64,000 nt of DNA from an uncultured Gemmatimonadota bacterium. GTDB lineage: Bacteria; Gemmatimonadota; Gemmatimonadetes; Gemmatimonadales; Gemmatimonadaceae. The position numbers and the translations under genes were made by a program. Numbering within the stretch: the stretch's first letter is position 1; each line of letters begins with the position of its first letter. A model generated the notes under the pieces. That model saw only the letters and a program-made list of their open reading frames with translations. It had not been told where the DNA came from and did not search any database. The stretch covers positions 62,001 through 126,000 of the forward strand of contig CADEFN010000004.1 in the NCBI GenBank assembly GCA_902826615.1, written 5' to 3'. Shown piece after piece: positions 1-64,000 of this stretch.

Positions 1-3000
1 GCGGACCAGATCTCCCTCCTGGACTTCGGTGACGGTAGCGCCGTCGGTGTAGCGCTCGTACCAACGCTCCACGATGAGGCCGCGGGCGTCTGGTGCGACC
101 GGTCGTTCCTGCAATTCCTCGCGCACGGTGAGCGTGACATAAAGTGGACCACCGACCGGGATAACGGAGATTGGCAGCTCAACGACGTTGCCACGGCCGA
201 TGGTGAGGCGCGCAAGGTCCATGGAGCGTTCGCTCGCCGTGTCGCCTGCCACACCACTGGCGATCACCGCGCCGTTGCTGCCCCGCATGCGATACGGGGT
301 CGCAGCAGCGGCGTCGCCACGCATGAAGCCGGCAACTGCAGCCGCCGCGTAGGCATAGTCCTGCGTGTTCCACCAGGCGCCCATCTCGGCGCGTTCGCGC
401 TGGATGATGCGCTGCGCGAGCGGGCCGATTCCGGGATGGTTGGGGTTGATGGCTTGCGTCGCCCTCAGCAGCAGGGCGGCGGGACGAATGCGAGACGGAA
501 ATCCGGTTGTGACCAGCGTGGAGTCCGGCATATCAACGCGGTTACCAACGATGGTCACGCTCTGCCAGAGGAGATCGAGCAGGGTGGAGGCCTGTGGGTC
601 GCGGCCGGACGCCCGCTTGAGATGCAAGGCAAGCCGGGCGCGATCTTCAAACGTGAGCCCCCACTGCACCCCGACCATGTCGTCGATGGCAACCGGTTTC
701 CCCACTCGGACAAGGAACTCCGCCTGCGCCAACCGTTCGCCGAGGTGTCCCTGAATGGTGCGTTGACGCTCCCGTCTGGTGCCATAGGTGGTGTCGGGCA
801 TGAGGGCCTGGCTGTTCCAGGCATTCGACAGGTAGCGCTCCAGTCGGTCGATGACCTCCTGGGGCACGGCGATGTCGAGGTCACGGGCGTCGAGCAGCAC
901 CTCGCCGACGTAGGTGCTCAACTGCGGAGTCGTCCACGAACCCGATGACCAGTAGCCGAAGCTCCCGTCCACCCGCTGCCGGGTGGCAAGTTGCCTGACG
1001 ATCGCGTGCAGCCTGACGCGCAGCATCGGCACGTCCGGGAGGCGTGCTGCCCGAGCCTGGTGCAACTGCAGAAGGGCAATGACACCTCGGGCTGCGCTGG
1101 CCAATTGCTCCGTGCAGGCGTAGGCATACGTGTCGAGGTACGAGACCCAGGTGCGAATGACCGGGAGTGGCGTCGGGCCGACTCGAATGGTGAGTCGTGA
1201 GCGCACGGGGTCGATGCCGGTCGGCAACGTGAAGCGAAGTGTCGTGCTGTCCCGCACGAGGGCGACGATCGACTGGGCACGTGCGTGCTGATCGGGGCGC
1301 ACGGGGAGTTCGAGGGCCACGGCGTCCTGGAGCCCTCCACCGCTCACCGCCAGGGTGGCCTTTCCAGAGGTTCCCGGTCGAGCGATCCAGTCAAAGCGGG
1401 TGAGGGTGCCGTTCTGGCCTACCTGTTCGTTGCGTGCGACAGCGCCGGTGAGCGACAGGGCTCCCTCACCGGTCGCGCTGACACGGGTGGGAAGCACTCC
1501 GCTGCGGCCCCGGGTGTTGACGACACCCCCAGCCTGAAAGGTGTCGGTGACGCGCACAAAGCGCGGCAGCGCGGCGCGCACCAGCAGCGGCTTGGTGACG
1601 ACAAGTGGCGCCTCGCCGCTCCCGGCCCGGTCGCGTGCATCCACGGCGACCGCCATGAGGCGGTAGTTCGTGATGTTGTCGGGGAGTTTCACACGCACGC
1701 GGGCCAGGCCAGCGGCATTCGTGATGACGGCGCCCTTGAAGAAGGCGGTTGAACGGAAGTCGCTGCGCGTTGTGACACTGTCCGCTCGGCCGACCTTGGC
1801 CATGTCAGCGACGTCCATCGCGGCGACGCTGGTAACCACCACCTGGTCCAAGTGCAACGTCGCCACACCGCGAAGACTCCGAAACTCGCGATACCCCTCG
1901 CCGCGTAACCTCGCCAGTTCGAGCGCCAGAGACGTGAGGGTGGTCCCAAACGCCAGGCCCGGCGCACCCTCGGTGTACACCTGCTGCAGCAACGCCGGTG
2001 TGGTGAACCCTGTCAGGGACAACACACCCTCGTCGGCTGCCCACACCACCGCCTCACCCTGCACCGGGCGGCCCCGCGCGTCGCGCAGCGACACCTGGAT
2101 CGTGGCTGTTTCCCCGGGTTTGTACTCGGGACGTGCGGGTTTGAGGGCCACCTGCAACGCCCGCGGCGCACGGTCCACCACGAGGCGTACTGCTCCCGCG
2201 CGGTACCGCTGCGCCAGCGAATCGGTGCGCGTGAGGTCGCCCATGCGCACCAGCACGACGTTCACCACGGCCTCCGGGATCCACGACTCCTGCACACGGA
2301 GGCGCAGCGTGTTTTCTCCACCGCGCACGAGGTGGCGCTCCTGAGTCAGCACTCCTTCGCGTTCCACGGTCACCCAGGCCTGCGCTTCCTCAAAGGGCGA
2401 TGAGAAGCTCATCGACAACGCCTCTCCCACCTTCACGGAGTCCCTGGCTGCAAAGACCCGGAGCGTCGTGGGGTCACCCTGCCAGACAAACCCTCCCTTG
2501 CCGAATACGTACCGGCTGACAGACGTCACCGTCAACCGTCCCTGCGTGTCTTGCGCCCGGAACTCCACCTCGACGATTCCTTCGGTTTCCGGAGCAAACC
2601 GCCAGACGGTTGCCGTGTCCCTGACCACCAGCGAGTCCCGGCCCACCGTGTCCACCTTGATGTCCCAGCCGTTGAAGCCCCACGCGCCGCCGCGCGGGAT
2701 CCACCTACGCGTCGTCACGGTGACTTGTGCACGCATCCCGCTTTGCCACACCCCCGCAGGGGTGATGGCCCCAACGCGGATTCCCTCTTCTCGCCCTGCG
2801 CGCCATGTCCAGCCGTCGCCCTCCGGCTTCGCGGCCAGGTAGAACGACGCCGGCGCGACAGTGGTGGAGACAGTGCTCGTGATCGGCTGGCCGCTCCGGT
2901 CGGTCACTGCCACACTGAACGCCAGTCTCGCACCACGCGTCAGGCTTCGCATGGTGTCGGTGGGAATCACCACAAGCGCTGTGCCGTCGCGACGGGTGGA

Positions 3001-5412
3001 GTCGTTGCCCGTCACATACACCGACCGTTGTTCGCTCGCCCCCTCCCACCAGGAGGTGGCCTGACCAACGGACCACCCAGGCGGAAGACCCGGGATCCGG
3101 ATCTCCCACGGCTGCAGTTCGGTGAACCACGCATTCCAGATCACCGCGCCGCCGGACAATGGGGCATCAAAGAGCAACCGGGCCGCGACCGTGGCACGCG
3201 CCGTGTCCCCGCGCACGAGGGCGTCGCCGCCTAACGTTGAGTTGACCAGGAACTCCGGGGCCCGATACTCGGCGACCTCGAACGACGCCTCGCTGGCCGT
3301 GGTCCAGGTGCGTCCCTGCTTCCGCTCGAGGCGCACCATCCACGTGCCCAGGCGCGCCGGCGTCGGCAGTGTCAGCGAATCGGCGTGTACCCCAAAGCGC
3401 GAAAGCGTTGCGGTGCGAAGCAACAGACGGGTCTCACCCGTCCCGTCGTCGGGGCGATACACCCGCCACCGCACCGGCTCGCCAGCAGGTGCCCTCAGTG
3501 CATCGAGCCAGCCGTCGCGGACGACCCCGGTGAAGAACACTTTTTCTCCGGGTCGGTAGATGCCGCGATCGGTGCTCACCACCGCGCGCCGCCTGACGGG
3601 TAACCCACCCCACCAACCCGGCCAGCTCATCGGACCGCGACGCCCGAGGATTCGCATGGTGCTTCCCAGTGCGACGGCGGAGTGATCGCTCGCGGTGGTC
3701 ACTTCCACGGCGCTCGTGGCGCGATAGGGCCACGCGGCGTTGCCCGGCTGAATCTCTCCTTCAGTCGCTTCTGCGCTGGCCGCCGTTGCTCGAGGTCTCG
3801 CAACCAGCCGCACGAGCCCCTCGGCGCTGGTCACGCCGGAGGCAACCACGGCGAGTTCGTCGTCGTACACGCGCACCCGGGCGTTCTGCACGGGAGCACC
3901 GGTGCGGACGTTGGTTACGAACACCCCGCCTCCCGCGGCACTCCCCCGTGCATGGACCATGAGGTCGGTCGACTGGATGAGTGCAACAGGGCGCCCCAGG
4001 TCCCCTGGTGTCACCCGCTGTGGCTCACCATCGAGTTGCAGCCCCTGCGGCACGCCGGCTGCGGTCGCCAGTACCAGCACGCGCTCGTTACGCCACTCGT
4101 CCGGCAGGCGGAGCGGGACCTCGGTGGCTTGTTCACTGTTACGGGGCGCGTCCAGGCGTAGGCCCATGGTGACGTGTCGCGTGGCGGCCGCGAAGACGGC
4201 TTCATCGGCAGCCGGCTGCGTTGCCGAGATCGCCACCGGGCGCGGATCGACCACCATCGTCAGTGTCAATGAGTCGACGTTGACATGCCGCACCCGGAGG
4301 ATCGGCTGCGTCCCCCGCGCCACCGTCGTGAGTCCCGAGTTGATCGAGAACGCCGGGATCCGGTCTCCCGCGGTCATGACCAACTCGCGTGTGCCGCTCA
4401 GGGCCCGGTCCCATACATCACGCAGGCGTGCGTCCGCCGTCACCATGAGCCGTTGCCTGGGCTGGATCGAAAGCGGGAACGACCACACCATGCTGGGCGG
4501 CGACGAATCAGGCAGGGTCACCACACCGGCCGGGGAAAAGGTGAGATACCGCCGCACGTCATCAAACCGCACCGGCGCCGTGAACGACAGCTGCAACGTC
4601 GGCGAGGCCGCACAATCACGCGCATTTGCGCACCTGACCTGCGCCATGGCAAAGGACAAGGCGGTCCTGACCTGGTACCGGATACGCTCGAGTTGTGGCC
4701 CGTCGGGCAACGCCGCCTCGAAGTCGAGCGTGCAGCCTTCCGGCGGGCGACGCACTGGCGTGAGTTCCACTACCTGATCAAAGCGTCGTTCCACAGAGTC
4801 GCGCGGGACATCGTGGCCCTGCAGCTGCCACGGATCGTTGGTGCTCGGGGCCCGCGCCTTCACGTCGAAGCGAATATCGCCGTCCATGCCCGAACAAGCG
4901 GCCGACCCAACCAGCCGGGCCGACTGCCGCAGCGCGACGGTATCCACTGCTCCACTCAAGCGCAGCAGCAGTCGTCCATCCGGCTCCAGTTGCCCCGGCG
5001 CCTGCGGATGGAGGCCAGGCACGCTCCCCACGACGGCCGGCGGCCGCACGACAAAACGCTTCGACCACCCAGCCACCAACGTGTCGCCCGAAAGTGTCGC
5101 CACCGGGCCGCTCGCCCGCACCGTCAGCGCGGAACCGGGTGTCAGGGGCTCGCGCGGCACAATGCGAATGGTCGCGGGATCGCGCCATTCCATGCGCGCA
5201 ACAATCGCGGGCTCCAGTCGCACAAATTCGGCCGGATTGCGCAGACGCTCGAGCGTACCCGCGAGCGGTCGATTGAAGCTGATGGTGATCGTGGACGAGG
5301 GGCGCAGGTCGCCCTCTGGAAGCACGCGGCGCACGTAGACCGTGTCCTGTCCATGGAGCCCGCGCCCTGTCACGAGAGCCGCCACCAACACAATCCTGAC
5401 GAAAGACGGCAT
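1..5412 (-). CDS. Alpha-2-macroglobulin family protein, C-terminus beyond window
   Basis: This very large secreted protein has 1804 residues visible, and its 3' end lies outside the window. Bacterial alpha-2-macroglobulins trap attacking proteases in the periplasm: bait cleavage exposes a thioester that bonds to the protease. I see the A2M-domain block RSDFRSTAFF near residue 1215 with LPDNITNYR shortly after, an ADEGVLSLTGF MG-domain segment near 1125, and the thioester CTEQ at about residues 1433-1436. The N-terminus MPSFVRIVLVAALV is a Sec signal. It has no lipobox cysteine, unlike many bacterial homologues that are lipoproteins. The ATG at 5412 is preceded by a run of six G then A, a good Shine-Dalgarno. 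It diverges from the propeller gene at 5600. The partner PbpC, often adjacent in other bacteria, is not visible here. Family call firm; substrate unknown. Confidence 0.93.
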   Translation of the reverse strand, partial: MPSFVRIVLVAALVTGRGLHGQDTVYVRRVLPEGDLRPSSTITISFNRPLAGTLERLRNPAEFVRLEPAIVARMEWRDPATIRIVPREPLTPGSALTVRASGPVATLSGDTLVAGWSKRFVVRPPAVVGSVPGLHPQAPGQLEPDGRLLLRLSGAVDTVALRQSARLVGSAACSGMDGDIRFDVKARAPSTNDPWQLQGHDVPRDSVERRFDQVVELTPVRRPPEGCTLDFEAALPDGPQLERIRYQVRTALSFAMAQVRCANARDCAASPTLQLSFTAPVRFDDVRRYLTFSPAGVVTLPDSSPPSMVWSFPLSIQPRQRLMVTADARLRDVWDRALSGTRELVMTAGDRIPAFSINSGLTTVARGTQPILRVRHVNVDSLTLTMVVDPRPVAISATQPAADEAVFAAATRHVTMGLRLDAPRNSEQATEVPLRLPDEWRNERVLVLATAAGVPQGLQLDGEPQRVTPGDLGRPVALIQSTDLMVHARGSAAGGGVFVTNVRTGAPVQNARVRVYDDELAVVASGVTSAEGLVRLVARPRATAASAEATEGEIQPGNAAWPYRATSAVEVTTASDHSAVALGSTMRILGRRGPMSWPGWWGGLPVRRRAVVSTDRGIYRPGEKVFFTGVVRDGWLDALRAPAGEPVRWRVYRPDDGTGETRLLLRTATLSRFGVHADSLTLPTPARLGTWMVRLERKQGRTWTTASEASFEVAEYRAPEFLVNSTLGGDALVRGDTARATVAARLLFDAPLSGGAVIWNAWFTELQPWEIRIPGLPPGWSVGQATSWWEGASEQRSVYVTGNDSTRRDGTALVVIPTDTMRSLTRGARLAFSVAVTDRSGQPITSTVSTTVAPASFYLAAKPEGDGWTWRAGREEGIRVGAITPAGVWQSGMRAQVTVTTRRWIPRGGAWGFNGWDIKVDTVGRDSLVVRDTATVWRFAPETEGIVEVEFRAQDTQGRLTVTSVSRYVFGKGGFVWQGDPTTLRVFAARDSVKVGEALSMSFSSPFEEAQAWVTVEREGVLTQERHLVRGGENTLRLRVQESWIPEAVVNVVLVRMGDLTRTDSLAQRYRAGAVRLVVDRAPRALQVALKPARPEYKPGETATIQVSLRDARGRPVQGEAVVWAADEGVLSLTGFTTPALLQQVYTEGAPGLAFGTTLTSLALELARLRGEGYREFRSLRGVATLHLDQVVVTSVAAMDVADMAKVGRADSVTTRSDFRSTAFFKGAVITNAAGLARVRVKLPDNITNYRLMAVAVDARDRAGSGEAPLVVTKPLLVRAALPRFVRVTDTFQAGGVVNTRGRSGVLPTRVSATGEGALSLTGAVARNEQVGQNGTLTRFDWIARPGTSGKATLAVSGGGLQDAVALELPVRPDQHARAQSIVALVRDSTTLRFTLPTGIDPVRSRLTIRVGPTPLPVIRTWVSYLDTYAYACTEQLASAARGVIALLQLHQARAARLPDVPMLRVRLHAIVRQLATRQRVDGSFGYWSSGSWTTPQLSTYVGEVLLDARDLDIAVPQEVIDRLERYLSNAWNSQALMPDTTYGTRRERQRTIQGHLGERLAQAEFLVRVGKPVAIDDMVGVQWGLTFEDRARLALHLKRASGRDPQASTLLDLLWQSVTIVGNRVDMPDSTLVTTGFPSRIRPAALLLRATQAINPNHPGIGPLAQRIIQRERAEMGAWWNTQDYAYAAAAVAGFMRGDAAAATPYRMRGSNGAVIASGVAGDTASERSMDLARLTIGRGNVVELPISVIPVGGPLYVTLTVREELQERPVAPDARGLIVERWYERYTDGATVTEVQEGDLVR

Positions 5413-5599
5413 GCGATCCCCCCAAAACGTTGCGATTCCCGGTTGTACCACCGCCGACGGATTTGGAGCCTCCCCTGTGGGTCATGGAGCGTCGCGCCGA
5501 CGCCGTACGGTAGCCCGAGCCCCTCTTGCCCCCGCTCGCTCACTGACGCACTCTGCCACGCTGCACAACGTACCCTCGTCCTCACACCTGGTAGCAACC

Positions 5600-8500
5600 G
5601 TGTCCCTTCGTCGCCTTGCCCTTGTAGCCGTAGCCGCACTGCTCCCCGCCGCAGCGCCGGCCCAGGCCCCTGATACGACCGCATGGAAGGCCATCAACTG
5701 GCGGCTGGTTGGTCCCTTCCGCGGCGGCCGCTCGGTGGCCGTCGCCGGTATTCCCTCACAGCCTCTCTCGTACCTGGCCGGGTACACCGGCGGTGGACTC
5801 TGGCGCACCGATGACGCCGGCATCTCGTGGCGCAACATCTCCGATGGCTTCTTCAAGTCCAGCACCATCGGCGCGATCGCGGTGGCCCCCTCGGACCACA
5901 ACGTGATTTACGTGGGCACCGGCGAACATGCCATCCGCGGGCAGTCGTCGACCTATGGCGATGGAGTCTACAAGTCCACAGATCAGGGACGCACCTGGAA
6001 GAACATCGGTCTCGCCCCCACACGTCAGATCTCGGCCGTGCGTGTGCATCCGCAGAATCCCGACATCGTCTACGTCGCCGGGCAGGGTGATCGCTGGAAA
6101 GGCACCTTTGACCGTGGGGTGTATCGCAGCACCGATGGCGGCAAGTCGTGGACGCAGGTGCTCAAGGGCGACAACATGACGACCGGGCCGAGTGACCTGG
6201 CCATGGACCCGACCAATCCGCGCATCCTGTACGCGGCCATGTGGGATCATCAGCGTGTGCCGTGGAATGTGCGAAGTGGTGGCCCCGGTTCGGGCATCTA
6301 CAAGTCCACAGATGGCGGCGACACCTGGACCCGTCTCAGCGAGGGACTGCCAAAACTGCTGGGCAAGATCGGCGTGGCGGTGTCGGCCACCCCGGACCGT
6401 GTGTATGCCATCGTCGAGGCCGAACAGGGGGGACTTTACCGCAGCGACGACGCCGGGCGCACGTGGCGCCTGATGACGGGTGACCGGCTGATCCAGACCC
6501 GCAGCTGGTACTACATGCACATCACCGCCGACCCGCAGAATGCGGATGTGGTGTGGATCTCCAACGCGCCCCTGCTCCGCTCCATCGATGGCGGGCGCAC
6601 CTTCCAGAATGTGCCGGCCACGCATGGCGACAACCATGGGGTGTGGGTGAACCCCACCAACAGCAACTACGTTATCAACGCCAACGATGGTGGCGCCTCC
6701 ATTTCGCTGGACGGAGGCAAGAGCTGGAGCTCGCAGGACAACCAGCCGACGGCGCAGTTCTATCACGTCACCGTCGACGACAGCTACCCCTACAAGCTCT
6801 ATTCAGGACAGCAGGACAACTCCTCGGTGGTGATCCAGAGCCGGAGTGATGGCGGCGCGATCACCGAACGCGAATGGAACAACGGCCCCGGGTGCGAAAG
6901 CGCCAACATCGGGGTGAGTGGCCGCAGCCCGCGGTATGTGTATGGCGGATGTTATCAGGGCTTGATTGACGAACTGGACCAGGAGACCGGGCTGAGCCGC
7001 GACATCATGGCCTATCCCGAGATGAACCTGACGGAGCCGACCGACAAGACGAAGTACCGCTTCAACTGGACGGCGCCGATCCTGGTGTCGCAGCACAACG
7101 ACCAGGTGGTGTACCACGGTGGCAACGTGCTCTTCCGCACGCGCGATCGCGGTCAGAGCTGGGCGCCCATTTCTCCAGATCTCACGAAAAACGACAGGTC
7201 CAGGCAGGGATGGGGCGGCGGACCGATCACCAACGAAGGGGCCGGTGGTGAGGTGTACGCCACGGTGTTTGTGATCGAGGAATCGCCACACGACGCCAAC
7301 ACCATCTACGTCGGCACCGACGACGGCAACGTGCAGCTCACCCGCAATGGTGGCACGAGCTGGACGAATATCACGCCCCCTGCCGCTGGCGACGGACTGG
7401 TGAACGAAATCGAGGTCTCTCCGCACGATGCCGGGACCGTGTATGTCGCCTTCCGCAAAGACCGCGTGGGAGACGCAGCGCAGTACATCTACAAGTCGGT
7501 GAACTACGGACAGAGCTGGACCCCCATTGTGGATGGGCTGCGCAACAACGAGCCGGTGCGTGTGGTGCGTGAGGATCCGGAGCGCAAGGGACTGTTGTTC
7601 GCCGGAACGGAGACCGGGGTCTACATCTCCTATGACGGCGGCGCACTCTGGCATGCCTGGTCGGGCAATCTGCCAGTGGTGCCAGTCACCGATCTTGAGG
7701 TGCGGCATGGCGACCTCATTGCGGCCACGGAGGGGCGCGCCTTCTGGATTCTCGACGACCTCTCGGTGGTGCGTCAGCACGCGGACTCGGTGATGCGGGC
7801 GTCGGCGCACTTGTACAAACCACGGCCAGCGGTTGGTACGGGTGGAGGCGGCGGCTTCTTCACCCCGCGGAATGCCGGCGCCAATCCGCGCGGCCCGGCC
7901 GTGATTTTCTACCGGCTGGCCGCAGCACCCGACAGCGCCACCACGGTGAAGCTCGAGTTCCTGGACAGTAAAGGCACCGTGATGCGATCTGTGACAAACC
8001 GAGAGGGGACGGGAAACAACCGCCTGACTCCGCGGGCAGGCGTCAACAGCTGGGTGTGGGACCTGCGACGCGCCGGGCCAACACAACTCCCGGGGGTGCT
8101 CCTGTTCGGAGCGCCTAACGGCGGCGCACGGGTGTCACCGGGCACCTATACGGTTCGGCTCACGGCGGGCGCTACCGTCCGGACGCAGACGCTCGAGGTG
8201 CGCCTCGATCCTCGGCTCACCGCCACGGTCGCCCAGGTCACCGAGCGCGACTCGGTCGCCAACCTCCTCATTCAGCGCATTGGCGAAATGCATGACGCCG
8301 TGAATCGTGTGCGTGATGTGAAGACCCAGGTGCAGGGCGTCATCACGCGCACCAGGGACGCCGACAGTGCCAAAACGATCGCAGCAACTGGTGGTGCACT
8401 GGTCAAGAAAACCGAGACCCTCGAGCCGCGGCTCACCACCAAGGCGCAGAATGGGCAGGACATCATCAACTACGCCAACGGCCTCAATGGACAGTTCGGC

Positions 8501-8701
8501 TTTTTGCTTGGTCAGGTGGAGGGAAACCCGGTGCTGACGCAGGGCACGCGCGAGCGGCTGGCGGAACTGGACCGGCTCTGGCGGCTGCTCCGTAGCGATG
8601 TGGACGCCATGGAAACCGACGTCGAGTCATTCAACAGGCTGCTGACCAACCTCAAGGTCGACGTGGTGATCGGCAAGAAGAAGCAGGGCGCGATCATGTA
8701 A
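5600..8701 (+). CDS. Secreted Asp-box (BNR/VPS10-like) beta-propeller protein
   Basis: This 1033-residue exported protein is built from sortilin/sialidase-type Asp boxes. I count eleven S/T-x-D-x-G-x-x-W-like repeats, for example TDDAGISW, STDQGRTW, STDGGKSW, STDGGDTW, SDDAGRTW and LDGGKSW, which implies one or two large propellers over residues 30 to about 740. The last 250 residues contain a beta-rich part and a helical, probably coiled-coil tail. I chose the GTG at 5600 because it immediately precedes a clean signal peptide (SLRRLALVAVAALLP, cut after AQA). The longer reading frame upstream lacks a signal. Such proteins are annotated as glycosyl hydrolase or VPS10-domain proteins, but no catalytic sialidase Arg triad or Tyr was identified, so a binding or scaffolding role is as likely as hydrolysis. 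It is divergent from the A2M gene and ends at a strong hairpin. Confidence 0.88.
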   Translation: MSLRRLALVAVAALLPAAAPAQAPDTTAWKAINWRLVGPFRGGRSVAVAGIPSQPLSYLAGYTGGGLWRTDDAGISWRNISDGFFKSSTIGAIAVAPSDHNVIYVGTGEHAIRGQSSTYGDGVYKSTDQGRTWKNIGLAPTRQISAVRVHPQNPDIVYVAGQGDRWKGTFDRGVYRSTDGGKSWTQVLKGDNMTTGPSDLAMDPTNPRILYAAMWDHQRVPWNVRSGGPGSGIYKSTDGGDTWTRLSEGLPKLLGKIGVAVSATPDRVYAIVEAEQGGLYRSDDAGRTWRLMTGDRLIQTRSWYYMHITADPQNADVVWISNAPLLRSIDGGRTFQNVPATHGDNHGVWVNPTNSNYVINANDGGASISLDGGKSWSSQDNQPTAQFYHVTVDDSYPYKLYSGQQDNSSVVIQSRSDGGAITEREWNNGPGCESANIGVSGRSPRYVYGGCYQGLIDELDQETGLSRDIMAYPEMNLTEPTDKTKYRFNWTAPILVSQHNDQVVYHGGNVLFRTRDRGQSWAPISPDLTKNDRSRQGWGGGPITNEGAGGEVYATVFVIEESPHDANTIYVGTDDGNVQLTRNGGTSWTNITPPAAGDGLVNEIEVSPHDAGTVYVAFRKDRVGDAAQYIYKSVNYGQSWTPIVDGLRNNEPVRVVREDPERKGLLFAGTETGVYISYDGGALWHAWSGNLPVVPVTDLEVRHGDLIAATEGRAFWILDDLSVVRQHADSVMRASAHLYKPRPAVGTGGGGGFFTPRNAGANPRGPAVIFYRLAAAPDSATTVKLEFLDSKGTVMRSVTNREGTGNNRLTPRAGVNSWVWDLRRAGPTQLPGVLLFGAPNGGARVSPGTYTVRLTAGATVRTQTLEVRLDPRLTATVAQVTERDSVANLLIQRIGEMHDAVNRVRDVKTQVQGVITRTRDADSAKTIAATGGALVKKTETLEPRLTTKAQNGQDIINYANGLNGQFGFLLGQVEGNPVLTQGTRERLAELDRLWRLLRSDVDAMETDVESFNRLLTNLKVDVVIGKKKQGAIM

Positions 8702-8730
8702 GCGCCGCAGTTTGGCGAGAGGAAAACAAA

Positions 8731-8756
8731 GGGGCCCCGGCGTTTGCCGGGGCCCC
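8731..8756 (-). terminator. Strong GC hairpin terminator between convergent genes
   Basis: A perfect 11-bp inverted repeat GGGGCCCCGGC with a four-base loop lies between the stops at 8701 (+) and 8777 (-). Reading the minus strand, the stem is followed by TTTGTTTT, so it is a canonical intrinsic terminator for the lipoprotein gene. On the plus strand the tail is CCTTG, so it would be weaker for the propeller gene. Confidence 0.85.
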
Positions 8757-8776
8757 CTTGTGCAACCGCGCTTCGC

Positions 8777-9733
8777 TTACACGCAGTGGCCCGGGCCGAT
8801 CAGCCCGTTGTTGTAGCTGTCGAGCGTGCTCATCCAACCGTTCACCATGCCCTTCTGTGCGCCGGAGAGCGACGTCCAGGAAGCGACGTTGTTGGCTGCG
8901 AGGAAGGCGTCCGCAGCAGCGATCGTTGCCGCCACGGCCGAACCATTGGCGCCAGACGCGATGTTCAGCTTGGCGGCGAGGAGCTGTGCGTACAGCTTGA
9001 CGATGCCGTTGGACGGGGAGCCCGTGCCCATGCTCAGGACATGGACGGCGCTGGCTGCATCGGTGACAACAAGACTCTTGGCGCCACCAGACGTTCCGAG
9101 CGAGATGGGCAGGTACTGCGAGACGACGTCGGCGTTATTGCCCGTGAAGCCAGCGTGGGTCTTCCAGTAACCGATCGTGTAGCTGCAACCAGCCGGCGGC
9201 GGGGGCGGCGGGGTGTAGGTGTTGATGAAGCGGATGAGCGTGCCCGAGGGAATCGGGGCGCCCGAGGCATTGCCGCTGGCGGTGTTACCAGGCGCTTCGG
9301 GCAAGGTATCGACAATACGGGTCGTGCCCGAACCGCCAGGACGAGTGGACGTTACCTTGACGTAGGACGCCGTAAAGTCGGTCGGCACAACTTCGGTGAC
9401 GGTCACGGTCTCGCCTTCCTGACCGGTGGTCCAGATAACCTTGCACTCACCATCCGCCAGAGTGGTGGAGAAAGCGGTGCTGGTGCCGTTCGGGCCGTTG
9501 GCGACCGTCTGGACGTTAATCGTCACGGTGGGACCCGTACCGGTGAAGCCGCGATAGGACTTGCACACCTCGAAGCTTTCGCCGTTTGCTTCGCCGTCGC
9601 CCGGGAGGTTGGCGATCGCGCCAAGAAACACCTCTGGCGCACCGACAATTCGTGTCGCGGTACCGCTGTCCGAACACGCAGCGATGCCCACCGCCGCCGC
9701 CCCCATCAACCAACCCAGTGAACGTGTTTTCAT
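8777..9733 (-). CDS. Lipoprotein with C-terminal GYWKTH-type domain
   Basis: This 318-residue lipoprotein has the leader MKTRSLGWLMGAAAVGIAAC with a lipobox at Cys20. Residues 35-180 are Thr/Val/Gly-rich with a pair of Cys (EVCKS and GECKV) flanking about 40 residues, as in Ig-like or prealbumin-like surface modules. A run of six prolines near residue 180 forms a linker. The C-terminal 140 residues begin CSYTIGYWKTH and end PGHCV; the shared Cys pair suggests a disulfide-closed helical domain. The YTxGYWKTH signature recurs in secreted proteins of environmental bacteria, and I know of no assigned function. The gene stands alone, with a strong terminator downstream and 238 bp of non-coding sequence upstream shared with the divergent DUF5916 gene. 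Lipoprotein call firm; function unknown. Confidence 0.85.
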   Translation of the reverse strand: MKTRSLGWLMGAAAVGIAACSDSGTATRIVGAPEVFLGAIANLPGDGEANGESFEVCKSYRGFTGTGPTVTINVQTVANGPNGTSTAFSTTLADGECKVIWTTGQEGETVTVTEVVPTDFTASYVKVTSTRPGGSGTTRIVDTLPEAPGNTASGNASGAPIPSGTLIRFINTYTPPPPPPAGCSYTIGYWKTHAGFTGNNADVVSQYLPISLGTSGGAKSLVVTDAASAVHVLSMGTGSPSNGIVKLYAQLLAAKLNIASGANGSAVAATIAAADAFLAANNVASWTSLSGAQKGMVNGWMSTLDSYNNGLIGPGHCV

Positions 9734-9971
9734 CTTCGTCTAACCCTTTGGTTAAGGTGCCATACCGCATACAGTCCTTGTGCCCTGTATCACAGTCAAG
9801 AGCTGTACCAAACGCGAAAATGGCGAGAGTGTCGCGTTTCTAGGCAGTATTCCTGATTGAGACGCCTTCTGACGTAGCGTGAGCACCGCACCCTGCCGTG
9901 TTTTTCGTCGAGCGAGCGCAACGCGTCACACTCCGGGTTAACGTCGGCGCCCCCCAACACGTATCCGCCCT

Positions 9972-12704
9972 GTGCCATCACCGCTCATCCGCGCGTTCCT
10001 TACAGCAGCGTTACTCTCTTCTGCATTAGCGGCGCCTCACATGGCGGCTGCGCAGGACAGCACCGCCGTTGGTACACGGCCCCTTTTACGCGCCGGGACC
10101 CGAAGCACGCCCATACTCATCGATGGGCGTTTGGATGACGCGGCCTGGCGTGACGCGGAGGTCGCCAACCGGTTCATCAATAGAGAGCCGACTGAGGGTG
10201 ACTCCCCATCAGAGCGCACCGAGGTCCGCGTGCTCTTTGACGATGTCTCGGTCTGGATCGGTGCCCGCATGTATGACCGCGACCCGTCGTCGATTGCGCG
10301 TCAGGTGGTGCGCCGGGATCAGGATGCCCAGGCTGATCACTTCGAGGTCGGATTCGACTCCAACAACGACAGGCGCACCGGTTTCCTGTTCCGGGTGAGT
10401 GCGGCCAACATCCAGCGAGACGAATACGTGTTCGACGACAACGAACGCGATCGGGCCTGGGATGCGGTCTGGTACTCGGCCGTCAGTATTGATTCGCTGG
10501 GTTGGGTGGCTGAACTGCGCATACCGCTCTCGCAACTGCGGTTCAGGGCGTCGGACCAGGAGCAGCGCTGGGGCGTGAACTTCATCCGCCGTCGCGTTCG
10601 AACCAACGAAGAGTCCCACTTTTCCCTCGTTTCGCGCCTGCAACGCGGAATTGTTTCCCAGTTTGCAGCACTCGAAGGAGTACGCGCCCAGAGCGCGCGC
10701 CGAGTGGAGCTGCGTCCCTACGCGCTCGGCTCGGTGTTTCGAGGTACGGCCCAGCCGGGGAACCCCTTCAAGACGGGGCGTGATCATGGTTCGCGTGGAG
10801 GGCTCGACGTTCGACTGGGGATCGGAGGCACCTTTACGCTCGATGCGACGATCAACCCTGACTTCGGGCAGGTTGAGGCCGACCCGGCGATCATCAACCT
10901 GACCGCCTTTGAGCAATTCTTCGAAGAGCGGCGCCCCTTCTTTGTGGAAGACGCGAAGATCTTCGACTTTTCGCTCTCGGGGGGACGTAACCGCCTCTAT
11001 TACTCCAGGCGTCTGGGGCGCGCCCCACGCGGAGGCCCGCCGTCCGGAACGCTTTTCTCAGACGTGCCGCTCGCCACCAATATCCTGGGCGCGGCCAAGT
11101 TCACGGGGCGAAGCCAGCGCGGGATGTCGATCGGCGCACTCGCCGCTGTAACCGAAGAAACCGATGGTCGCGCCTTCCTGGCCGACTCCCTTCCCACCCA
11201 GCGCTTCAGGGCGGAGCCCCGTGCCGGATACGGAGTGTTCCGTCTCCGACAGGACTTCAATCGCGGGGCATCGACGATCGGCGCCATCGGTACGGCGCTG
11301 CGCCGTGAACTCCCGGGCGACCGCTCCTTCCACTACCTCCCCTCAACCGCGTTCAACGCCGGCGTCGATTGGGAGCATCAGTGGAAGAACCGAGAATGGG
11401 CGTTCTTCGGGTATGTCGCCGGTTCACATGTGCGTGGCGACTCGGTGGCGATGATTCGCATTCAGCGCGCGAGCAACCACTTTTTCCAGCGCCCCGATGC
11501 GCGAGGGCTGAGCGTTGATTCGGCACAACGCGAAATGTCGGGCGTGGATTGGCGCATGACCCTCGACAAACGGCGAGGAACACACTGGACGGGTTCGGTG
11601 TGGGCAGCGCAGGTCTCCCCCGGCTTCGAGGTCAACGATGTGGGCTTCAGCACCCGTCAGGAGGTGCTGGACGGCGGCGTACGTGTGTCGTATCGCGAGA
11701 TCGTTCCGGGACGGATTTTTCGCACGTACAACGTGTCGATGTCGACATTCCATAATTGGAGTCACGATGCCATCGCGGGGCGCTTTTCTCCGGAGGCGTG
11801 GGGACGCGCGCATGTCAGCGGCTCGGTGAGCGCCAACGCGAACCTGGAGTTCAACAACTTCTGGCGCATCGAAACGAACCTCACTTATCGCCCCGAGCTG
11901 TCGGATCGCGTGGGCACGCGTGGTGGACCGCTGATGCTGAACCCACGCTCCGGCGAAGCACGGATTTCCCTCCAGACCGACCGGCGTCGCACGCTCTCCC
12001 TTCGACCCAGTGTGAGCTACGAGAACGGGATGCTCGGCGTGGGCCACGAAACACAGCTCGGGATGGGAATCGCCTGGCGTCCATCGGCGCGACTCGAGCT
12101 CGATGTGGAGCCGCGGTGGCAGACGTCCACAATCGGGGCACAGTATGTCGGCACCAGCAGCACCACCGACTTTGCTCCGACCTTTGGGCGGCGCTATCTC
12201 TTTGGGGAAGTCGACCGACGGGAACTCACCTTCCCCACACGCCTCAACGCCGCCTTCTCCCCGACGCTGAGTTTCCAGCTTTTTGCCCAGCCGCTCCTGT
12301 CGTCAGGCGATTTTTCGCGCTACAAGCAACTCGACGCCCCGCTGAGCTTTCGCTTTACCGAGTTTGGTGAGGGGCTGGCCCGATCCACCACCGCTGGCAC
12401 CTCATGCGCGAATGGCAGGACCTGTGTCGATGCGGCCCAGCGCCGCCACTTTGATTTCAATGGCGACGGCACCAGCGACTACTCGGTGGGCGAACAGGAC
12501 TTCAATCTCCGAAGCCTGATCGGCAACGCGGTGGTCCGGTGGGAGTACCGGCCGGGCTCCGCCGTGTTTGTCGTGTGGCAGCGCCGGCAACGCAGCGAGG
12601 TGATTTTGGGGGACTTTGCCGCACGGCGTGACCTCCTGGAGCTCTGGCGAGCACCAACGGACAATACATTTCTGGTGAAGTTCTCGTATTGGATTCCGCT
12701 TTAG
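9972..12704 (+). CDS. DUF5916 outer-membrane protein with N-terminal CBM9-like domain
   Basis: This 910-residue exported protein starts at GTG 9972 with signal MPSPLIRAFLTAALLSSALA and a likely cut after AAAQ. Residues 40-235 match the carbohydrate-binding family 9-like module of DUF5916 proteins: IDGRLDDAAW, the FDDVSVWIGARMYD strand pair, and DHFEVGFDSNNDRRTGF. The remaining 650 residues, starting from the conserved FFEERRPFF/EDAKIFDF segment, are aromatic-rich alternating strands typical of an outer-membrane beta-barrel, and the protein ends in a terminal aromatic strand (FSYWIPL). These proteins are thought to be surface receptors or transporters, often next to hydrolases. No Shine-Dalgarno is evident before the GTG. 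The next gene starts 9 bp after the stop, so the two are probably cotranscribed. Confidence 0.9.
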   Translation: MPSPLIRAFLTAALLSSALAAPHMAAAQDSTAVGTRPLLRAGTRSTPILIDGRLDDAAWRDAEVANRFINREPTEGDSPSERTEVRVLFDDVSVWIGARMYDRDPSSIARQVVRRDQDAQADHFEVGFDSNNDRRTGFLFRVSAANIQRDEYVFDDNERDRAWDAVWYSAVSIDSLGWVAELRIPLSQLRFRASDQEQRWGVNFIRRRVRTNEESHFSLVSRLQRGIVSQFAALEGVRAQSARRVELRPYALGSVFRGTAQPGNPFKTGRDHGSRGGLDVRLGIGGTFTLDATINPDFGQVEADPAIINLTAFEQFFEERRPFFVEDAKIFDFSLSGGRNRLYYSRRLGRAPRGGPPSGTLFSDVPLATNILGAAKFTGRSQRGMSIGALAAVTEETDGRAFLADSLPTQRFRAEPRAGYGVFRLRQDFNRGASTIGAIGTALRRELPGDRSFHYLPSTAFNAGVDWEHQWKNREWAFFGYVAGSHVRGDSVAMIRIQRASNHFFQRPDARGLSVDSAQREMSGVDWRMTLDKRRGTHWTGSVWAAQVSPGFEVNDVGFSTRQEVLDGGVRVSYREIVPGRIFRTYNVSMSTFHNWSHDAIAGRFSPEAWGRAHVSGSVSANANLEFNNFWRIETNLTYRPELSDRVGTRGGPLMLNPRSGEARISLQTDRRRTLSLRPSVSYENGMLGVGHETQLGMGIAWRPSARLELDVEPRWQTSTIGAQYVGTSSTTDFAPTFGRRYLFGEVDRRELTFPTRLNAAFSPTLSFQLFAQPLLSSGDFSRYKQLDAPLSFRFTEFGEGLARSTTAGTSCANGRTCVDAAQRRHFDFNGDGTSDYSVGEQDFNLRSLIGNAVVRWEYRPGSAVFVVWQRRQRSEVILGDFAARRDLLELWRAPTDNTFLVKFSYWIPL

Positions 12705-12713
12705 CCCCGTTCT

Positions 12714-13988
12714 GTGCCAGCCTACGCCGTCACCTGTAAATGCGGAGAGCGTTTCCAGGTGGAAGAAGAACACCTGGGCCAGTTGATCACCTGCTGGCGC
12801 TGCAAGCGCGTGCTGAAGCTCAAGTCACCGCTGGCCGCGCCCTCGCAGTATATCCACGTCGAGAAACCCGGCAGGACCGCAGGCGAGCGCCTCGCCGGAT
12901 GGATGCAAAGGCTTCGGCGCGGGATCGAGTCCAGCTGGTCCATTGCCGAGACACCACGCCGCCCCCTGTCGATGGCGGCCAAGGTGCTGACCCTTGCCGC
13001 CTGGATTGTGCTGGGTGGCTCACTCGCCGCCGCGCTCTTCATGCGCGGGCTGGGAGATCGGTTTCTCCCCGCCACCCTCCTGCTCTTTTCCGGGCGCTGG
13101 ATTTTTGCGCTCCCCGTGGTTGGAGTGCTGGCACTCGCAGTGTTCGTGCGGCGAGCTGTGCTCTTCCCGGGGCTTCTGGCCGTGCCGGTGGTGCTCTTCG
13201 GCCTCATGGATTTTCACACGGGGTGGCGCACCCGTCTGCCTGCTGCCAAGGGTTTGCCCATCCGCGTCGTGACGGTCAATGTCGGAGAGCAGGCGCGAAT
13301 TCCCGACGAGTTCCTGAGTTACCTCAACGGCTGGCGCGCCGACATTGTGGCCATCCAGGAGTGTGGTCCCGTCCTCCCCGAGAAACTCCGCCTCATGCCG
13401 GGATGGCACACGCATCGGAGTGAAGGACTCTGCCTGGTGAGCCGCTTTCCCATCCGAGCCGCCGAGGTGATGGATCGTGCGTCGCTCGATCGCGTGCGCT
13501 CGGACACGGACTCGCAGGTCGGTGGTGCGGGGTTCGTGGTGCGGTACATGCTCGACACACCGGCAGGCCCACTCGGCTTCACGAATCTGCATCTCGAAAC
13601 GGCGCGGAAGGGGCTGGAGACCCTCCTCGACGGCTTTGACTTCGAGCGGTTTTCGGCGAACGCTGAGATCCGCGCTATCGAGGCGCGCCGGGCGAGAGAA
13701 TGGGTGGATGGAGGGGTGATTCCGATGATTGTGGCGGGCGACTTCAATGCCCCCGCGGAGAGCCGCAACATTCGCGACAACTGGAGCGACCTCACCAACG
13801 CCTTCGGTGTGTCAGGGTCGGGGTTCGGCGCCACGAAGTACAACGGCTGGATTCGGCTGCGGATCGATCACGTGCTGTATACCAGCGGGGTTCGGGCGTC
13901 GCGATCGCGCGTTGGGGGAGACATGGGGTCGGACCACCGTCCACTGATCGTCGATCTCCGGATTCTCGAACGCGTGGACGATCGTTAG
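12714..13988 (+). CDS. Zinc-ribbon membrane protein with endonuclease/exonuclease/phosphatase domain
   Basis: This 424-residue protein joins three parts. First is an N-terminal zinc ribbon (CKC near residue 8 and CWRC near 27). Second are about three membrane helices (residues 85-170), with a basic linker before them. Third is a C-terminal EEP-fold phosphoesterase (residues 185-420). Catalytic motifs are visible: the VNVG Asn, IQEC Glu, TNLHLET, GDFNAP with Asp and Asn, and the terminal GSDHRPL Asp-His pair. This order predicts a hydrolase with metal-dependent phosphodiesterase chemistry tethered to the membrane; the side it faces depends on helix number. Substrate (nucleic acid, phosphoinositide-like head group or other) cannot be told. 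GTG start at 12714 with no clear Shine-Dalgarno, 9 bp behind DUF5916. The stop TAG lies inside a CGTTAGGC motif. Confidence 0.87.
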   Translation: MPAYAVTCKCGERFQVEEEHLGQLITCWRCKRVLKLKSPLAAPSQYIHVEKPGRTAGERLAGWMQRLRRGIESSWSIAETPRRPLSMAAKVLTLAAWIVLGGSLAAALFMRGLGDRFLPATLLLFSGRWIFALPVVGVLALAVFVRRAVLFPGLLAVPVVLFGLMDFHTGWRTRLPAAKGLPIRVVTVNVGEQARIPDEFLSYLNGWRADIVAIQECGPVLPEKLRLMPGWHTHRSEGLCLVSRFPIRAAEVMDRASLDRVRSDTDSQVGGAGFVVRYMLDTPAGPLGFTNLHLETARKGLETLLDGFDFERFSANAEIRAIEARRAREWVDGGVIPMIVAGDFNAPAESRNIRDNWSDLTNAFGVSGSGFGATKYNGWIRLRIDHVLYTSGVRASRSRVGGDMGSDHRPLIVDLRILERVDDR

Positions 13989-14008
13989 GCGCGGCGGTTG
14001 CTGCCCCG

Positions 14009-15862
14009 TCAGGGCTGGCTGACCGCGCGCTCCCGAAAGAATCGCTCGAGCCCATCGGCCACACCGGTGGCATAGGCATCCTGGAACTCTGGCGTCCGCA
14101 AGGCGGCCTCCTGCTCCGGAATCATGAGAAAAGCACCCTCACACAACACCGAAGGCATCCAGGTGCCGCGGACCACGGCAAGGTTGTCGTAGTTGATGCC
14201 GAGGTCTCGCAACCCCATGCGACGCACCATCCCCCACTGGACGGCGCGCGCCATGGCGACAGAGTGCCCGGTGAAGTAGTACGTGCCGGTGCCGTGCGCG
14301 GTGAAGGGATTCACCCCGTCGGGGAGTGCGTTGAGATGTATGGAGACCATCGCGTGTGCGCCGGCGCGGCGCGCGATCATCGGGCGATCTCCCAGGCCTA
14401 ACGCGGTGGGACCGGTGCGTGTCATCACCACACGCGCGCCTCGGCTTTCGAGGATGCCACGCAGTCGTTCGGCGATCGGCAACGTGGCGACCGCTTCATA
14501 GAGGCCGGTTGGTCCGGTGGAGCCGGCGGGCGGATGTCCGGCATCAACGGCGATCACCAACCCGTTCAGTGGCCGCACGGGATCGACACGCGGCGCGTGC
14601 CGGATCCGGAGTGTGAACGCCCCTCGCTCGAAGCGCGCGAGGTATCCCCACGCATCGCGCCTGAGCGTCACGGTGAACCGCGCCCGATCGTTTGTCTCCT
14701 GCTGCCAGGTGACCCGCTCGACAAGAGTGTCGGCCGTGGCGTAGTTGATGATGTCGGTGTTGGCCGTGACGCCGTGCAACGTGAGTTCGAGCCGGCCCGG
14801 AAATATCTCCACCGACCAGGGTGGCGCCGACGCCATCGGTATGACGACGTCCGTGTAGCCATCGCCCGATCGCACTCGTGCATTTCCGGCTACCCGCGAC
14901 GGTCGGATTTCTCCCACGACTGGCGTGCCGATTTCGGCGGCGTCGACCCAGACATCGAGCCGGTCGTCGAGCCGCACACGCCAGGCATCGCGCTGACGGG
15001 CCGTTATGGGCAGAACGGTTCCGGGCTGAAGGAACCACTTGTACGTACCGCCCACCACCGGGCGCGCGACCACCACCCGATCGCTATCGGGCAGTGTGGA
15101 GGGCGCGACCCCCACCGTGCCTAACGGCAAGCGTCCCTCGTCGAGGAGGGTGACTCGCGGAACAGGGACGCGTACTGTATCGCGTCCGCGGTACACCATA
15201 AGCTGCGCGCTGTCTGCGAGCCATTGGGCTCGTACATCAGCGGCGAAGCCGACGCCTCGCCGAACGAGGCCCACACGCCCGCGTGGCGACAACAGCTCAA
15301 CGGTCGCATCCTGAGCGGCGCGCAGACTCACGCGCACCAGATCGTCGGGGAGGCGCCACAGTCCATCGGCCGGTGTCACACTCGCTGCGTCAACGATGAG
15401 ATTGCCACCCGCAGGGAGAACAGTGGGTTGAGGCACACGACGCAGTCGATGCTCCGATGCGACAGTGTCGGATCCACGCACCGCAACAAGGCGATAGGTG
15501 GGGGCATCTCCCGCGGGAAGTGGGAGAAATCCAAGAAAACTCCCATTGGGTAGGACAGGTACGTCCACACCATTGATCTGGAGGCGCGCCGAGCCGGTGC
15601 CGATCGAGCCGAAGATGAAGTTGGAGTCGACAGAGGCTATGGAGGCGCCGGCTGGTGGATACACCACGCGGATCTCCAGCCTGCCATTGACAGCTGGCAC
15701 TGGAGGAAGTGGCCGCGCCTCAACGGACGAGTTCGGCACAGGGGAGGCCCCTGGCGGTAACCCGGCCCGCTTGGTGCAAGCGGTCATTGTGGCGGCTATG
15801 CCCACCACGACAAGTCGCGCCAGCGCTGCAATTCCGGGGTGAACAAATGGCCGCATCTGCAT
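14009..15862 (-). CDS. Lipoprotein N-acetylmuramoyl-L-alanine amidase (Amidase_3)
   Basis: This 617-residue cell-wall amidase cleaves the MurNAc to L-Ala bond. The leader ends in MTAC (lipobox Cys about residue 29), which predicts an outer-membrane lipoprotein facing the periplasm. Residues 230-300 look SH3-like and 330-420 AMIN-like (beta-rich, LELTLHGV and WGYLARFERGAFTLRI), both wall or envelope-localising modules. The catalytic domain starts near 435: VDAGHPPAGS gives the first zinc His, GLYEA the Glu ligand, MVSIHLNA the second His, and LCEGAFLM the catalytic Glu. Most AmiC-type enzymes are 400-450 residues, so the N-terminal half is unusually long. It is convergent with the EEP gene (20-bp gap). 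Start at 15862, with an in-frame ATG two codons later as an alternative. Confidence 0.92.
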   Translation of the reverse strand: MQMRPFVHPGIAALARLVVVGIAATMTACTKRAGLPPGASPVPNSSVEARPLPPVPAVNGRLEIRVVYPPAGASIASVDSNFIFGSIGTGSARLQINGVDVPVLPNGSFLGFLPLPAGDAPTYRLVAVRGSDTVASEHRLRRVPQPTVLPAGGNLIVDAASVTPADGLWRLPDDLVRVSLRAAQDATVELLSPRGRVGLVRRGVGFAADVRAQWLADSAQLMVYRGRDTVRVPVPRVTLLDEGRLPLGTVGVAPSTLPDSDRVVVARPVVGGTYKWFLQPGTVLPITARQRDAWRVRLDDRLDVWVDAAEIGTPVVGEIRPSRVAGNARVRSGDGYTDVVIPMASAPPWSVEIFPGRLELTLHGVTANTDIINYATADTLVERVTWQQETNDRARFTVTLRRDAWGYLARFERGAFTLRIRHAPRVDPVRPLNGLVIAVDAGHPPAGSTGPTGLYEAVATLPIAERLRGILESRGARVVMTRTGPTALGLGDRPMIARRAGAHAMVSIHLNALPDGVNPFTAHGTGTYYFTGHSVAMARAVQWGMVRRMGLRDLGINYDNLAVVRGTWMPSVLCEGAFLMIPEQEAALRTPEFQDAYATGVADGLERFFRERAVSQP

Positions 15863-15984
15863 AAGCTACCGGGGTTTCCGATTCCCGCGAATCCGGCATC
15901 GGAGTTGCTCCGTACGGCTCAGTGTGTCATCTTCGCCGCACTCGTGCGAGGAAGCCAGTTCTGACTCCGTCCAGATCCTCAGGC

Positions 15985-16977
15985 GTGCCCCAGTGCTCCA
16001 AGTGTAGTCAACCTCTTTCGCCGGGCGTTCGGTTCTGCACCTGGTGTGGCGAAGCCACCCCCGGTCTGATCCTGGGTACCTCCGGGCGATCGCAGTTCCC
16101 TCCACGTGTGGGGCGCTGTCCGCATTGCGATCACACCAACAGGGCTGGGATCCCGTTCTGTGCGCGCTGCGGCTTCAGGCTCGCCGCGGCGACAGACGAA
16201 ACCATGACCTTCTGTCGATCGTGCGGCACCATCCGCACGGACGAAACGGCGAGGTTCTGCGCGGGGTGTGGTGTACGGCTCGCGGGTGGCGGCGGACCGC
16301 CTGGGCCTGGATCAACGTCACCGCGCGGTGTTGCGCTCGTCGGCAAAGCCTCACTGTCGGTGCTCGACTCCGTGGGCAGTGTGACACGCGTGGTGGCGCT
16401 CGAGAGCGAGACCGCGACGGTGCTCACCGATGGCGTGGAGCTGATGGTGGGTGACGGGATGGCGGGAGGGGACGGCGCGACGCTGACCATGGAAGACGGC
16501 GGAATGCGGGTTGAGCCGGTGGGAAATCCGCGAGCCCTCTATGTTTTCCTGACGCAGGAAACTCCGCTGACCGATGGCGATGTTCTCCTGTTAGGCTCGC
16601 AAGTCATCCGCTACCGCCGATGGACCGACGACGGCACCTACTTCGCCGACCAGAACCAGCTGGGCTCCATCATCCCCGGACGCGACGTCGCGGTGCTGGA
16701 ACAGCTGCGTGGCGACGGCCGGGTGCGCGACACGCTCTACCTGTGGCCCAAACGTTCAGTGCTGGTGGGTCGCGAAGAGGGAGACTGGGTCTTTGCCTAC
16801 GATCGCACCATGAGCGCGCGGCACGCGGCCATTGTCTGTCTCGAGGATGGGAGTGTGACCGTACGCGACGTGGGCAGCCGCAACGGTGTTGCGCTCGCCG
16901 TGCGTGGGGCGCGCCGGATTGCCAGCGGCCAGCGGTTGTCCCTGGCTGGCAAGGTCATGAAGGTGGACTTGGCGTGA
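15985..16977 (+). CDS. Triple zinc-ribbon protein with C-terminal FHA domain
   Basis: This 330-residue cytoplasmic adaptor has three pairs of CxxC knuckles in the first 110 residues (CSKC/CTWC, CPHC/CARC, CRSC/CAGC), a Gly/Pro hinge, and a middle beta region around 120-210. A C-terminal forkhead-associated domain (about 255-330) shows VLVGRE, SARHAAI and RNGV, the Arg, Ser-x-x-His and Asn-Gly positions used to bind phosphothreonine. FHA proteins recruit substrates to Ser/Thr kinases and phosphatases. A PP2C phosphatase follows 51 bp downstream on the same strand, so the pair probably acts in one phospho-signalling circuit. I start at GTG 15985, which puts the first Cys at residue 3; the frame stays open 21 codons upstream to an ATG without recognisable protein content. 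Metal binding is inferred from the cysteines. Confidence 0.9.
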   Translation: MPQCSKCSQPLSPGVRFCTWCGEATPGLILGTSGRSQFPPRVGRCPHCDHTNRAGIPFCARCGFRLAAATDETMTFCRSCGTIRTDETARFCAGCGVRLAGGGGPPGPGSTSPRGVALVGKASLSVLDSVGSVTRVVALESETATVLTDGVELMVGDGMAGGDGATLTMEDGGMRVEPVGNPRALYVFLTQETPLTDGDVLLLGSQVIRYRRWTDDGTYFADQNQLGSIIPGRDVAVLEQLRGDGRVRDTLYLWPKRSVLVGREEGDWVFAYDRTMSARHAAIVCLEDGSVTVRDVGSRNGVALAVRGARRIASGQRLSLAGKVMKVDLA

Positions 16978-17028
16978 TGGTGTGGGTGTCCGTGGAATTT
17001 CTGGACGCCCCATGCGGGTGACGACGCC

Positions 17029-18153
17029 GTGAAGACCCCCACTGAAGTGCGCGCCGCACGGCTCGCCGGAGAGGCCCAGAGCGGCAGTGTGCTCGTTGAG
17101 GTGTACGCCCTCACCGATGTGGGCCGCACCCGCGACCATAACGAGGACGCCTTCGTCGTTTCGGACCTCGCCCGCGGGCTCCCCATCGAGTTCGACACAC
17201 CGGTGCAGCAGAAGGTGGGCGCGCGTGGAGTGTTGTTCATGGTGGCAGACGGCATGGGCGGCGCCGCCGCTGGCGAACTGGCGAGCCAGACGGCCGTGGA
17301 CGTGGTCCTGCGGACGCTGCGTGAGGAGTGGGCCGAACAGAAGAGCGTCGCCCCCGACGCTTTTGTGGGAGCACTCGAGCGCGCGACACAGACCGCCAAC
17401 GGCGTCATCTATCGTTACGCCACCGAACACGCCGAAGTCCGTGGAATGGGCACCACCGCCACCATTGCCGGTCTGCTTGGCGATCAGCTGTATCTGGCGC
17501 AGGTGGGTGACTCACGGGCCTATCTCGTGCGCGACGGCGAGGCCCGGCAGCTGACAAAAGATCAATCGCTGGTGCAAAAGCTCATCGAAGCCGGCGAGAT
17601 GACCGAAGAAGCGGCCGAAGTATCGGAGCGAAAGAACATCATCCTCCAGGCGCTCGGCCCCGAGGCCCATATCAAGGTCGACCTCACCCACCAGCGCGTG
17701 CGGCGCGGCGATGTGCTCATCCTCTGCTCCGACGGGCTGACGGGTCTGGTGCGTGGCGACGAAATCGCCCGGGCAGTCCGCGAGGAAGGTGATTTGCTTT
17801 CGGCGTGTAGGCGACTGATCAACCTCGCCAATGAGCTGGGGGGGCCGGACAACATCACGGTGGTGGCGGCGCGTTTTGATGGCGCGGGACTGGGCCGAGC
17901 CACACCGGAAGAACCCGTCGGACATCAGCTGTACGATCGCGCGTCGAGCACGCCACCAGGGAACGATCTCGAAACGCTGCTCCGTGAGCGCACCGACCAG
18001 ATGCTGCGTGGCGCACCGATTGAACCCTTCCCCGTCTCGGTTCGAGAGAACCGGCGGCAGCAGGGCCTGATGATTCGCGCGGCCTTGCTGGCCGCCGGGC
18101 TGTTACTGGCGATTTATCTCGGGTGGCGCTGGTACGGTCGCGTCGCACCCTGA
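17029..18153 (+). CDS. PP2C-family Ser/Thr protein phosphatase with C-terminal membrane anchor
   Basis: This 374-residue PPM/PP2C phosphatase removes phosphate from Ser/Thr residues using two metal ions. Diagnostic motifs are all present: RDHNEDAF, VADGMGG, GMGTTATIAG, VGDSRAYLVR, LCSDGLTG and GPDNITVV, so the metal-binding aspartates look intact. After residue 280 a linker leads to a single hydrophobic helix near the C-terminus (RAALLAAGLLLAIYLGW), which tethers the enzyme to the inner membrane with the catalytic domain in the cytoplasm. GTG start at 17029. It follows the FHA gene, and a Ser/Thr kinase of the matching zinc-ribbon type lies at 58145-59158. Such phosphatases commonly reverse PknB-type kinase signalling; that this one opposes that kinase is inference. 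Confidence 0.95.
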   Translation: MKTPTEVRAARLAGEAQSGSVLVEVYALTDVGRTRDHNEDAFVVSDLARGLPIEFDTPVQQKVGARGVLFMVADGMGGAAAGELASQTAVDVVLRTLREEWAEQKSVAPDAFVGALERATQTANGVIYRYATEHAEVRGMGTTATIAGLLGDQLYLAQVGDSRAYLVRDGEARQLTKDQSLVQKLIEAGEMTEEAAEVSERKNIILQALGPEAHIKVDLTHQRVRRGDVLILCSDGLTGLVRGDEIARAVREEGDLLSACRRLINLANELGGPDNITVVAARFDGAGLGRATPEEPVGHQLYDRASSTPPGNDLETLLRERTDQMLRGAPIEPFPVSVRENRRQQGLMIRAALLAAGLLLAIYLGWRWYGRVAP

Positions 18154-18171
18154 CCTCGTCGGCATCGGCGA

Positions 18172-18188
18172 GCCCTGTGCGACAGGGC
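18172..18188. terminator. Short perfect hairpin between convergent genes
   Basis: GCCCTGT-GCG-ACAGGGC forms a 7-bp perfect stem in the 59-bp gap between the PP2C stop (18153) and the anmK stop (18213). There is no T-run on either side, so it is a weak intrinsic terminator at best. Confidence 0.35.
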
Positions 18189-18212
18189 GCGCTGCTGCAC
18201 TTTAGCCGGTCA

Positions 18213-19334
18213 TCACTCCGGTGTCACTTTCCCCAGGATCCGCGGACCACGTGCCCCGGTGGCCGTGGGCACATTGCCGGGCGCTCCGGTGAGGTGCAGG
18301 TAGCCTAACAAGGCAAAGGCCACGGCTTCCTTTGCCTCTCCATCAAAGAAGATGTCGTCGAAGCTGACGAGACGTGTGGGCGCAATGCTCTGCGCGATGG
18401 CCTCTACCAGGGCCGGGTTCTTCGCGCCGCCTCCCGACACCACCACCTCGGCCACGGGCTCGGGCATGAAGCGGCGATAGCTGTCGGCAACCGATGTGGC
18501 CGTGAGCGACACCGCGGTCGCGACCATGTCACTCACCGTGGCGTCGGGACGCGCACCCCGGCACATGGCGATGAAGCGGTCGATGTAGGCCTGGTCGAAG
18601 AACTCGCGGCCCGTGGACTTGGGCGGCGGGGCGAGGAAGTAGGGGTCATCGAGCAGCGATGCCACCACCTCGTGTATCGTGCGCCCCTCGCGCGCCAGCC
18701 GTCCGTCCTCGTCGTAACGCAATTCGGGAAAGTGGCGGCGCACCACGCCATCGATGATCACCACACCAGGCCCGGTATCAAAGGCTCGCACACCGCGATC
18801 GTCTCCACCCGGCGGCACCACCGTCACGTTGCCGATGCCACCCAGGTTCTGGAGCGCGCGCCAGTGGTCCCGCGAGGAGAACAGCAACCGATCCGCAGCA
18901 GACACGAGCGGAGCACCCTGCCCTCCCGCCGCGACGTCGCGCACACGGAAGTCGCTGATCACCTTGATGCCGCAACGCTCGGCAATGACTGCGGACTCGC
19001 CCGTCTGCCAGGTGGAGTGACCCGGGACATGCCAGATGGTTTGCCCATGCGACGCAATGGCGGCCACCTCGTCGCGGGCCACCCCGCTCGACGCCAGCAA
19101 CCGCAGTGCTGCAGCGGCGAGCCATTCGCCGAGGTCGAAGTTGAGCCGGCAGTACTCCTCGGGGGTGCCCTGCTGCAGCGCGCGGGTCATGCGCTCGCGC
19201 TGAGCCGTGGAGTAGGCCAGCACCTCGAAGCCGAGGAGGTCGGGGACAATGCGGGCGCCATCGCGCGTAAAACGCACCAGCGCCGCCGAGATGCCGTCCA
19301 GCGAGGTGCCGGACATGAGACCGATGAGCAGCAT
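18213..19334 (-). CDS. anmK: Anhydro-N-acetylmuramic acid kinase
   Basis: This 373-residue ASKHA-fold kinase phosphorylates 1,6-anhydro-MurNAc with ring opening to MurNAc-6-phosphate during peptidoglycan recycling. Family signatures are clear: GLMSGTSLDGI at the N-terminus (phosphate loop), IASHGQTIWH, LQNLGGIGN, FDTGPG near the middle, and VVSGGGAKNP with the second nucleotide-binding loop. Length matches E. coli AnmK (about 370). I start at the ATG at 19334, because the open frame continues about 227 codons further upstream only as an out-of-frame shadow of murQ. murQ lies 26 bp upstream on the same strand; AnmK makes the substrate that MurQ cleaves, so this is a two-gene recycling operon. 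Confidence 0.96.
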   Translation of the reverse strand: MLLIGLMSGTSLDGISAALVRFTRDGARIVPDLLGFEVLAYSTAQRERMTRALQQGTPEEYCRLNFDLGEWLAAAALRLLASSGVARDEVAAIASHGQTIWHVPGHSTWQTGESAVIAERCGIKVISDFRVRDVAAGGQGAPLVSAADRLLFSSRDHWRALQNLGGIGNVTVVPPGGDDRGVRAFDTGPGVVIIDGVVRRHFPELRYDEDGRLAREGRTIHEVVASLLDDPYFLAPPPKSTGREFFDQAYIDRFIAMCRGARPDATVSDMVATAVSLTATSVADSYRRFMPEPVAEVVVSGGGAKNPALVEAIAQSIAPTRLVSFDDIFFDGEAKEAVAFALLGYLHLTGAPGNVPTATGARGPRILGKVTPE

Positions 19335-19360
19335 GGAAGAGATCGTGGTCGAAAACGTGG

Positions 19361-20266
19361 CTACGTGCCGAACGCGGCAATGCGACGGACGACACCACCG
19401 GCGGCGTTGAGTGCCTGTTCGGCCCCGGCGCGATCGGTGTTGAGCCGGTGCATAACGAGGGCGGTCTTCACACTGCCCCCCGACGCCTCGAGCAGGGTGC
19501 GGGCCTCGTCGCGCGAAGCACCGGTGAGGGCGCTCAGGATTCGCTCCGAGCGGTCCTTGAGCTTCACATTGGTCGCGCGCAGGTCGACCATGAGATTGCC
19601 GTACGTCTTGCCCACGCGGATCATCGCGCCGGTGGTGATCATGTTGAGGATCATCTTGGTGGCGGTGCCTGCCTTGAGCCTCGTGGAGCCGGTGACCACC
19701 TCGGGGCCGGCGACCGCGACGATGAGCGCGTCGAGCGTGTCGCCAAAAGCAGCGTCCACCGGAGTGCAAGCCACCAGCGCCGTGCGTGCACCGCGCTCGC
19801 GGGCCCGGGCCAGTGCTCCGCGCACAAACGGTGTAGTGCCAGATGCAGCGATCCCCACGAGGACATCGGCTGCCCCGAGTTGTTTCTCGTCGATGGCGGC
19901 GGCGCCGCCAGCGGGGCTGTCTTCGGCGCCTTCCTGTGAACGGAACACTGCGCGTTCGCCGCCGGCGATGATGCCCTGCACCAAATCGGGGTCGGAGCCG
20001 AAGGTGGGCGGGCACTCGCTCGCATCGAGAATCCCGAGCCGCCCTGAGGTACCGGCGCCGACATAAAAGAGTCGTCCATTGCCCCGAAAGGCCGTTTCGA
20101 CAAAGCCGATCACCCGGGCTATCGGCTCGCGCTGCGTGGCCACGGCGTCGGCCACCAGCCGGTCTTCGGCGTTCATGATGTCGACGATTTCCAGCGGCGA
20201 GGCGAGGTCGATCTCGGCGCTTCGCAGGTTCCGCTGCTCGGTTACGCGACTATCGCCAATGGACAC
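19361..20266 (-). CDS. murQ: N-acetylmuramic acid 6-phosphate etherase
   Basis: This 301-residue lyase cleaves the D-lactyl ether of MurNAc-6-phosphate to GlcNAc-6-phosphate and D-lactate. It shows the single SIS-domain core of MurQ: TEQRN at the start, YVGAGTSGRLG binding the sugar phosphate, LDASECPPTFG, GIAASGTTPFV, and the late motif STRLKAGTATKMILNMI. The C-terminal helices carry LEASGGSVKTAL. The start is chosen at GTG 20266 so that TEQRN sits near the N-terminus as in E. coli MurQ (298 residues). An ATG 21 codons upstream would add a non-conserved Arg/Pro stretch. No MurP phosphotransferase importer is nearby, consistent with a role on internally recovered anhydro-sugars through the adjacent anmK. 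Confidence 0.96.
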   Translation of the reverse strand: MSIGDSRVTEQRNLRSAEIDLASPLEIVDIMNAEDRLVADAVATQREPIARVIGFVETAFRGNGRLFYVGAGTSGRLGILDASECPPTFGSDPDLVQGIIAGGERAVFRSQEGAEDSPAGGAAAIDEKQLGAADVLVGIAASGTTPFVRGALARARERGARTALVACTPVDAAFGDTLDALIVAVAGPEVVTGSTRLKAGTATKMILNMITTGAMIRVGKTYGNLMVDLRATNVKLKDRSERILSALTGASRDEARTLLEASGGSVKTALVMHRLNTDRAGAEQALNAAGGVVRRIAAFGT

Positions 20267-20382
20267 GCCAAGAGCTGGGGTTGGTGGCACGCGTCGGTGT
20301 CTCGGGGGTTGAAGCAGTTGGCCGGTCAAATCTCATCGGAAAGATGAGCCGTCACGGTAAGTTACCCCCTCCACTTCGTCCG

Positions 20383-21006
20383 ATGCACCCACGCACTCGC
20401 CTGCTGCTCGCACTGCTGATCGCCATCCCGCTCCGCGGTGAGGCGCAGACCACACCCAAGTGGTTTGTCTCGGCTGGTGCCGGGGTGCAATGGGGACCCT
20501 ATGTGGTCGATCAGCAGAGCAACGCGTCATGGGACTTTGACGGCGGCTTCGGTTTTCGCGGTGCGGTCGAACGACAGCTTACCCCGCAGTTCTCGGCCGG
20601 CCTGGCCTTCAATCGTGCGCGGCTCCCGCTGACGTACACCAACTTCGGCGGGGGCTCATGCGGTCGCTGCGCAGCCGACGCAACCGTGTCGTCGTACGGC
20701 ATCATGGCGAGATATGGCGGGGGCGGCCGACAGGCCCTCCATCAGGTGATCGAAGGTTTTGCAGGAGCACTTCGGTATGGCAACTTCACGCAGACACAGG
20801 GCGGCGCCACACTCGCTCCCACATCGAACACCGACCTGGCCCTTGGCGTCGGCTATGGCTTTGGCATCACCATCGCGCCAGACTGGCATCTGGCGCTGGT
20901 TCAGGACGCCGTGACGGCGGTGCATGAGCGGAGCACGCTGCAGCAGGCGGGAGGACGCATGGTGCAGCACTACATGACGCGTCTCACACTGCGAGTGGGC
21001 TTCTAG
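20383..21006 (+). CDS. Small outer-membrane beta-barrel protein
   Basis: This 207-residue exported protein has the signal MHPRTRLLLALLIAIPLRG, cut near GEAQ, followed by alternating amphipathic strands rich in Gly and aromatics (WFVSAGAGVQWGPYV, DFDGGFGFRGAVERQL, LALGVGYGFGITI). It ends in the classic RLTLRVGF terminal strand with C-terminal Phe recognised by the BAM complex. This looks like an OmpW/OmpX-like eight-strand barrel. There are two Cys (GSCGRC) in a loop near residue 93. The ATG at 20383 is preferred over ATG 20344 because only it directly begins a signal peptide. The gene diverges from murQ. Ligand or function unknown. Confidence 0.8.
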   Translation: MHPRTRLLLALLIAIPLRGEAQTTPKWFVSAGAGVQWGPYVVDQQSNASWDFDGGFGFRGAVERQLTPQFSAGLAFNRARLPLTYTNFGGGSCGRCAADATVSSYGIMARYGGGGRQALHQVIEGFAGALRYGNFTQTQGGATLAPTSNTDLALGVGYGFGITIAPDWHLALVQDAVTAVHERSTLQQAGGRMVQHYMTRLTLRVGF

Positions 21007-21104
21007 CCAGCGGTGTCCAGCGACCCGTAATCCGCAACCGGCGGGAGCGGTTAGAATGTGCGGGGGGCCAGCCTGCCCCATTGATCACCTCAAAGCTCCC
21101 GTAG

Positions 21105-22682
21105 ATGCATTTCCCGCCGGTGGTGCTGGCGATCGCCTTCGCCGCACTGGTCATCGCCCTTACCGCCCTGGCTCGTCGGCTCCCGATTCCGAGCCCGATC
21201 CTGCAGGTCGTCGCCGGCATCGCGCTCGGGCTCGTGCCCGGCATGAACGTTCCGGAGCTCGAGCCTGACATCGTCTTCTTTGTCTTCCTTCCGCCAATCC
21301 TCTGGGCGGCAGCGTTCTTTACGTCGCTGCGCGAGTTCAAGGCGAACCGGAGACCGATCGGGCTGCTCGCGGTTGGGCTGGTGCTTGCCACCACGGCGGT
21401 GGTTGCGATCACGGCGCGGGCGCTGCTACCCGGACTCCCCTGGGCCATCGCGGTGGCGCTGGGCGCCATCGTATCCCCGCCGGATGCCGTTGCCGCCGCC
21501 GCGATTGTCTCGAGGCTGCCGGTTCCCCGCCGAGTCATCGTCGTGCTCGAAGGGGAGAGCCTGGTCAACGATGCGTCGGCGCTGGTGCTCTACCGCACTG
21601 CCGTCGCAGCGGCAGTGACCGGGGTGTTCAGCTGGGGTGAGTCGATCGTGCGGTTTTTCATCGACGCCGGCGTCGGAACGGTCGTCGGGCTTGTCGTGGG
21701 GTGGCTGATCATTCGGGCGCTCAAGTTCACACGCGAGCCGCTGGCGGAAACACTCCTGACACTTGCCGGCCCATATGTCGCCTGGGTGGCTGCCGAAACC
21801 ATTCACGTGTCGGCGGTGCTGGCCTGCGTGGCAGGCGGGTTGTACACACGCCAGCACTTCTCGACGGCGGTGTCACCGGTCTCGCGAGTGCAGGCACGGG
21901 CGGTGTGGGACCTGTTCGTGTTCCTGCTCAATGCGCTCATCTTCCTCATCCTGGGCCTGCAGTTTTCGGCGCTCATCGACTCGGTCCCGGCAGGCGCGCT
22001 GGCTTCGGTGGCAAGGTCAGCGGCAATCATCAGTTTGGTGGTTATTGCCATCCGGCTGGTCTGGGTGCCGATCGCCACCTTCCTGCCGCGGTGGCTGAGC
22101 GCGGAGACACGACGCCGTGACCCGGTCCCCGGATGGAAGCCCATCTTTCTGGTGTCGTGGACCGCCATGCGTGGCATCGTCACGCTGGCGTCGGCCCTGG
22201 CGCTGCCACGCACGTTAGGCGATGGCACACCCTTTCCGTACCGGACCGAGGTCATCCTGATCTCGATGGGAGTGATCCTGGCAACACTCCTGGTGCAGGG
22301 TTTCAGTCTGAGCCCGATCATCAAGGCCTTTCGCTTCCAGCCGGAACACGCTCACCACGATGAGGAACGGCTCGCCCGACGCGAAAGTCTGCGTCGCGGC
22401 GCCGAGGCGCTGGATGACATGTCACGCGAGGGATGGGCCGATCCAGCCGATGTCTCGTGGATGCGGAGTGAGCTGCAGGACAAGATGCGGTTGCAGCAGC
22501 ATGGGGCAACGCCCGAGGGACGCCGCAAGCTGCGTGTCGGTGTGATCAACGCCGAACGCCGCATGCTCCTCCGCTTGCGCAACGAGGGAGCCATCTCCGA
22601 CGAGGTCATGCGGGAACTCGAAACGGAGCTGGACTACGAAGCGATGCGCGTGGGCGCCGGGGAGCTGCGGAGTAGTCGTTAG
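21105..22682 (+). CDS. CPA1-family Na+/H+ antiporter
   Basis: This 525-residue inner-membrane monovalent cation/proton exchanger has about twelve hydrophobic segments in residues 1-400. These include FFVFLPPILWAAAF, the unwound-helix region with GAIVSPPDAVAAAAI (the functional Asp of the CPA1 SPPDAV motif), LEGESLVNDASALV, and SWTAMRGIVTLASALALP near residue 350. These are hallmarks of NhaP/YjcE-type antiporters. The cytoplasmic tail (about 410-525) is charged and helical. Its stop codon TAG overlaps the stop TAA of the convergent Kir-like channel gene by three bases, so the two genes share their last nucleotides. Two monovalent cation transport genes converging here suggests a local role in Na+/K+/pH homeostasis, which is inference. 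Confidence 0.95.
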   Translation: MHFPPVVLAIAFAALVIALTALARRLPIPSPILQVVAGIALGLVPGMNVPELEPDIVFFVFLPPILWAAAFFTSLREFKANRRPIGLLAVGLVLATTAVVAITARALLPGLPWAIAVALGAIVSPPDAVAAAAIVSRLPVPRRVIVVLEGESLVNDASALVLYRTAVAAAVTGVFSWGESIVRFFIDAGVGTVVGLVVGWLIIRALKFTREPLAETLLTLAGPYVAWVAAETIHVSAVLACVAGGLYTRQHFSTAVSPVSRVQARAVWDLFVFLLNALIFLILGLQFSALIDSVPAGALASVARSAAIISLVVIAIRLVWVPIATFLPRWLSAETRRRDPVPGWKPIFLVSWTAMRGIVTLASALALPRTLGDGTPFPYRTEVILISMGVILATLLVQGFSLSPIIKAFRFQPEHAHHDEERLARRESLRRGAEALDDMSREGWADPADVSWMRSELQDKMRLQQHGATPEGRRKLRVGVINAERRMLLRLRNEGAISDEVMRELETELDYEAMRVGAGELRSSR

Positions 22683-23707
22683 GCCGGGAGCGCGGGCACG
22701 CCGGCTTCGGCTGCGGCTGGTACCGCGGTGGCGCCATCGTCCAGCCGGTCGGTGCGGTCCAGCCGGTCGACGTCAATCGCAATCACGCCGTCTTCTGCTT
22801 GCATGAAGATGTCGGCGAACTTCACATCCCAGCGGACCTCGTCCCAGAGGTACGACATGCGCGACGTCACGTGTGTGGAGAAGGTTTCCTCATGGGCGCG
22901 CACGTGGACCAGAAATTCGGCCTGGGCGGCATGCAGGCCCTCCGGGGTAATGCCGCGCAGCGGACTGGAGGCCGTGATGGGATGCACGACGGTCCAGTGC
23001 AGCGTGAAGAACTCGACCGTGCTGCGTTCAAGCTCCAGCTGATGGAAGCGACGTTCGCGGCTGCCATTCACATCCTCGAACCAGGCGAGGTTGAGGCGAA
23101 CCTGTACGTCGCTCAACTCACCGGGTTTGATGTTGACCATGCGAAACATGAGGGCGCGTCCGCCGCGATAGGGCGCGACAATCGCCGACTCGCTGAAGCG
23201 GACACTCATGCGAGGCCGGGTGATGCGCGCCACGAGCAGTCCGCCGAGTCCGAGCATAACGAGAGGGCCAAGCAGGGACTCGAAGATCACCAGCCAGGTG
23301 GCCGTGGCTCCCACGGCGTGCATGGGACCCGTGCCGGCCGTGGTAAAGATCCCGACGCTGAAGGCAAAGGCCCGCAGAAAGGTGTCACTGATCCCCATCT
23401 GCTCCTGCCCCGCCAGCGCCGCCGATCCCAGCGCGGTATAGGCCGCAGTGAAGAGCCCGTTGAGCAGCAACATCGCAAAGATCGACCAGGCCAGGAACTG
23501 CGGCCAGCTGGCGTTGAGCGCCTCCTGATAAAATCGGTCAGAGCGCTGCGTCCCGAGGCCATATTTGCGGCTGTTGGGGGTACCGTCGCGAGAGAGAAAG
23601 CGGCCGCGAACCTGCTGGGCAACGACGCGTCCGAATCCGAGGTCTTCGGTGGGACGGTCGGCAGCGGGAATAGTGGGTTCTGTTGCGGGCTTTGTCGGAG
23701 CGCTCAC
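22679..23707 (-). CDS. KirBac-like inward-rectifier channel homologue with altered filter
   Basis: This 342-residue two-helix pore protein has a cytoplasmic immunoglobulin-like Kir domain. The order matches KirBac1.1: an N-terminal slide helix (SDRFYQEALNASW), outer helix (residues 70-90), pore helix ending SVGIFTTAGTG, inner helix (135-160), the VARITRPR junction, then the C-terminal domain with AIVAPYRGG, WTVVHPI and SSPLRGITPE. The selectivity filter is the oddity: where potassium channels read TVGYG, this has T123-A-G-T-G127. The Tyr is replaced by Thr and the Val by Ala, so K+ selectivity cannot be assumed. The His of MHAVG matches the filter-following MHP of KirBac. Proline/alanine-rich ends are probably disordered. 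It converges on the CPA1 gene with overlapping stop codons. Confidence 0.88.
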   Translation of the reverse strand: MSAPTKPATEPTIPAADRPTEDLGFGRVVAQQVRGRFLSRDGTPNSRKYGLGTQRSDRFYQEALNASWPQFLAWSIFAMLLLNGLFTAAYTALGSAALAGQEQMGISDTFLRAFAFSVGIFTTAGTGPMHAVGATATWLVIFESLLGPLVMLGLGGLLVARITRPRMSVRFSESAIVAPYRGGRALMFRMVNIKPGELSDVQVRLNLAWFEDVNGSRERRFHQLELERSTVEFFTLHWTVVHPITASSPLRGITPEGLHAAQAEFLVHVRAHEETFSTHVTSRMSYLWDEVRWDVKFADIFMQAEDGVIAIDVDRLDRTDRLDDGATAVPAAAEAGVPALPA

Positions 23708-23880
23708 GGTCTGTCAGAAGGTGCGGGATCCCGGAATTCTAACCCGCCGTGGACCAGCGCACCCCTCGGCCATTTATCCGGGGGGGACGGGGCGTCCAAT
23801 ATCGCCGACGTGCGAAACATCCCAACTTCCTGCGCGTCGTTGGTGAACGATATTGTACTTCCCCCTGAGCGGGAGCCTTG

Positions 23881-24849
23881 GTGACACCCACGGGATTGGC
23901 TGCAACAGCGCTGTCGCGACCTGAACGCAAACGCCTCGATGAGCTGCTGACGGCATCGAGCCGAACGTTCGCTCTCACCATTCCGCTCCTCCCCGAGCCG
24001 ACGCGGACCGAGGTCACGCTTGCGTACCTGGTCTTTCGGGTCGCCGACACCCTCGAGGACGCCACCAACTGGACGGTGGGCGAGAAGCTGGCGGCGCTGG
24101 ACCAATTTGCGCGGCTGCTCGAAATGCCCGACCCGGACCGCGTGGCAGAACTCAGCGCGGCGTGGAGTGCTCGCCCGCCGGTGGACCACAAGGGTTATCA
24201 GGAACTGCTCCTCGATATGCCGCTGGTCTTCCGCGCCGCGGCCTCGCTCCGCCCGGCCTCGTGGGCCATCATTGCCAAGCACTCGGTGCGGACCACGCGC
24301 GGCATGGAAGCTTTTGTCTCACGTGACCGGTCGGCGCCCGTCCGGCTGAACGATCTCGACGATCTCCGTGCCTACTGCTACACGGTGGCCGGGATCGTGG
24401 GCGAGATGGTGACCGAGCTGGTCCTCCTGGGGCGGCAGCAACTCCTGGTGGTGGCGCACGACCTGCGCGCCGATGCATCGGCCTTTGGTGAAGGGCTGCA
24501 ACTGGTGAACATCCTCAAGGACGCCGACGCCGACGAACGCGAAGGACGTAACTTTCTGCCGCAGAATGCCGACCGGGCGGGCATCACCCGACTGGCCTTC
24601 GAGGGGCTGGACGCCGCCGCGCGCTATTGCGCGCGTCTGGAGTCCGCCGGCGCGGAACGTGGCGTCCTGGAGTCGGTGGCGCTGCCCATAGTGCTGGCCC
24701 GCGCCACGTTACAGCGGGTGCAGCGGCTTGGCCCCGGTGCCAAACTTGGGCGTGCGCAGGTGGTGGCACTGGTGGCGCGCTTGCAGGGGGCCATTGCCCG
24801 CGGTCGGCTTGGGGAGTTCGTGGCACGAGAGCAGCCGGCGCTGGGGTAG
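23881..24849 (+). CDS. Squalene/phytoene synthase family protein
   Basis: This 322-residue trans-isoprenyl diphosphate synthase condenses two C15 or C20 prenyl diphosphates head-to-head. Both metal-binding Asp-rich motifs are visible: RVADTLED near residue 55 (DxxED type) and NILKDADADEREGRNFLP near 215 (DxxxD). SSRTFALTIPLLP at the start and YTVAGIVGEMV in the middle are also family-typical. Product (squalene for hopanoids, or phytoene/diapophytoene for carotenoids) cannot be decided from the motifs; no desaturase or cyclase gene is adjacent. GTG 23881 follows a GGGAG Shine-Dalgarno; the TTG one codon earlier is a possible alternative. The 85-bp gap to ggt allows cotranscription. It diverges from the Kir-like gene. 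Confidence 0.9.
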   Translation: MTPTGLAATALSRPERKRLDELLTASSRTFALTIPLLPEPTRTEVTLAYLVFRVADTLEDATNWTVGEKLAALDQFARLLEMPDPDRVAELSAAWSARPPVDHKGYQELLLDMPLVFRAAASLRPASWAIIAKHSVRTTRGMEAFVSRDRSAPVRLNDLDDLRAYCYTVAGIVGEMVTELVLLGRQQLLVVAHDLRADASAFGEGLQLVNILKDADADEREGRNFLPQNADRAGITRLAFEGLDAAARYCARLESAGAERGVLESVALPIVLARATLQRVQRLGPGAKLGRAQVVALVARLQGAIARGRLGEFVAREQPALG

Positions 24850-24933
24850 GCACGCAGGCCCCCGCTCCGCGGGCACGACGGGAGGGCCTGTCGCCGGGTA
24901 TCTTGTAGGCTGACCCTACTCCCTGGTCGCCCA

Positions 24934-26691
24934 ATGATGCCATCTCGAGTGCGCTTGCTGAGCGCCGCCCTGCTCCTCCTCGCCGCCTGTCAGCGCCCCT
25001 CTGCCTCACGCTCGGCGTTAGGCGGTGGTGTGCCGCCGCGTCAGGCGCCCGTCTTTCCCGGAGGCTGGCGCTTTGCCCCGGGCACGCCGGCCGCGTTCGG
25101 CGAAAAGTTCATGATCGCCAGCAACGAACGTCGCGCCTCTGACGCCGGGAACGAAATCATTCGCGCGGGCGGCAATGCCGTGGATGCGGCCGTCGCCGTC
25201 GGGTTTGCGCTCGCCGTGACCTACCCGGTCGCGGGGAATATCGGCGGCGGAGGCTTCATGGTCATTCGCATGGCCGACGGCCGCAACGCCGCCATCGACT
25301 ATCGCGAGGTGGCTCCCCTGGCGGCCCATCGTGACATGTACCTCGATGCGCAGGGTAACCCAACCAACGAAAGCATCATCGGGTACCGGGCGTCGGGCGT
25401 CCCCGGTGCCGTGGCGGGCATGGCCGAGGCGTTGTCGAAGTACGGGACCATGACGTTGTCACAGGTGATGCAACCCGCCATCAAGCTGGCGCGCGATGGC
25501 TTCACGGTTGACTCGGCGCTGTATGGCTCGCTGGCGTCGAGCAAGGAGTATCTCGCCCGCTTTGACGCCCGTGATGTGTTCTACACGAATGGAGCGCCCC
25601 TCACTATCGGCAGCACCTTCAAGCAGCCTGCCCTGGCTCGCACACTCGAGTACATCGCACAGCAGGGACCCAAGGCCTTTTACGAGGGCATTGTGGGCGA
25701 TTCGATGGTCGCCGCGATGACACGTGGTGGCGGGATTATCACCACGGCCGACCTGAAGGCGTACAAACCCGAGTGGCGCACACCGATCCGCGCGAGTTAC
25801 CGGGGCTACACCTTGTTCAGCATGCCACCGGCGTCGTCAGGCGGCATCACGGTGACCGAAACACTCAACATGCTGGAAACGTGGCCCACTCTTCCCGCCT
25901 GGGGCACGCCGGAGTACGCGCACATCCTCGGGTCGGCGTATCAGCGGGCGTTCATCGACCGTAACAGCAAACTCGCCGATCCCGCCTTCGTGAAGGTTCC
26001 GATCGAGCAGCTCACCAGCAAGTCGTACGCGCAGGCACTCGCGAAAACGATCGATCCCGCCAAAAAGACGCCCACACCCAAGGATGGTTCGCAAATCGTG
26101 GACGGCATGCACACCACGCACTACTCCGTGGTAGATGACAAGGGGAATGCCGTGGCGACCACCACCACCCTCAACAACGGGTACGGGTCGGCCGTGTATC
26201 TGAAGAACGTGGGCTTCTTCATGAACGACGAGATGGACGACTTCGCCACCGCACCGGGGAAGCCGAACATGTTCGGGCTCGTGCAATACGAGGCCAATGC
26301 CATCGCGCCCGGCAAGCGGATGCTGAGTGCGATGTCCCCGACGATTGTCCTTGACCCGCGCGGTGAACTGCTGCTCGTGGTTGGGGCCGCTGGGGGGCCG
26401 CGCATCATCACGGCCACGTCGCAGGTGATCCTCAATGTGATCGATCATCGCATGAACCTCTCGGACGCCATGCGTGCACCGCGGCTGCATCATCAGGCGC
26501 TGCCCGACACCCTGATGGTGGAAACCGGAGGACTAACGAAGGAAGCCGAGGACGGTCTGCGCCGCATTGGCCATGGCATCCGGTACATGGGGGGCCTGGC
26601 CAACGTCAACGCCGTCATGCGGGTGAAGGGCGGGTGGGAGGGTGTGTCGGAGCCCCGGGTTGGTGGCACCGGGGGCACCAGCGCGCGCTGA
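24934..26691 (+). CDS. ggt: Gamma-glutamyltransferase (glutathione hydrolase), lipoprotein
   Basis: This 585-residue N-terminal-nucleophile enzyme hydrolyses or transfers the gamma-glutamyl group of glutathione-like peptides in the periplasm. It is made as a proenzyme that self-cleaves before the catalytic Thr. Here that is Thr394 in HTTHYSVVD, and the small subunit continues with LNNGYGSAV, the NDEMDDF substrate-binding segment and MLSAMSPTIV. The large subunit has ASNERRASDAGNEIIRAGGNAVDAAVA and NIGGGGFMVIR. The leader LLSAALLLLAAC predicts a lipoprotein, which is unusual since E. coli GGT is soluble periplasmic. ATG 24934 and the next codon ATG are both possible starts. It is convergent with the ankyrin gene. 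Confidence 0.95.
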   Translation: MMPSRVRLLSAALLLLAACQRPSASRSALGGGVPPRQAPVFPGGWRFAPGTPAAFGEKFMIASNERRASDAGNEIIRAGGNAVDAAVAVGFALAVTYPVAGNIGGGGFMVIRMADGRNAAIDYREVAPLAAHRDMYLDAQGNPTNESIIGYRASGVPGAVAGMAEALSKYGTMTLSQVMQPAIKLARDGFTVDSALYGSLASSKEYLARFDARDVFYTNGAPLTIGSTFKQPALARTLEYIAQQGPKAFYEGIVGDSMVAAMTRGGGIITTADLKAYKPEWRTPIRASYRGYTLFSMPPASSGGITVTETLNMLETWPTLPAWGTPEYAHILGSAYQRAFIDRNSKLADPAFVKVPIEQLTSKSYAQALAKTIDPAKKTPTPKDGSQIVDGMHTTHYSVVDDKGNAVATTTTLNNGYGSAVYLKNVGFFMNDEMDDFATAPGKPNMFGLVQYEANAIAPGKRMLSAMSPTIVLDPRGELLLVVGAAGGPRIITATSQVILNVIDHRMNLSDAMRAPRLHHQALPDTLMVETGGLTKEAEDGLRRIGHGIRYMGGLANVNAVMRVKGGWEGVSEPRVGGTGGTSAR

Positions 26692-26706
26692 CGACACTCG
26701 CCGGGC

Positions 26707-26738
26707 AGCGCGCGCGGTCACCCCCTCACCCGCGCGCT
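26707..26738. terminator. Imperfect GC hairpin at convergent gene ends
   Basis: AGCGCGCG and CGCGCGCT arms separated by 16 bases (with an inner GGT/ACC pair) overlap the stop codon of the ankyrin gene and lie 16 bp past the ggt stop. No T-run is present, so termination activity is uncertain. Confidence 0.3.
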
Positions 26739-27457
26739 CGCTTCGCGCCCTGGCCAACAAGCCACTCGATGAGATCGGTCGCGCCACTATCGTGCGCTGC
26801 GTCGAGAGGTGTCTTGTGGTCCCAGCCGATCCAGTTGAGAGCCGCGCCACGCTGGAGCAGGTACTCGGCGACCGCTCGCTGACCACCGCGGCAGGCATGC
26901 CACAAGGCGCCGGTGAGGACGTCGGAGGCCGGAGCTGGCACCTGCGAGCACAACGTCACTACACGGTCGTAGAGGCCTAGCGCCGCCGCCTGGGAGAGTG
27001 TGGTGGTTGCCCCGCGCTCCAGCAGCCGCCGAGCCGCATTCCACTGCGCGAAGATCACGGCGTCGGACATCGCGGTGCCACCGGTGAACACGGCCCCCGG
27101 TGCTTCGATGTCGGCGCCACCATCGAGCAGGGCGTCGATCACCTCGAGGTCGTTGCTGCTCGCGGCGGCGTGCAGCGCAGTCTCTGGCGCATCCTGGTTG
27201 GGATTGGTGAGCGCGGCGTTGACATGTGCCCCGGCGGCAATGAGCGCCGTGACAATCGCCCGCCCGTTGGGGAAATGCCCGGGCCAGTCGGCCGCCACAT
27301 GCAGCAGGGTGCGCGACACACCACGCTCGTCGACAATGCGTACGGTGGCGAGATCGGGCACGGCGCGAAGCTGCCGCTGCAGCGCCTCGACATCGCCGGA
27401 CTGGATGGCCCCCACTATGGCGATTGCCTGCGCGTCGGATGCCGGGATGGTTCGCAT
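26726..27457 (-). CDS. Ankyrin-repeat protein
   Basis: This 243-residue soluble protein is formed of ankyrin repeats. Recognisable repeat cores are TLLHVAADW...IVTALIAAGAHVNA (about 50-80), TALHAAASSNDLEVIDALLDGGADIEA (95-120), TAMSDAVIFAQWNAARRLLERGA (127-150), a degenerate repeat at 155-180, and a last one ALWHACRGGQRAVAEYLLQRGAALN with TPLDAAHDSGATDLIEWLV. There is no signal peptide or catalytic domain, so a cytoplasmic protein-binding role is expected. The ATG at 27457 follows an AGGG Shine-Dalgarno. The pullulanase-type gene ends 13 bp upstream on the same strand, so both are probably in one transcript although no functional link is obvious. Confidence 0.9.
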   Translation of the reverse strand: MRTIPASDAQAIAIVGAIQSGDVEALQRQLRAVPDLATVRIVDERGVSRTLLHVAADWPGHFPNGRAIVTALIAAGAHVNAALTNPNQDAPETALHAAASSNDLEVIDALLDGGADIEAPGAVFTGGTAMSDAVIFAQWNAARRLLERGATTTLSQAAALGLYDRVVTLCSQVPAPASDVLTGALWHACRGGQRAVAEYLLQRGAALNWIGWDHKTPLDAAHDSGATDLIEWLVGQGAKRARG

Positions 27458-27469
27458 GGATGCCCTGGT

Positions 27470-30208
27470 TTACGGTTCAATGACAAATACAACCGCCGAT
27501 CGCGGCGGCACGGTAAAGCGGCCCGAAGTGTGATCCGCTCGTGCGCTGCGCGCGGTCCTATCTGCGGCGTCGCGCGCGCGGTGGACTGGATGAAGTACCC
27601 AGGCCTTGGCCGCCTCGTCAGGCATCTCCAGTTCACGCGTATCGCCAGACACGTTAATCAGGAAAAGTATCTCGCGGAACCGCGCGCCGGGGTAGTTTGC
27701 GCCGTCGAGGTGACCGGCAATTACGAGGGGATCCTGCCCGGGACCGGTGTTGGGGAAACGCAGCCGTTGCCGCACGTCGTCGCTGGTACGCAAGCGGAAC
27801 AACGTGCTGCTGGAGCGAATCCGCAGCAGATCGAGTGACGCGTCACGGGTCCAACGGATGAGGTCGGGTGTGGTGCCGATGCGTGTGTCAGCCACCGCCG
27901 GCTTCATCCAGGGCCAGTCCGTTGCGTTCCGGTGTGCGGGCGGCACACCACGCCCAAACCCGTTGCTGCGGTAACTCCAGTCGAGTGTGTTGAACCAGTC
28001 TCCCGAGTCGAAACTGTCGCGATCGAGAGACTTGGAGCGAAGGATTTCGACGCCCGCATGCAAATAGGCGATGCCCTGACTGAAGGCCGTGAAGGCGACG
28101 CCGAGTACCTGGGCCCGTGCGCGCTGCTCCATCGAGATGTCGCGAGGCAGGCGGAGTGCGTTGAGGTCGAAGAGGGTGAGGTTATCGTGATTCTCGACAT
28201 AGTTGACCACCTCGCCGGGTTCGGCGGCATAGCCGGCCGGCTGACCGGCATAGTCGAAACGTGCCAGCGATCGCTTCACGCCATCGGCGCCGGTCATCTC
28301 GACGTCGCGCAGGGTACCTGCGAGACCAATGCGAGCGAGATCGGCCGCTCGCAGCAGGGCGTCGCGTCCCAACCGGTCACCGGCGGATGCATTGGGTGCG
28401 TAGTGCATTCCGTTGAGCAGCCCCTGGTTGCTCACGAGACCTTCGCCGCTGTCGCAGCATCCCCCGCCCCGCAATGCATCTCGCGCACGATCACTGAAGG
28501 TGCCGATCCCGCTCCCCTGCAGCGAAAGCTGCGATGCCTGCACAAAGCGGGCGCCATTCGCCACCTCGCCAAAATTCCATCCCTCACCAATGAGCGGGAT
28601 GTGACGACCAGCGGCGCGGTTGACCGCTTGCTGGAGTTGCTCCATCGCCGCACGTGGCTGATGCCCCATGAGGTCGAAGCGGAAAGAATCCAGCCGATAG
28701 TGCCGGACCCACGTCACCGCCGACTCGATCATGAGTTTGGCCATCATGCGATGTTCGGTGGCGGTGTTCTCGCAGCACGTGGACTTCGCAATGCGGCCGT
28801 CGGGCTCGAGACGGTGATAGTAGCCGGGCACGATGCGGTCCAGCACCGAGCGGATATCCTGCCCTGCGGCAAAGGTGTGGTTGTAGACCACATCCATTCC
28901 CACGCGAAGTCCGGTCGCATGCAGGGCCATCACCATCGCGCGAAACTCGCGCACCCGCGCCGCGGCGTCGTTAGGCTCGGAGGTGTAGCTCCCCTCGGGA
29001 ACGGTGTAGTGGAAAGGATCGTATCCCCAGTTGAAACAGTCACGGGTGCGCGCGGCGCTCACAGCCGCCTGTTGTACCTCTCCGTCGGGTGCCGACTGGG
29101 GCACGGCGGGTACGACGCAGTTTGTCTCAGGGATGCTGGCCAGATCGTACACCGGCAGGAGGTGCACATCAGTAATCCCGGCGTCCTTCAGTGCGCGCAG
29201 GTGTCGCATGCCATTCGAGGCCGCCTCACCGAAGGCGAGGAACTTCCCGCGCCAGACTGATCGCACCGTGGTATCGCTGGCGGAGAAGTCACGCACGTGC
29301 AACTCATAGAGCGTCAGATCGGTTGGCGACGCGAGAGCGCGGGGTCGAGGCGTGGTGTCCCAACCCGGGGGCTTTGTTGACGGGTGGTCAAGGTCGAGGA
29401 CCACACTGCGTCGGGAATCGGCGGTGAGCCCGAGCGAGTACGGGTCGGTCACGCGATTGCGTACGACACCCACACCGGGGACAAACACCTCGACGACGTA
29501 AAGATAAGCGCGCCCATGTGGCGCCGCGCTCGTCCGGGTGCGCCAGACTCCGGTGGCCGTTTCACGTTCGAGTGACAACACACGTGTGGCGTCACTGTTC
29601 GCATCAGCATAGACACACACCGAGACGCGCCGCGCGGTGGGGGCCCAGAGCGCAAACGTTGTGTTGCCACCACGCACGACAGCGCCCAGGTCTGGCGTTC
29701 GCGCCGCGCCTGCATAACGAGCGTCGATGGCACCAGCGATCTGCAGGCCGGTCACTGCTTCAACGTTTCCTTCCGCGTCCTCACGGACGAGGAGCAGCTG
29801 CTGCGTGAGAAGTGTGGACAGCGCCGTACCCGGCGGGAGCGTCATTCGCGCACCGGCAGGTACAAACCGGAATCGCTCGGCGACGCGGGCGTCGAGAGGA
29901 CGCGCGTCTGCGCGAAGGGCAATGCGCTGGTCGTGGCCACGCACGCGGCTCCCTTTGGCGACCCGCAGGTCTCCGCGCGCCGAGCGATACAAGGCATACC
30001 GAGCACCTTGCGGCGCCGCGGGCCACTGCAGCTGAGAGCCGGATAACCAATAGGCCTCCGCTCGGCTTGCCGTATCCGCAACGGCGGTCAGTGTGTCGGC
30101 TAGTGCAGAAACGTTGCACGCCTGCAGTGCACCCGCGGGCTGAGCGTGAGCCACACCAGGCGCGAGCGCGGCGAGATGAACAATGAGCAATCGCGAGGCA
30201 CGGCGCAC
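27470..30208 (-). CDS. Secreted pullulanase-type GH13 alpha-glucan debranching enzyme
   Basis: This exported glycoside hydrolase of about 912 residues hydrolyses alpha-1,6 (and possibly alpha-1,4) links of pullulan, starch or glycogen. A beta-sandwich N-terminal region leads to a CBM48-like module (NTTFALWAPTARRVSVCVY). The GH13 barrel follows with FNWGYDPFHY (pullulanase signature), region I DVVYNHT, region II DSFRFDLMGH with the nucleophile Asp, region III IGEGWNFGE with the acid/base Glu, and region IV ENHDNLTLFD with the transition-state Asp. The C-terminus is a small beta domain. I use GTG 30208: it follows a CAGGGAG Shine-Dalgarno and begins the signal RRASRLLIVHLAALAPG ending AHAQ. A TTG seven codons upstream would precede the ribosome site. 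Exported location implies use of external polysaccharide. Confidence 0.93.
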   Translation of the reverse strand: MRRASRLLIVHLAALAPGVAHAQPAGALQACNVSALADTLTAVADTASRAEAYWLSGSQLQWPAAPQGARYALYRSARGDLRVAKGSRVRGHDQRIALRADARPLDARVAERFRFVPAGARMTLPPGTALSTLLTQQLLLVREDAEGNVEAVTGLQIAGAIDARYAGAARTPDLGAVVRGGNTTFALWAPTARRVSVCVYADANSDATRVLSLERETATGVWRTRTSAAPHGRAYLYVVEVFVPGVGVVRNRVTDPYSLGLTADSRRSVVLDLDHPSTKPPGWDTTPRPRALASPTDLTLYELHVRDFSASDTTVRSVWRGKFLAFGEAASNGMRHLRALKDAGITDVHLLPVYDLASIPETNCVVPAVPQSAPDGEVQQAAVSAARTRDCFNWGYDPFHYTVPEGSYTSEPNDAAARVREFRAMVMALHATGLRVGMDVVYNHTFAAGQDIRSVLDRIVPGYYHRLEPDGRIAKSTCCENTATEHRMMAKLMIESAVTWVRHYRLDSFRFDLMGHQPRAAMEQLQQAVNRAAGRHIPLIGEGWNFGEVANGARFVQASQLSLQGSGIGTFSDRARDALRGGGCCDSGEGLVSNQGLLNGMHYAPNASAGDRLGRDALLRAADLARIGLAGTLRDVEMTGADGVKRSLARFDYAGQPAGYAAEPGEVVNYVENHDNLTLFDLNALRLPRDISMEQRARAQVLGVAFTAFSQGIAYLHAGVEILRSKSLDRDSFDSGDWFNTLDWSYRSNGFGRGVPPAHRNATDWPWMKPAVADTRIGTTPDLIRWTRDASLDLLRIRSSSTLFRLRTSDDVRQRLRFPNTGPGQDPLVIAGHLDGANYPGARFREILFLINVSGDTRELEMPDEAAKAWVLHPVHRARDAADRTARSARADHTSGRFTVPPRSAVVFVIEP

Positions 30209-30392
30209 GGCGAACTCCCTGACCAACAATGAAATGAGGGACCTGCGAAGCGTGCCGATCCGTGTGTCGTTCGGGAAGGGCCTTGGAGGGCAAAAGAGGC
30301 GTGGACTTTACCGGATTCCGTCAGAAATTTATGTCAAATCGACCAATGTCGCCCGTATTGACTGAGGGAGGGGCCTGGTCGTCTTACACCTA

Positions 30393-31421
30393 ATGGGTGC
30401 CCCCTCTACTCCACTTAGCGGCCTGACCACCGCTGTTCGCAACTATTGGTGGACGAGTGCGTTCGGCGGCCTCTACTTCTGCGGGGGATTCATCGCCTGG
30501 GGTGGCACCCGAGGCGCCATTGTCTCGAGTGGCCTCTTCTTCGTGGTGGCCATGGTGGGGCTGGCCATCCACTATCGCGTGTCGTGGAAGGGACGATGGC
30601 CGCGCGTCGCGCTGATCCTCGCGCATCTGCTCATCGGACAGCTCATTCTCAACTGGCAGCAGACCAACCTGCCGTTGAGCGACTACACCGTCACCGGTGG
30701 TCCGGCCGACCGCGAGTTCATGATCTACCTCGTGTCGGCACTGATTGTCGGCACCATGAGCATGTTTGGCGGAATCCTTGGCGCGCTCCTTGGCCTCGGG
30801 TTGCACTACGGGCTCATCTTCGACATCCGCGAGAGCTTCTCGTTCAAATGGGGGTTCCCCGTCCTGATCGCGGTGGCCGGTAACATCGTGAGCACTGCAC
30901 TCTGGCGGCTTGATCAGGCCTATGCGCAGCTGCAGAAACTCGCCAATCACGATCATCTGACGGGGTTGTACAATCGCCATCGGCTGTCCATCGAGTTCGC
31001 GCGCTTGCAAGGTGAGGCGCGACGCGCCGGTGAGTCACTGCTGGTCGTTGCCTGGGATCTGGATGACCTCAAGCGAGTGAACGACGCGCAGGGACATGCC
31101 GCAGGCGACGAGTTGATCCGGCGCTTTGCGCGGGCGCTCCAGGCGCATGTGCGTCACGACGCTGACGTCCGGAATGTCGATGCTGCCTTCCGCGTCGGTG
31201 GCGACGAGTTCATCAGCATGCATCGTGATGTGGCCGACGGCGAGTTGCTGATGACGAGAGTCCATGAGGTGTTCCCCGCCGTCTCGGCGGGGTGGGTGCG
31301 GTGTGAGGCCCTCACCCTCGACGAGGCCCTCACTCGCGCTGACGCCGCGATGTACGCGTTCAAGAACCGGAAACGCCCCGGGCTGCCGGCCGGCACCCCT
31401 CGTTCGATTCGCGTCATTTAG
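30393..31421 (+). CDS. Membrane-bound diguanylate cyclase (GGDEF)
   Basis: This 342-residue protein has five or six hydrophobic helices in the first 175 residues forming a MASE-like sensor, then a GGDEF domain that condenses two GTP to cyclic di-GMP. NHDHLTGLYNRH opens the domain, DLDDLKRVND carries metal ligands, and the active site GGDEF (269-273) is intact. The inhibitory I-site RxxD is also present (R260-N-V-D263, five residues before GGDEF), so product inhibition is expected. The sensor ligand is unknown. ATG 30393 has no Shine-Dalgarno; a TACACC hexamer ends six bases before the ATG, which would fit a leaderless transcript. An HD-GYP protein that could degrade the product is encoded at 53436-55571. 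Confidence 0.94.
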   Translation: MGAPSTPLSGLTTAVRNYWWTSAFGGLYFCGGFIAWGGTRGAIVSSGLFFVVAMVGLAIHYRVSWKGRWPRVALILAHLLIGQLILNWQQTNLPLSDYTVTGGPADREFMIYLVSALIVGTMSMFGGILGALLGLGLHYGLIFDIRESFSFKWGFPVLIAVAGNIVSTALWRLDQAYAQLQKLANHDHLTGLYNRHRLSIEFARLQGEARRAGESLLVVAWDLDDLKRVNDAQGHAAGDELIRRFARALQAHVRHDADVRNVDAAFRVGGDEFISMHRDVADGELLMTRVHEVFPAVSAGWVRCEALTLDEALTRADAAMYAFKNRKRPGLPAGTPRSIRVI

Positions 31422-31480
31422 CCATCCCACGGCAACGTGGGGCTCTTGCGGCTCCAGATGTTTGCGGGCTACTTCGGCGC

Positions 31481-32179
31481 ATGCCGCATTCCATCACCGT
31501 CATTCGGACCTTGTTTGTGATGTCGTTCCTGTGCTGCCTGCGACCCATGGCGGCACAGAGTGACTCGACACCAACGCTCACCGCTGCACAACAACGGAAC
31601 GTGCTGCGGAATCCGTTGCATCCCTTCTGGAAAAGCAGGGCGCCCGACACCGTGTCACTCGACGTCGAGACCTCGCGCGGCACACTGACCGTTGAGCTGG
31701 TGCGTGCCTGGGCCCCGTTTGGCGTCGATCGCTTTTACAACCTGGCGCGCGCCGGGTACTTCGACGACACGCGCTTCTATCGCGTGCTTCCGTGGTACAT
31801 CGCGCAGTTCGGACTGGCGGCGAGTCCCGCCGTCGATCGTGTGTGGCGCGGTCGCAAACTCCGCCCGGATTCAGTTCGTGCGACCAACGCCCGTGGGACA
31901 CTCACCTTCGCGCAGTATAACCCTCGCAGTCGCAGCACCACGTTGTTCTTCAACTTGCGAGACAACCCCAAGCTCGACACCCTCGGCTTCGCGCCCATAG
32001 GCCATGTGACGGCCGGCATGGAGGCGGCCGACAGCCTGCACTCCGGGTATGGTGAGCTTCCTGCCATGGCCGCCCCCCTCGGGAATCCCAAGCGGCTCTA
32101 CGGCGAGTCCAACAAGTACCTGGACAAGGAATTCCCCAAACTCGACCGCATCGTCGCGATCAGGGTGCGGCCGCGTTAG
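31481..32179 (+). CDS. Exported cyclophilin-type peptidyl-prolyl isomerase
   Basis: This 232-residue protein has a signal (TLFVMSFLCCLRPMAAQ) and a cyclophilin fold. Recognisable elements are VETSRGTLTVELVRAWAP, FYNLARAGYFDDTRFYRVLPWYIAQFG (equivalent of FHRV...FMIQGG, retaining the catalytic Arg), TTLFFNLRDN and GFAPIGHVTAGMEAADSL. It probably assists folding in the periplasm. Several normally conserved residues are changed (FYR for FHR, and the Gln-Gly-Gly after the active-site strand is lost), so activity may be low. ATG 31481 follows the diguanylate cyclase by 59 bp. It converges on the efflux operon; the stop is the TAG of GCGTTAGGT. Confidence 0.9.
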   Translation: MPHSITVIRTLFVMSFLCCLRPMAAQSDSTPTLTAAQQRNVLRNPLHPFWKSRAPDTVSLDVETSRGTLTVELVRAWAPFGVDRFYNLARAGYFDDTRFYRVLPWYIAQFGLAASPAVDRVWRGRKLRPDSVRATNARGTLTFAQYNPRSRSTTLFFNLRDNPKLDTLGFAPIGHVTAGMEAADSLHSGYGELPAMAAPLGNPKRLYGESNKYLDKEFPKLDRIVAIRVRPR

Positions 32180-32207
32180 GTGGTGTCTCTCACCGGCGCG
32201 GAGCTGC

Positions 32208-33359
32208 TCAGTGCGCGCCTTTGTGGTACTGGCGCACGGCGATCGAGAGCACCAGGACACTGGCCACCACCAGCACGCCGAGCTCACGGGCGACGTCCAT
32301 GACTCCCGCCCCCTTGAGCATCACCGCACGCATGAGTGTGATGAAATGCATCATCGGGTTGACCCGCGCGATCCACTGCGCCCACTCCGGCATGGACCGC
32401 ACCGGGGTGAAAAGCCCGCTCATGAGGAGATAGACCAGGAGCAGCGCGAAGTTCACGAACATTGCCTGCTGCTGCGTTTCGGTGATCGTCGCGACCCAGA
32501 GTCCGATACCCAGTGCTGCCATCAGGTACAGTCCCGCTCCTGCGTACACGAGCAAGAGGCTCCCTTCCATCGGTACGCTGAAGACAAGTTTTGCGACCAG
32601 AAGCCCGATCGAGAGCACCACGAGGGCGATGATCCACATCGGCAGGAGCTTGGCGGCGATGAACACCCCCTTGGAGACCGGCGTCACGTTGAGCTGTTCG
32701 AGGGTCCCCGCCTCCTTTTCGCGAACGGTGTTCATGGCAGTGAGCAACGTCCCGACGATGGTGAGGAGCTGAACCAGGATGCCGGGGACCATGTAGTGAC
32801 GGTAGTCGAGCTCGGCGTTGTAGCGATTTCGGGAGCGCACCTCCACGCGGGGCTGGCCGCGCCCGGGTGGTGCCTCGTGCCGCGCGCCCGCCAGGGCCGT
32901 CATCGGTTGCAGCCGCGCGCCCAGTTCCCCTGCATAACGAGTGAGAATCACGCCGGCATATGACGACGTGACACCAGCGGCCGCGCCATCCTCGGCGTTG
33001 AAAAACATCTGCACATGCGCGCCCCGCGTACGCACGATGTCGCGTTCGAAGTGTGGGGGGATGACCATCACCATATCGACGGTGCGGCGCATGAGGCCGA
33101 GGTTCCCCTGCTCCACGCGATCCGAACGCTCCGCCACCTCAAATCGTCGCGACGCCGTCATGCGATCTACCAGACCACGCGACATCTCCGAGCGGTCGCG
33201 ATCGATCAGATGCATACGCGAGCGCTTCACCTCGAAGGTGGCGGCGTTGGACAGCACGACCAGCTGCACGATGGGGATCATGAACAGAATCCGCACCATG
33301 GCCGGGTCACGCAGGATCTGCAGAAACTCCTTGCGGAGCAGAAACAGAAGAGGACGCAT
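32208..33359 (-). CDS. ABC-2 type permease of efflux operon (YbhR-like)
   Basis: This 383-residue membrane subunit is the last gene of the seven-gene efflux operon. The N-terminal helix RPLLFLLRKEFLQILRDPAM...IPIVQLVVLSNAATF is followed by a periplasmic domain (about 50-190). Five C-terminal helices include MVPGILVQLLTIVGTLLTAMNTVREKEAGTLEQLNVTPVS, the ABC-2 signature loop (reads as EKE-GT-EQL), and the IARVNPMMHF segment. The ATG at 33359 lies 2 bp after the stop of the upstream permease, indicating coupled translation. The frame is open upstream but only as an antisense-like shadow. With its sister permease and two ATPases it should form the inner-membrane pump. Confidence 0.93.
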   Translation of the reverse strand: MRPLLFLLRKEFLQILRDPAMVRILFMIPIVQLVVLSNAATFEVKRSRMHLIDRDRSEMSRGLVDRMTASRRFEVAERSDRVEQGNLGLMRRTVDMVMVIPPHFERDIVRTRGAHVQMFFNAEDGAAAGVTSSYAGVILTRYAGELGARLQPMTALAGARHEAPPGRGQPRVEVRSRNRYNAELDYRHYMVPGILVQLLTIVGTLLTAMNTVREKEAGTLEQLNVTPVSKGVFIAAKLLPMWIIALVVLSIGLLVAKLVFSVPMEGSLLLVYAGAGLYLMAALGIGLWVATITETQQQAMFVNFALLLVYLLMSGLFTPVRSMPEWAQWIARVNPMMHFITLMRAVMLKGAGVMDVARELGVLVVASVLVLSIAVRQYHKGAH

Positions 33360-33361
33360 GA

Positions 33362-34483
33362 TCACGCGAGCCGTTCGCGAAACGACCGAGTGGCAACCAC
33401 GAGCAGGAACAACATCATCCCCGTAAGGACAAGCAGTTCTGTGGTCAGATGCGTGACGCCGGCACCCTTGAGCATGATGCCGCGCACCACCACGATGAAC
33501 CAGCGAGCGGGGACGATGTTCGAGAGCAGCTGCAGGGGCGCCGGCAGACTTGCCACCGGGAAGATCATCCCCGAAAGCAACGTGCTCGGCAGCATCGTGC
33601 CTAACATGGTCCCGATCATCGCGGTGCGTTGCGAGCTGGTGCGCGCGGCAATGAGGACGCCAATCCCGAGGCCGACCAGCGTATACAGCGTGCTCGCTGC
33701 GAGCAGCAAGACCAGGCTCCCGCGGAAGGGAACGCGGAACACCACCCAGGCCGCCAGCAGTGCCGTGAGCACGTTGGCAAACGCAAGGAAGAGGTAGGGA
33801 AGCACCTTGCCGAGGATGATCTGCCATGGCCGCAGCGGAGAGACCAGCAGCACCTCGAGGGTCCCGCGTTCCATCTCCCGCGAGAGCGAGATCGCAGTCA
33901 TGAGCGCCGACACCATCGTCAGCACCAGCGCGATGAGCCCCGGCACAAAGAGATTGACGCTCTCCAGCGTTGGGTTGAACTGCATGCGGATGTCGGGCTT
34001 GATCCGCACGCCCGCACGTGCCCCGCGCAGGTCCCCCTGCCAGGCCGCCACCACCGTCGAGGCGTAGGCCTGCATGGTCGTGCCGGTATTCGGGTTCGAC
34101 GCATCGGTGATGATCTGTACCCGGGCCGGCACTCCAGCCGCGAGGTCACTGGCCAGTCCTGGCGCGATGACCACCGCAACGTCGGCTTCGCCGCGGCGGA
34201 ACCGGGTCTCCAGCTGGTCCGGATTCCGCAGTGTGGCGACAGTGGTAAAGCGTCCACTGCCCGAAAAGCGCGCGCGCAGCGCGAGGCTCTCCTCGTCTGG
34301 CGCCGCATCCACAATCGCCAGCCTGATATCGTTGACGTCGGTCCGCAGGGCGAAACCGAACAACACCACCTGCGCCAGCGGCATGAGGAGCAGAATGATG
34401 AGCGTCTGCCGGTCACGCAGAATATGACGTGTCTCCTTCACGACAAAGGCCCGCAGCGCCGCTACGCGGTTCGCCAGCTTCAT
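33362..34483 (-). CDS. ABC-2 type permease of efflux operon (YbhS-like)
   Basis: This 373-residue paralogue of the following permease has an N-terminal helix with VKETRHILRDRQTLIILLLMPLAQVVLFGFAL, a periplasmic domain (45-175), and a five-helix C-terminal bundle with SREMERGTLEVLLVSPLRPWQIILGKVLPY and PARWFIVVVRGIMLKG. YbhS/YbhR-type permeases pair as heterodimers. The gene overlaps the upstream ATPase by four bases (ATGA at 34480-34483) and the next permease begins 2 bp after its stop, so stoichiometric translation is likely. Confidence 0.93.
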   Translation of the reverse strand: MKLANRVAALRAFVVKETRHILRDRQTLIILLLMPLAQVVLFGFALRTDVNDIRLAIVDAAPDEESLALRARFSGSGRFTTVATLRNPDQLETRFRRGEADVAVVIAPGLASDLAAGVPARVQIITDASNPNTGTTMQAYASTVVAAWQGDLRGARAGVRIKPDIRMQFNPTLESVNLFVPGLIALVLTMVSALMTAISLSREMERGTLEVLLVSPLRPWQIILGKVLPYLFLAFANVLTALLAAWVVFRVPFRGSLVLLLAASTLYTLVGLGIGVLIAARTSSQRTAMIGTMLGTMLPSTLLSGMIFPVASLPAPLQLLSNIVPARWFIVVVRGIMLKGAGVTHLTTELLVLTGMMLFLLVVATRSFRERLA

Positions 34484-35223
34484 CGTCCGGCCTCTGCCGC
34501 AGCTGGTCGCGCGAGTTGCACGAAGACGTCATCAATGCTCGCGACACCAAACTCCGATTTCAGCTCGACCGGCGTGCCCTGCGCTGCAATTCGCCCGTCC
34601 ACCATGATCGAGAGCCGGTCACAATACTCGGCTTCATCCATGTAGTGTGTGGTGACGAACACGGTGGTGCCGTCCGCTGCCGCCGCGTAGATCATTTCCC
34701 AGAACTGACGCCGCGTGATCGGGTCCACGCCCCCGGTGGGTTCATCGAGAAAGACCACACTCGGCCGATGTAACATCGCCACGGAGAAGGCGAGTTTCTG
34801 CTTCCAGCCCAGGGGGATGGTCCTGACGAGGCGTTTCGCCGAACTCGCGAGTCCGAGCTTGTCGATCATGGCGTCACTGCGTTCGCGGATCTCCCGGTCG
34901 GTGAGTCCGTATATGCCACCGTACAGCGTGATGTTCTCACGCACCGTCAGATCGTCGTACAGCGAGAAGCGCTGGCTCATGTAGCCGATGCGACGCCGCA
35001 CTTCCTCGGTCTGTGTGAGCACGTCGAAGCCGGCCACACGCGCCGTGCCACCAGAAGGGCTCAGCAGACCAATGAGCATCTTGATCGCGGTGGTCTTGCC
35101 TGCGCCGTTGGCGCCGAGAAAGCCGAAGACCTCGCCCTGCTGCACATCGAGATCGATGGCATCGACCGCCGTGAAACTTCCGAACCGGCGCGTGAGCTGG
35201 TGAACGTCGATGGCGAGCGTCAT
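34480..35223 (-). CDS. ABC transporter ATPase (second ATPase of efflux operon)
   Basis: This 247-residue nucleotide-binding subunit has Walker A GANGAGKTT, Q-loop region YMSQRFSLYDDL, Walker B VVFLDEP, D-loop GGVDP and switch His (TTHYMDEAEYCDR). The signature loop is IPLGWKQ rather than LSGG, a variant I associate with the second ATPase half of YbhF-like pumps. The opposite ATP site in the heterodimer would use the intact LSGGMKQK of the neighbouring subunit. The gene overlaps both neighbours by ATGA. Confidence 0.95.
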   Translation of the reverse strand: MTLAIDVHQLTRRFGSFTAVDAIDLDVQQGEVFGFLGANGAGKTTAIKMLIGLLSPSGGTARVAGFDVLTQTEEVRRRIGYMSQRFSLYDDLTVRENITLYGGIYGLTDREIRERSDAMIDKLGLASSAKRLVRTIPLGWKQKLAFSVAMLHRPSVVFLDEPTGGVDPITRRQFWEMIYAAAADGTTVFVTTHYMDEAEYCDRLSIMVDGRIAAQGTPVELKSEFGVASIDDVFVQLARPAAAEAGR

Positions 35224-36161
35224 TCCGCTACCCCGCCCATCAGCGCCATGAAGGTGTCTTCGATTCCCGGTTCGATTGGTTGCATATCGAAGTCGTGAAT
35301 ACCACGCGCACTGGTCCAGGTGGCGAGTTCGGCGGTGAGCTCCGCAACACCAAGCCCGGTGCGGGCGTCGCTGTAGTGCAGCGTGTCACCAAAGGGCTGC
35401 ACCGACACCGCGTGCGGGAACTCGCGCAGCACGCCGATGAGTGCATGACGTGGGGTGCCCCGCACGGCGTAGAGATCGCCAGGGAAACGACCCCCGACCT
35501 CGCCGGGCGCGTCGATGGCCAGCAGCCGTCCCTTCTGCACCAGCGCGACACGTTGACAGCGAAGCGCTTCGTCCATGTAGGGCGTGGAGACCACAACCGT
35601 GAGTCCCGACGTCTGGAGTGCGCCGAGCAGGTCCCAGAACTCCCGGCGCGACACGGCGTCCACACCGGTGGTGGGTTCGTCGAGCAGCAGGATTTCGGGG
35701 CGATGCACAAGGGCGCACGACAGGGCGAGCTTCTGTTTCATGCCCCCGGAGAGCGCTCCCGCCTTGCGATCCTTGAAGGGCTCGATCTGCCGGTAGATCG
35801 GCGCGATCAGCTCGTAGCCCGCCTCACGAGTGGTGCCGAAGACTGAGGCAAAGAAGGTGAGGTTCTCCTCGACCGTGAGATCCGGATACAGCGAGAAGCG
35901 GCCCGGCATGTATCCCACACGAGCGCGAATCTCCCACAGCTCCTTCACCACGTCGCGGCCCAGAACGGTCGCGCTCCCCTCATCGGGCAGCATGAGCGTA
36001 GCGAGGATACGAAAGAGTGTCGTCTTCCCTCCCCCATCGGGTCCCACGAGCCCGAACAACTCCCCCGGACGCACCTCGAACGACACGTTGTCGAGGGCGC
36101 GCGTCTTTCCGAACGTCTTGGAGAGCGCTCGGACGACGACGGGTGAGCCGGGCTCGCTCAT
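35220..36161 (-). CDS. ABC transporter ATPase (first ATPase of efflux operon)
   Basis: This 313-residue ATPase has Walker A GPDGGGKTT (an unusual Asp-Gly-Gly-Gly loop also found in YbhF N-terminal halves), YMPGRFSLYPDLTVEENL, signature LSGGMKQK, Walker B ILLLDEP, D-loop TGVD, and STPYMDEALRC. Here the switch histidine is replaced by Pro-Tyr (T-P-Y instead of T-H-Y). Its last 90 residues form the extra domain typical of drug-export ATPases. In E. coli the two ATPase halves are fused as YbhF; here they are separate genes overlapping by four bases at 35220-35223. The missing switch His suggests one ATP site may be degenerate. Confidence 0.95.
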   Translation of the reverse strand: MSEPGSPVVVRALSKTFGKTRALDNVSFEVRPGELFGLVGPDGGGKTTLFRILATLMLPDEGSATVLGRDVVKELWEIRARVGYMPGRFSLYPDLTVEENLTFFASVFGTTREAGYELIAPIYRQIEPFKDRKAGALSGGMKQKLALSCALVHRPEILLLDEPTTGVDAVSRREFWDLLGALQTSGLTVVVSTPYMDEALRCQRVALVQKGRLLAIDAPGEVGGRFPGDLYAVRGTPRHALIGVLREFPHAVSVQPFGDTLHYSDARTGLGVAELTAELATWTSARGIHDFDMQPIEPGIEDTFMALMGGVAE

Positions 36162-36163
36162 GG

Positions 36164-37072
36164 TCAGGACTCCGTCCGAGGACGCGCCGCACCCAGTGAG
36201 ACGTCCGCTGGCATGCCGATCTTGAGCAATCCCTTGTCGTTAGGGACGCGGATCTTGAAGGCGTAGACCAGGTCAGTCCGCTCGTCGCGTGTCTGTACCG
36301 GTGTGGGGGTGAATTCCCCCTGGCTCGACACCCAGCTGATGGTGCCTTTGAGCGTGAGGAGCTGGTTCTTGCCCTGATCGATGGACACGTCAACCGGCTG
36401 GCCGATTTTCACCGCCGCGAGTTGGGCTCCCGAGACATAGGCCCGGAGTTCGAGTGTGTCGAGTGCTGCGATCTTGTAGAGCGGTTGTCCCGGCGCCACC
36501 ACTTCTCCTTCGCGGGCATACGTAACGAGGACAGTCCCGGTAATCGGATTCACGACCACGGCGCGAGAGACGCGGTCCTGCGCCTGCGCGACCCGTGCTT
36601 CCACCGCCACCGATTCGAGCCCAACACTCCGCTGCGAGGCACGCACCGCGTCCATCTGTGCCTGAAGTGTGCGCAGGTCGCGCTCAGCCTGATCAAGCTG
36701 CTGCGCGGTCGCCGCCTTCTGGTCGTGGAGACGTTTGGTCCGTTCGAACACCCGCGTGGCAATCTCGCGCTGAACCTCGAGCACCCGCGTTTGCTCCTTG
36801 AACTCGGCCTGTCGTGCACCAACCGCTTCACGTTGCGCCGAGAGCTGGCGACGTTCGAGCACAAACGCCGTCGTGTCGATGGTGGCGGCAATGGTGCCAC
36901 GGGTGAGGCGCTCGCCCTCGCTGGCGGCGAAGCGCGTTACCGGCCCCGCCATCTGCGCAGATACCACCACCTCGATTGCCTCGAAGTTGCCGTAGGCGTC
37001 GGGCGCCTCTTCCTTGCGGCAAGCGACAACAAGGAGAACAAGCACGATCCTGCTGCGACGAGAAGAAATCAT
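36164..37072 (-). CDS. HlyD/YbhG-family periplasmic adaptor lipoprotein
   Basis: This 302-residue membrane-fusion protein links the pump to TolC. The leader RRSRIVLVLLVVAC ends in a lipobox Cys, so it is anchored as a lipoprotein. A lipoyl/barrel-sandwich half (AIEVVVSAQMAGPVTRFAASEGERL) is followed by a long coiled-coil hairpin at about 70-165 (ERRQLSAQREAVGARQAEFKEQTRV, LDQAERDLRTLQAQMDAVRAS). The second lipoyl half is NPITGTVLVTYAREGEVVAPGQPLYKIAAL, and the C-terminal beta-barrel ends GMPADVSLG. It starts by ATGA overlap with the TolC gene, and its stop is 2 bp before the first ATPase. Confidence 0.94.
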   Translation of the reverse strand: MISSRRSRIVLVLLVVACRKEEAPDAYGNFEAIEVVVSAQMAGPVTRFAASEGERLTRGTIAATIDTTAFVLERRQLSAQREAVGARQAEFKEQTRVLEVQREIATRVFERTKRLHDQKAATAQQLDQAERDLRTLQAQMDAVRASQRSVGLESVAVEARVAQAQDRVSRAVVVNPITGTVLVTYAREGEVVAPGQPLYKIAALDTLELRAYVSGAQLAAVKIGQPVDVSIDQGKNQLLTLKGTISWVSSQGEFTPTPVQTRDERTDLVYAFKIRVPNDKGLLKIGMPADVSLGAARPRTES

Positions 37073-38367
37073 GGCTGCACCTCGAGCCCAAGCGTGGTGA
37101 GAAATCGTGCGCGCGCCTGCTCCAGCTCCACCAGGTGAGTGGCGCGGGCAATACGCGCGGTGTTCAGATCAGTCTCGCGTGTGACGTACTCCCCCGCGGT
37201 GATCACGCCCTCCTGGTACCGCAGGCGTGTTTCGCCGAGGATGCGTTCGCGCAATGCGATGATCTCGTCGTCTGTACCGCGGATCTTCTCCAGGCGATCA
37301 ATCGTGGCGAGGTCGGCGATGACCGCACGTCGCATGCGCTCGATAAAGGCGCGCTCCTCGCTGGCGATGATGTCGCGCTGAATCTGAATCGCTTCGCCTT
37401 CTCGCCGGGCGGTGCCCCAGTCGAAAGGGGACCATTCCAACTGGAGACCGGCCAGCCAGTACGGAGTGAACTCGCGCGCCAGAAAGTTGAGCCCTGGCCG
37501 ACCGAAGCCGCTGCGTCCGTAGAAGGAGAGCCGTGGTTTCAACTGTGCGTCGAGTGCCACCGCGCGCGCGGCGATGGCGTCGCGACTGGTGGCAAAGGAG
37601 CGATACTCGGGTCGCGCCCGCACGGAATCGATCGCGCTTCTCACGCTCCGCACCTCGTTGGCGGCGGCGGGCGTCGCGAGTATCACGCGTGCGTCGATGG
37701 GACGCCCAGACAGATCGGCGAGCAGCGCAATGGCCGCCGCACGCGATGACACCACCTCATCCAGCGTCTGGCGTCGTCGCAACAACTCGGCCTCGAGCAG
37801 TGCCGCTTCGCCTGGGAGCGCAGCGTCGGCGGCGACACGTTCCCGCGCGAGCCGCAATTGCACGTCGAGGTCGGCGATGCTCGTTTCGATCACATGACGC
37901 TGTTGCTCCAGCAAGAGTGCGGCAAAGAAGGCATCGCTGACACTCTGACGCAGCGCGTATGTGGCGGTCGCGACACGCGCCTCGGACTCTGCCAGCTGCG
38001 CACGCTCCACCGACACCCGTGGTCGCTGTGACGGGTCGAGGAGTCGCACTCTCACGCCGGCATTGGCATCGTAGGTGGTCTTGAACGGCTGCTGCGCACC
38101 GGGAAAGGCAATCTGCGTGACTTCCGACTGATGCTGCGCCTGACTGCTGATACCAAAGCTCGGCAGCCGCTCGGTGCGCAGGTTGCGCAGCCGAAGCGCG
38201 GTCTGGTCGCGAAGCAGTTCGATCTGCGCGGCCCGCGGGTCTCGGGCGACGGCCTGACGCTGCAGATCGCCAAGGCGCAGTGTGTCGCCCTGCCCCGCGG
38301 CGCGTTGTGCCGCCACGAGCAGAAAGAGCGCGGACAAACTCGCGCGCTGATACGGGTTGAAACTCAT
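37069..38367 (-). CDS. TolC-family outer-membrane efflux protein
   Basis: This 432-residue outer-membrane factor has a signal (SLSALFLLVAAQRAAGQ) and two OEP repeats of long helices (DTLRLGDLQRQAVARDPRAAQIELLRDQ..., and VRSVRSAIDSVRARPEYRSF...) with the barrel strands PFKTTYDANAGVRVRLL and YWLAGLQLEWSPFDWGT. It should trimerise into the exit duct for the HlyD/ABC pump encoded just downstream. It overlaps the tetR gene at 38364-38367 and the HlyD gene at 37069-37072. The E. coli ybhGFSR operon has no own TolC, so its inclusion here makes a self-contained tripartite exporter. Confidence 0.94.
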   Translation of the reverse strand: MSFNPYQRASLSALFLLVAAQRAAGQGDTLRLGDLQRQAVARDPRAAQIELLRDQTALRLRNLRTERLPSFGISSQAQHQSEVTQIAFPGAQQPFKTTYDANAGVRVRLLDPSQRPRVSVERAQLAESEARVATATYALRQSVSDAFFAALLLEQQRHVIETSIADLDVQLRLARERVAADAALPGEAALLEAELLRRRQTLDEVVSSRAAAIALLADLSGRPIDARVILATPAAANEVRSVRSAIDSVRARPEYRSFATSRDAIAARAVALDAQLKPRLSFYGRSGFGRPGLNFLAREFTPYWLAGLQLEWSPFDWGTARREGEAIQIQRDIIASEERAFIERMRRAVIADLATIDRLEKIRGTDDEIIALRERILGETRLRYQEGVITAGEYVTRETDLNTARIARATHLVELEQARARFLTTLGLEVQP

Positions 38368-39086
38368 GGTCGCATGGCGTTCAGGATGAAACGCGGCAAT
38401 TCAGCACGGCGTGTTTTGAGGAAGCGCTCCCACGCGGGATCGTCCATACCAAGCAGGTGAGCAAACATCGGGCGGGCGGCGAAGGGAAAGACACCCAGCG
38501 AACCCATGTTGACGAGGAACTGATCCGCGCGCATGGGTCGGAAGTCCCCCGCGTCGGCCCGCGCGGCAAGTTCGCGGTCGAGTTTCTGCATGATCGCACG
38601 CGCCGCTGCGACACGTTCGGCCCCCATGACCTCTTGCATCACCACTGGAATGTTCTGCGGGTCGAAAGTGAGTTCGGAGAGCACATAGCCCGGGAGAAAG
38701 GGGTGCTCGCGCAGGACGTCGATGTAGTGGTGAACGATGCGCTCGATCCGTTCCTCGATCGGTGCGTCACTACCCAGGATCTGCAGCAATGGCGGAAAGA
38801 CCCGCGCTGCGGCCTCGCGAAAAACGGCCCGCGCGAGGGTGTCCTTGGTGCGAAAGTAGTAGTGGAGGAGTGCCTGGTTGACGCCGGCCTCTGCGGCGAT
38901 TTCCTGCATGCGTGCGCCGGCGGTGCCACGACTGACGAACACCCGCCGTGCCGCCTCCAGGATGCGGCGTTCGGTGTCGCCGTCCTTGCCAGTCTGCGCA
39001 AAGCGTCGCGACGACCGGGCGGGAGCTGCGGGCGCTTTTGCCTGGCTTCGGGCAGGCTTGGGTCGCTTGGAAGCGGGGCGTTTCAC
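38364..39086 (-). CDS. TetR-family repressor, first gene of efflux operon
   Basis: This 240-residue regulator has a basic Lys/Pro/Ala-rich extension (residues 1-35), then the TetR HTH: ERRILEAARRVFVSRGTAGARMQEIAAEAGVNQALLHYYFRTKDTL. The ligand-binding helices follow, including HPFLPGYVLSEL. It resembles CecR (YbiH), the repressor of ybhGFSR. GTG start at 39086. It is the promoter-proximal gene and overlaps tolC by four bases, so it probably represses its own operon through the operator 37 bp upstream; an inducing ligand exported by the pump is expected. Confidence 0.94.
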   Translation of the reverse strand: MKRPASKRPKPARSQAKAPAAPARSSRRFAQTGKDGDTERRILEAARRVFVSRGTAGARMQEIAAEAGVNQALLHYYFRTKDTLARAVFREAAARVFPPLLQILGSDAPIEERIERIVHHYIDVLREHPFLPGYVLSELTFDPQNIPVVMQEVMGAERVAAARAIMQKLDRELAARADAGDFRPMRADQFLVNMGSLGVFPFAARPMFAHLLGMDDPAWERFLKTRRAELPRFILNAMRP

Positions 39087-39122
39087 GGGATCATCACGGA
39101 AGAAAAGGCCGACGTGTTAACT

Positions 39123-39138
39123 GACTGATTAAACAGTC
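39123..39138 (-). promoter_or_regulatory. Candidate TetR operator (near-perfect palindrome)
   Basis: GACTGATTAAACAGTC is a 16-bp inverted repeat with 14 of 16 positions symmetric (only the pair at 6/11 breaks symmetry). It sits between a plausible promoter (39142-39171) and the tetR start at 39086, where a repressor would block transcription of the whole operon. It is markedly AT-richer than the surroundings. Confidence 0.6.
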
Positions 39139-39141
39139 TAG

Positions 39142-39171
39142 ATAACACTCTGGCGCCACACAAGTCCTCAA
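39142..39171 (-). promoter_or_regulatory. Possible promoter of the efflux operon
   Basis: Reading the minus strand, TTGAGG (39171-39166) and TGTTAT (39147-39142) are spaced by 18 bases, matching 4 of 6 positions of each sigma-70 hexamer. Transcription would start inside or just before the operator palindrome. Confidence 0.35.
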
Positions 39172-39271
39172 ATGGACTATCCCTTGCCGGAGCCGAGCCG
39201 GGGGATGCCCCTCACCGGCGGGTTGTGTCTGCGCGACCTTGGCGGCGCACTACCGCGCCGCCGCTCACGAA

Positions 39272-39775
39272 TCAGGGCATGCGCACCAGGCGCGAAACAC
39301 CAAAGCGCTGCAGCGAACCGTCGGGCCTGCGCACAAAATCGGTCACGGTGAGTGTGTCGCCACGGACGGCGTAATGAGTTTCCCCCCGCTCCGTTTCGCC
39401 CGTCCACTCGTTGGTCAGCGTGCCGCTTCGGCAGTGCCCGCGAATACCCATTGTGAATCCGCGTGCATCCATCCACGTGCCACTCACGGAATCGTTCCCC
39501 GGCCGCGCCCGATAGAACCCCCGGCCCTCGAAGGCCACCTTGCCGTCGCTGCCGAAGTGCGCCATGCGCAGCTCACTGAAAGCCTGGGCAATCGCAGGAG
39601 CCCATTGCTGCTCCATGGTGATTTTGCGCCCCGCGACGTCACCCGGCCCCATCCAGCGTCCGCTGAGTTGACTGAGGCAGGGATTGGCGACCGGCGAATA
39701 GAACGAAACCCTGCCCTGCGGCCACCGCGAATGGGTGGGGAATGCGAGTGCAACAACAAGCGCGGTCCAGAACAT
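39272..39775 (-). CDS. Hypothetical exported protein
   Basis: This protein of 167 residues has an N-terminal hydrophobic segment (FWTALVVALAFPTHS) and then an all-beta sequence. The latter begins LSGRWMGPGDVAGRKITMEQQW and continues FEGRGFYRA, VSGTWMDARGFTMGIRGHCRSG, and ETHYAVRGDTLTVTDFVRR. The pattern of short strands with SGRW/SGTW resembles small lipocalin-like or META-like envelope proteins, but I do not recognise a named family. ATG 39775 follows GGAGG at seven bases, a strong ribosome site; GTG 39781 is less likely. It is the same strand as the tetR operon but separated by 185 bp containing the operon promoter, so it is an independent unit. Confidence 0.7.
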   Translation of the reverse strand: MFWTALVVALAFPTHSRWPQGRVSFYSPVANPCLSQLSGRWMGPGDVAGRKITMEQQWAPAIAQAFSELRMAHFGSDGKVAFEGRGFYRARPGNDSVSGTWMDARGFTMGIRGHCRSGTLTNEWTGETERGETHYAVRGDTLTVTDFVRRPDGSLQRFGVSRLVRMP

Positions 39776-39896
39776 CAGCACCTCCGGGATCCATCAAAGT
39801 CAGGGGACCACGGCAGCCACGCCAGCGACGCTTGACGAGGCGCTCATCGGGGTGACGAGCCGAGCCGCCAAGCGGCGTTAGGCGTGACCGAGTGCG

Positions 39897-40055
39897 TTAT
39901 CCGCCCCGGCGCCCACCCTTTGGCATGGTGCTGGGCGGCTTCACAATCGGGCGTTGCGGCTTTGGTGCAGTCGACTCCGCCGCGGGGCGCGTGCCCTTGG
40001 CTCCGGGAAGAGGCTTCTTGGAAAAGTCCGGGATGTTTCGTGGTCCCTTTTTCAC
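39897..40055 (-). CDS. Small basic Pro/Lys-rich protein
   Basis: This 52-residue open frame starts at GTG 40055, preceded by AGGAG at five bases, and ends TAA at 39897. The product is basic and disordered-looking (starts KKGPRNIPDFSKK, ends PKGGRRGG) with repeated Pro-Lys pairs. The strong Shine-Dalgarno and strongly skewed composition support a real small gene; no homologous family is recognised. A longer in-frame GTG about 10 codons upstream is possible. It diverges from the exported dehydrogenase gene. Confidence 0.45.
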   Translation of the reverse strand: MKKGPRNIPDFSKKPLPGAKGTRPAAESTAPKPQRPIVKPPSTMPKGGRRGG

Positions 40056-40208
40056 TGCGGCTCCTGAATGACCTGCGCTCACATTTGGTCCTCGCCCGGT
40101 CAAATGCAAGGGGGTGTGGTCCCACGCCGTGCCCTCCCGCTTCTGGCCCTGTGGCGTCGCCGGTGTCACTTTCTACCGCCTGCGTTGGCCGCTCCCCTCA
40201 CCATACCC

Positions 40209-41147
40209 ATGCGACTTTCCACTCTGCTCATCACACCTGCGCGCTGTGCCCCTTTGGCGTTAGGCGTGGCCATGCTCCTCGCGACACCGGCGCTGGCGCA
40301 GCAGCCGTCCACGACCTTTGCCAAGGCACCACCGCTCCCCGACCTGCGCGGGAAGGTGGTCCTGATTACGGGGTCCACTGACGGCCTGGGGCGCGACGCC
40401 GCACGCCGCTTTGCCGCGGCAGGTGCCCACGTGCTGATCACAGGACGCAGTGCGCCGCGGGGAGATTCCCTGGTCACCGAGATCACCAAGGCTCGGCAGG
40501 GCAGCGCAAAGTTCTACCAGGCCGACCTCGCCTCACTCGACGAAGTCCGGCGGCTGGCTGATGCCGTCCTCAAGGACAACCGGCGGCTCGACATTCTCGT
40601 CAACAATGCCGGCGTGGGTTTTGTCTTTGACACCGCGCGCAAATTCAGCGCCGAAGGCCACGAGATGCACTTTGCCGTGAACTATCTGGCGCACTACCTC
40701 CTCACCAAGCGTCTGCTGCCGCTCATCGTCGCCAGCGCGCCGTCCCGAATCATCAATGTGTCGTCGGGCTCGCAGACACCCATCGACTTCGAGGATGTGA
40801 TGATGACGAAGGGGTACAACGGAGGTCGCGGGTATGCCCAGAGCAAACTGGCGCAGATCATGATGACCATCGACATGGCCCCCGCGCTCGAACGTCAGGG
40901 GGTGGTGACCTACTCCCTGCATCCGGCGACCACCATGGCGACGACGATGGCTCGGGCGCTCAACGTCGCCCCCCGATCGACCATCGCCGAGGGGGTCGAA
41001 TCGGTCGTCAACGCTGTGGTGACCAGCGAGCCGACGGGGACGTATTTCAATCAGCTGCGACCGGTCAAGGCGCAAGCACAAGCCTACGATGCCGCGGCCC
41101 GTGAAAAGCTGCGTGCGATTAGCGAGAAGCTGATCGCCCCAAAATGA
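40209..41147 (+). CDS. Exported short-chain dehydrogenase/reductase
   Basis: This 312-residue protein has a complete SDR Rossmann fold. The cofactor loop TGSTDGLG is at 54-61, NNAG at 132-135, the catalytic Ser in NVSSG about 185, and Tyr209-x-x-x-Lys213 (YAQSK). It resembles retinol-dehydrogenase-like SDRs in the loop VNYLAHYLLTKRLLP. Unexpectedly the first 30 residues are a convincing Sec signal (ARCAPLALGVAMLLATPALA cut before QQ), so a nicotinamide-cofactor enzyme appears to be sent to the periplasm. No twin-Arg is present. ATG 40209 is the only start that gives this layout. Substrate unknown. Confidence 0.92.
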   Translation: MRLSTLLITPARCAPLALGVAMLLATPALAQQPSTTFAKAPPLPDLRGKVVLITGSTDGLGRDAARRFAAAGAHVLITGRSAPRGDSLVTEITKARQGSAKFYQADLASLDEVRRLADAVLKDNRRLDILVNNAGVGFVFDTARKFSAEGHEMHFAVNYLAHYLLTKRLLPLIVASAPSRIINVSSGSQTPIDFEDVMMTKGYNGGRGYAQSKLAQIMMTIDMAPALERQGVVTYSLHPATTMATTMARALNVAPRSTIAEGVESVVNAVVTSEPTGTYFNQLRPVKAQAQAYDAAAREKLRAISEKLIAPK

Positions 41148-41286
41148 TTCGCAGGGCGCTCCTCCCCGGGGGGCACGGCTCCTCGCCACCCGGGTCGTGG
41201 ATCTGCGGACCATGCGACGTGCACCCCGCGCCGAAAATCGCAACTGCGGTCAAGCAAAACGGCTGACCAGGCGAGAGAATTGAAGG

Positions 41287-42186
41287 GTGAAAACAACCAC
41301 CCGATCCTTCTATCAAAGCGCCATCGAGCGAGTCCTGGCGGCGCTTACCGCTAGTCTCGATGAGGCACCAGAGCTCGCCGCCCTCGCTCGGCTGGCCGGG
41401 CTCTCGCCATTCCACTTTCATCGCGTCTTCCGCGGACTGGTTCGGGAGACACCACTCGAGCTGCTGCGTCGCCTGCGTCTGGAACGCGCCGCCGCCGAGC
41501 TTCTGGCATCAGACGGGTCCATCACGGCAATCGCCTTCCGCGCCGGCTTTGAGTCACACGAAGGGTTTACACGGGCCTTTCATCAGGCCTTCGGTGAACC
41601 GCCAAGCGCGTTCAGAAACAACCGCCACGCCCGCCCGCTGCTGGCTTCGCCTAACGGGTTGCACTTCCGTGCCGGGCGCATCACGTCGTTTGAACTCCCA
41701 CCTTTCGGAGACCCACCCGTGGACGTTCGTCTTGAGTACATGCAGGCCCGCCGCCTGGCAGTCGTTCGCCACACCGGGCCCTACAACCAGATCGGCCGCG
41801 CTTTTGAGCGCCTCGGCGCACTGGCAGGTCCCGCCGGCCTGCTCGCGCACCCTGGGGCAGCGATGATTGGCCGGTATCATGACGATCCCGAGGCGACGCC
41901 CCCCGAGGCTCTCCGCTCAGACGCCGGCATCACCGTACCCGAGGGGGTGCCGATCCCTGCCCCCCTAGAAGAAGCGATCCTCCCCGCCGGCAACTACGCT
42001 CGTTATGCGCACATCGGTCCCTTCGAAACGCTGGGAGATGCGTGGAGTCGCTTCATGGGAGGGTGGCTCCCGGCCAGTGGTCACCGGCTTGGCGAGGGAC
42101 CGGCGTACGAGTTCTACGTGAGCGACATGCGAACCACGCCAAAGGAGCAGCTGCAGACAGATCTGGTGGTTCCGCTGGCACAGTGA
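41287..42186 (+). CDS. AraC-family regulator with GyrI-like effector domain
   Basis: This 299-residue Rob/SoxS-type regulator has the two HTH motifs of AraC proteins in the first 110 residues (LAALARLAGLSPFHFHRVFRGLV and ITAIAFRAGFESHEGFTRAFHQAFG). A GyrI-like/AraC effector-binding domain occupies about 145-299 (VDVRLEYMQARRLAVVRHTGPYNQIGRAFERL, ending YEFYVSDMRTTPKEQLQTDLVVPL). Such fusions sense hydrophobic cations or drugs and activate export or detoxification genes. The GTG start at 41287 follows GAAGG immediately. It may control the exported dehydrogenase or the following esterase/hydrolase pair; both are same-strand neighbours. Its coding sequence contains one GCCTAACG motif. Confidence 0.94.
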   Translation: MKTTTRSFYQSAIERVLAALTASLDEAPELAALARLAGLSPFHFHRVFRGLVRETPLELLRRLRLERAAAELLASDGSITAIAFRAGFESHEGFTRAFHQAFGEPPSAFRNNRHARPLLASPNGLHFRAGRITSFELPPFGDPPVDVRLEYMQARRLAVVRHTGPYNQIGRAFERLGALAGPAGLLAHPGAAMIGRYHDDPEATPPEALRSDAGITVPEGVPIPAPLEEAILPAGNYARYAHIGPFETLGDAWSRFMGGWLPASGHRLGEGPAYEFYVSDMRTTPKEQLQTDLVVPLAQ

Positions 42187-42305
42187 CACCGGTCCGCGGC
42201 GCCGCCCAGTCCGTGGCGGGCCGCGCCCGGTCCGGTTGACGGTGTGGTAGACCACGGACGCACCATTGTTCAATCCTGTTGTCCTCTGCGGTACGAGTTT
42301 GCCTG

Positions 42306-43076
42306 ATGACTCGAAACCGTACAGAGCGATCAACCGATCGGCGCAAGTTTGTGGCGGCGCTCGGGGCGTCAGTGGTCGGCCTTGGGTGCAGGCTTGCTGG
42401 CACAACAACCCCCGGCCAGACAAACCCGCGATTGTCTGCGCGCCCCGCTGGTTCGTCGCGCACCCTGAGCGCGGGATTCGCTCGACTCCGTCGCGGTGAC
42501 ACAGAAATCGTGGCCTACGTCCCCCAGTCGTCAGTTGGCAGACCTCGGGTGCCCCTGTTCGTGTTCCTGCACGGGGCGTTGCGCACCGTCGAATTCTTTG
42601 TCGAGGGGTTTCGCCCGCTCGCCGACGACCATGGCGTGATGATCCTTGCACCGTACGCCGTCAGCGGCACCTGGGACGCCGTGCGCGACACATTCGGGCC
42701 CGACGTCCGCGGCATCGACACCGCGTTAGGCTGGGCGTTCGCAGGCTTGCCCGTGGATCCTGCGCACGTGGTACTGGCCGGTTTCTCGGATGGCGCCAGC
42801 TACACCCTTTCACTGGGCAGAGCCAACGGAGATCTCTTCACTCGGCTGGTGGCCTTCTCCCCCGGCTTCATGGTTGACGTAGCAGAAGTCGGGAAGCCCG
42901 GCATCGCCATCAGTCACGGCACACAGGATGACGTGCTGCCCTATACCAATACACGAGACGGTATCGTTCCGTCGCTGCGCACCCGTGGCTACCAGGTCGA
43001 GTTCCAGTCGTTTGCCGGTGGGCACGCCGTGCTGCGATCGCTGGCGGAAACCGAGTTTCGGAAGATGCGCCCATGA
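42306..43076 (+). CDS. Tat-dependent alpha/beta-hydrolase (esterase) lipoprotein
   Basis: This 256-residue serine hydrolase has the N-terminus STDRRKFVAALGASVVGLGC, a twin-arginine export motif leading into a lipobox Cys at 28, so it should be a Tat-exported lipoprotein. The fold is that of phospholipase/carboxylesterase or polyhydroxybutyrate depolymerase-like enzymes: FVFLHGAL oxyanion strand, GFSDGASYTLSL nucleophile elbow (Ser near residue 160), the Asp in GTQDDVLPY and His in GGHAV. ATG 42306 is used because the frame's earlier start adds residues before the Tat signal. It overlaps the next gene by ATGA (43073-43076), pointing to a joint pathway. Confidence 0.88.
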   Translation: MTRNRTERSTDRRKFVAALGASVVGLGCRLAGTTTPGQTNPRLSARPAGSSRTLSAGFARLRRGDTEIVAYVPQSSVGRPRVPLFVFLHGALRTVEFFVEGFRPLADDHGVMILAPYAVSGTWDAVRDTFGPDVRGIDTALGWAFAGLPVDPAHVVLAGFSDGASYTLSLGRANGDLFTRLVAFSPGFMVDVAEVGKPGIAISHGTQDDVLPYTNTRDGIVPSLRTRGYQVEFQSFAGGHAVLRSLAETEFRKMRP

Positions 43077-44152
43077 AGCCCGCGTTTGGACTCATCAGCG
43101 GACTGATGGCGGCCGGCCTGTCGATGGGGCCGACCGCAGTGGTGGCACTGCCCGATCCGTACCGTGTCGAACCACTTGCTCCCGGCGTTTTTGCCATCGT
43201 GCGCAAGGTGCCCACGCGGGGTGCCAGCGATTCCAATGTGTTGTTCATCATCAACGAGCGCGATGTCGTGGTGGTGGATACGGACATCTATACGGCGAGT
43301 GCGCGCCAGGCTATCGCCGAGATCCGCAAGCGGACTCGGCTCCCGGTACGATATGTGATCAACACACACTGGCACGACGACCATGTGTTAGGCAACGAGG
43401 AGTACCTCAAGGCGTATCCGGGGGTGGAGTTCATCGGTCATCCCGTGACCCGCGACTCGGTGATCCATCAGGTGGCTCCGGGACTCGATACCAACCGGGC
43501 GAGGGAGTACCCAGCCGTGCTTGCCCGGCTACGTGCCCGTCTGGCCTCCGGCAGGAAAACCAACGGGGAGCCCCTGACGGCCGCAGACAGCACCACGTTG
43601 CGTGACCAGGTGACATTGTACGCCTCGTTTCTCCGCGACGTACGAACTACACGAATCATCGCGCCAACCATCACGGTGGCCGATTCACTCGTTATGCACC
43701 GGGGAACACGCACCATCGTGGTCAAGTGGCTGGGTCGAGGTAATACCCCCGGTGATGTGGTGGTGTGGCTCCCACAGGAGGGCGTGCTGGCAACCGGTGA
43801 TCTGGTCGTCGCGCCAATCCCGTTCGGCTTCGGCTCGTTTATCCACGAGTGGCCGTCAACACTGCGGGCGCTTCGGGCCCTGCCGGCCAAACGGGTGATG
43901 CCGGGGCATGGCGAGGTGATGCAGGACTGGACGTATGTGGACCAGCTGATCGCGATGCTGAGTGAATTGGGACCTGTCGTGGGGCGAGCGGTGGATGCTG
44001 GCGTGCCACTGGACAGTGCCCGCAAACTCGTGGATTTCTCTGGGTGGAGAGCGCGCTTTGGCGGTGAGAGCGCCTTCCTCCGGCGCGCATTCGACGACCT
44101 CTTTGCGGGGCCGATCGTGGAGGCGGCTTACGCCCGGCGCAAAGCGCCATAG
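43073..44152 (+). CDS. Exported metallo-beta-lactamase-fold hydrolase
   Basis: This 359-residue MBL-superfamily protein has an N-terminal signal (GLISGLMAAGLSMGPTAVVA). The metal motif H99-W-H101-D-D103-H104 is intact; further ligands are supplied by ATGDLVV (Asp) and MPGHGEVM (His). The insert between 150 and 200 and the long C-terminal helical tail are not those of true class B beta-lactamases; the layout is closer to quinoprotein-relay or general MBL hydrolases. Its ATG is inside the stop of the Tat-dependent esterase, so the two exported hydrolases are translationally coupled. Substrate unknown; resistance to beta-lactams should not be inferred. Confidence 0.92.
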   Translation: MKPAFGLISGLMAAGLSMGPTAVVALPDPYRVEPLAPGVFAIVRKVPTRGASDSNVLFIINERDVVVVDTDIYTASARQAIAEIRKRTRLPVRYVINTHWHDDHVLGNEEYLKAYPGVEFIGHPVTRDSVIHQVAPGLDTNRAREYPAVLARLRARLASGRKTNGEPLTAADSTTLRDQVTLYASFLRDVRTTRIIAPTITVADSLVMHRGTRTIVVKWLGRGNTPGDVVVWLPQEGVLATGDLVVAPIPFGFGSFIHEWPSTLRALRALPAKRVMPGHGEVMQDWTYVDQLIAMLSELGPVVGRAVDAGVPLDSARKLVDFSGWRARFGGESAFLRRAFDDLFAGPIVEAAYARRKAP

Positions 44153-44229
44153 AGCCAAACGAATCGGTCGCGCAACCCTTCCAGCGCGTTGGTTGTCAGA
44201 GGTGGGCCGATACACAGACCCACGTCAGC

Positions 44230-45657
44230 ATGTACCTCCCGGCCTTCCTGAGTCACGTTCTCGCCCACGGCGCGATAGCCACGCAACCACCTTCCTGTGG
44301 TGTCGCACTCGACTCGCTCTCATCGCGGGTCAGGCAGAACTACGCCGGCTTCATACTTGAGGTCAACGGGGCGCGTGCGCGTGAACACGCGCGCATGCTT
44401 GGAGCGTTGCGCTCCCGCGCGAGCAAGGTCCCCTTCAACTCCTGTCTTCCGGTACTTGAGGCCTACACGGCCTGGTTTGCCGACCCTCACCTCTTCATCT
44501 TCCAGAATGTGAGTGGCGACTCTGCCGGAAACCGCGCTCGTCAGGCGGCAATCGAGCTACGGCCGACCACTGATTCTGCCGTGCGCACCTCACTCGCCAG
44601 ACGCAGGCCCGACCCGATCGAAGGTGTCTGGTTTGACGAAGGCATGCGCATCGCGGTGGTCCGGGACACCGCGCGCCGAGGTCCATTTTTTGTTGGGGTG
44701 CTCCTCGCAAGTGACACCAGCGCCTGGCCCATTGGGGCAGTGCGCGCACGCTTCGAGCGGCTCCGCAACGGCCACTATCGCGCAGAGGTGCAGTCGCGGG
44801 AGTTCGGCTTGCGGGTCACGACAGCGCACCTGCACAAAGGGGTCATGCTTCGGCTCGACCCGGGTATCTGGGGCAAGGCCTGGCCCGTGCGCTCGACCGA
44901 CGAAGGATTGATCGATACGGTCGATGTACACCGTCCCACGATCCTGGTGCGCAGCAAGTCGGTCGTAGTCTCGATCCCGTCACACGATTTCTCGCAGGGA
45001 CGACGGCTGCAAGCCCTCCTTCGACAACATCAGGAAGACATCAAGCGCACCGGGCTCCTGATCGTCGATCTGCGTGGGAACGAGGGTGGCGCGTCACCGA
45101 TGAGCAACGCCCTGCACCCCTGGATCACCACCGCAACGCGACGACCGACACCCTTCGACTCCGGTGAAGCGGTCATGCTGTCGTCACCGCCACAGATCCG
45201 GTATGCCAGCCGCTCGTTCGGCCCCGACACCAGTCAGTTTGTGCGTAGCCTCGTGGCGCGCCTGACGGCTCATCCCGGCGCGCTCGTCCCCCTGAGCGAG
45301 GGACCGGCCCGCACACCTCCTGACTCGGTACTCGACGGCGAATGGCAGGTGGTGATGATGGTCGACCGCGGTACTGTCAGCGCGTCGGAAGTACTTGTGC
45401 TCCGCGGGCTGCGAAGCACTCGTACCCGGGTGGTGGGTCAGCCCACGGCCGGCGCACTCGACTATCAGAGTGTCTCGATCATCGGATTGGGGCTCGACGA
45501 TCGCCGCTGGGCACTCGGCTATCCCACCATTGCAGCGCATGCCGAGCTACCGCGTCGCGGGATGCGGGGGAAAGGCATCCAGCCCCACGTTAGCGTCGAC
45601 TGGGATCGCTTGGCTGACCCGATAGGCGAAATCGAGCGACAGTTCTGGCGGCCGTAG
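44230..45657 (+). CDS. S41-like peptidase, catalytic dyad uncertain
   Basis: This 475-residue protein has a C-terminal S41 (tail-specific protease) core at about 245-450: VVSIPSHDFSQGRRL, LLIVDLRGNEGGASPMSN, MMVDRGTVSASEVLVLRGL with the candidate nucleophile Ser, and VVGQPTAGALD. In C-terminal processing proteases the last motif reads T-x-G-K with a catalytic Lys; here that Lys position is Ala. It is therefore either a tricorn-like variant using other residues or an inactive homologue. The N-terminal 200 residues lack a recognised PDZ domain. The N-terminus is only weakly hydrophobic, so export is uncertain. It stands alone, 78 bp after the MBL gene. Confidence 0.8.
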   Translation: MYLPAFLSHVLAHGAIATQPPSCGVALDSLSSRVRQNYAGFILEVNGARAREHARMLGALRSRASKVPFNSCLPVLEAYTAWFADPHLFIFQNVSGDSAGNRARQAAIELRPTTDSAVRTSLARRRPDPIEGVWFDEGMRIAVVRDTARRGPFFVGVLLASDTSAWPIGAVRARFERLRNGHYRAEVQSREFGLRVTTAHLHKGVMLRLDPGIWGKAWPVRSTDEGLIDTVDVHRPTILVRSKSVVVSIPSHDFSQGRRLQALLRQHQEDIKRTGLLIVDLRGNEGGASPMSNALHPWITTATRRPTPFDSGEAVMLSSPPQIRYASRSFGPDTSQFVRSLVARLTAHPGALVPLSEGPARTPPDSVLDGEWQVVMMVDRGTVSASEVLVLRGLRSTRTRVVGQPTAGALDYQSVSIIGLGLDDRRWALGYPTIAAHAELPRRGMRGKGIQPHVSVDWDRLADPIGEIERQFWRP

Positions 45658-45762
45658 CGCGCTGCACGCAGTAGTGCGCGCGGGGACCAGCTCTGACGGC
45701 AATATCGGGCAAGCGGCCGGACGCATTTCGTCGCATCATTCCAGACTTCTGCTACAACGCCA

Positions 45763-47028
45763 ATGCACGCTCGTATTCGCCTCGTCTTCGTGGTCGCCCT
45801 CTGGTGCGTGGCAAGCCATGCCCTGCCCGCGCAGGACACCACACTCACGACCCTGCTGGTGGCGAACCGCCATGCGGTCGAGCTGCGCGAAGGACGCGTG
45901 AGTGGGCCAGGCGGGCAGCGTCTCCTCGATGGCGCCACTGGTGCCCGCTTCTTCCTGATTGGCGAGGAACATGGCGTCGCGCAGACTCCGCAGCTGATCC
46001 AGGCTCTGTTGCGCGACCTGCGTCCGCGCGGATTCAACACGTTCGCGATCGAAGTCTCACCCCTGCAGGGGCATCGGCTCGATGCCATGCGTGGAGCGCT
46101 CGACCTTTCCGCGCGGCTGGACACCATGCTGTCCAATTGGCGCACGACCATTCCTTTCTACGGCCTGGAAGAGGAGCGAGCGCTCCTGCGTTCGACACTT
46201 TCGCGTGAAGGCGCCGCTGCTCCGATGCGACTGTGGGGACTCGACTACGATGTAAATGGAGACCGGTTGTTCCTCGAAGAACTGGAGCGACTTGCACCTG
46301 TGGCCGGACGCCCGAGCGTTCAGCGTGCGCGAGCGCTGGCCGATCGTGGATTCTCGACCCTCAGGTCACAGGGCAATCCATCGCAGCTCTTCGCCTGGTC
46401 TGCTCCCGACTCGGTCTTCACTGCTCTCCGGGAGGCATTCGGTTCGCGACTACCGGCCAGGGCGAGTGCGATCATCGATCTCTTCGAGACGACCGCGCGT
46501 ATCAACCGTCTCTTTCTAAGCGGACGCAGCTACGAATCCAACCTCATGCGGTCTGCGTTCCTGCGCCGGAACTTCATGCAGCTGTGGGAGGGTGCCCTCG
46601 TGTCAGGCGCGACGCCGCGTGTGCTGTTCAAGTTCGGCGGCAATCACATGATGCGGGGCCTCAACTACACCCACGCGGTCGACATTGGCTCGGCCGCAAG
46701 CGTGGTCGCTGAAGCACGTGGGGAACGGGTCTACTCTGTGCTGGTGCTTGGAGGAGCAGGAACGACGTCCGCCCGGCTCAACCCCATCAAGGGAGCGTAC
46801 GAACCCACCGGCGCCGCGGAAATCGACGCCCGAAACCTCGCCTGGCTCAAACCCGCAGTGCCGCAGGACGGATGGGTGGTGTTCGACATGCATGCCGTCC
46901 GGCTCCAGTACCTGCGGGGAAGACAAACTCTCACCAGCGAGCAGGACCGCTTTCTCCATGCATACGACGCGATTGTCGTCTTGGGGGGAAGCACACCGGG
47001 CACCAATCGTCCCTTCTCCCTGCAGTAG
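45763..47028 (+). CDS. Exported erythromycin-esterase/ChaN-like protein
   Basis: This 421-residue protein has a signal peptide (RLVFVVALWCVASHALPAQ). The mature part starts with FFLIGEEHGVAQTPQLIQALLRDL and GFNTFAIEVSP, the Glu/His and Glu arrangement of the EreA/EreB-ChaN-TraB-PrgY superfamily. The centre is helical (residues 180-290) and FKFGGNHMMRG supplies another conserved-looking His. The family includes esterases and haem-binding ChaN; I cannot assign substrate and antibiotic resistance is not implied. ATG 45763, unusual in being surrounded by weakly A-rich leader sequence. It is convergent with the glycine-zipper lipoprotein gene and ends near a shared terminator. Confidence 0.78.
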   Translation: MHARIRLVFVVALWCVASHALPAQDTTLTTLLVANRHAVELREGRVSGPGGQRLLDGATGARFFLIGEEHGVAQTPQLIQALLRDLRPRGFNTFAIEVSPLQGHRLDAMRGALDLSARLDTMLSNWRTTIPFYGLEEERALLRSTLSREGAAAPMRLWGLDYDVNGDRLFLEELERLAPVAGRPSVQRARALADRGFSTLRSQGNPSQLFAWSAPDSVFTALREAFGSRLPARASAIIDLFETTARINRLFLSGRSYESNLMRSAFLRRNFMQLWEGALVSGATPRVLFKFGGNHMMRGLNYTHAVDIGSAASVVAEARGERVYSVLVLGGAGTTSARLNPIKGAYEPTGAAEIDARNLAWLKPAVPQDGWVVFDMHAVRLQYLRGRQTLTSEQDRFLHAYDAIVVLGGSTPGTNRPFSLQ

Positions 47029-47103
47029 GGCTTACACTCGACGAGGCTCCTGCACACGCAGGAGTCACCGGGTTCTCACCAAACGATCTCGCCAAACGAA
47101 AAA

Positions 47104-47132
47104 CCGCGCGAGCGATGATGTCGCCCGCGCGG
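47104..47132 (-). terminator. Intrinsic terminator between convergent genes
   Basis: A 12-bp stem (CCGCGCGAGCGA with TCGCCCGCGCGG, one A-C mismatch, TGATG loop) is followed on the minus strand by TTTTTCGTTT, terminating the glycine-zipper lipoprotein gene. It can also serve the plus-strand gene ending at 47028, where the tail is CTTCT. Confidence 0.75.
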
Positions 47133-47152
47133 CTTCTACCTGCCAGATGTGA

Positions 47153-48055
47153 TCAGGTCGCGGCGATCGTCACCGGCGCGTTCAGCTTGACCACGATGTC
47201 GTTGCCGGCGTTGACACACCCTTCATAGTTTGCCGTCGCCGCAGCCGCGGCTGCACCCGCGGCGGCACCAGCGGCCGCGCCAATCAGCGTGCCCTTTCGG
47301 TTCTTGCCCAGCACCTGACCCACGATGGCGCCTACCGCGGCACCACCAGCCACCTTCTTGGCGTCATTGCCCTTCGTGGAGCCCCGCACCCGATCAATCG
47401 CCGCAGTCTGCACGTCGGCATCGAGTGGGTAGGTCTTGCCGCCAAACGACACACTCACCACGCGAAAGCCCATCACGATCTGGTCGTTGGTGTTCTCGCT
47501 GCGCTTGAGTTCCGTGAGTTCCAGCGTGACGTCGGCACCAGATGGAATGGCCACACCATTCGAGCCATTCACCGCTTCCTTGACCGTTGCCGTGAATCGG
47601 TCACCGATCTTGTTGGTGTTGGTGCAAACGCTGTTCACGGCATCGAGGGCAAGCATGCTTCCGGCGGCCACGCTACCTGTCGCCTTCTCCGCGGCTCCGC
47701 TGCCCTTCTCGATGGTGTTCCCGGTTGCCGTGGTCGTGGGCTCCGGGGCTGGTGCTGCGGGCGCCGGCGTCGACTTGGGGGTGGTTTTTGGTGCCGGCTG
47801 GCGTGGGCGCGCCTTGGGAGTGGGAGCTGGCGCCGGAGGAGGAGTGACCGCGGGCGCAGGCGTGATCTGAGAATCTGTGGCTGGCACGTCCTGCAGTGCG
47901 GGCTGGGCCAGGGAGTCTTCGCCTGCACGCGCGAGATCGCGCGTCAGCGAGGTGTCCTGGGCGAGTCCATCCTGCTGCTTCTCTCCGCACGCCGCGGCGA
48001 GGGCAAGAGCAGTGATCGCAACTGTAGCGCGACCGAAGGCGCGAAATGTCATCAT
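47153..48055 (-). CDS. Glycine-zipper lipoprotein
   Basis: This 300-residue envelope lipoprotein has the leader ITALALAAAC lipobox. A low-complexity Pro/Ala/Thr linker at 60-115 suits spanning the cell wall. A beta-rich module follows at 125-225 (GDRFTATVKEAVNG, SGADVTLELTELKRSEN, VVSVSFGGKTYPLDADV). The glycine zipper GGAAVGAIVGQVLG plus GAAAGAAAGAAAAAA near 240-275 may insert as helices in a membrane. It ends in NDIVVKLNAPVTI. Related proteins are Rcs-, SlyB- or YMGG-like. The frame is open upstream, but ATG 48055 begins the lipoprotein signal; a second ATG is the next codon. Function unknown. Confidence 0.85.
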   Translation of the reverse strand: MMTFRAFGRATVAITALALAAACGEKQQDGLAQDTSLTRDLARAGEDSLAQPALQDVPATDSQITPAPAVTPPPAPAPTPKARPRQPAPKTTPKSTPAPAAPAPEPTTTATGNTIEKGSGAAEKATGSVAAGSMLALDAVNSVCTNTNKIGDRFTATVKEAVNGSNGVAIPSGADVTLELTELKRSENTNDQIVMGFRVVSVSFGGKTYPLDADVQTAAIDRVRGSTKGNDAKKVAGGAAVGAIVGQVLGKNRKGTLIGAAAGAAAGAAAAAATANYEGCVNAGNDIVVKLNAPVTIAAT

Positions 48056-48163
48056 GGGGTCGGGGCCTGTTTGGGTATTCTTAACATACAGCGAGAGGGG
48101 CAGAAGGTGCCGCATCATCCCGAACGCCCGGTGTGATAAAGAGCACACCGGCGCGTGGTGGCG

Positions 48164-48895
48164 CTACAACCGCTCCAGCAGGAAATCGGGGGTGAACTGG
48201 TTCAGATACGTCGCCAGGATCGTGAAGCGGTTGGTGACCATCAACACCCCGATCGTGACCATCACCAGCCCGGTCCCGCGCGAAAACCAGATCATCTGCT
48301 TCCGCACGCGGCGGAAAAAGGCCATGAAGCGATCCACCGCCAGCGCCGAAAGAACAAACGGTACCGCCAGCCCTAACGAGTACGCGGTGAGCAGCACGAT
48401 ACCGCGATTGAGACCGTCCTGCGTCGACGCAAAAAGCAGAATGGAGCCGAGGATCGGCCCGATGCAGGGCGTCCAGCCGGCCCCGAAGGCAATGCCAACA
48501 AACACCGTTCCGAAATACCCCACGGGTTTGTCCGCGAGGTGCATGCGCTTCTCCTGCATCAGGAAACTCCAGCGCAGGACGCCCATGAGGTACAACCCGA
48601 ACATGATGATCATGGCGCCACCCAGACGGCTGATCCAGGTCTTGTTGGCCGCCATCACCTGGCCAAAGCCACTGGCTATCGCGCCTAACGCAATGAAGAT
48701 CAGCGAAAAACCGAAGACAAAGAGCAGCCCATGTGTCAGCGCCGTGCGGCGCGCCGAGGTGGTCTGCACATCGTCGAGTGACAACCCGGTGATGAAGGTG
48801 ATGTAACTCGGCACCAGCGGGAGCACACACGGAGAGAGGAACGACAGCAGCCCGGCGCTGAAGGCAATGAAGAGACCAACCGACGGGGCATCCAT
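48164..48895 (-). CDS. ccdA: CcdA-type cytochrome c biogenesis / thiol-disulfide transmembrane protein
   Basis: This 243-residue six-helix protein moves electrons from cytoplasmic thioredoxin to periplasmic thiol acceptors, for cytochrome c maturation or disulfide reduction. The redox cysteines are visible in LSPCVLPLVPSY (residue about 23) and GWTPCIGPILG (about 137), the conserved Pro-Cys and Cys-Pro contexts of DsbD/CcdA. ATG 48895 was chosen; the frame runs 20 codons further upstream into the neighbouring gene. The stop of the acidic protein gene is 4 bp upstream, so they are cotranscribed. No ResA or CcsB partner is in the window. Contains a GCCTAACG motif. Confidence 0.94.
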   Translation of the reverse strand: MDAPSVGLFIAFSAGLLSFLSPCVLPLVPSYITFITGLSLDDVQTTSARRTALTHGLLFVFGFSLIFIALGAIASGFGQVMAANKTWISRLGGAMIIMFGLYLMGVLRWSFLMQEKRMHLADKPVGYFGTVFVGIAFGAGWTPCIGPILGSILLFASTQDGLNRGIVLLTAYSLGLAVPFVLSALAVDRFMAFFRRVRKQMIWFSRGTGLVMVTIGVLMVTNRFTILATYLNQFTPDFLLERL

Positions 48896-48899
48896 GGAG

Positions 48900-49709
48900 C
48901 TACGAGGCCTCCGCCCAGACGGGGGCGTCGAGTGCGGCTCGCAGGGAACGCGCATCGTAGCGCGCCGGCTCGGCCTCTTCGCCTGAGCGGCGCATCACGC
49001 CCGAAATCACGCGGTCGAGTGTCTCCAGAGGGGCGTCGGCCTGGTGCATGATCTCGAGGTCGAACTTGCCGCGGTCGGGTCCCTTGAAGACGAGCTTGTA
49101 TCGCGCACACAGGATGGCCAGACGCGACGGGCCGGTGTGCGGCGCCTCGGCCACCACGTCCGGCGACGGCAGCGCGAGAATATCGCCTAACGCGATGGTC
49201 TCTTCGGCTTCATCGGGCGCTGCGTCGGCAATGATGACGTCGGCCTCCGCGAGAATCACCTCCTCGGACGGACCGCTGAAATCGGCCGCCAGCGCCGCTT
49301 CCTCTTCTTCGACACCATCCCGCGCGACATCGCGGGCAGTTTCCCGCTCGAGTTCGTCGAGCACGATCTCACTCAGCGAGACATCAGCACGCACCTCGGC
49401 GTCGCTCGTCTCACGTGTGTCGACGAGTCCCTCGGCTGCCTCGGCCTCATCGGCCAGCTCGGGCGCCATGAGGACTTCGCGCTCCCCCATCACCTCGCCC
49501 GGTTCCTCCAGGACCTCGTCCAGCACCACATCGATCACCGGCGCGGGCGCTTCAGCCGGCGTGTCAAAACCCGACTCGACGGCCAGCACCGCCACTCCAC
49601 TTTCGATTCCACCCTGCCTCATCGCGGGGAAAAGTCGCAGTTCAACAATGCGCGACTCCGGCACACGCAGGAGGACACTGTTCAGAAAGCGGCGGGTCGT
49701 ATCGTTCAT
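48900..49709 (-). CDS. Acidic hypothetical protein between priA and ccdA
   Basis: This 269-residue protein of unknown family has a folded-looking N-terminal part (NDTTRRFLNSVLLRVPESRIVELRLFPAMRQGGIESGVAVLAV, residues 1-45). A long Glu/Asp/Ala-rich region follows at 50-190 with almost no aromatics (for example EEPGEVMGE, GVEEEEAAL), probably disordered. A conserved-looking C-terminal module (about 195-265) contains LAILCARYKLVFKGPDRGKFDLEIMHQADAPLETLDRVI. The two ends resemble a split small domain joined by an acidic linker. It is 4 bp from ccdA and 84 bp behind priA, same strand. It contains the motif GCCTAACG. Coding status is supported by position and codon bias; function unknown. Confidence 0.75.
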   Translation of the reverse strand: MNDTTRRFLNSVLLRVPESRIVELRLFPAMRQGGIESGVAVLAVESGFDTPAEAPAPVIDVVLDEVLEEPGEVMGEREVLMAPELADEAEAAEGLVDTRETSDAEVRADVSLSEIVLDELERETARDVARDGVEEEEAALAADFSGPSEEVILAEADVIIADAAPDEAEETIALGDILALPSPDVVAEAPHTGPSRLAILCARYKLVFKGPDRGKFDLEIMHQADAPLETLDRVISGVMRRSGEEAEPARYDARSLRAALDAPVWAEAS

Positions 49710-49793
49710 CGGGTGACTGCGGGGGTGAAGGCTCGGTGGCGCGAAGGAAAGATAGGGGTTCGGACAGTGAAAACCGAAAAACGGCGAGCGTGG

Positions 49794-52088
49794 TCAGAGC
49801 AAAGTTGCCGGATCACGATCGATAGTCAGGCGTAACCCAGCACGATCGGGAAGTTTGTACCGTTGGGCGAGGTAGAGAAGCACTTTTGTGAGCATGCGCG
49901 CGTCGCCGGTTTTCAGGAGGAGATGCCAGCGCCATCGCTGCTTGATCCGGTCAATCGCGCATGGGGCCGGGCCAGTCACCCGGAGCCCCTCGATACCCCG
50001 GGCTTGAACGAGACGTTTGATCCAGTCGGTCACCCCCTGGCTCGCACTCGCCACCTCGGCTTCATCGAGACCACTCACCACCACGTTGGCCAGCCGAATG
50101 GTCGGTGGATATGGGGGCGAGGTGCGGTCGGCGAGTTCGTGCTCTGCGAAGGCGATGAAGTCGTGTGTAAGTGCACACTGGATGGCGTGATGTTCGGCCA
50201 TGCGGGTCTGCACGATGACCCGGCCTCCCTTCACTCCGCGCCCGGCTCGACCCGCCACCTGCGCGAGCAGCTGAAAGGTCCGTTCAGCCGCGCGAAAGTC
50301 GGGCAGGTTCATTCCCACATCGGCGTCGACCACACCGACAAGTGTGACATTGGCGAAGTCCAGTCCCTTGGCGATCATCTGCGTGCCCAGCAACACGTCC
50401 ACCTCGCGCCGAGCCACGCGGTCCAGGATGTCGGCGTGTGCCCACTTTCCGGTGGTGGTGTCGAGATCCATGCGCGCAATGCGCAGTTTGGGCATGCGAT
50501 CGCCCAGCAAGCGCTCCACCTGCTGCGTGCCCAGTCCCCGTTCGCGCACCTTCTCGGCGCCGCAGCGTCCGCACGTGGTGCGCGGCACCTCATGGTGCGC
50601 ACAGTAGTGACAGGTGAGCCGCTCGGGGGTGCGGTGGTAGGTGAGCGAGATGGAGCAATTCGGGCAGGCCGCCACATCACCACAGGCCACACATTGCAGA
50701 AAGGAGGCGTACCCACGGCGATTCAGCAGGAGAATGGCCTGCTCTTCCCTGGCAACGCACTCTTCCAGCGCCCGTTCGAGCGGCTCCGAGATCACCCGGC
50801 GGAACGGGTCGAGCACTCGCGGTGTTTGAGGAGGAGCCGCCACACGCTCTCCAGGCGCCTCACCTCCCTGCACCCGTCTCGGTCCACGGACATCGACAAG
50901 CTGCACGACGGGCAGCACACCGCCCCCCACGCGATCGGGGAGGGATTGCAGCTGGTACCGTCCCTCGCGCGCATGCACCCACGACTCCAGTGATGGCGTG
51001 GCAGAGCCGAGGACCACCACGGCACCTTCGTGCCGGGCTCGTACGATGGCCACATCGCGGGCGTGATACCGCGGCGATTCATTCTGCTTGTAGGTCGCCT
51101 CGTGCTCCTCATCGACAATGATGGCGCGCACGTTGCGCAGGGGGGCAAACACGGCTGAGCGGGCACCGACGGCGATACGGCGTTCGCCACGATGCAACAC
51201 GCGCCAGGCATCGAGCCGTTCTCCGTCGGAGAGGGCGGAGTGCAGCACAGCCACCTGATCCCCGAACACGGACCGGAAGCGACCGACCGTCTGGGGTGTG
51301 AGCGCAATCTCGGGCACCAGGACAATGGCACTCGCCGACGGATCGGCGAGCACGCGTCGAAGGATTTCGAGATACACCAGTGTCTTTCCGCTCCCGGTCA
51401 CACCATGCAGCAGTGTCACACTCCCTGGCGTCGAGGAGACCGCATCGATCACCCCCTGCTGGGCAACGGTAGGATCGTGCACGGGCGAGGGTCCGCTTGG
51501 CCGGCCGGCAAAGGGGTCGCGCAAGACGGCGCGCTGACTGATGCGAATGAGGCCGCGGTCAGCGAGTCCGGCCACGACCCCTTCCGAGACCTTGAGCTGC
51601 TCGACCAGTGTGCGGACGGGGGCCTGACCGTTGAGCGCCTCGAGGAGCTGGTAGACATCGCGCTGACGCTTGGCGCGCTTGAAGAGGGCATCCCGCTCCA
51701 TGAGCGAGTCGAGCGCGCGCGTGATGATCGCGATGCGCTCCCGCTTTTCCCCGGGGTTCGGAGCCGCGGCCGAGGTGAGGAGCACCGGGAGGGCGGCCCG
51801 CAGCGCAGACCCGAATGAGGCCGCGTAATGCGTCCCGATCCACTCGAGGGTGGCGAAGAGCGCAGGGGTGACCGCTGGGGACTCGTCGGGGAACGCCAGG
51901 ACCGGCTTGTACTCCCGTTCAGGGGTCGCCTCTACTCGTTCGGCGACCACAATGCCCACCTCCCGGCGGCCCCGCAGGGGCACGACAACGCGCGTCCCCG
52001 GGAGGACCGTCGGCATCTCCGGCGGGATGGCGTAGGAAAACGTCCGAAAAAGCGGGACCGGGAGGGCGACGTCGACGAGCCGGAGCAT
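49794..52088 (-). CDS. priA: Primosomal helicase PriA
   Basis: This 764-residue replication-restart 3'-5' helicase reloads the replisome at stalled forks. Domain order is normal: a 3'-DNA-binding domain (1-100, starting LRLVDVALPVPLFRTFSYAIP), a winged helix (about 130-180), and helicase lobe 1 with Walker A HGVTGSGKT and DEEH box (IIVDEEHEATYKQ). The eight-cysteine zinc-binding insert is CVACGDVAACPNC ... CHYCAHH ... CGRCGAEK. Lobe 2 has MIAKGLDFANVTLVG and QVAGRAGR, and a C-terminal domain follows. It starts at ATG 52088 and diverges from the DCC-family gene. The end is 84 bp before the acidic gene. Length agrees with E. coli PriA (732). Confidence 0.97.
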   Translation of the reverse strand: MLRLVDVALPVPLFRTFSYAIPPEMPTVLPGTRVVVPLRGRREVGIVVAERVEATPEREYKPVLAFPDESPAVTPALFATLEWIGTHYAASFGSALRAALPVLLTSAAAPNPGEKRERIAIITRALDSLMERDALFKRAKRQRDVYQLLEALNGQAPVRTLVEQLKVSEGVVAGLADRGLIRISQRAVLRDPFAGRPSGPSPVHDPTVAQQGVIDAVSSTPGSVTLLHGVTGSGKTLVYLEILRRVLADPSASAIVLVPEIALTPQTVGRFRSVFGDQVAVLHSALSDGERLDAWRVLHRGERRIAVGARSAVFAPLRNVRAIIVDEEHEATYKQNESPRYHARDVAIVRARHEGAVVVLGSATPSLESWVHAREGRYQLQSLPDRVGGGVLPVVQLVDVRGPRRVQGGEAPGERVAAPPQTPRVLDPFRRVISEPLERALEECVAREEQAILLLNRRGYASFLQCVACGDVAACPNCSISLTYHRTPERLTCHYCAHHEVPRTTCGRCGAEKVRERGLGTQQVERLLGDRMPKLRIARMDLDTTTGKWAHADILDRVARREVDVLLGTQMIAKGLDFANVTLVGVVDADVGMNLPDFRAAERTFQLLAQVAGRAGRGVKGGRVIVQTRMAEHHAIQCALTHDFIAFAEHELADRTSPPYPPTIRLANVVVSGLDEAEVASASQGVTDWIKRLVQARGIEGLRVTGPAPCAIDRIKQRWRWHLLLKTGDARMLTKVLLYLAQRYKLPDRAGLRLTIDRDPATLL

Positions 52089-52161
52089 GGGGGGAAGAGT
52101 ATCAGGTCACCCCGGTGGTTGGAGGGGAACCTGCCACCGGGCCCCTGGCTATCTTGAGTAC

Positions 52162-52623
52162 ATGCCGGCCACCCAGCGACCACCACAGGCAGCGCCGCGC
52201 TCACCATTGCGAACGGCGGTCGAGGAGCATGGCTACGTGCTGCTCTACGACGGCGTGTGTGGTCTGTGCAATGGCTTTGTGCAGTGGGTGCTGAAACACG
52301 ACCGTGCAGGCTCGCTACGCTTCGCGACCCTCCAGGGTGTGCTCGGCCAGGAGGCCGTGAGGACATTTCCGGCGCTCCAGGGCATAGACTCGGTGGTGCT
52401 CCTGTCCCGTGACGGTGCCCTCGTGAAGTCCACCGCAGTGATCGAGGTGGCGCGGTACCTGGGAGGGGTGTGGTATCTGCTGCTGGCGGGTTATCTGCTT
52501 CCGCGCGGGCTCCGCGACGCGCTGTACGACCAGGTGGCACGCCGCCGGTATGGCTGGTTCGGCAAACTCGACGCCTGCCCCCTCCCCTCTCCCGAGACAC
52601 GCCAGCGTTTTCTCGATCGTTAG
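52162..52623 (+). CDS. DCC-family (DUF393) thiol-disulfide oxidoreductase-like protein
   Basis: This 153-residue small protein has the DUF393 signature: LLYDGVCGLCNGFVQWVLKHD with C-G-L-C at the active-site position, followed by LRFATLQG, SVVLLSRDGALVKSTAVIEVARYLGG and the C-terminal RYGWFGKLDACPLP (third Cys). The fold is thioredoxin-like. Members are believed to be membrane-associated oxidoreductases; substrate unknown. ATG 52162 is chosen, since the frame upstream overlaps the divergent priA leader. The TAG stop falls inside CGTTAGGC. Confidence 0.9.
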   Translation: MPATQRPPQAAPRSPLRTAVEEHGYVLLYDGVCGLCNGFVQWVLKHDRAGSLRFATLQGVLGQEAVRTFPALQGIDSVVLLSRDGALVKSTAVIEVARYLGGVWYLLLAGYLLPRGLRDALYDQVARRRYGWFGKLDACPLPSPETRQRFLDR

Positions 52624-52630
52624 GCGCGCG

Positions 52631-52646
52631 CCGCTGACCACAGCGG
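52631..52646 (+). terminator. Hairpin after DCC-family gene
   Basis: CCGCTG-ACCA-CAGCGG forms a perfect 6-bp stem 7 bp past the stop. No T-run, so it is a weak terminator or a processing stem. Confidence 0.35.
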
Positions 52647-52916
52647 ACGCCCGACGAGCTGGCTGGTTTGCCTTCGCAGGCCCGAGCGAGCATCAGCGTC
52701 CGCGAGCCCGGCAAAGCAGGGCCCCACTGTGCGTCATTTCGACTGAAATGGGCGGCTCTTTTCCACCAAGTCGACACGGCCGGCAGACGCCGGAAATGCC
52801 GTGACCGGCGGTCCAACGAAGGCGTCATTCCTGAGGGAAACGCGCCTACGGTTTTCATGTGCTGTCAGGCCCGTTTTGCCTCCTCCAGTTTCGGGTGTCG
52901 GGGCCCGAGACTGAGG
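52647..52916 (+). other. Structured leader upstream of prepilin/HD-GYP operon, no gene seen
   Basis: I see no convincing coding sequence in these 270 bases. Several perfect short stems occur in plus-strand order: TTTGCC at 52667-52672 pairs with GGCAAA at 52710-52715; CATTTC-GACT-GAAATG at 52735-52750; CCGGC-AGAC-GCCGG at 52780-52793; and AGGCG (52820-52824) with CGCCT (52843-52847). It may be a structured 5' leader of the downstream operon. It does not match the cyclic-di-GMP-I riboswitch pattern that I remember. Confidence 0.3.
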
Positions 52917-53432
52917 ATGGGCGGGGCGCCATTCTCCCCGTTTCTCCGCGACACCCTCCTCTTGAGTCTCTCCCTCCCCAAACGTCGCGTTCGAGAGCGC
53001 GCGTTCACACTCATCGAATTGCTTGCGGTCGTCGCCATCATTGGCGTCCTCGCGAGCATCATGGTTCCGAAGTACTCGGAAGTTGTGGAGCGTGCCAAGG
53101 TGGCCAAGGCCATTGGGGATCTGAAAGCGATTTCCACCGATCTGCTGTCGCTCGACTCGCTGCCGCCATCGCTCGCTGGTGTGAACCGCCACATGATGGT
53201 GGACCCCTGGGGCAATGCGTACCAATATCTGCGATTCCCCCCGTCCAAGGGCAAAGCGCCACCAGCCGGCGCGAGAAAGGACCGGTTCCTCGTGCCGATC
53301 AATTCGGCGTTCGATCTGTACTCCATGGGCAAGGATGGTGCGACCGCCCTCCCCCTGACGGCTGCGCGTTCGCGCGATGACGTCGTGGTAGCCAACGACG
53401 GCGGCTTCATCGGGCTCGCCAGGAACTTCTGA
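52917..53432 (+). CDS. Type IV pilin-like / type II secretion pseudopilin
   Basis: This prepilin of 171 residues, using ATG 52917, has a basic leader (LPKRRVRERA) before FTLIELLAVVAIIGVLASIMVPKYSE, the N-methylated hydrophobic helix with Glu at mature position 5. Cleavage would fall between Ala and Phe, while most prepilins have Gly at -1. The rest is a GspG-like globular domain: ISTDLLSLDSLP, VDPWGNAYQY and NSAFDLYSMGKDGA with the calcium-loop-like DLYSMGKDG. A TTG at 52962 would give a shorter 10-residue leader. The HD-GYP gene begins 3 bp after its stop, so the two are cotranslated. No other pilus gene is visible nearby. Confidence 0.88.
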   Translation: MGGAPFSPFLRDTLLLSLSLPKRRVRERAFTLIELLAVVAIIGVLASIMVPKYSEVVERAKVAKAIGDLKAISTDLLSLDSLPPSLAGVNRHMMVDPWGNAYQYLRFPPSKGKAPPAGARKDRFLVPINSAFDLYSMGKDGATALPLTAARSRDDVVVANDGGFIGLARNF

Positions 53433-53435
53433 CCG

Positions 53436-55571
53436 ATGGCACTCGGCTTCCTGCACACACGCGTTGGTCGCCGGTACCTGGCCGTGAACCTGCTGTCGGC
53501 CTTTGTGCCCCTGCTCGTGATTGGGGGGGTATCGTACACCCTGGTCAGTCGTGAGCTGCGATCGCAGGCCGAAGACCGGGTCACCCGGCTGAGCAAATCA
53601 CTCACGCTCACGACCCTCGCGTCCCTCGCCTCGCTCACGCAGGATGTTCGCACGCCGGCCAACGGTGCGGACGACGGACTCTTCACGCCTACCCTGGCGA
53701 CTACACGCCGTCGCGTCGTTGAGGAGGGTGTACCCCGGTCTCTCGCTGACCCGGCGCCTGCTCGCGCCCTGACCGCCGAAGAGCATGAACACCTGACGAA
53801 TGGGCGTGCCCTGCTGGTCGTTTCACCGCCCGCGACTGAACAGGGAGACGCCGAGTTGCTCATCGCACGAGCGCCTAACGCCACCGGCAGACGTGACCTG
53901 ATCCAGTGGCGCCGCGCCAACCCTGCTTTCTTGTGGGGCAGCGCGGACGAAGCCATGGCTGGCGACGATGCCGCGTTCTGCGCGTTCGAAGCACAGACCC
54001 TTGCTCGCGTTCACTGCTCAGCCGAGATGAGCAATGCCCAGGTCCTTGTCGCCCGCACGCAAGCGACCAGCGCAAGCGAAAGCCGCCGCGTTGCAGAGCT
54101 GGACGGCTTCTTTTTCGCGACCCGCGATGTGTATCTCACCCACGAGTTCGGATCGCGACCGTGGCGCGTGGTGGTACTCCAACCCACCGAAGTGTCCTTC
54201 GCCGCATTGGCGCCATTTCGGCGACTCATGATCCTCATCCTCCTGGCGGTGGCGATCCTGATGTTCGTGGTGTCACATGCGCAGATTCGGCGCACCACCG
54301 AACCACTGGCCGCCATTCAGCAAGGGACGCGACGGGTGCAGGCGGGGGACTTCTCCCGCCCGGTGCACGTCAGCAGCAACGACGAATACGCCGACGTCGC
54401 CGAGTCGTTCAATGGCATGGCACACACCCTTGGGCGGCAGCTGCAGATGTTCAGCAGCCTCGACGCCATTGACCGGTCTGCCTTGACTGCCCGCGACACC
54501 AACTCCGTCGTGCAGGAAGCGCTCGGACGCTTCACTGAGACACTCTCCAGTTCGCGCATTTCGATCGCACTGGCGGTGCCTGAGTCTCGCGGCACGTTTG
54601 AAGTCACTACCATCGACCCGCTGGCGCCCATCGCACGGACCGCCTCGGTGACCATGTCTGCGGACGACCGGATCGAACTCGAGCGGCATCCGCGACAACT
54701 CTTCGCACAGGGTCCACGCAGCTGGCTTCCACCGATGGTCACGCAGCAGGCGGAGCGCCGTGTGCTGATACTCCCCCTGGTACACGACCAGGAGCTGCTC
54801 GGCGCCATAGCGCTTGGGCGCCCCGAAGAGTGTGCCGATATCAGCAATGAAGTCGCCGAGGCGCGCCGCATTGCCGATCGCGTGGCCGTGGCGTTGAGCC
54901 ATGTGCTGCTCGTCCGTCGTCTCGACGCCTTGTCAGCCGGCACGCTGGTGGCCTTCGCGCGCGCCATCGACGCAAACTCTCCGTGGACGGCGGGCCACTC
55001 GGAACGCGTCACGGGCTTCGCGGTCGTGCTCGGTCGGCGCCTGGGGCTCTCGTCCGGTGAGCTCGAGGTGCTCCAGCGCGGTGGGCTGCTGCATGATATC
55101 GGCAAGATCGCGATTCCACCTGTTATCCTCGACAAGGCGGCGCGGCTGTCCGACGACGAGTGGAAGGTGATGCAGCGACACCCCGTGATCGGCTGCGAAA
55201 TCCTCGCCCCCATTCCCGGCTTCAGGGAGGCGCTGCCTATCGTGCGGTCACACCACGAGCGCATGGATGGCACCGGATACCCCGACCGGCTCAAGGGCGA
55301 CGAAATTCCGTATCTCGCGCGCGTGCTGGCCATTGCTGACGTGTTTGACGCCCTCGTAAGCAATCGCCCCTATCGTGCCGGGCTCACTGCCGAGCAGGCC
55401 TGCGAGATGATTCGTTCTGAATCGGGCACACACCTCGATCCGCGCATGGTAGCGGTGTTCCTCGAGGCGGTGCGCGACGGGGAGATCCGCGCCGACATCT
55501 CGGCGCTCGACTCCGCCTCGCTGGCCGAGGCCGTGGCGCGCGCACGAAGTCATCTACTGGTACCCGCATGA
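53436..55571 (+). CDS. HD-GYP phosphodiesterase with HAMP and GAF-like sensor
   Basis: This 711-residue transmembrane protein is predicted to degrade cyclic di-GMP. The N-terminal helix YLAVNLLSAFVPLLVIGGVSY is followed by a periplasmic sensor (40-255), a second helix (MILILLAVAILMFVVS), a HAMP module (RRTTEPLAAIQQGTRRVQAGDFSRPV), and a GAF-like domain (about 340-500). The HD-GYP domain comes last: HSERVTGFA, H553-D554-I-G-K and HHERMDGTGYPDRLKG with H606/H607 and the GYP residues. All metal-binding motifs are present, so it looks active. It is 3 bp behind the pilin gene and overlaps the next gene by ATGA. The diguanylate cyclase at 30393 is the only other cyclic-di-GMP enzyme here. Confidence 0.96.
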   Translation: MALGFLHTRVGRRYLAVNLLSAFVPLLVIGGVSYTLVSRELRSQAEDRVTRLSKSLTLTTLASLASLTQDVRTPANGADDGLFTPTLATTRRRVVEEGVPRSLADPAPARALTAEEHEHLTNGRALLVVSPPATEQGDAELLIARAPNATGRRDLIQWRRANPAFLWGSADEAMAGDDAAFCAFEAQTLARVHCSAEMSNAQVLVARTQATSASESRRVAELDGFFFATRDVYLTHEFGSRPWRVVVLQPTEVSFAALAPFRRLMILILLAVAILMFVVSHAQIRRTTEPLAAIQQGTRRVQAGDFSRPVHVSSNDEYADVAESFNGMAHTLGRQLQMFSSLDAIDRSALTARDTNSVVQEALGRFTETLSSSRISIALAVPESRGTFEVTTIDPLAPIARTASVTMSADDRIELERHPRQLFAQGPRSWLPPMVTQQAERRVLILPLVHDQELLGAIALGRPEECADISNEVAEARRIADRVAVALSHVLLVRRLDALSAGTLVAFARAIDANSPWTAGHSERVTGFAVVLGRRLGLSSGELEVLQRGGLLHDIGKIAIPPVILDKAARLSDDEWKVMQRHPVIGCEILAPIPGFREALPIVRSHHERMDGTGYPDRLKGDEIPYLARVLAIADVFDALVSNRPYRAGLTAEQACEMIRSESGTHLDPRMVAVFLEAVRDGEIRADISALDSASLAEAVARARSHLLVPA

Positions 55572-56176
55572 ACAGACCCACACCGACCCCGGTTCACTCG
55601 TTTGAGCAGCCCACACCGTCGCGGGGGCTGAGTCTCAACGACGGTGACCTGCAGACGCCTGTTGAGCTGCGCGAGTTCATGAGCGAGCTCGGCGTGATCA
55701 TGCAACTGCCAAAGAAGACCACGGTCGCCATGCGGGCGGTGCCGGAGCCTGCAACCCTGCGCGCGGCCCGAAAAGGCGTAGTACTGCCAGCCATCGCGGT
55801 GGCGCTGATGGCGGTTGTGGGTGCCACGAAAGTGTTGACCCCGCCTCTGCCCTCGGACACGCCGCCAGCGCTCATCGGCGAGTGGCGCACCACCAGCCCG
55901 GAATACGCCGAGCGGCGCCTCGCCTTTGCCGCGACGGGGGTCGGGATCGCGCTCGACTCGGTGAAGCCGGCGACCTGGTACCCGATCGAGTCGGTCGTGA
56001 TGCGAGCGACGGGTGATACGACGTCGTACGAGCTCACCTACACCGAGTTTGGCGAACCGGTGAAGTTCCTCGTCCACCACGTGCCAAGCCCAAAACGGCA
56101 CCTGCTCTTGAGCAATCCGCCGGGAGTGGTGTGGGAGCCCTCCGCAGCCCCAGCTCCCCCGATACCGGCCCGGTGA
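55568..56176 (+). CDS. Single-pass membrane protein of unknown function
   Basis: This 202-residue protein has a cytoplasmic segment (1-70), one membrane helix (VVLPAIAVALMAVVGATKVL, residues 72-91) and an external beta-rich domain (SDTPPALIGEWRTTSPEYAERRLAFAATGVGIALDSVKPATWYPI, then LTYTEFGEPVKFLVHHV). The external part resembles a small transport-associated or lipocalin-like module; I do not recognise the family. Start ATG overlaps the HD-GYP stop by four bases (55568-55571), so it is probably a partner of that enzyme or of the pilin. Confidence 0.75.
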   Translation: MNRPTPTPVHSFEQPTPSRGLSLNDGDLQTPVELREFMSELGVIMQLPKKTTVAMRAVPEPATLRAARKGVVLPAIAVALMAVVGATKVLTPPLPSDTPPALIGEWRTTSPEYAERRLAFAATGVGIALDSVKPATWYPIESVVMRATGDTTSYELTYTEFGEPVKFLVHHVPSPKRHLLLSNPPGVVWEPSAAPAPPIPAR

Positions 56177-56269
56177 GCGGACGTCCCAGCTATTGCGCTT
56201 TTGACCACTCTCGCTCAGGATGAAGGACCCGGCCGTGGAGCCGGGCCACACCGGGAGAGGGAGGCGACA

Positions 56270-58048
56270 ATGGGAGCTCGCAAGAAAGGGAAAGCGGCGA
56301 ATCAGTCATCCGTGCGGAAGGCGCCAAAGCGAAAACGGGTGCCGCAGCGCAAGCCGGCGAAGGTAGACCTTCCTTCGTTTGTGCGTGATCAGCTCTTTGG
56401 CGCGAGGTCAGGCGCCAGAGACGCGCAAGGGGCGAAACGCACACGAATACGCGCGTCAGGGTCCGGCGACCCGGTGAAGGAGGCGGCCCGGCGTATCAAT
56501 TCGGCCAGTGCCGCGCCCATGAGCAGAGCGCCGGGCGAGATGCGCGAATCTGTTGGAGCGCTCAAGTCCGAAGAGAAGCGATTCCATGGCGCACGTATCT
56601 CTCTGGCGTGGTTTCCCTGGTCGCGCCTGAGCACACCCTGTGGTGATCGCTTCGGCTACATGACGCCGGACGCGGTGCGGGCGGCGTTCAAGATTCCGGT
56701 CACCAGCGAGAATCTCATTCTGATGGACAAACTGGGTGAGCTGATGGGCAACAGCGGCCGCGAGACAATGGCGGACTCGCCCATTCCCGCCGGCTTTACC
56801 TACGTTGGCCAGTTTGTCGATCATGATATCACGCTTGATGTGTCGTCCACCCTCGATACGGCAACGAGCGCCACGACGGTGCGCAACATGCGGAGCCCTG
56901 CCCTCGACCTCGACTCCGTGTACGGGGATGGGCCCGCGCTCAATCCCTTCCTCTATGTCTTCCCCTCGTCTGGTCCGCCGACGGCGATCAAGCTGCTCCT
57001 GGGGAGCAACCGCAATGTAGGTACCGGTGGTCCCGCGGGACCTGCCGCCAGTCCAGGCGCGATGGTGACCAAGACCGACTTCGACGTCCCGCGGGCCTCA
57101 ACGCAAACCGCCATCATTGGCGATCCCCGCAACGACGAGAACCTCATCGTCTCGCAGTTCCACCACACGATGCTCCGCTTTCACAACCGTGTTGTGGATT
57201 CGCTCGTCGCCGCCGGCTTCACCGGAGACATCTTTGTCGAAGCGCGCCGCATTGTGACCCACCATTATCAGTGGGCGGTGGTGAACGACTTTCTCAAACG
57301 GGTTTGTGGCCAGGCTGCAGTGACGAACGCACTCGCCAGCGTGAACGCACCCGTTGGCAGCGAGTTCCGGATGCCCGTGGAGTTTTCGGTCGCGGCCTAC
57401 CGCTTCGGTCACAGCATGATCCGTGACGTGTACTGGGTGAACTTCAACTTCCCCTTCGCCACACTCGGGCAGGTGTTTGCCTTTGCGCGCGTCCCCAACC
57501 TTCCCGTGTTGTCCAACTGGGTGGTTGATTTCAACGCGTTGTTCCAGACCGGAATTCCGGTTCCGATTTTCAACAATGCGCGCAAGATCGATAGCGTGCT
57601 GGCCAGCGGGCTCGAGTCACTGCCAGGCTTCTCGGGCATGATGGCGGTGCTCGCGCAGCGCAACCTGCGTCGTGGCGTAGCGCTGGGGTTACCCACAGGT
57701 CAGGGTATAGCGAGCTTTTTTGGTGTCGCCGCGCTCACTGCCGCCGAGCTACAACAGGGATTGCCGCCGGATGAAGTGGCGGTGCTCGGCCTGCGAAACG
57801 GTTTCCTCCTCAGGAAGACCCCACTCTGGTACTACGTGCTGCGCGAAGCGGCCGTGCGCAACAACGGCGACCAGCTCGGTCCGGTGGGCGCCCGTATCGT
57901 GGCCGATACGTTCGTCAGAATACTCAAACGCGACGCCACGTCGTTCCTCCGTCAAGCAGGGGGATTTGTGCCATCGCTCCCATCAGCAGCCCCCGGCGAC
58001 TTCACCTTCGCCGACCTGGTGACCTTCGCGGGCGTGACGACGCCCTGA
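56270..58048 (+). CDS. Animal-type haem peroxidase (peroxicin-like)
   Basis: This 592-residue protein belongs to the peroxidase-cyclooxygenase superfamily. Distal haem motif Q181-F-V-D184-H185-D186 contains the glutamine, the aspartate expected to bond haem and the distal His; GDPR287NDEN gives the catalytic Arg; Y-R-F-G-H381 the proximal His. These match the myeloperoxidase layout. The first 50 residues are strongly basic and disordered (Lys/Arg clusters) with no signal peptide, so if exported the route must be non-classical. The ATG 56270 is preceded by GAGAGGGAGG. Flanks are the HD-GYP operon and a 13-bp stem terminator. Function could be oxidative defence or halide chemistry; not resolvable. 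Confidence 0.93.
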   Translation: MGARKKGKAANQSSVRKAPKRKRVPQRKPAKVDLPSFVRDQLFGARSGARDAQGAKRTRIRASGSGDPVKEAARRINSASAAPMSRAPGEMRESVGALKSEEKRFHGARISLAWFPWSRLSTPCGDRFGYMTPDAVRAAFKIPVTSENLILMDKLGELMGNSGRETMADSPIPAGFTYVGQFVDHDITLDVSSTLDTATSATTVRNMRSPALDLDSVYGDGPALNPFLYVFPSSGPPTAIKLLLGSNRNVGTGGPAGPAASPGAMVTKTDFDVPRASTQTAIIGDPRNDENLIVSQFHHTMLRFHNRVVDSLVAAGFTGDIFVEARRIVTHHYQWAVVNDFLKRVCGQAAVTNALASVNAPVGSEFRMPVEFSVAAYRFGHSMIRDVYWVNFNFPFATLGQVFAFARVPNLPVLSNWVVDFNALFQTGIPVPIFNNARKIDSVLASGLESLPGFSGMMAVLAQRNLRRGVALGLPTGQGIASFFGVAALTAAELQQGLPPDEVAVLGLRNGFLLRKTPLWYYVLREAAVRNNGDQLGPVGARIVADTFVRILKRDATSFLRQAGGFVPSLPSAAPGDFTFADLVTFAGVTTP

Positions 58049-58060
58049 CCGTCCGGAATA

Positions 58061-58091
58061 CGAAGCGGGCGACATCGCGTCGCCCGCTTCG
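58061..58091. terminator. Bidirectional hairpin terminator
   Basis: CGAAGCGGGCGAC and its exact complement GTCGCCCGCTTCG form a perfect 13-bp stem with loop ATCGC between the stops of the haem peroxidase (58048) and the kinase (58145). No long T-run, but the stem strength and convergent position argue for termination in both directions. Confidence 0.7.
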
Positions 58092-58144
58092 TTGCACCGG
58101 GAGGCGCCGAGCCTAACGGCGCGTGGTTCCACGGACACCGCGGG

Positions 58145-59158
58145 CTATAACGAGGCGACGGCGGCGTTTGCGGTGCGGCGCGACAAGGTCGCGGAGCGCA
58201 GCTCCGTTGGAGTGGCAGGATTGGCGCCCAGGTACCCGAGCAGGGCGTCCGCCAGCGCGAAGCCGGTCTGGTACCGTTCGTCCGCCTGCTTGGCCAGGCA
58301 CTTCATGATGATCGCCGACAGGTCTTTCGAGATGCGTGAGTCAACCTGGTCAGGCGGCACGGCTTGCTCGTGCACCTGCTTGTACCCCACCGAGTACGAG
58401 TCGGCGCCGTCAAACGGCGGGAAGCCGAGGAGCATTTCGTAGAGCATCACACCGACGGCATACAGGTCACTGCGGCCGTCGACCATTTTGCCCATCGCCT
58501 GCTCTGGCGACATGTAGTGCGGCGTCCCCATGGCGCGCCCTGTCCTCGTCAGGCGCCCATGAAAGCGGGCGGTGGCGATGCCAAAGTCGGTAAGCTGCGC
58601 ATGCCCGTCTTCGTCGAACAACACGTTGTCGGGTTTCACATCACGGTGGACAATGCCGCGGCGGTGCGCGTAGTCGAGTGCAACCGCCACCTGCGCGCAG
58701 ATACTCGCCGAGAGCGTGGGGTTGACCGTCTTTTCCTTGACCAGCACATCGGCCAGCGATCCACCGGCCATGTACGGCATCACCAGGTAGACCAGCTCGC
58801 CCAGCTCGGCAAAATCGATGATGGGGCAGATGTTGGGATGATAGAGCTGTGCCGAGGCCTCCGCCTCACGACGGAAGCGCTCACGCATTTCGGCGTCACG
58901 GGCGAGGTGCTGATGCAGCACCTTGACCACGAGCGGGCGATCGAGCTGCGCGTGCAGCGCATAATAGACATGCGCCATGCCGCCGCTGCCCATACGCCGC
59001 ATGACCTGATAGCGGCCGCCAGATGCTTTCCGAAGGTTGGACAGCTCGGCGTCCGGCTGCTCGATGGGGGCACTCGACACTTCGGGGAGACTGCCCGAGC
59101 ATCGCGTGCACTGTACCGCGCGCGCCCTGTTCCACGTGCCACAATCAGGACAGAACAT
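58145..59158 (-). CDS. Ser/Thr protein kinase with N-terminal zinc ribbon
   Basis: This 337-residue Hanks-type kinase has an N-terminal zinc ribbon CPDC...CTRC within residues 3-20. The catalytic domain is complete: GSGGMAHVY glycine loop, VVKVLH Lys, REAEASAQL Glu helix, HRDVKPDN catalytic loop, DFGIA, GTPHYMSPEQ and RSDLYAVG. There is no membrane helix or sensor domain, so it is a cytoplasmic kinase controlled through its N-terminal zinc module or partners. The gene starts by TGATG overlap with the GvpL/F gene, so the two proteins are made together. Natural partners elsewhere in the window are the FHA protein (15985) and PP2C (17029); that they interact is inference. Confidence 0.95.
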   Translation of the reverse strand: MFCPDCGTWNRARAVQCTRCSGSLPEVSSAPIEQPDAELSNLRKASGGRYQVMRRMGSGGMAHVYYALHAQLDRPLVVKVLHQHLARDAEMRERFRREAEASAQLYHPNICPIIDFAELGELVYLVMPYMAGGSLADVLVKEKTVNPTLSASICAQVAVALDYAHRRGIVHRDVKPDNVLFDEDGHAQLTDFGIATARFHGRLTRTGRAMGTPHYMSPEQAMGKMVDGRSDLYAVGVMLYEMLLGFPPFDGADSYSVGYKQVHEQAVPPDQVDSRISKDLSAIIMKCLAKQADERYQTGFALADALLGYLGANPATPTELRSATLSRRTANAAVASL

Positions 59159-59796
59159 CAGCCTCCGAACTGCAAGCGCACGAAGTCGTACGCAGGCCAG
59201 GGTCCCGACTGTTCAATGTGCACGGCGGGTGTTCGTTCCTGCTCATCGCGCACGGCATCCGAAAAGGCACTCCAGCGCTCACGCTCAACCAGAAACGAGG
59301 CGTCCGCCGCACGAGGGCCACGATCGACGTCTTCGGGAAGGGTCACACACGCCACCGCGTGGCGTTTGAGGATCTTGAGTGAATCAAAGACCGCGGCCTC
59401 GAACTCCGGCGTGGCCGCATCGGCGGCCGCGACAAGACGCACGCGAGCACTCGCCCGGTTCTGCACAAACTCGAGACCATCGGCGAGCGCGACATAGTGC
59501 AGCTCCATCCACCGCACGAGTGCGTCGCGGGAGCGAAACACGGTGCCAAATGGCGCGGGCACAATGGGACGGTCGCTGAAGACGGCCTCGATCCGGGCGC
59601 GATAGTCGAGGATGGCGGCGCTGGTTGCATCCACACGCTGGTATGGCACGCGCGAGACCAGGGCCGCGAGATCACGCAGAGACACCACGTCGACGCCCTG
59701 ACTCCTGGGAAGACCGGCGGCATCGCCATGCACGATTCCGTAGAGCAGCACACCCTCGCTGCCTACCGCGTTTTGCCGCCCGCTAAACGATCGCAT
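59158..59796 (-). CDS. GvpL/GvpF-family protein, orphan
   Basis: This 212-residue member of the gas-vesicle accessory family GvpL/GvpF has LLYGIVHGD at the N-terminus, VSLRDLAALVSRVP, the APFGTVF and FRSRDAL region in the middle, and SGPWPAYDFV near the end, which is the most family-specific signature. No gvpA, gvpN or other gas-vesicle gene lies in the window, so it is an orphan. ATG 59796 starts within the stop of a small upstream frame (TGATG), while its own stop overlaps the kinase ATG (TGATG). The coupling to a protein kinase suggests a regulatory or scaffolding use rather than buoyancy; this is inference. Confidence 0.82.
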   Translation of the reverse strand: MRSFSGRQNAVGSEGVLLYGIVHGDAAGLPRSQGVDVVSLRDLAALVSRVPYQRVDATSAAILDYRARIEAVFSDRPIVPAPFGTVFRSRDALVRWMELHYVALADGLEFVQNRASARVRLVAAADAATPEFEAAVFDSLKILKRHAVACVTLPEDVDRGPRAADASFLVERERWSAFSDAVRDEQERTPAVHIEQSGPWPAYDFVRLQFGG

Positions 59797-59960
59797 CAGG
59801 GTTTGACTCCGGGTACATGCTGAAACAGGCAACTAACTGCATAGTGCATTTCCCCGCGACGCCCCCCGCATGAGTATCGGTTGGCCGGTGCGCCCGCTGG
59901 AACAGTGACACCGCTTCGCGTGTGATGACGAGCAACCGGGTGCTCTGCGTCACACGGCAT
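59796..59960 (-). CDS. Possible small ORF coupled to GvpL/F gene
   Basis: This is a 54-residue open frame with ATG 59960 preceded by an AAGGGAAG run. It terminates in TGATG overlapping the GvpL/F start. Four Cys are scattered along it, one of them in RYSCGG. Third-position GC is only about half, unlike the neighbours (mostly much higher), so it may be non-coding leader sequence that happens to be open. Confidence 0.3.
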   Translation of the reverse strand: MPCDAEHPVARHHTRSGVTVPAGAPANRYSCGGRRGEMHYAVSCLFQHVPGVKP

Positions 59961-60061
59961 TTTCTTCCCTTTCCCCTTGATTGACAAGGACTTACAGGTT
60001 CGCGGGCAACACAGTGACGGTTCGGTTTCCCCACGTGACCCCGATGCGTTGATCGCCGCGC

Positions 60062-60988
60062 TCAGAGCAGGGCTTTGAGGTGGGTGACCGAGGCTTCCCC
60101 AAGCCGTGCCGGGTCATACCCCCCTTCGAGTGAGCTCACCAGCCGGCCGCCGCACCACCCCTCTGCACGGCTCACCAACTGCCTGGTAAGCGCCTCCACC
60201 TCCCGCATGTCGAGGGTAAAGCCGCCCAAGGGGTCGCCACGCAGGGAGTCGAAGCCCGCCGAGATGATCACCAGCTCGGGCTCCCAGCCCAGGGTGGCCC
60301 GGTCGATCGCCCCCGTGAGGGCATCGACGTAGGTCTGGGCGGGGAGCCCGGCAGCAAGGGGCACATTGAAGACCGACCCATGCGGCCCTCGGTCGTCAGC
60401 GGGGCCCGTCCCGGGATACCAGGGCCATTGGTGCATCGAGACGAAGCGGATCTCAGGGGTGTCCTGGACCAGGGCCTGAGTCCCGTTGCCGTGGTGCACG
60501 TCCCAGTCGACCACCAGGACTCGCTCCACCCCGTGAAGAGCCCGGGCATAGTGCGCCCCGATGGCCACGTTGCCGAAGAGGCAAAAGCCCATGGAGTGAG
60601 CCCTGAGTGCGTGGTGCCCCGGTGGACGGACGGCGCAGAACGAGCGCGGGGCTCGCCCATCGAACGCCATGTCGATAGCGTCGAGGACCGCGCCAACACT
60701 CGCGGTAGCCGCGTCAAAGGAGCCCTCACTCATCACCGTGTCATTGTCGGGGCGTCCGCCGCCGGCAAGGGCAAGGTCGCGCATGGCGTCGATGTAGCGG
60801 CGATCATGTGCGAGCGCGATCTCGTCGGCGGAAGCATGACGCGCCTCATGATGCAGCAGGGCCTGATAGAGGTCGTACTCGTGGCGAAGTGCGCGAGGAA
60901 TGGCGCGCAACCGACCCACATGCTCGGGATGACTCCACCCCGTATCGTGCCGACCGCAATCGGGATGTGAGATGAAACCGATACTCAT
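60062..60988 (-). CDS. Class II histone deacetylase-fold amidohydrolase (AcuC/acetylpolyamine type)
   Basis: This 308-residue zinc amidohydrolase has diagnostic motifs HPEHVGR, VRPPGHHA (the two catalytic His), VVDWDVHHGNGTQ (Asp and His zinc ligands) and SAGFDSLRGDPLG (third ligand Asp). Bacterial members deacetylate acetyl-CoA synthetase, acetylated polyamines or other acetyl-lysine proteins. ATG 60988 follows GAGGTG at the normal spacing and overlaps the stop of the upstream membrane protein by ATGA. It ends the DUF4175/DUF4159 operon, an unexpected location for a deacetylase. Substrate unknown. Confidence 0.94.
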   Translation of the reverse strand: MSIGFISHPDCGRHDTGWSHPEHVGRLRAIPRALRHEYDLYQALLHHEARHASADEIALAHDRRYIDAMRDLALAGGGRPDNDTVMSEGSFDAATASVGAVLDAIDMAFDGRAPRSFCAVRPPGHHALRAHSMGFCLFGNVAIGAHYARALHGVERVLVVDWDVHHGNGTQALVQDTPEIRFVSMHQWPWYPGTGPADDRGPHGSVFNVPLAAGLPAQTYVDALTGAIDRATLGWEPELVIISAGFDSLRGDPLGGFTLDMREVEALTRQLVSRAEGWCGGRLVSSLEGGYDPARLGEASVTHLKALL

Positions 60989-62277
60989 GAAACACCTCGT
61001 AAGCGGCGCGACGCAACTTCCACCAGAAGTAACCCACAAATGGCAACCAGCAAGATGAGGTTCCTCGAAGTGGGGGCTGCTGGAAGTGAAGGGAGCGAAG
61101 TCATCGGCGCGCCAATAGCCTCAACGAGCGCGGAATAAGGGGCGGGGTCGTCGGCAGGGAGCGCGGGTCCAATGGCCGGCGGCATCGCAGCCGCTCCCAC
61201 CATCTGCGACCACCAGGCGGCATGTGCTTCCAGCGCGCCATCCGCACCTTCCATGCGCCAGCGCCAGGTATCTCGCACGCCGAGTTGCACCACACGCCCC
61301 ACTCCTTCACGCCTGGCGGCGGCGATCACCTCAGCGCCAAGCCGCTGGAGGACCACGGCGTCACGCCGGAGACTGACAAGGGGCTGCCGGTCGAGCCCCC
61401 GGAGTGGCGACGACGACTGCACGCCGCCTAACGCGCCGGTTTGCGCGGCGCCAGCAGCGGCTGGGGCGATACGGGCCATCGACGCGAGCGAGAGGGCGTC
61501 CGGCGCGATGACCACACCGCCGCCCTGCGCGAGAAAGGCCTGGATCGACGCGGCACGCGCCGCTGTGGTCTCATCGAGCAGCACTACCGCGGCGTAACGC
61601 GCCGTGTCGATACGGGTCTGTGCACCGGGGCTGCGCACCGTCGCCGCAGTCCCGGCCGTCGCGGAGTTGACGCGGAGCTCGCTCTCCACGTGCCAGCCCG
61701 CCTCCTGCAGCGCGAGCGCCACGAACTTCCCATCCCAGCCTGCGCGGCCCAGCACCAGCACCGCCTTCTGTTGTGAGGCGATGACCTCGGCGACCTTCGC
61801 CACACCGCGTGGCGTCGCTGCCTGCGACCCACCACTCAGGGCGGCGTCGAGTGTGCGGACGCCGCCTGACGAGACGGAGTCGTCGAGGGGTCCGACGTCA
61901 TCGGACAAACTCAGCGTTGCGCCGGCAGCGAACGCGGTGACGCGCACCTCGCCTCCGGGCCGTGCGAGTGGCTCCACGCTCATGACCGGGGCCCCATTCG
62001 CCTGCGCCGAATACCGCACCGGAGTTCCAGCACGCTGGAGCGCACGTATCCACTCACGATCAGCCGCGTCCGGAATGGAATCGAGCTGAAGCTGAAGTGC
62101 TGCGGGCTCAGTACGCGTGGCGGCTGCCAGAGCCGAAGGTAGCGAGCGAGCCCCCGCCTCCAGCACCGGTGCCACCACCGGCGCATCCAAACGCCACGCG
62201 AGCACCCCGAGCAGGCCGAGCGCGGCGGCACGTAGCCCCCACTCGAGCCGAATGCGCGACTCAGTGGGTAAGGGCAT
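60985..62277 (-). CDS. BatA-like membrane protein of DUF4159 operon
   Basis: This 430-residue protein has an N-terminal membrane helix (residues 15-31, WGLRAAALGLLGVLAW) and a C-terminal one (NLILLVAICGLLLVEVA) around a soluble part. The soluble part contains repeating Rossmann-like segments such as AVLVLGRAGWDGKFVALALQEAGWHVE and AVVLLDETTAARAASIQAFLAQGGGVVIAPD, resembling the glutamine amidotransferase-like (von Willebrand-less) C-terminus of BatA/DUF4159 neighbours. ATG 62277 overlaps the DUF4159 stop by 17 bp. It overlaps the deacetylase start by ATGA. Exact family not recognised; the assignment rests on context and topology. Confidence 0.72.
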   Translation of the reverse strand: MPLPTESRIRLEWGLRAAALGLLGVLAWRLDAPVVAPVLEAGARSLPSALAAATRTEPAALQLQLDSIPDAADREWIRALQRAGTPVRYSAQANGAPVMSVEPLARPGGEVRVTAFAAGATLSLSDDVGPLDDSVSSGGVRTLDAALSGGSQAATPRGVAKVAEVIASQQKAVLVLGRAGWDGKFVALALQEAGWHVESELRVNSATAGTAATVRSPGAQTRIDTARYAAVVLLDETTAARAASIQAFLAQGGGVVIAPDALSLASMARIAPAAAGAAQTGALGGVQSSSPLRGLDRQPLVSLRRDAVVLQRLGAEVIAAARREGVGRVVQLGVRDTWRWRMEGADGALEAHAAWWSQMVGAAAMPPAIGPALPADDPAPYSALVEAIGAPMTSLPSLPAAPTSRNLILLVAICGLLLVEVASRRLRGVS

Positions 62278-62881
62278 ATACCACCAGGTTGACAGCAAAG
62301 CGCGTGTTGTCTACCGAATAAAAGCGCTTGTTGTCGGGGTGGAAGTTCCACTCCGAGCTGTAGTCCTTGTTGCTGTACAGGACGGAGAGTCGCTCACCGC
62401 GGCTTGCGCCCATGAGATACGGGTGCAGGAGGTTGTCGCCCCACCCGTTGAGCTCGTGACTCGTATTGGGCGGGCCGTCCTCGAACACAAAGTGTGAACG
62501 GTAGAGGGCATGGTTCTTCGGCAACTTCACCAGAGGACCAGCCACACGCTGCAACTCCTCGACGGCGGTTTTGTGAAACATGCCGTCGACATCATGATTG
62601 TGGTCGTCCACAAAGAGCAGCCCTCCCCGCGCCAGATACGTCGAGAGGGTCTGGCGCTCGTCCGACGTGAAGCGCACCGGCAGATGTCCGGTGAGGAATA
62701 CCAGGGGATAGCGAAACAACTCCGTCGATCCGAGTGGCACCACCCGCCCCACAGGTGCGACGGGAATCTCCGTGTAGCGCGCGATGGAGTCGATCACGTT
62801 AGCGGGCACCAGCGGCGCGCTCTCCCAATCACCCGACTCGTACTGCGCGGTGACAAACACAAACTCGCTCATGCGGTTCAT
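62261..62881 (-). CDS. DUF4159-domain protein
   Basis: This 206-residue soluble protein has DUF4159 features: FVFVTAQYESGDWESAP at the start, YPLVFLTGHLPVRFTSDERQTLSTYLARGGLLFVDDHNHDVDGMFH, and SHELNGWGDNLLHPYLMG. These proteins are class-I glutamine-amidotransferase-like (the beta-alpha GGLLFVDD motif) but have no nucleophilic Cys here. They are usually encoded with MoxR-DUF58-BatA. The start ATG 62881 overlaps the stop of the upstream gene by ATGA; the frame continues upstream as shadow of that gene. Periplasmic or cytoplasmic location cannot be decided. Confidence 0.88.
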   Translation of the reverse strand: MNRMSEFVFVTAQYESGDWESAPLVPANVIDSIARYTEIPVAPVGRVVPLGSTELFRYPLVFLTGHLPVRFTSDERQTLSTYLARGGLLFVDDHNHDVDGMFHKTAVEELQRVAGPLVKLPKNHALYRSHFVFEDGPPNTSHELNGWGDNLLHPYLMGASRGERLSVLYSNKDYSSEWNFHPDNKRFYSVDNTRFAVNLVVYALTH

Positions 62882-64000
62882 GGAATCACCCATGCCGCCA
62901 CGGAGTCGGCCACCGGACGCTGGCCGCCAAGCGCCCTCCGCACGCGCATCACCTGCAGGGTGGCATCGCGTCCCTCCCGAAGGAGTGCAGCCAGCGAATC
63001 CAGGCCTGCGGCGGGGGCGGGATACTCCGCCAGAATACCAATACGAAGCAAGAGCACCGAGTCGGCTGCCGCTGCGGCCGACTCGAGCTGCAGGATCTGT
63101 CCGAGACGCTGCCACAGGACAGCACGATCGGCGGACCGCGGCGTTCGCGCCGGCATCAACGCATCCCGCCCTCGGTCCTTGCCCTGCAGTCTCACCTTCG
63201 CGAGATCGATCACCACACGCGGAGATGCACCGCGCAAATAGAGCCGCTCGGCCGCACGAGCCTTCTGAATCGCCGCCAGCGCGACGTACATGGGTGGCAG
63301 CGCGGCACGCGGCTCACCGGCATCGAGTGAGCGACCCGCCTCCCACATCGCATTGTACGCCTCGAGCAGCGGACGATTGATTGCCACAACGGGCGTCTCG
63401 TCATGTGCAAAGTCGAGCGGTTCACTCCGGCTGTCGGTGGCACGCTCGGCGGCCTTGAGGAGTTCCTCGGGCGTCAGGGCACGAGCGAGTGGCTCACTCT
63501 CCTGGTGACTATGCCCGTCGCCGTGGAAGTGTTCACCACCAGGATTGTCACCGAGACGAGAGAAGACGACATCACTCACCACCTTTCGCAGGCGGGCCTG
63601 GTCACGCGAGAGCCGGCCACTTTCGGCGAGGAGCTGGGGCTTGGTGAGACGAGCCACGCGCTTCACCAGCGCTTCGGTGAGATTGATGATCATGCGCTGG
63701 CTGAGCAACGCACTGTCAGCCCTGGCCGGCGGCGCGGCGTCAACGGCAACGGAGTCGTATTCCCCCAAGCGGGCAATGCGCACACTGCGTGTATCCGACG
63801 CACCACGGCCGGGACCGTGGACGGTGCTCCCATCTTCCGCCAGAGCCCGCACATGCATCACGTCACCAGGGAGGAGCTGCAGGCTTGCGAGGCTGAGTGA
63901 CGCCGACAAGGACGTGCTGGTCCGTCCACCTGTTGCGCCCCCCGGGAGGCGTGCGGTCCGGAAGGTGAACCGCTCCCCTTCGCCACTGGTGATGATGTAC
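62878..64000 (-). CDS. DUF4175-like protein, N-terminus beyond window
   Basis: The last 374 residues of a protein run off the right end of the window, and the frame is open to position 64000. It begins in a beta-rich segment (YIITSGEGERFTF, SLSLASLQLLPGDVMHVRALAEDGS) and continues with long Ala/Leu/Arg helices (LLSQRMIINLTEALVKRVARL, AESGRLSRDQARLRKVV) plus a His-rich spot (HFHGDGHSH). This is the layout of DUF4175 proteins encoded just upstream of DUF4159 and the BatA-like gene. A TTG at 63909 could start translation but the sequence upstream is clearly protein-like, so the gene is partial here. It overlaps DUF4159 by ATGA. Confidence 0.7.
   Translation of the reverse strand, partial: YIITSGEGERFTFRTARLPGGATGGRTSTSLSASLSLASLQLLPGDVMHVRALAEDGSTVHGPGRGASDTRSVRIARLGEYDSVAVDAAPPARADSALLSQRMIINLTEALVKRVARLTKPQLLAESGRLSRDQARLRKVVSDVVFSRLGDNPGGEHFHGDGHSHQESEPLARALTPEELLKAAERATDSRSEPLDFAHDETPVVAINRPLLEAYNAMWEAGRSLDAGEPRAALPPMYVALAAIQKARAAERLYLRGASPRVVIDLAKVRLQGKDRGRDALMPARTPRSADRAVLWQRLGQILQLESAAAAADSVLLLRIGILAEYPAPAAGLDSLAALLREGRDATLQVMRVRRALGGQRPVADSVAAWVIP

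Follow-up and report, generated by a model that had tools for sequence, protein, structure and literature searches.

A Kir homologue lacking the K+ signature filter is paired with a CPA1 antiporter gene in Gemmatimonadaceae

Introduction

Does a Kir-type protein whose selectivity filter lacks the K+ signature still act as a channel, and what might it do for the cell? The question is raised by a gene on the minus strand (22679..23707) of the window, by which we mean the whole 64,000-nucleotide stretch of contig CADEFN010000004.1, from an uncultured Gemmatimonadaceae bacterium, that was analyzed. The gene begins with GTG, ends with TAA and encodes 342 amino acids in an intact frame with no internal stop. 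A promoter and terminator scan of its region found neither.

Kir homologues without TxGYG are known as NirBacs (Zubcevic et al. 2015, PMC4607889). The POPG-activated channels NirBac1.1 and NirBac1.2, from Anaeromyxobacter, conduct Na+, K+ and Rb+ non-selectively in liposomes, and NirBac2.1 (YP_002762692), from Gemmatimonas aurantiaca T-27, has the filter TTGTD, was re-sequenced by its authors and “proved problematic” to express (PMC4607889). NirBacs have been reported without a known cellular role, and one NirBac2 sequence has been published.

The protein has a Kir fold without the K+ signature

The codons for residues 123-127 (23327..23341, minus strand) read T123-A-G-T-G opposite the T[IV]GYG of KirBacs, at exactly the position and with exactly the residues given by an earlier, sequence-only reading of this DNA. 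That reading had also assigned the protein to the inward-rectifier fold, and this was borne out: the cytoplasmic Kir domain (IRK_C, PF17655; residues 169-323, 22739..23203, minus strand) was matched at E 2.6e-18, phmmer aligned residues 34-316 to KirBac3.1 at E 2e-45 with TAGTG opposite TIGYG, and an AlphaFold2 model superposed on KirBac3.1, its best structural match (Foldseek E 1.8e-29), with a Z of 23. KirBac1.1 was matched at E 4e-37, and the transmembrane part of the protein matched Pfam IRK weakly (15.1 bits, cut-off 22.7). The slide helix, M1, pore helix, M2 and beta-sandwich are all present in the model (mean pLDDT 76.8). On the minus strand, the outer transmembrane helix M1 (residues 68-93) is encoded at 23429..23506, the pore helix (residues 109-122) at 23342..23383, and the inner helix M2 (residues 134-162, with Pro148 and Val159, from the model and column counts) at 23222..23308. 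About filter geometry we make no claim: the protein was modelled as a monomer, its N-terminus is uncertain and its rmsd to crystal chains is large, probably reflecting a domain swing. The protein is certainly a true Kir-fold homologue from which the K+ signature has been lost.

Relatives form a separate clade with many different filters

We searched 395 genomes of the phylum Gemmatimonadota for homologues. Identity to the window protein, in this search and in a scan of public genomes, was bimodal, with one group at 53-77% and the other at 46% or less, and removal of identical sequences left 44 members of the first (NirBac2) group and 73 of the second (KirBac) group. A single branch separates the two in a maximum-likelihood tree (SH-aLRT 100, stem 1.11), and the window protein, which lacks TxG[YF]G, groups apart from the T[IV]G[YF]G KirBacs of the phylum. 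Within its clade lies the homologue from G. aurantiaca T-27 (L022, genome G019), which reads TTGTD. Because NirBac2.1 of that species falls in the same clade, the window protein is a NirBac2; it has the Kir architecture with a cytoplasmic domain and a filter without TxGYG that characterize the NirBac family, and it is ~57-59% identical to NirBac2.1 over the length of the latter, with a filter that differs in its letters (TAGTG as against TTGTD) but is of the same kind.

The 73 KirBac filters are TIGYG (65), TVGYG (5) and TIGFG (3; L060, L096 and L121, with Phe in place of Tyr). By comparison, Tyr or Phe occurs in the filter of none of the 44 NirBac2-clade members, among which we counted 22 different pentapeptides: TTGTG in 11, TTGTD in seven, TTGVD in three, TAGTG in two, and 18 others, including TSDTT. 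The sequence-only reading had proposed an alignment to see whether a clade shares AGTG; a clade without the aromatic residue was found, but AGTG is not common to it, TAGTG being present in just the two members. The window gene is no isolated oddity, since the clade is wide, its filter varied and the type already described as NirBac2.1.

A sequencing error or a decaying pseudogene might in principle explain why an almost universal motif is missing. However, the altered filter is found clade-wide in independent genomes, nearly all members have intact frames, and pairwise omega within the clade is mostly 0.04-0.3, with a few low-dS pairs reaching 0.3-0.5. Because omega is far below 1, NirBac2 genes are under purifying selection. 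We therefore give error or decay a negligible chance; together with a chance origin, these readings are refuted by the omega values, by a 44-member clade with no aromatic filter residue and by the re-sequencing of NirBac2.1. We likewise rejected the idea that a local KirBac of canonical type had mutated recently, given that a long branch (1.11) of its own leads to the clade and that both types coexist in nine of the sampled genomes.

The public-genome scan, whose query-derived patterns would miss distant relatives, returned only Gemmatimonadota and one metagenome-assembled genome (MAG) labelled Planctomycetota, and on plasmids we found only distant matches in Synechocystis and Caballeronia (~31-34% identity). 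The sequence from the MAG (L031, JAEUHW010000266.1) is the nearest relative of the window protein, at 77% identity; as it branches beside the window protein inside the Gemmatimonadota clade and has a CPA1 partner, the MAG was probably either mislabelled as Planctomycetota or misbinned. One KirBac-type gene (L127, G226:C48:10989-11906) contains five in-frame stops and, unlike the intact NirBac2 genes, is apparently decaying or misassembled.

The outer filter has changed while the inner filter and pore frame are kept

NirBac2 shares the slide helix, M1, pore helix, M2 and cytoplasmic Kir domain with KirBac3.1 and KirBac1.1, but it lacks three features of KirBacs: the TxGYG signature, polarity at the residue behind the filter, and an aromatic side chain at the bundle crossing. 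Position 119, behind the filter, is E, Q, H or D in KirBacs and G, S or A in the NirBac2 clade (Gly119 in the window protein). Column 159, at the bundle crossing, is Phe in 70 of the 73 KirBacs and, by the phmmer alignment, Tyr in KirBac3.1, compared with Ile, Val or Leu in the NirBac2 clade (Val159 in the window protein). A proline at 148 in M2 has been gained in 40/44 members, and at column 124 the Ile or Val of KirBacs is replaced by Thr in 31/44. Gly127 is retained in 21 members and lost in 23, with Asp in 13. Other pore positions are kept, including S117 (44/44), T123 (41/44), G125 (40/44; four members lack it) and the M2 glycines 147 and 156. Because T123 and G125 persist while Tyr126, often Gly127 and the polar residue at 119 are gone, the inner ion sites of the filter could survive in NirBac2, whereas the outer ones cannot. 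NaK and CNG channels are non-selective, and the inner-kept, outer-lost filter of NirBac2 resembles theirs in kind, not by descent.

Preservation of the inner T-x-G sites would also suit a channel that still prefers K+ despite an unusual filter. The precedent is TbIRK of Trypanosoma brucei, a Kir channel without the signature that nevertheless prefers K+ (pK/pNa >7; PMC5429665) and is likewise signature-free, although it is very distant and has the filter GGYVG. In the NirBac2 clade, however, no Tyr or Phe remains, the second filter glycine is lost in more than half of the members, often to Asp, and the filters of the clade are too varied to match one precise K+ cage, so we regard K+ preference as improbable.

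Conservation differs between the two groups in opposite directions along the protein. Mean entropy of the cytoplasmic domain is 0.98 in the NirBac2 clade versus 1.58 in the KirBac group (more conserved in NirBac2), and that of the filter is 0.96 versus 0.28 (less conserved in NirBac2). When the P-loop was left out of tree building, 36 changes at residues 123-127 were counted over a tree length of 13.8 in NirBac2 and five over 33.5 in KirBac, a rate ~17 times higher in NirBac2. An outer filter that evolves this freely, to the point of four members without Gly125, would be expected of a non-conducting Kir pseudo-channel, which would sense lipids or cations or would scaffold or regulate a CPA1 antiporter, and whose filter would drift because the pore carries nothing; the well-conserved cytoplasmic domain and the strict antiporter pairing described below are also in keeping with this reading. 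Yet T123, G125, the pore helix and the two M2 glycines are kept beyond what a dead pore would need, and NirBac1 proteins, with stranger P-loops, still conduct. We therefore consider a pseudo-channel unlikely.

A convergent CPA1 antiporter gene accompanies NirBac2

The gene that converges on NirBac2 in the window (21105..22682, plus strand) encodes a CPA1 Na+/H+ antiporter (TIGR00831, a_cpa1, 361.9 bits, cut-off 279.6). The genes meet tail to tail and share four nucleotides, TTAG (22679..22682), which holds the stop codons of both (TAG on the plus strand, TAA on the minus strand), and an overlap of this length occurs in nine distinct loci, the window included. Of 45 NirBac2 loci, three repeated a contig already counted, leaving 42 for comparison. 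CPA1 is convergent and immediately downstream of NirBac2 in 37 of these, among them the locus of NirBac2.1 (L156). In four of the remaining five the contig ends within 200 bases, so that the tail-to-tail arrangement holds for 37 of the 38 distinct loci with enough flank. The other is in genome G331 (L164/L170), the only genome with the two genes separated, by 20.6 kb on the same contig, possibly through a local rearrangement. All 36 linked CPA1 copies that were examined contain the motif ESLVND.

No CPA1 gene was found within ~3 kb of any of 74 KirBac loci; the two apparent exceptions, L046 and L047, are C-terminal fragments of NirBac2 genes. Besides alternative frames of NirBac2 and CPA1, no other neighbor family occurs in more than 10 NirBac2 loci, and the commonest KirBac neighbors occur in nine loci, once alternative frames of the channel gene are set aside by inspection. 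The literature that we searched contained nothing on KirBac-antiporter neighborhoods.

The two genes also share their distribution. NirBac2 was detected at E <=1e-90 in 42 of 179 Gemmatimonadaceae genomes, and each of the 42 also has a CPA1 orthologue at 63% identity or more, the next CPA1 homologues reaching no higher than 43%. Genome G399 seemingly has CPA1 only, but the final ~44 residues of a NirBac2 are encoded where its contig ends, so it counts as having both. The 179 genomes therefore divide into 43 with both genes, 136 with neither and none with one. Fisher's test, applied before the G399 correction, gave p 2.7e-40 for co-occurrence, a value that treats genomes as independent when they are not, because the sampled genomes are related. 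In genera g1, g2, g4, g7, g12 and g16, pair-positive and pair-negative genomes stand side by side, and the two genes are present or absent together. The protein distance matrices of NirBac2 and CPA1 are correlated (r 0.83, Mantel p 2e-4), for which shared species history alone could suffice.

That NirBac2 and CPA1 are always found together in this family, and nearly always adjoining, suggests that they are a working pair. Linkage is no proof of co-expression, since convergent genes share no promoter. The conserved linkage and co-occurrence do lend strong support to the proposal, made when only the window had been seen, that convergence with a CPA1 antiporter makes Na+ or mixed cation handling plausible. 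This pairing is our main new result, the channel type itself having been published in 2015 as NirBac2.1, and as far as the library that we searched shows, neither the clade-wide filter variety nor the strict antiporter pairing has been described before.

A possible cation cycle

We favor, as somewhat the better bet, the reading that NirBac2 is a poorly selective monovalent-cation channel that works with the convergent CPA1 antiporter in a cation cycle. The protein would form a Kir-type pore, presumably a homotetramer. Its K+ filter has been taken down on the outer side, through loss of the Tyr, frequently of the second Gly, and of the polar residue behind it, and the inner T-x-G is kept. Such a pore would conduct monovalent cations with little discrimination between Na+ and K+ and would be gated through the parts that it has retained, namely the slide helix, M2 and the cytoplasmic Kir domain. 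The CPA1 antiporter would export Na+ (or K+) against H+ entry, and the channel would return the cation to the cell, so that CPA1 could keep running without being starved of substrate, in the service of pH and cation homeostasis.

Non-selective conduction is likely by analogy with the measured relatives NirBac1.1 and NirBac1.2, which share with NirBac2 a Kir architecture without TxGYG. The analogy carries non-selectivity over from a different filter, because the NirBac1 P-loop has been wholly replaced by unrelated sequence with no KirBac homology, whereas in NirBac2 the outline of the P-loop and the inner T-x-G persist. Thus, of the two consequences that the sequence-only reading had drawn from the loss of the Tyr, altered selectivity is the likely one, and a non-conducting sensor found no direct support. 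We infer the selectivity of NirBac2 rather than read it from the filter, because TbIRK shows that a Kir channel without GYG can still prefer K+.

The coupled cycle itself is plausible by analogy with NsvBa, a non-selective channel that provides Na+ re-entry in alkaliphilic Bacillus (PMC4225499). In Bacillus alcalophilus, with its antiporters, NsvBa would be a functional counterpart of NirBac2, a non-selective channel supplying antiporter substrate, but it belongs to the voltage-gated Na+ channel family and its filter is unrelated. The window genome contains five PF00999-type transporters, so the CPA1 protein is not simply its only antiporter. No match to Ion_trans_2 (PF07885) was found in this genome (99% complete) at E 0.001, and NirBac2 appears to be the sole channel of the two-helix P-loop type that was detected there.

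More tentatively, and at less than even odds, we propose that NirBac2 and CPA1 may constitute an obligate two-gene cation-cycling module, in which a Kir-derived leak channel with a freely evolving filter would serve a single antiporter, the two being retained or lost as a unit across the Gemmatimonadaceae, and the filter perhaps being tuned to the cation that the partner exports. The strict pairing provides a concrete, testable hypothesis for the cellular role of NirBac2, and the 44 sequences, with their 22 natural filter variants, can serve as an existing mutational series for asking what an ion filter tolerates.

Elsewhere in the window, 18213-20329 (minus strand) encodes an N-acetylmuramic acid 6-phosphate etherase (MurQ) immediately followed by an apparent AnmK-type kinase frame, which together look like a peptidoglycan-recycling pair.
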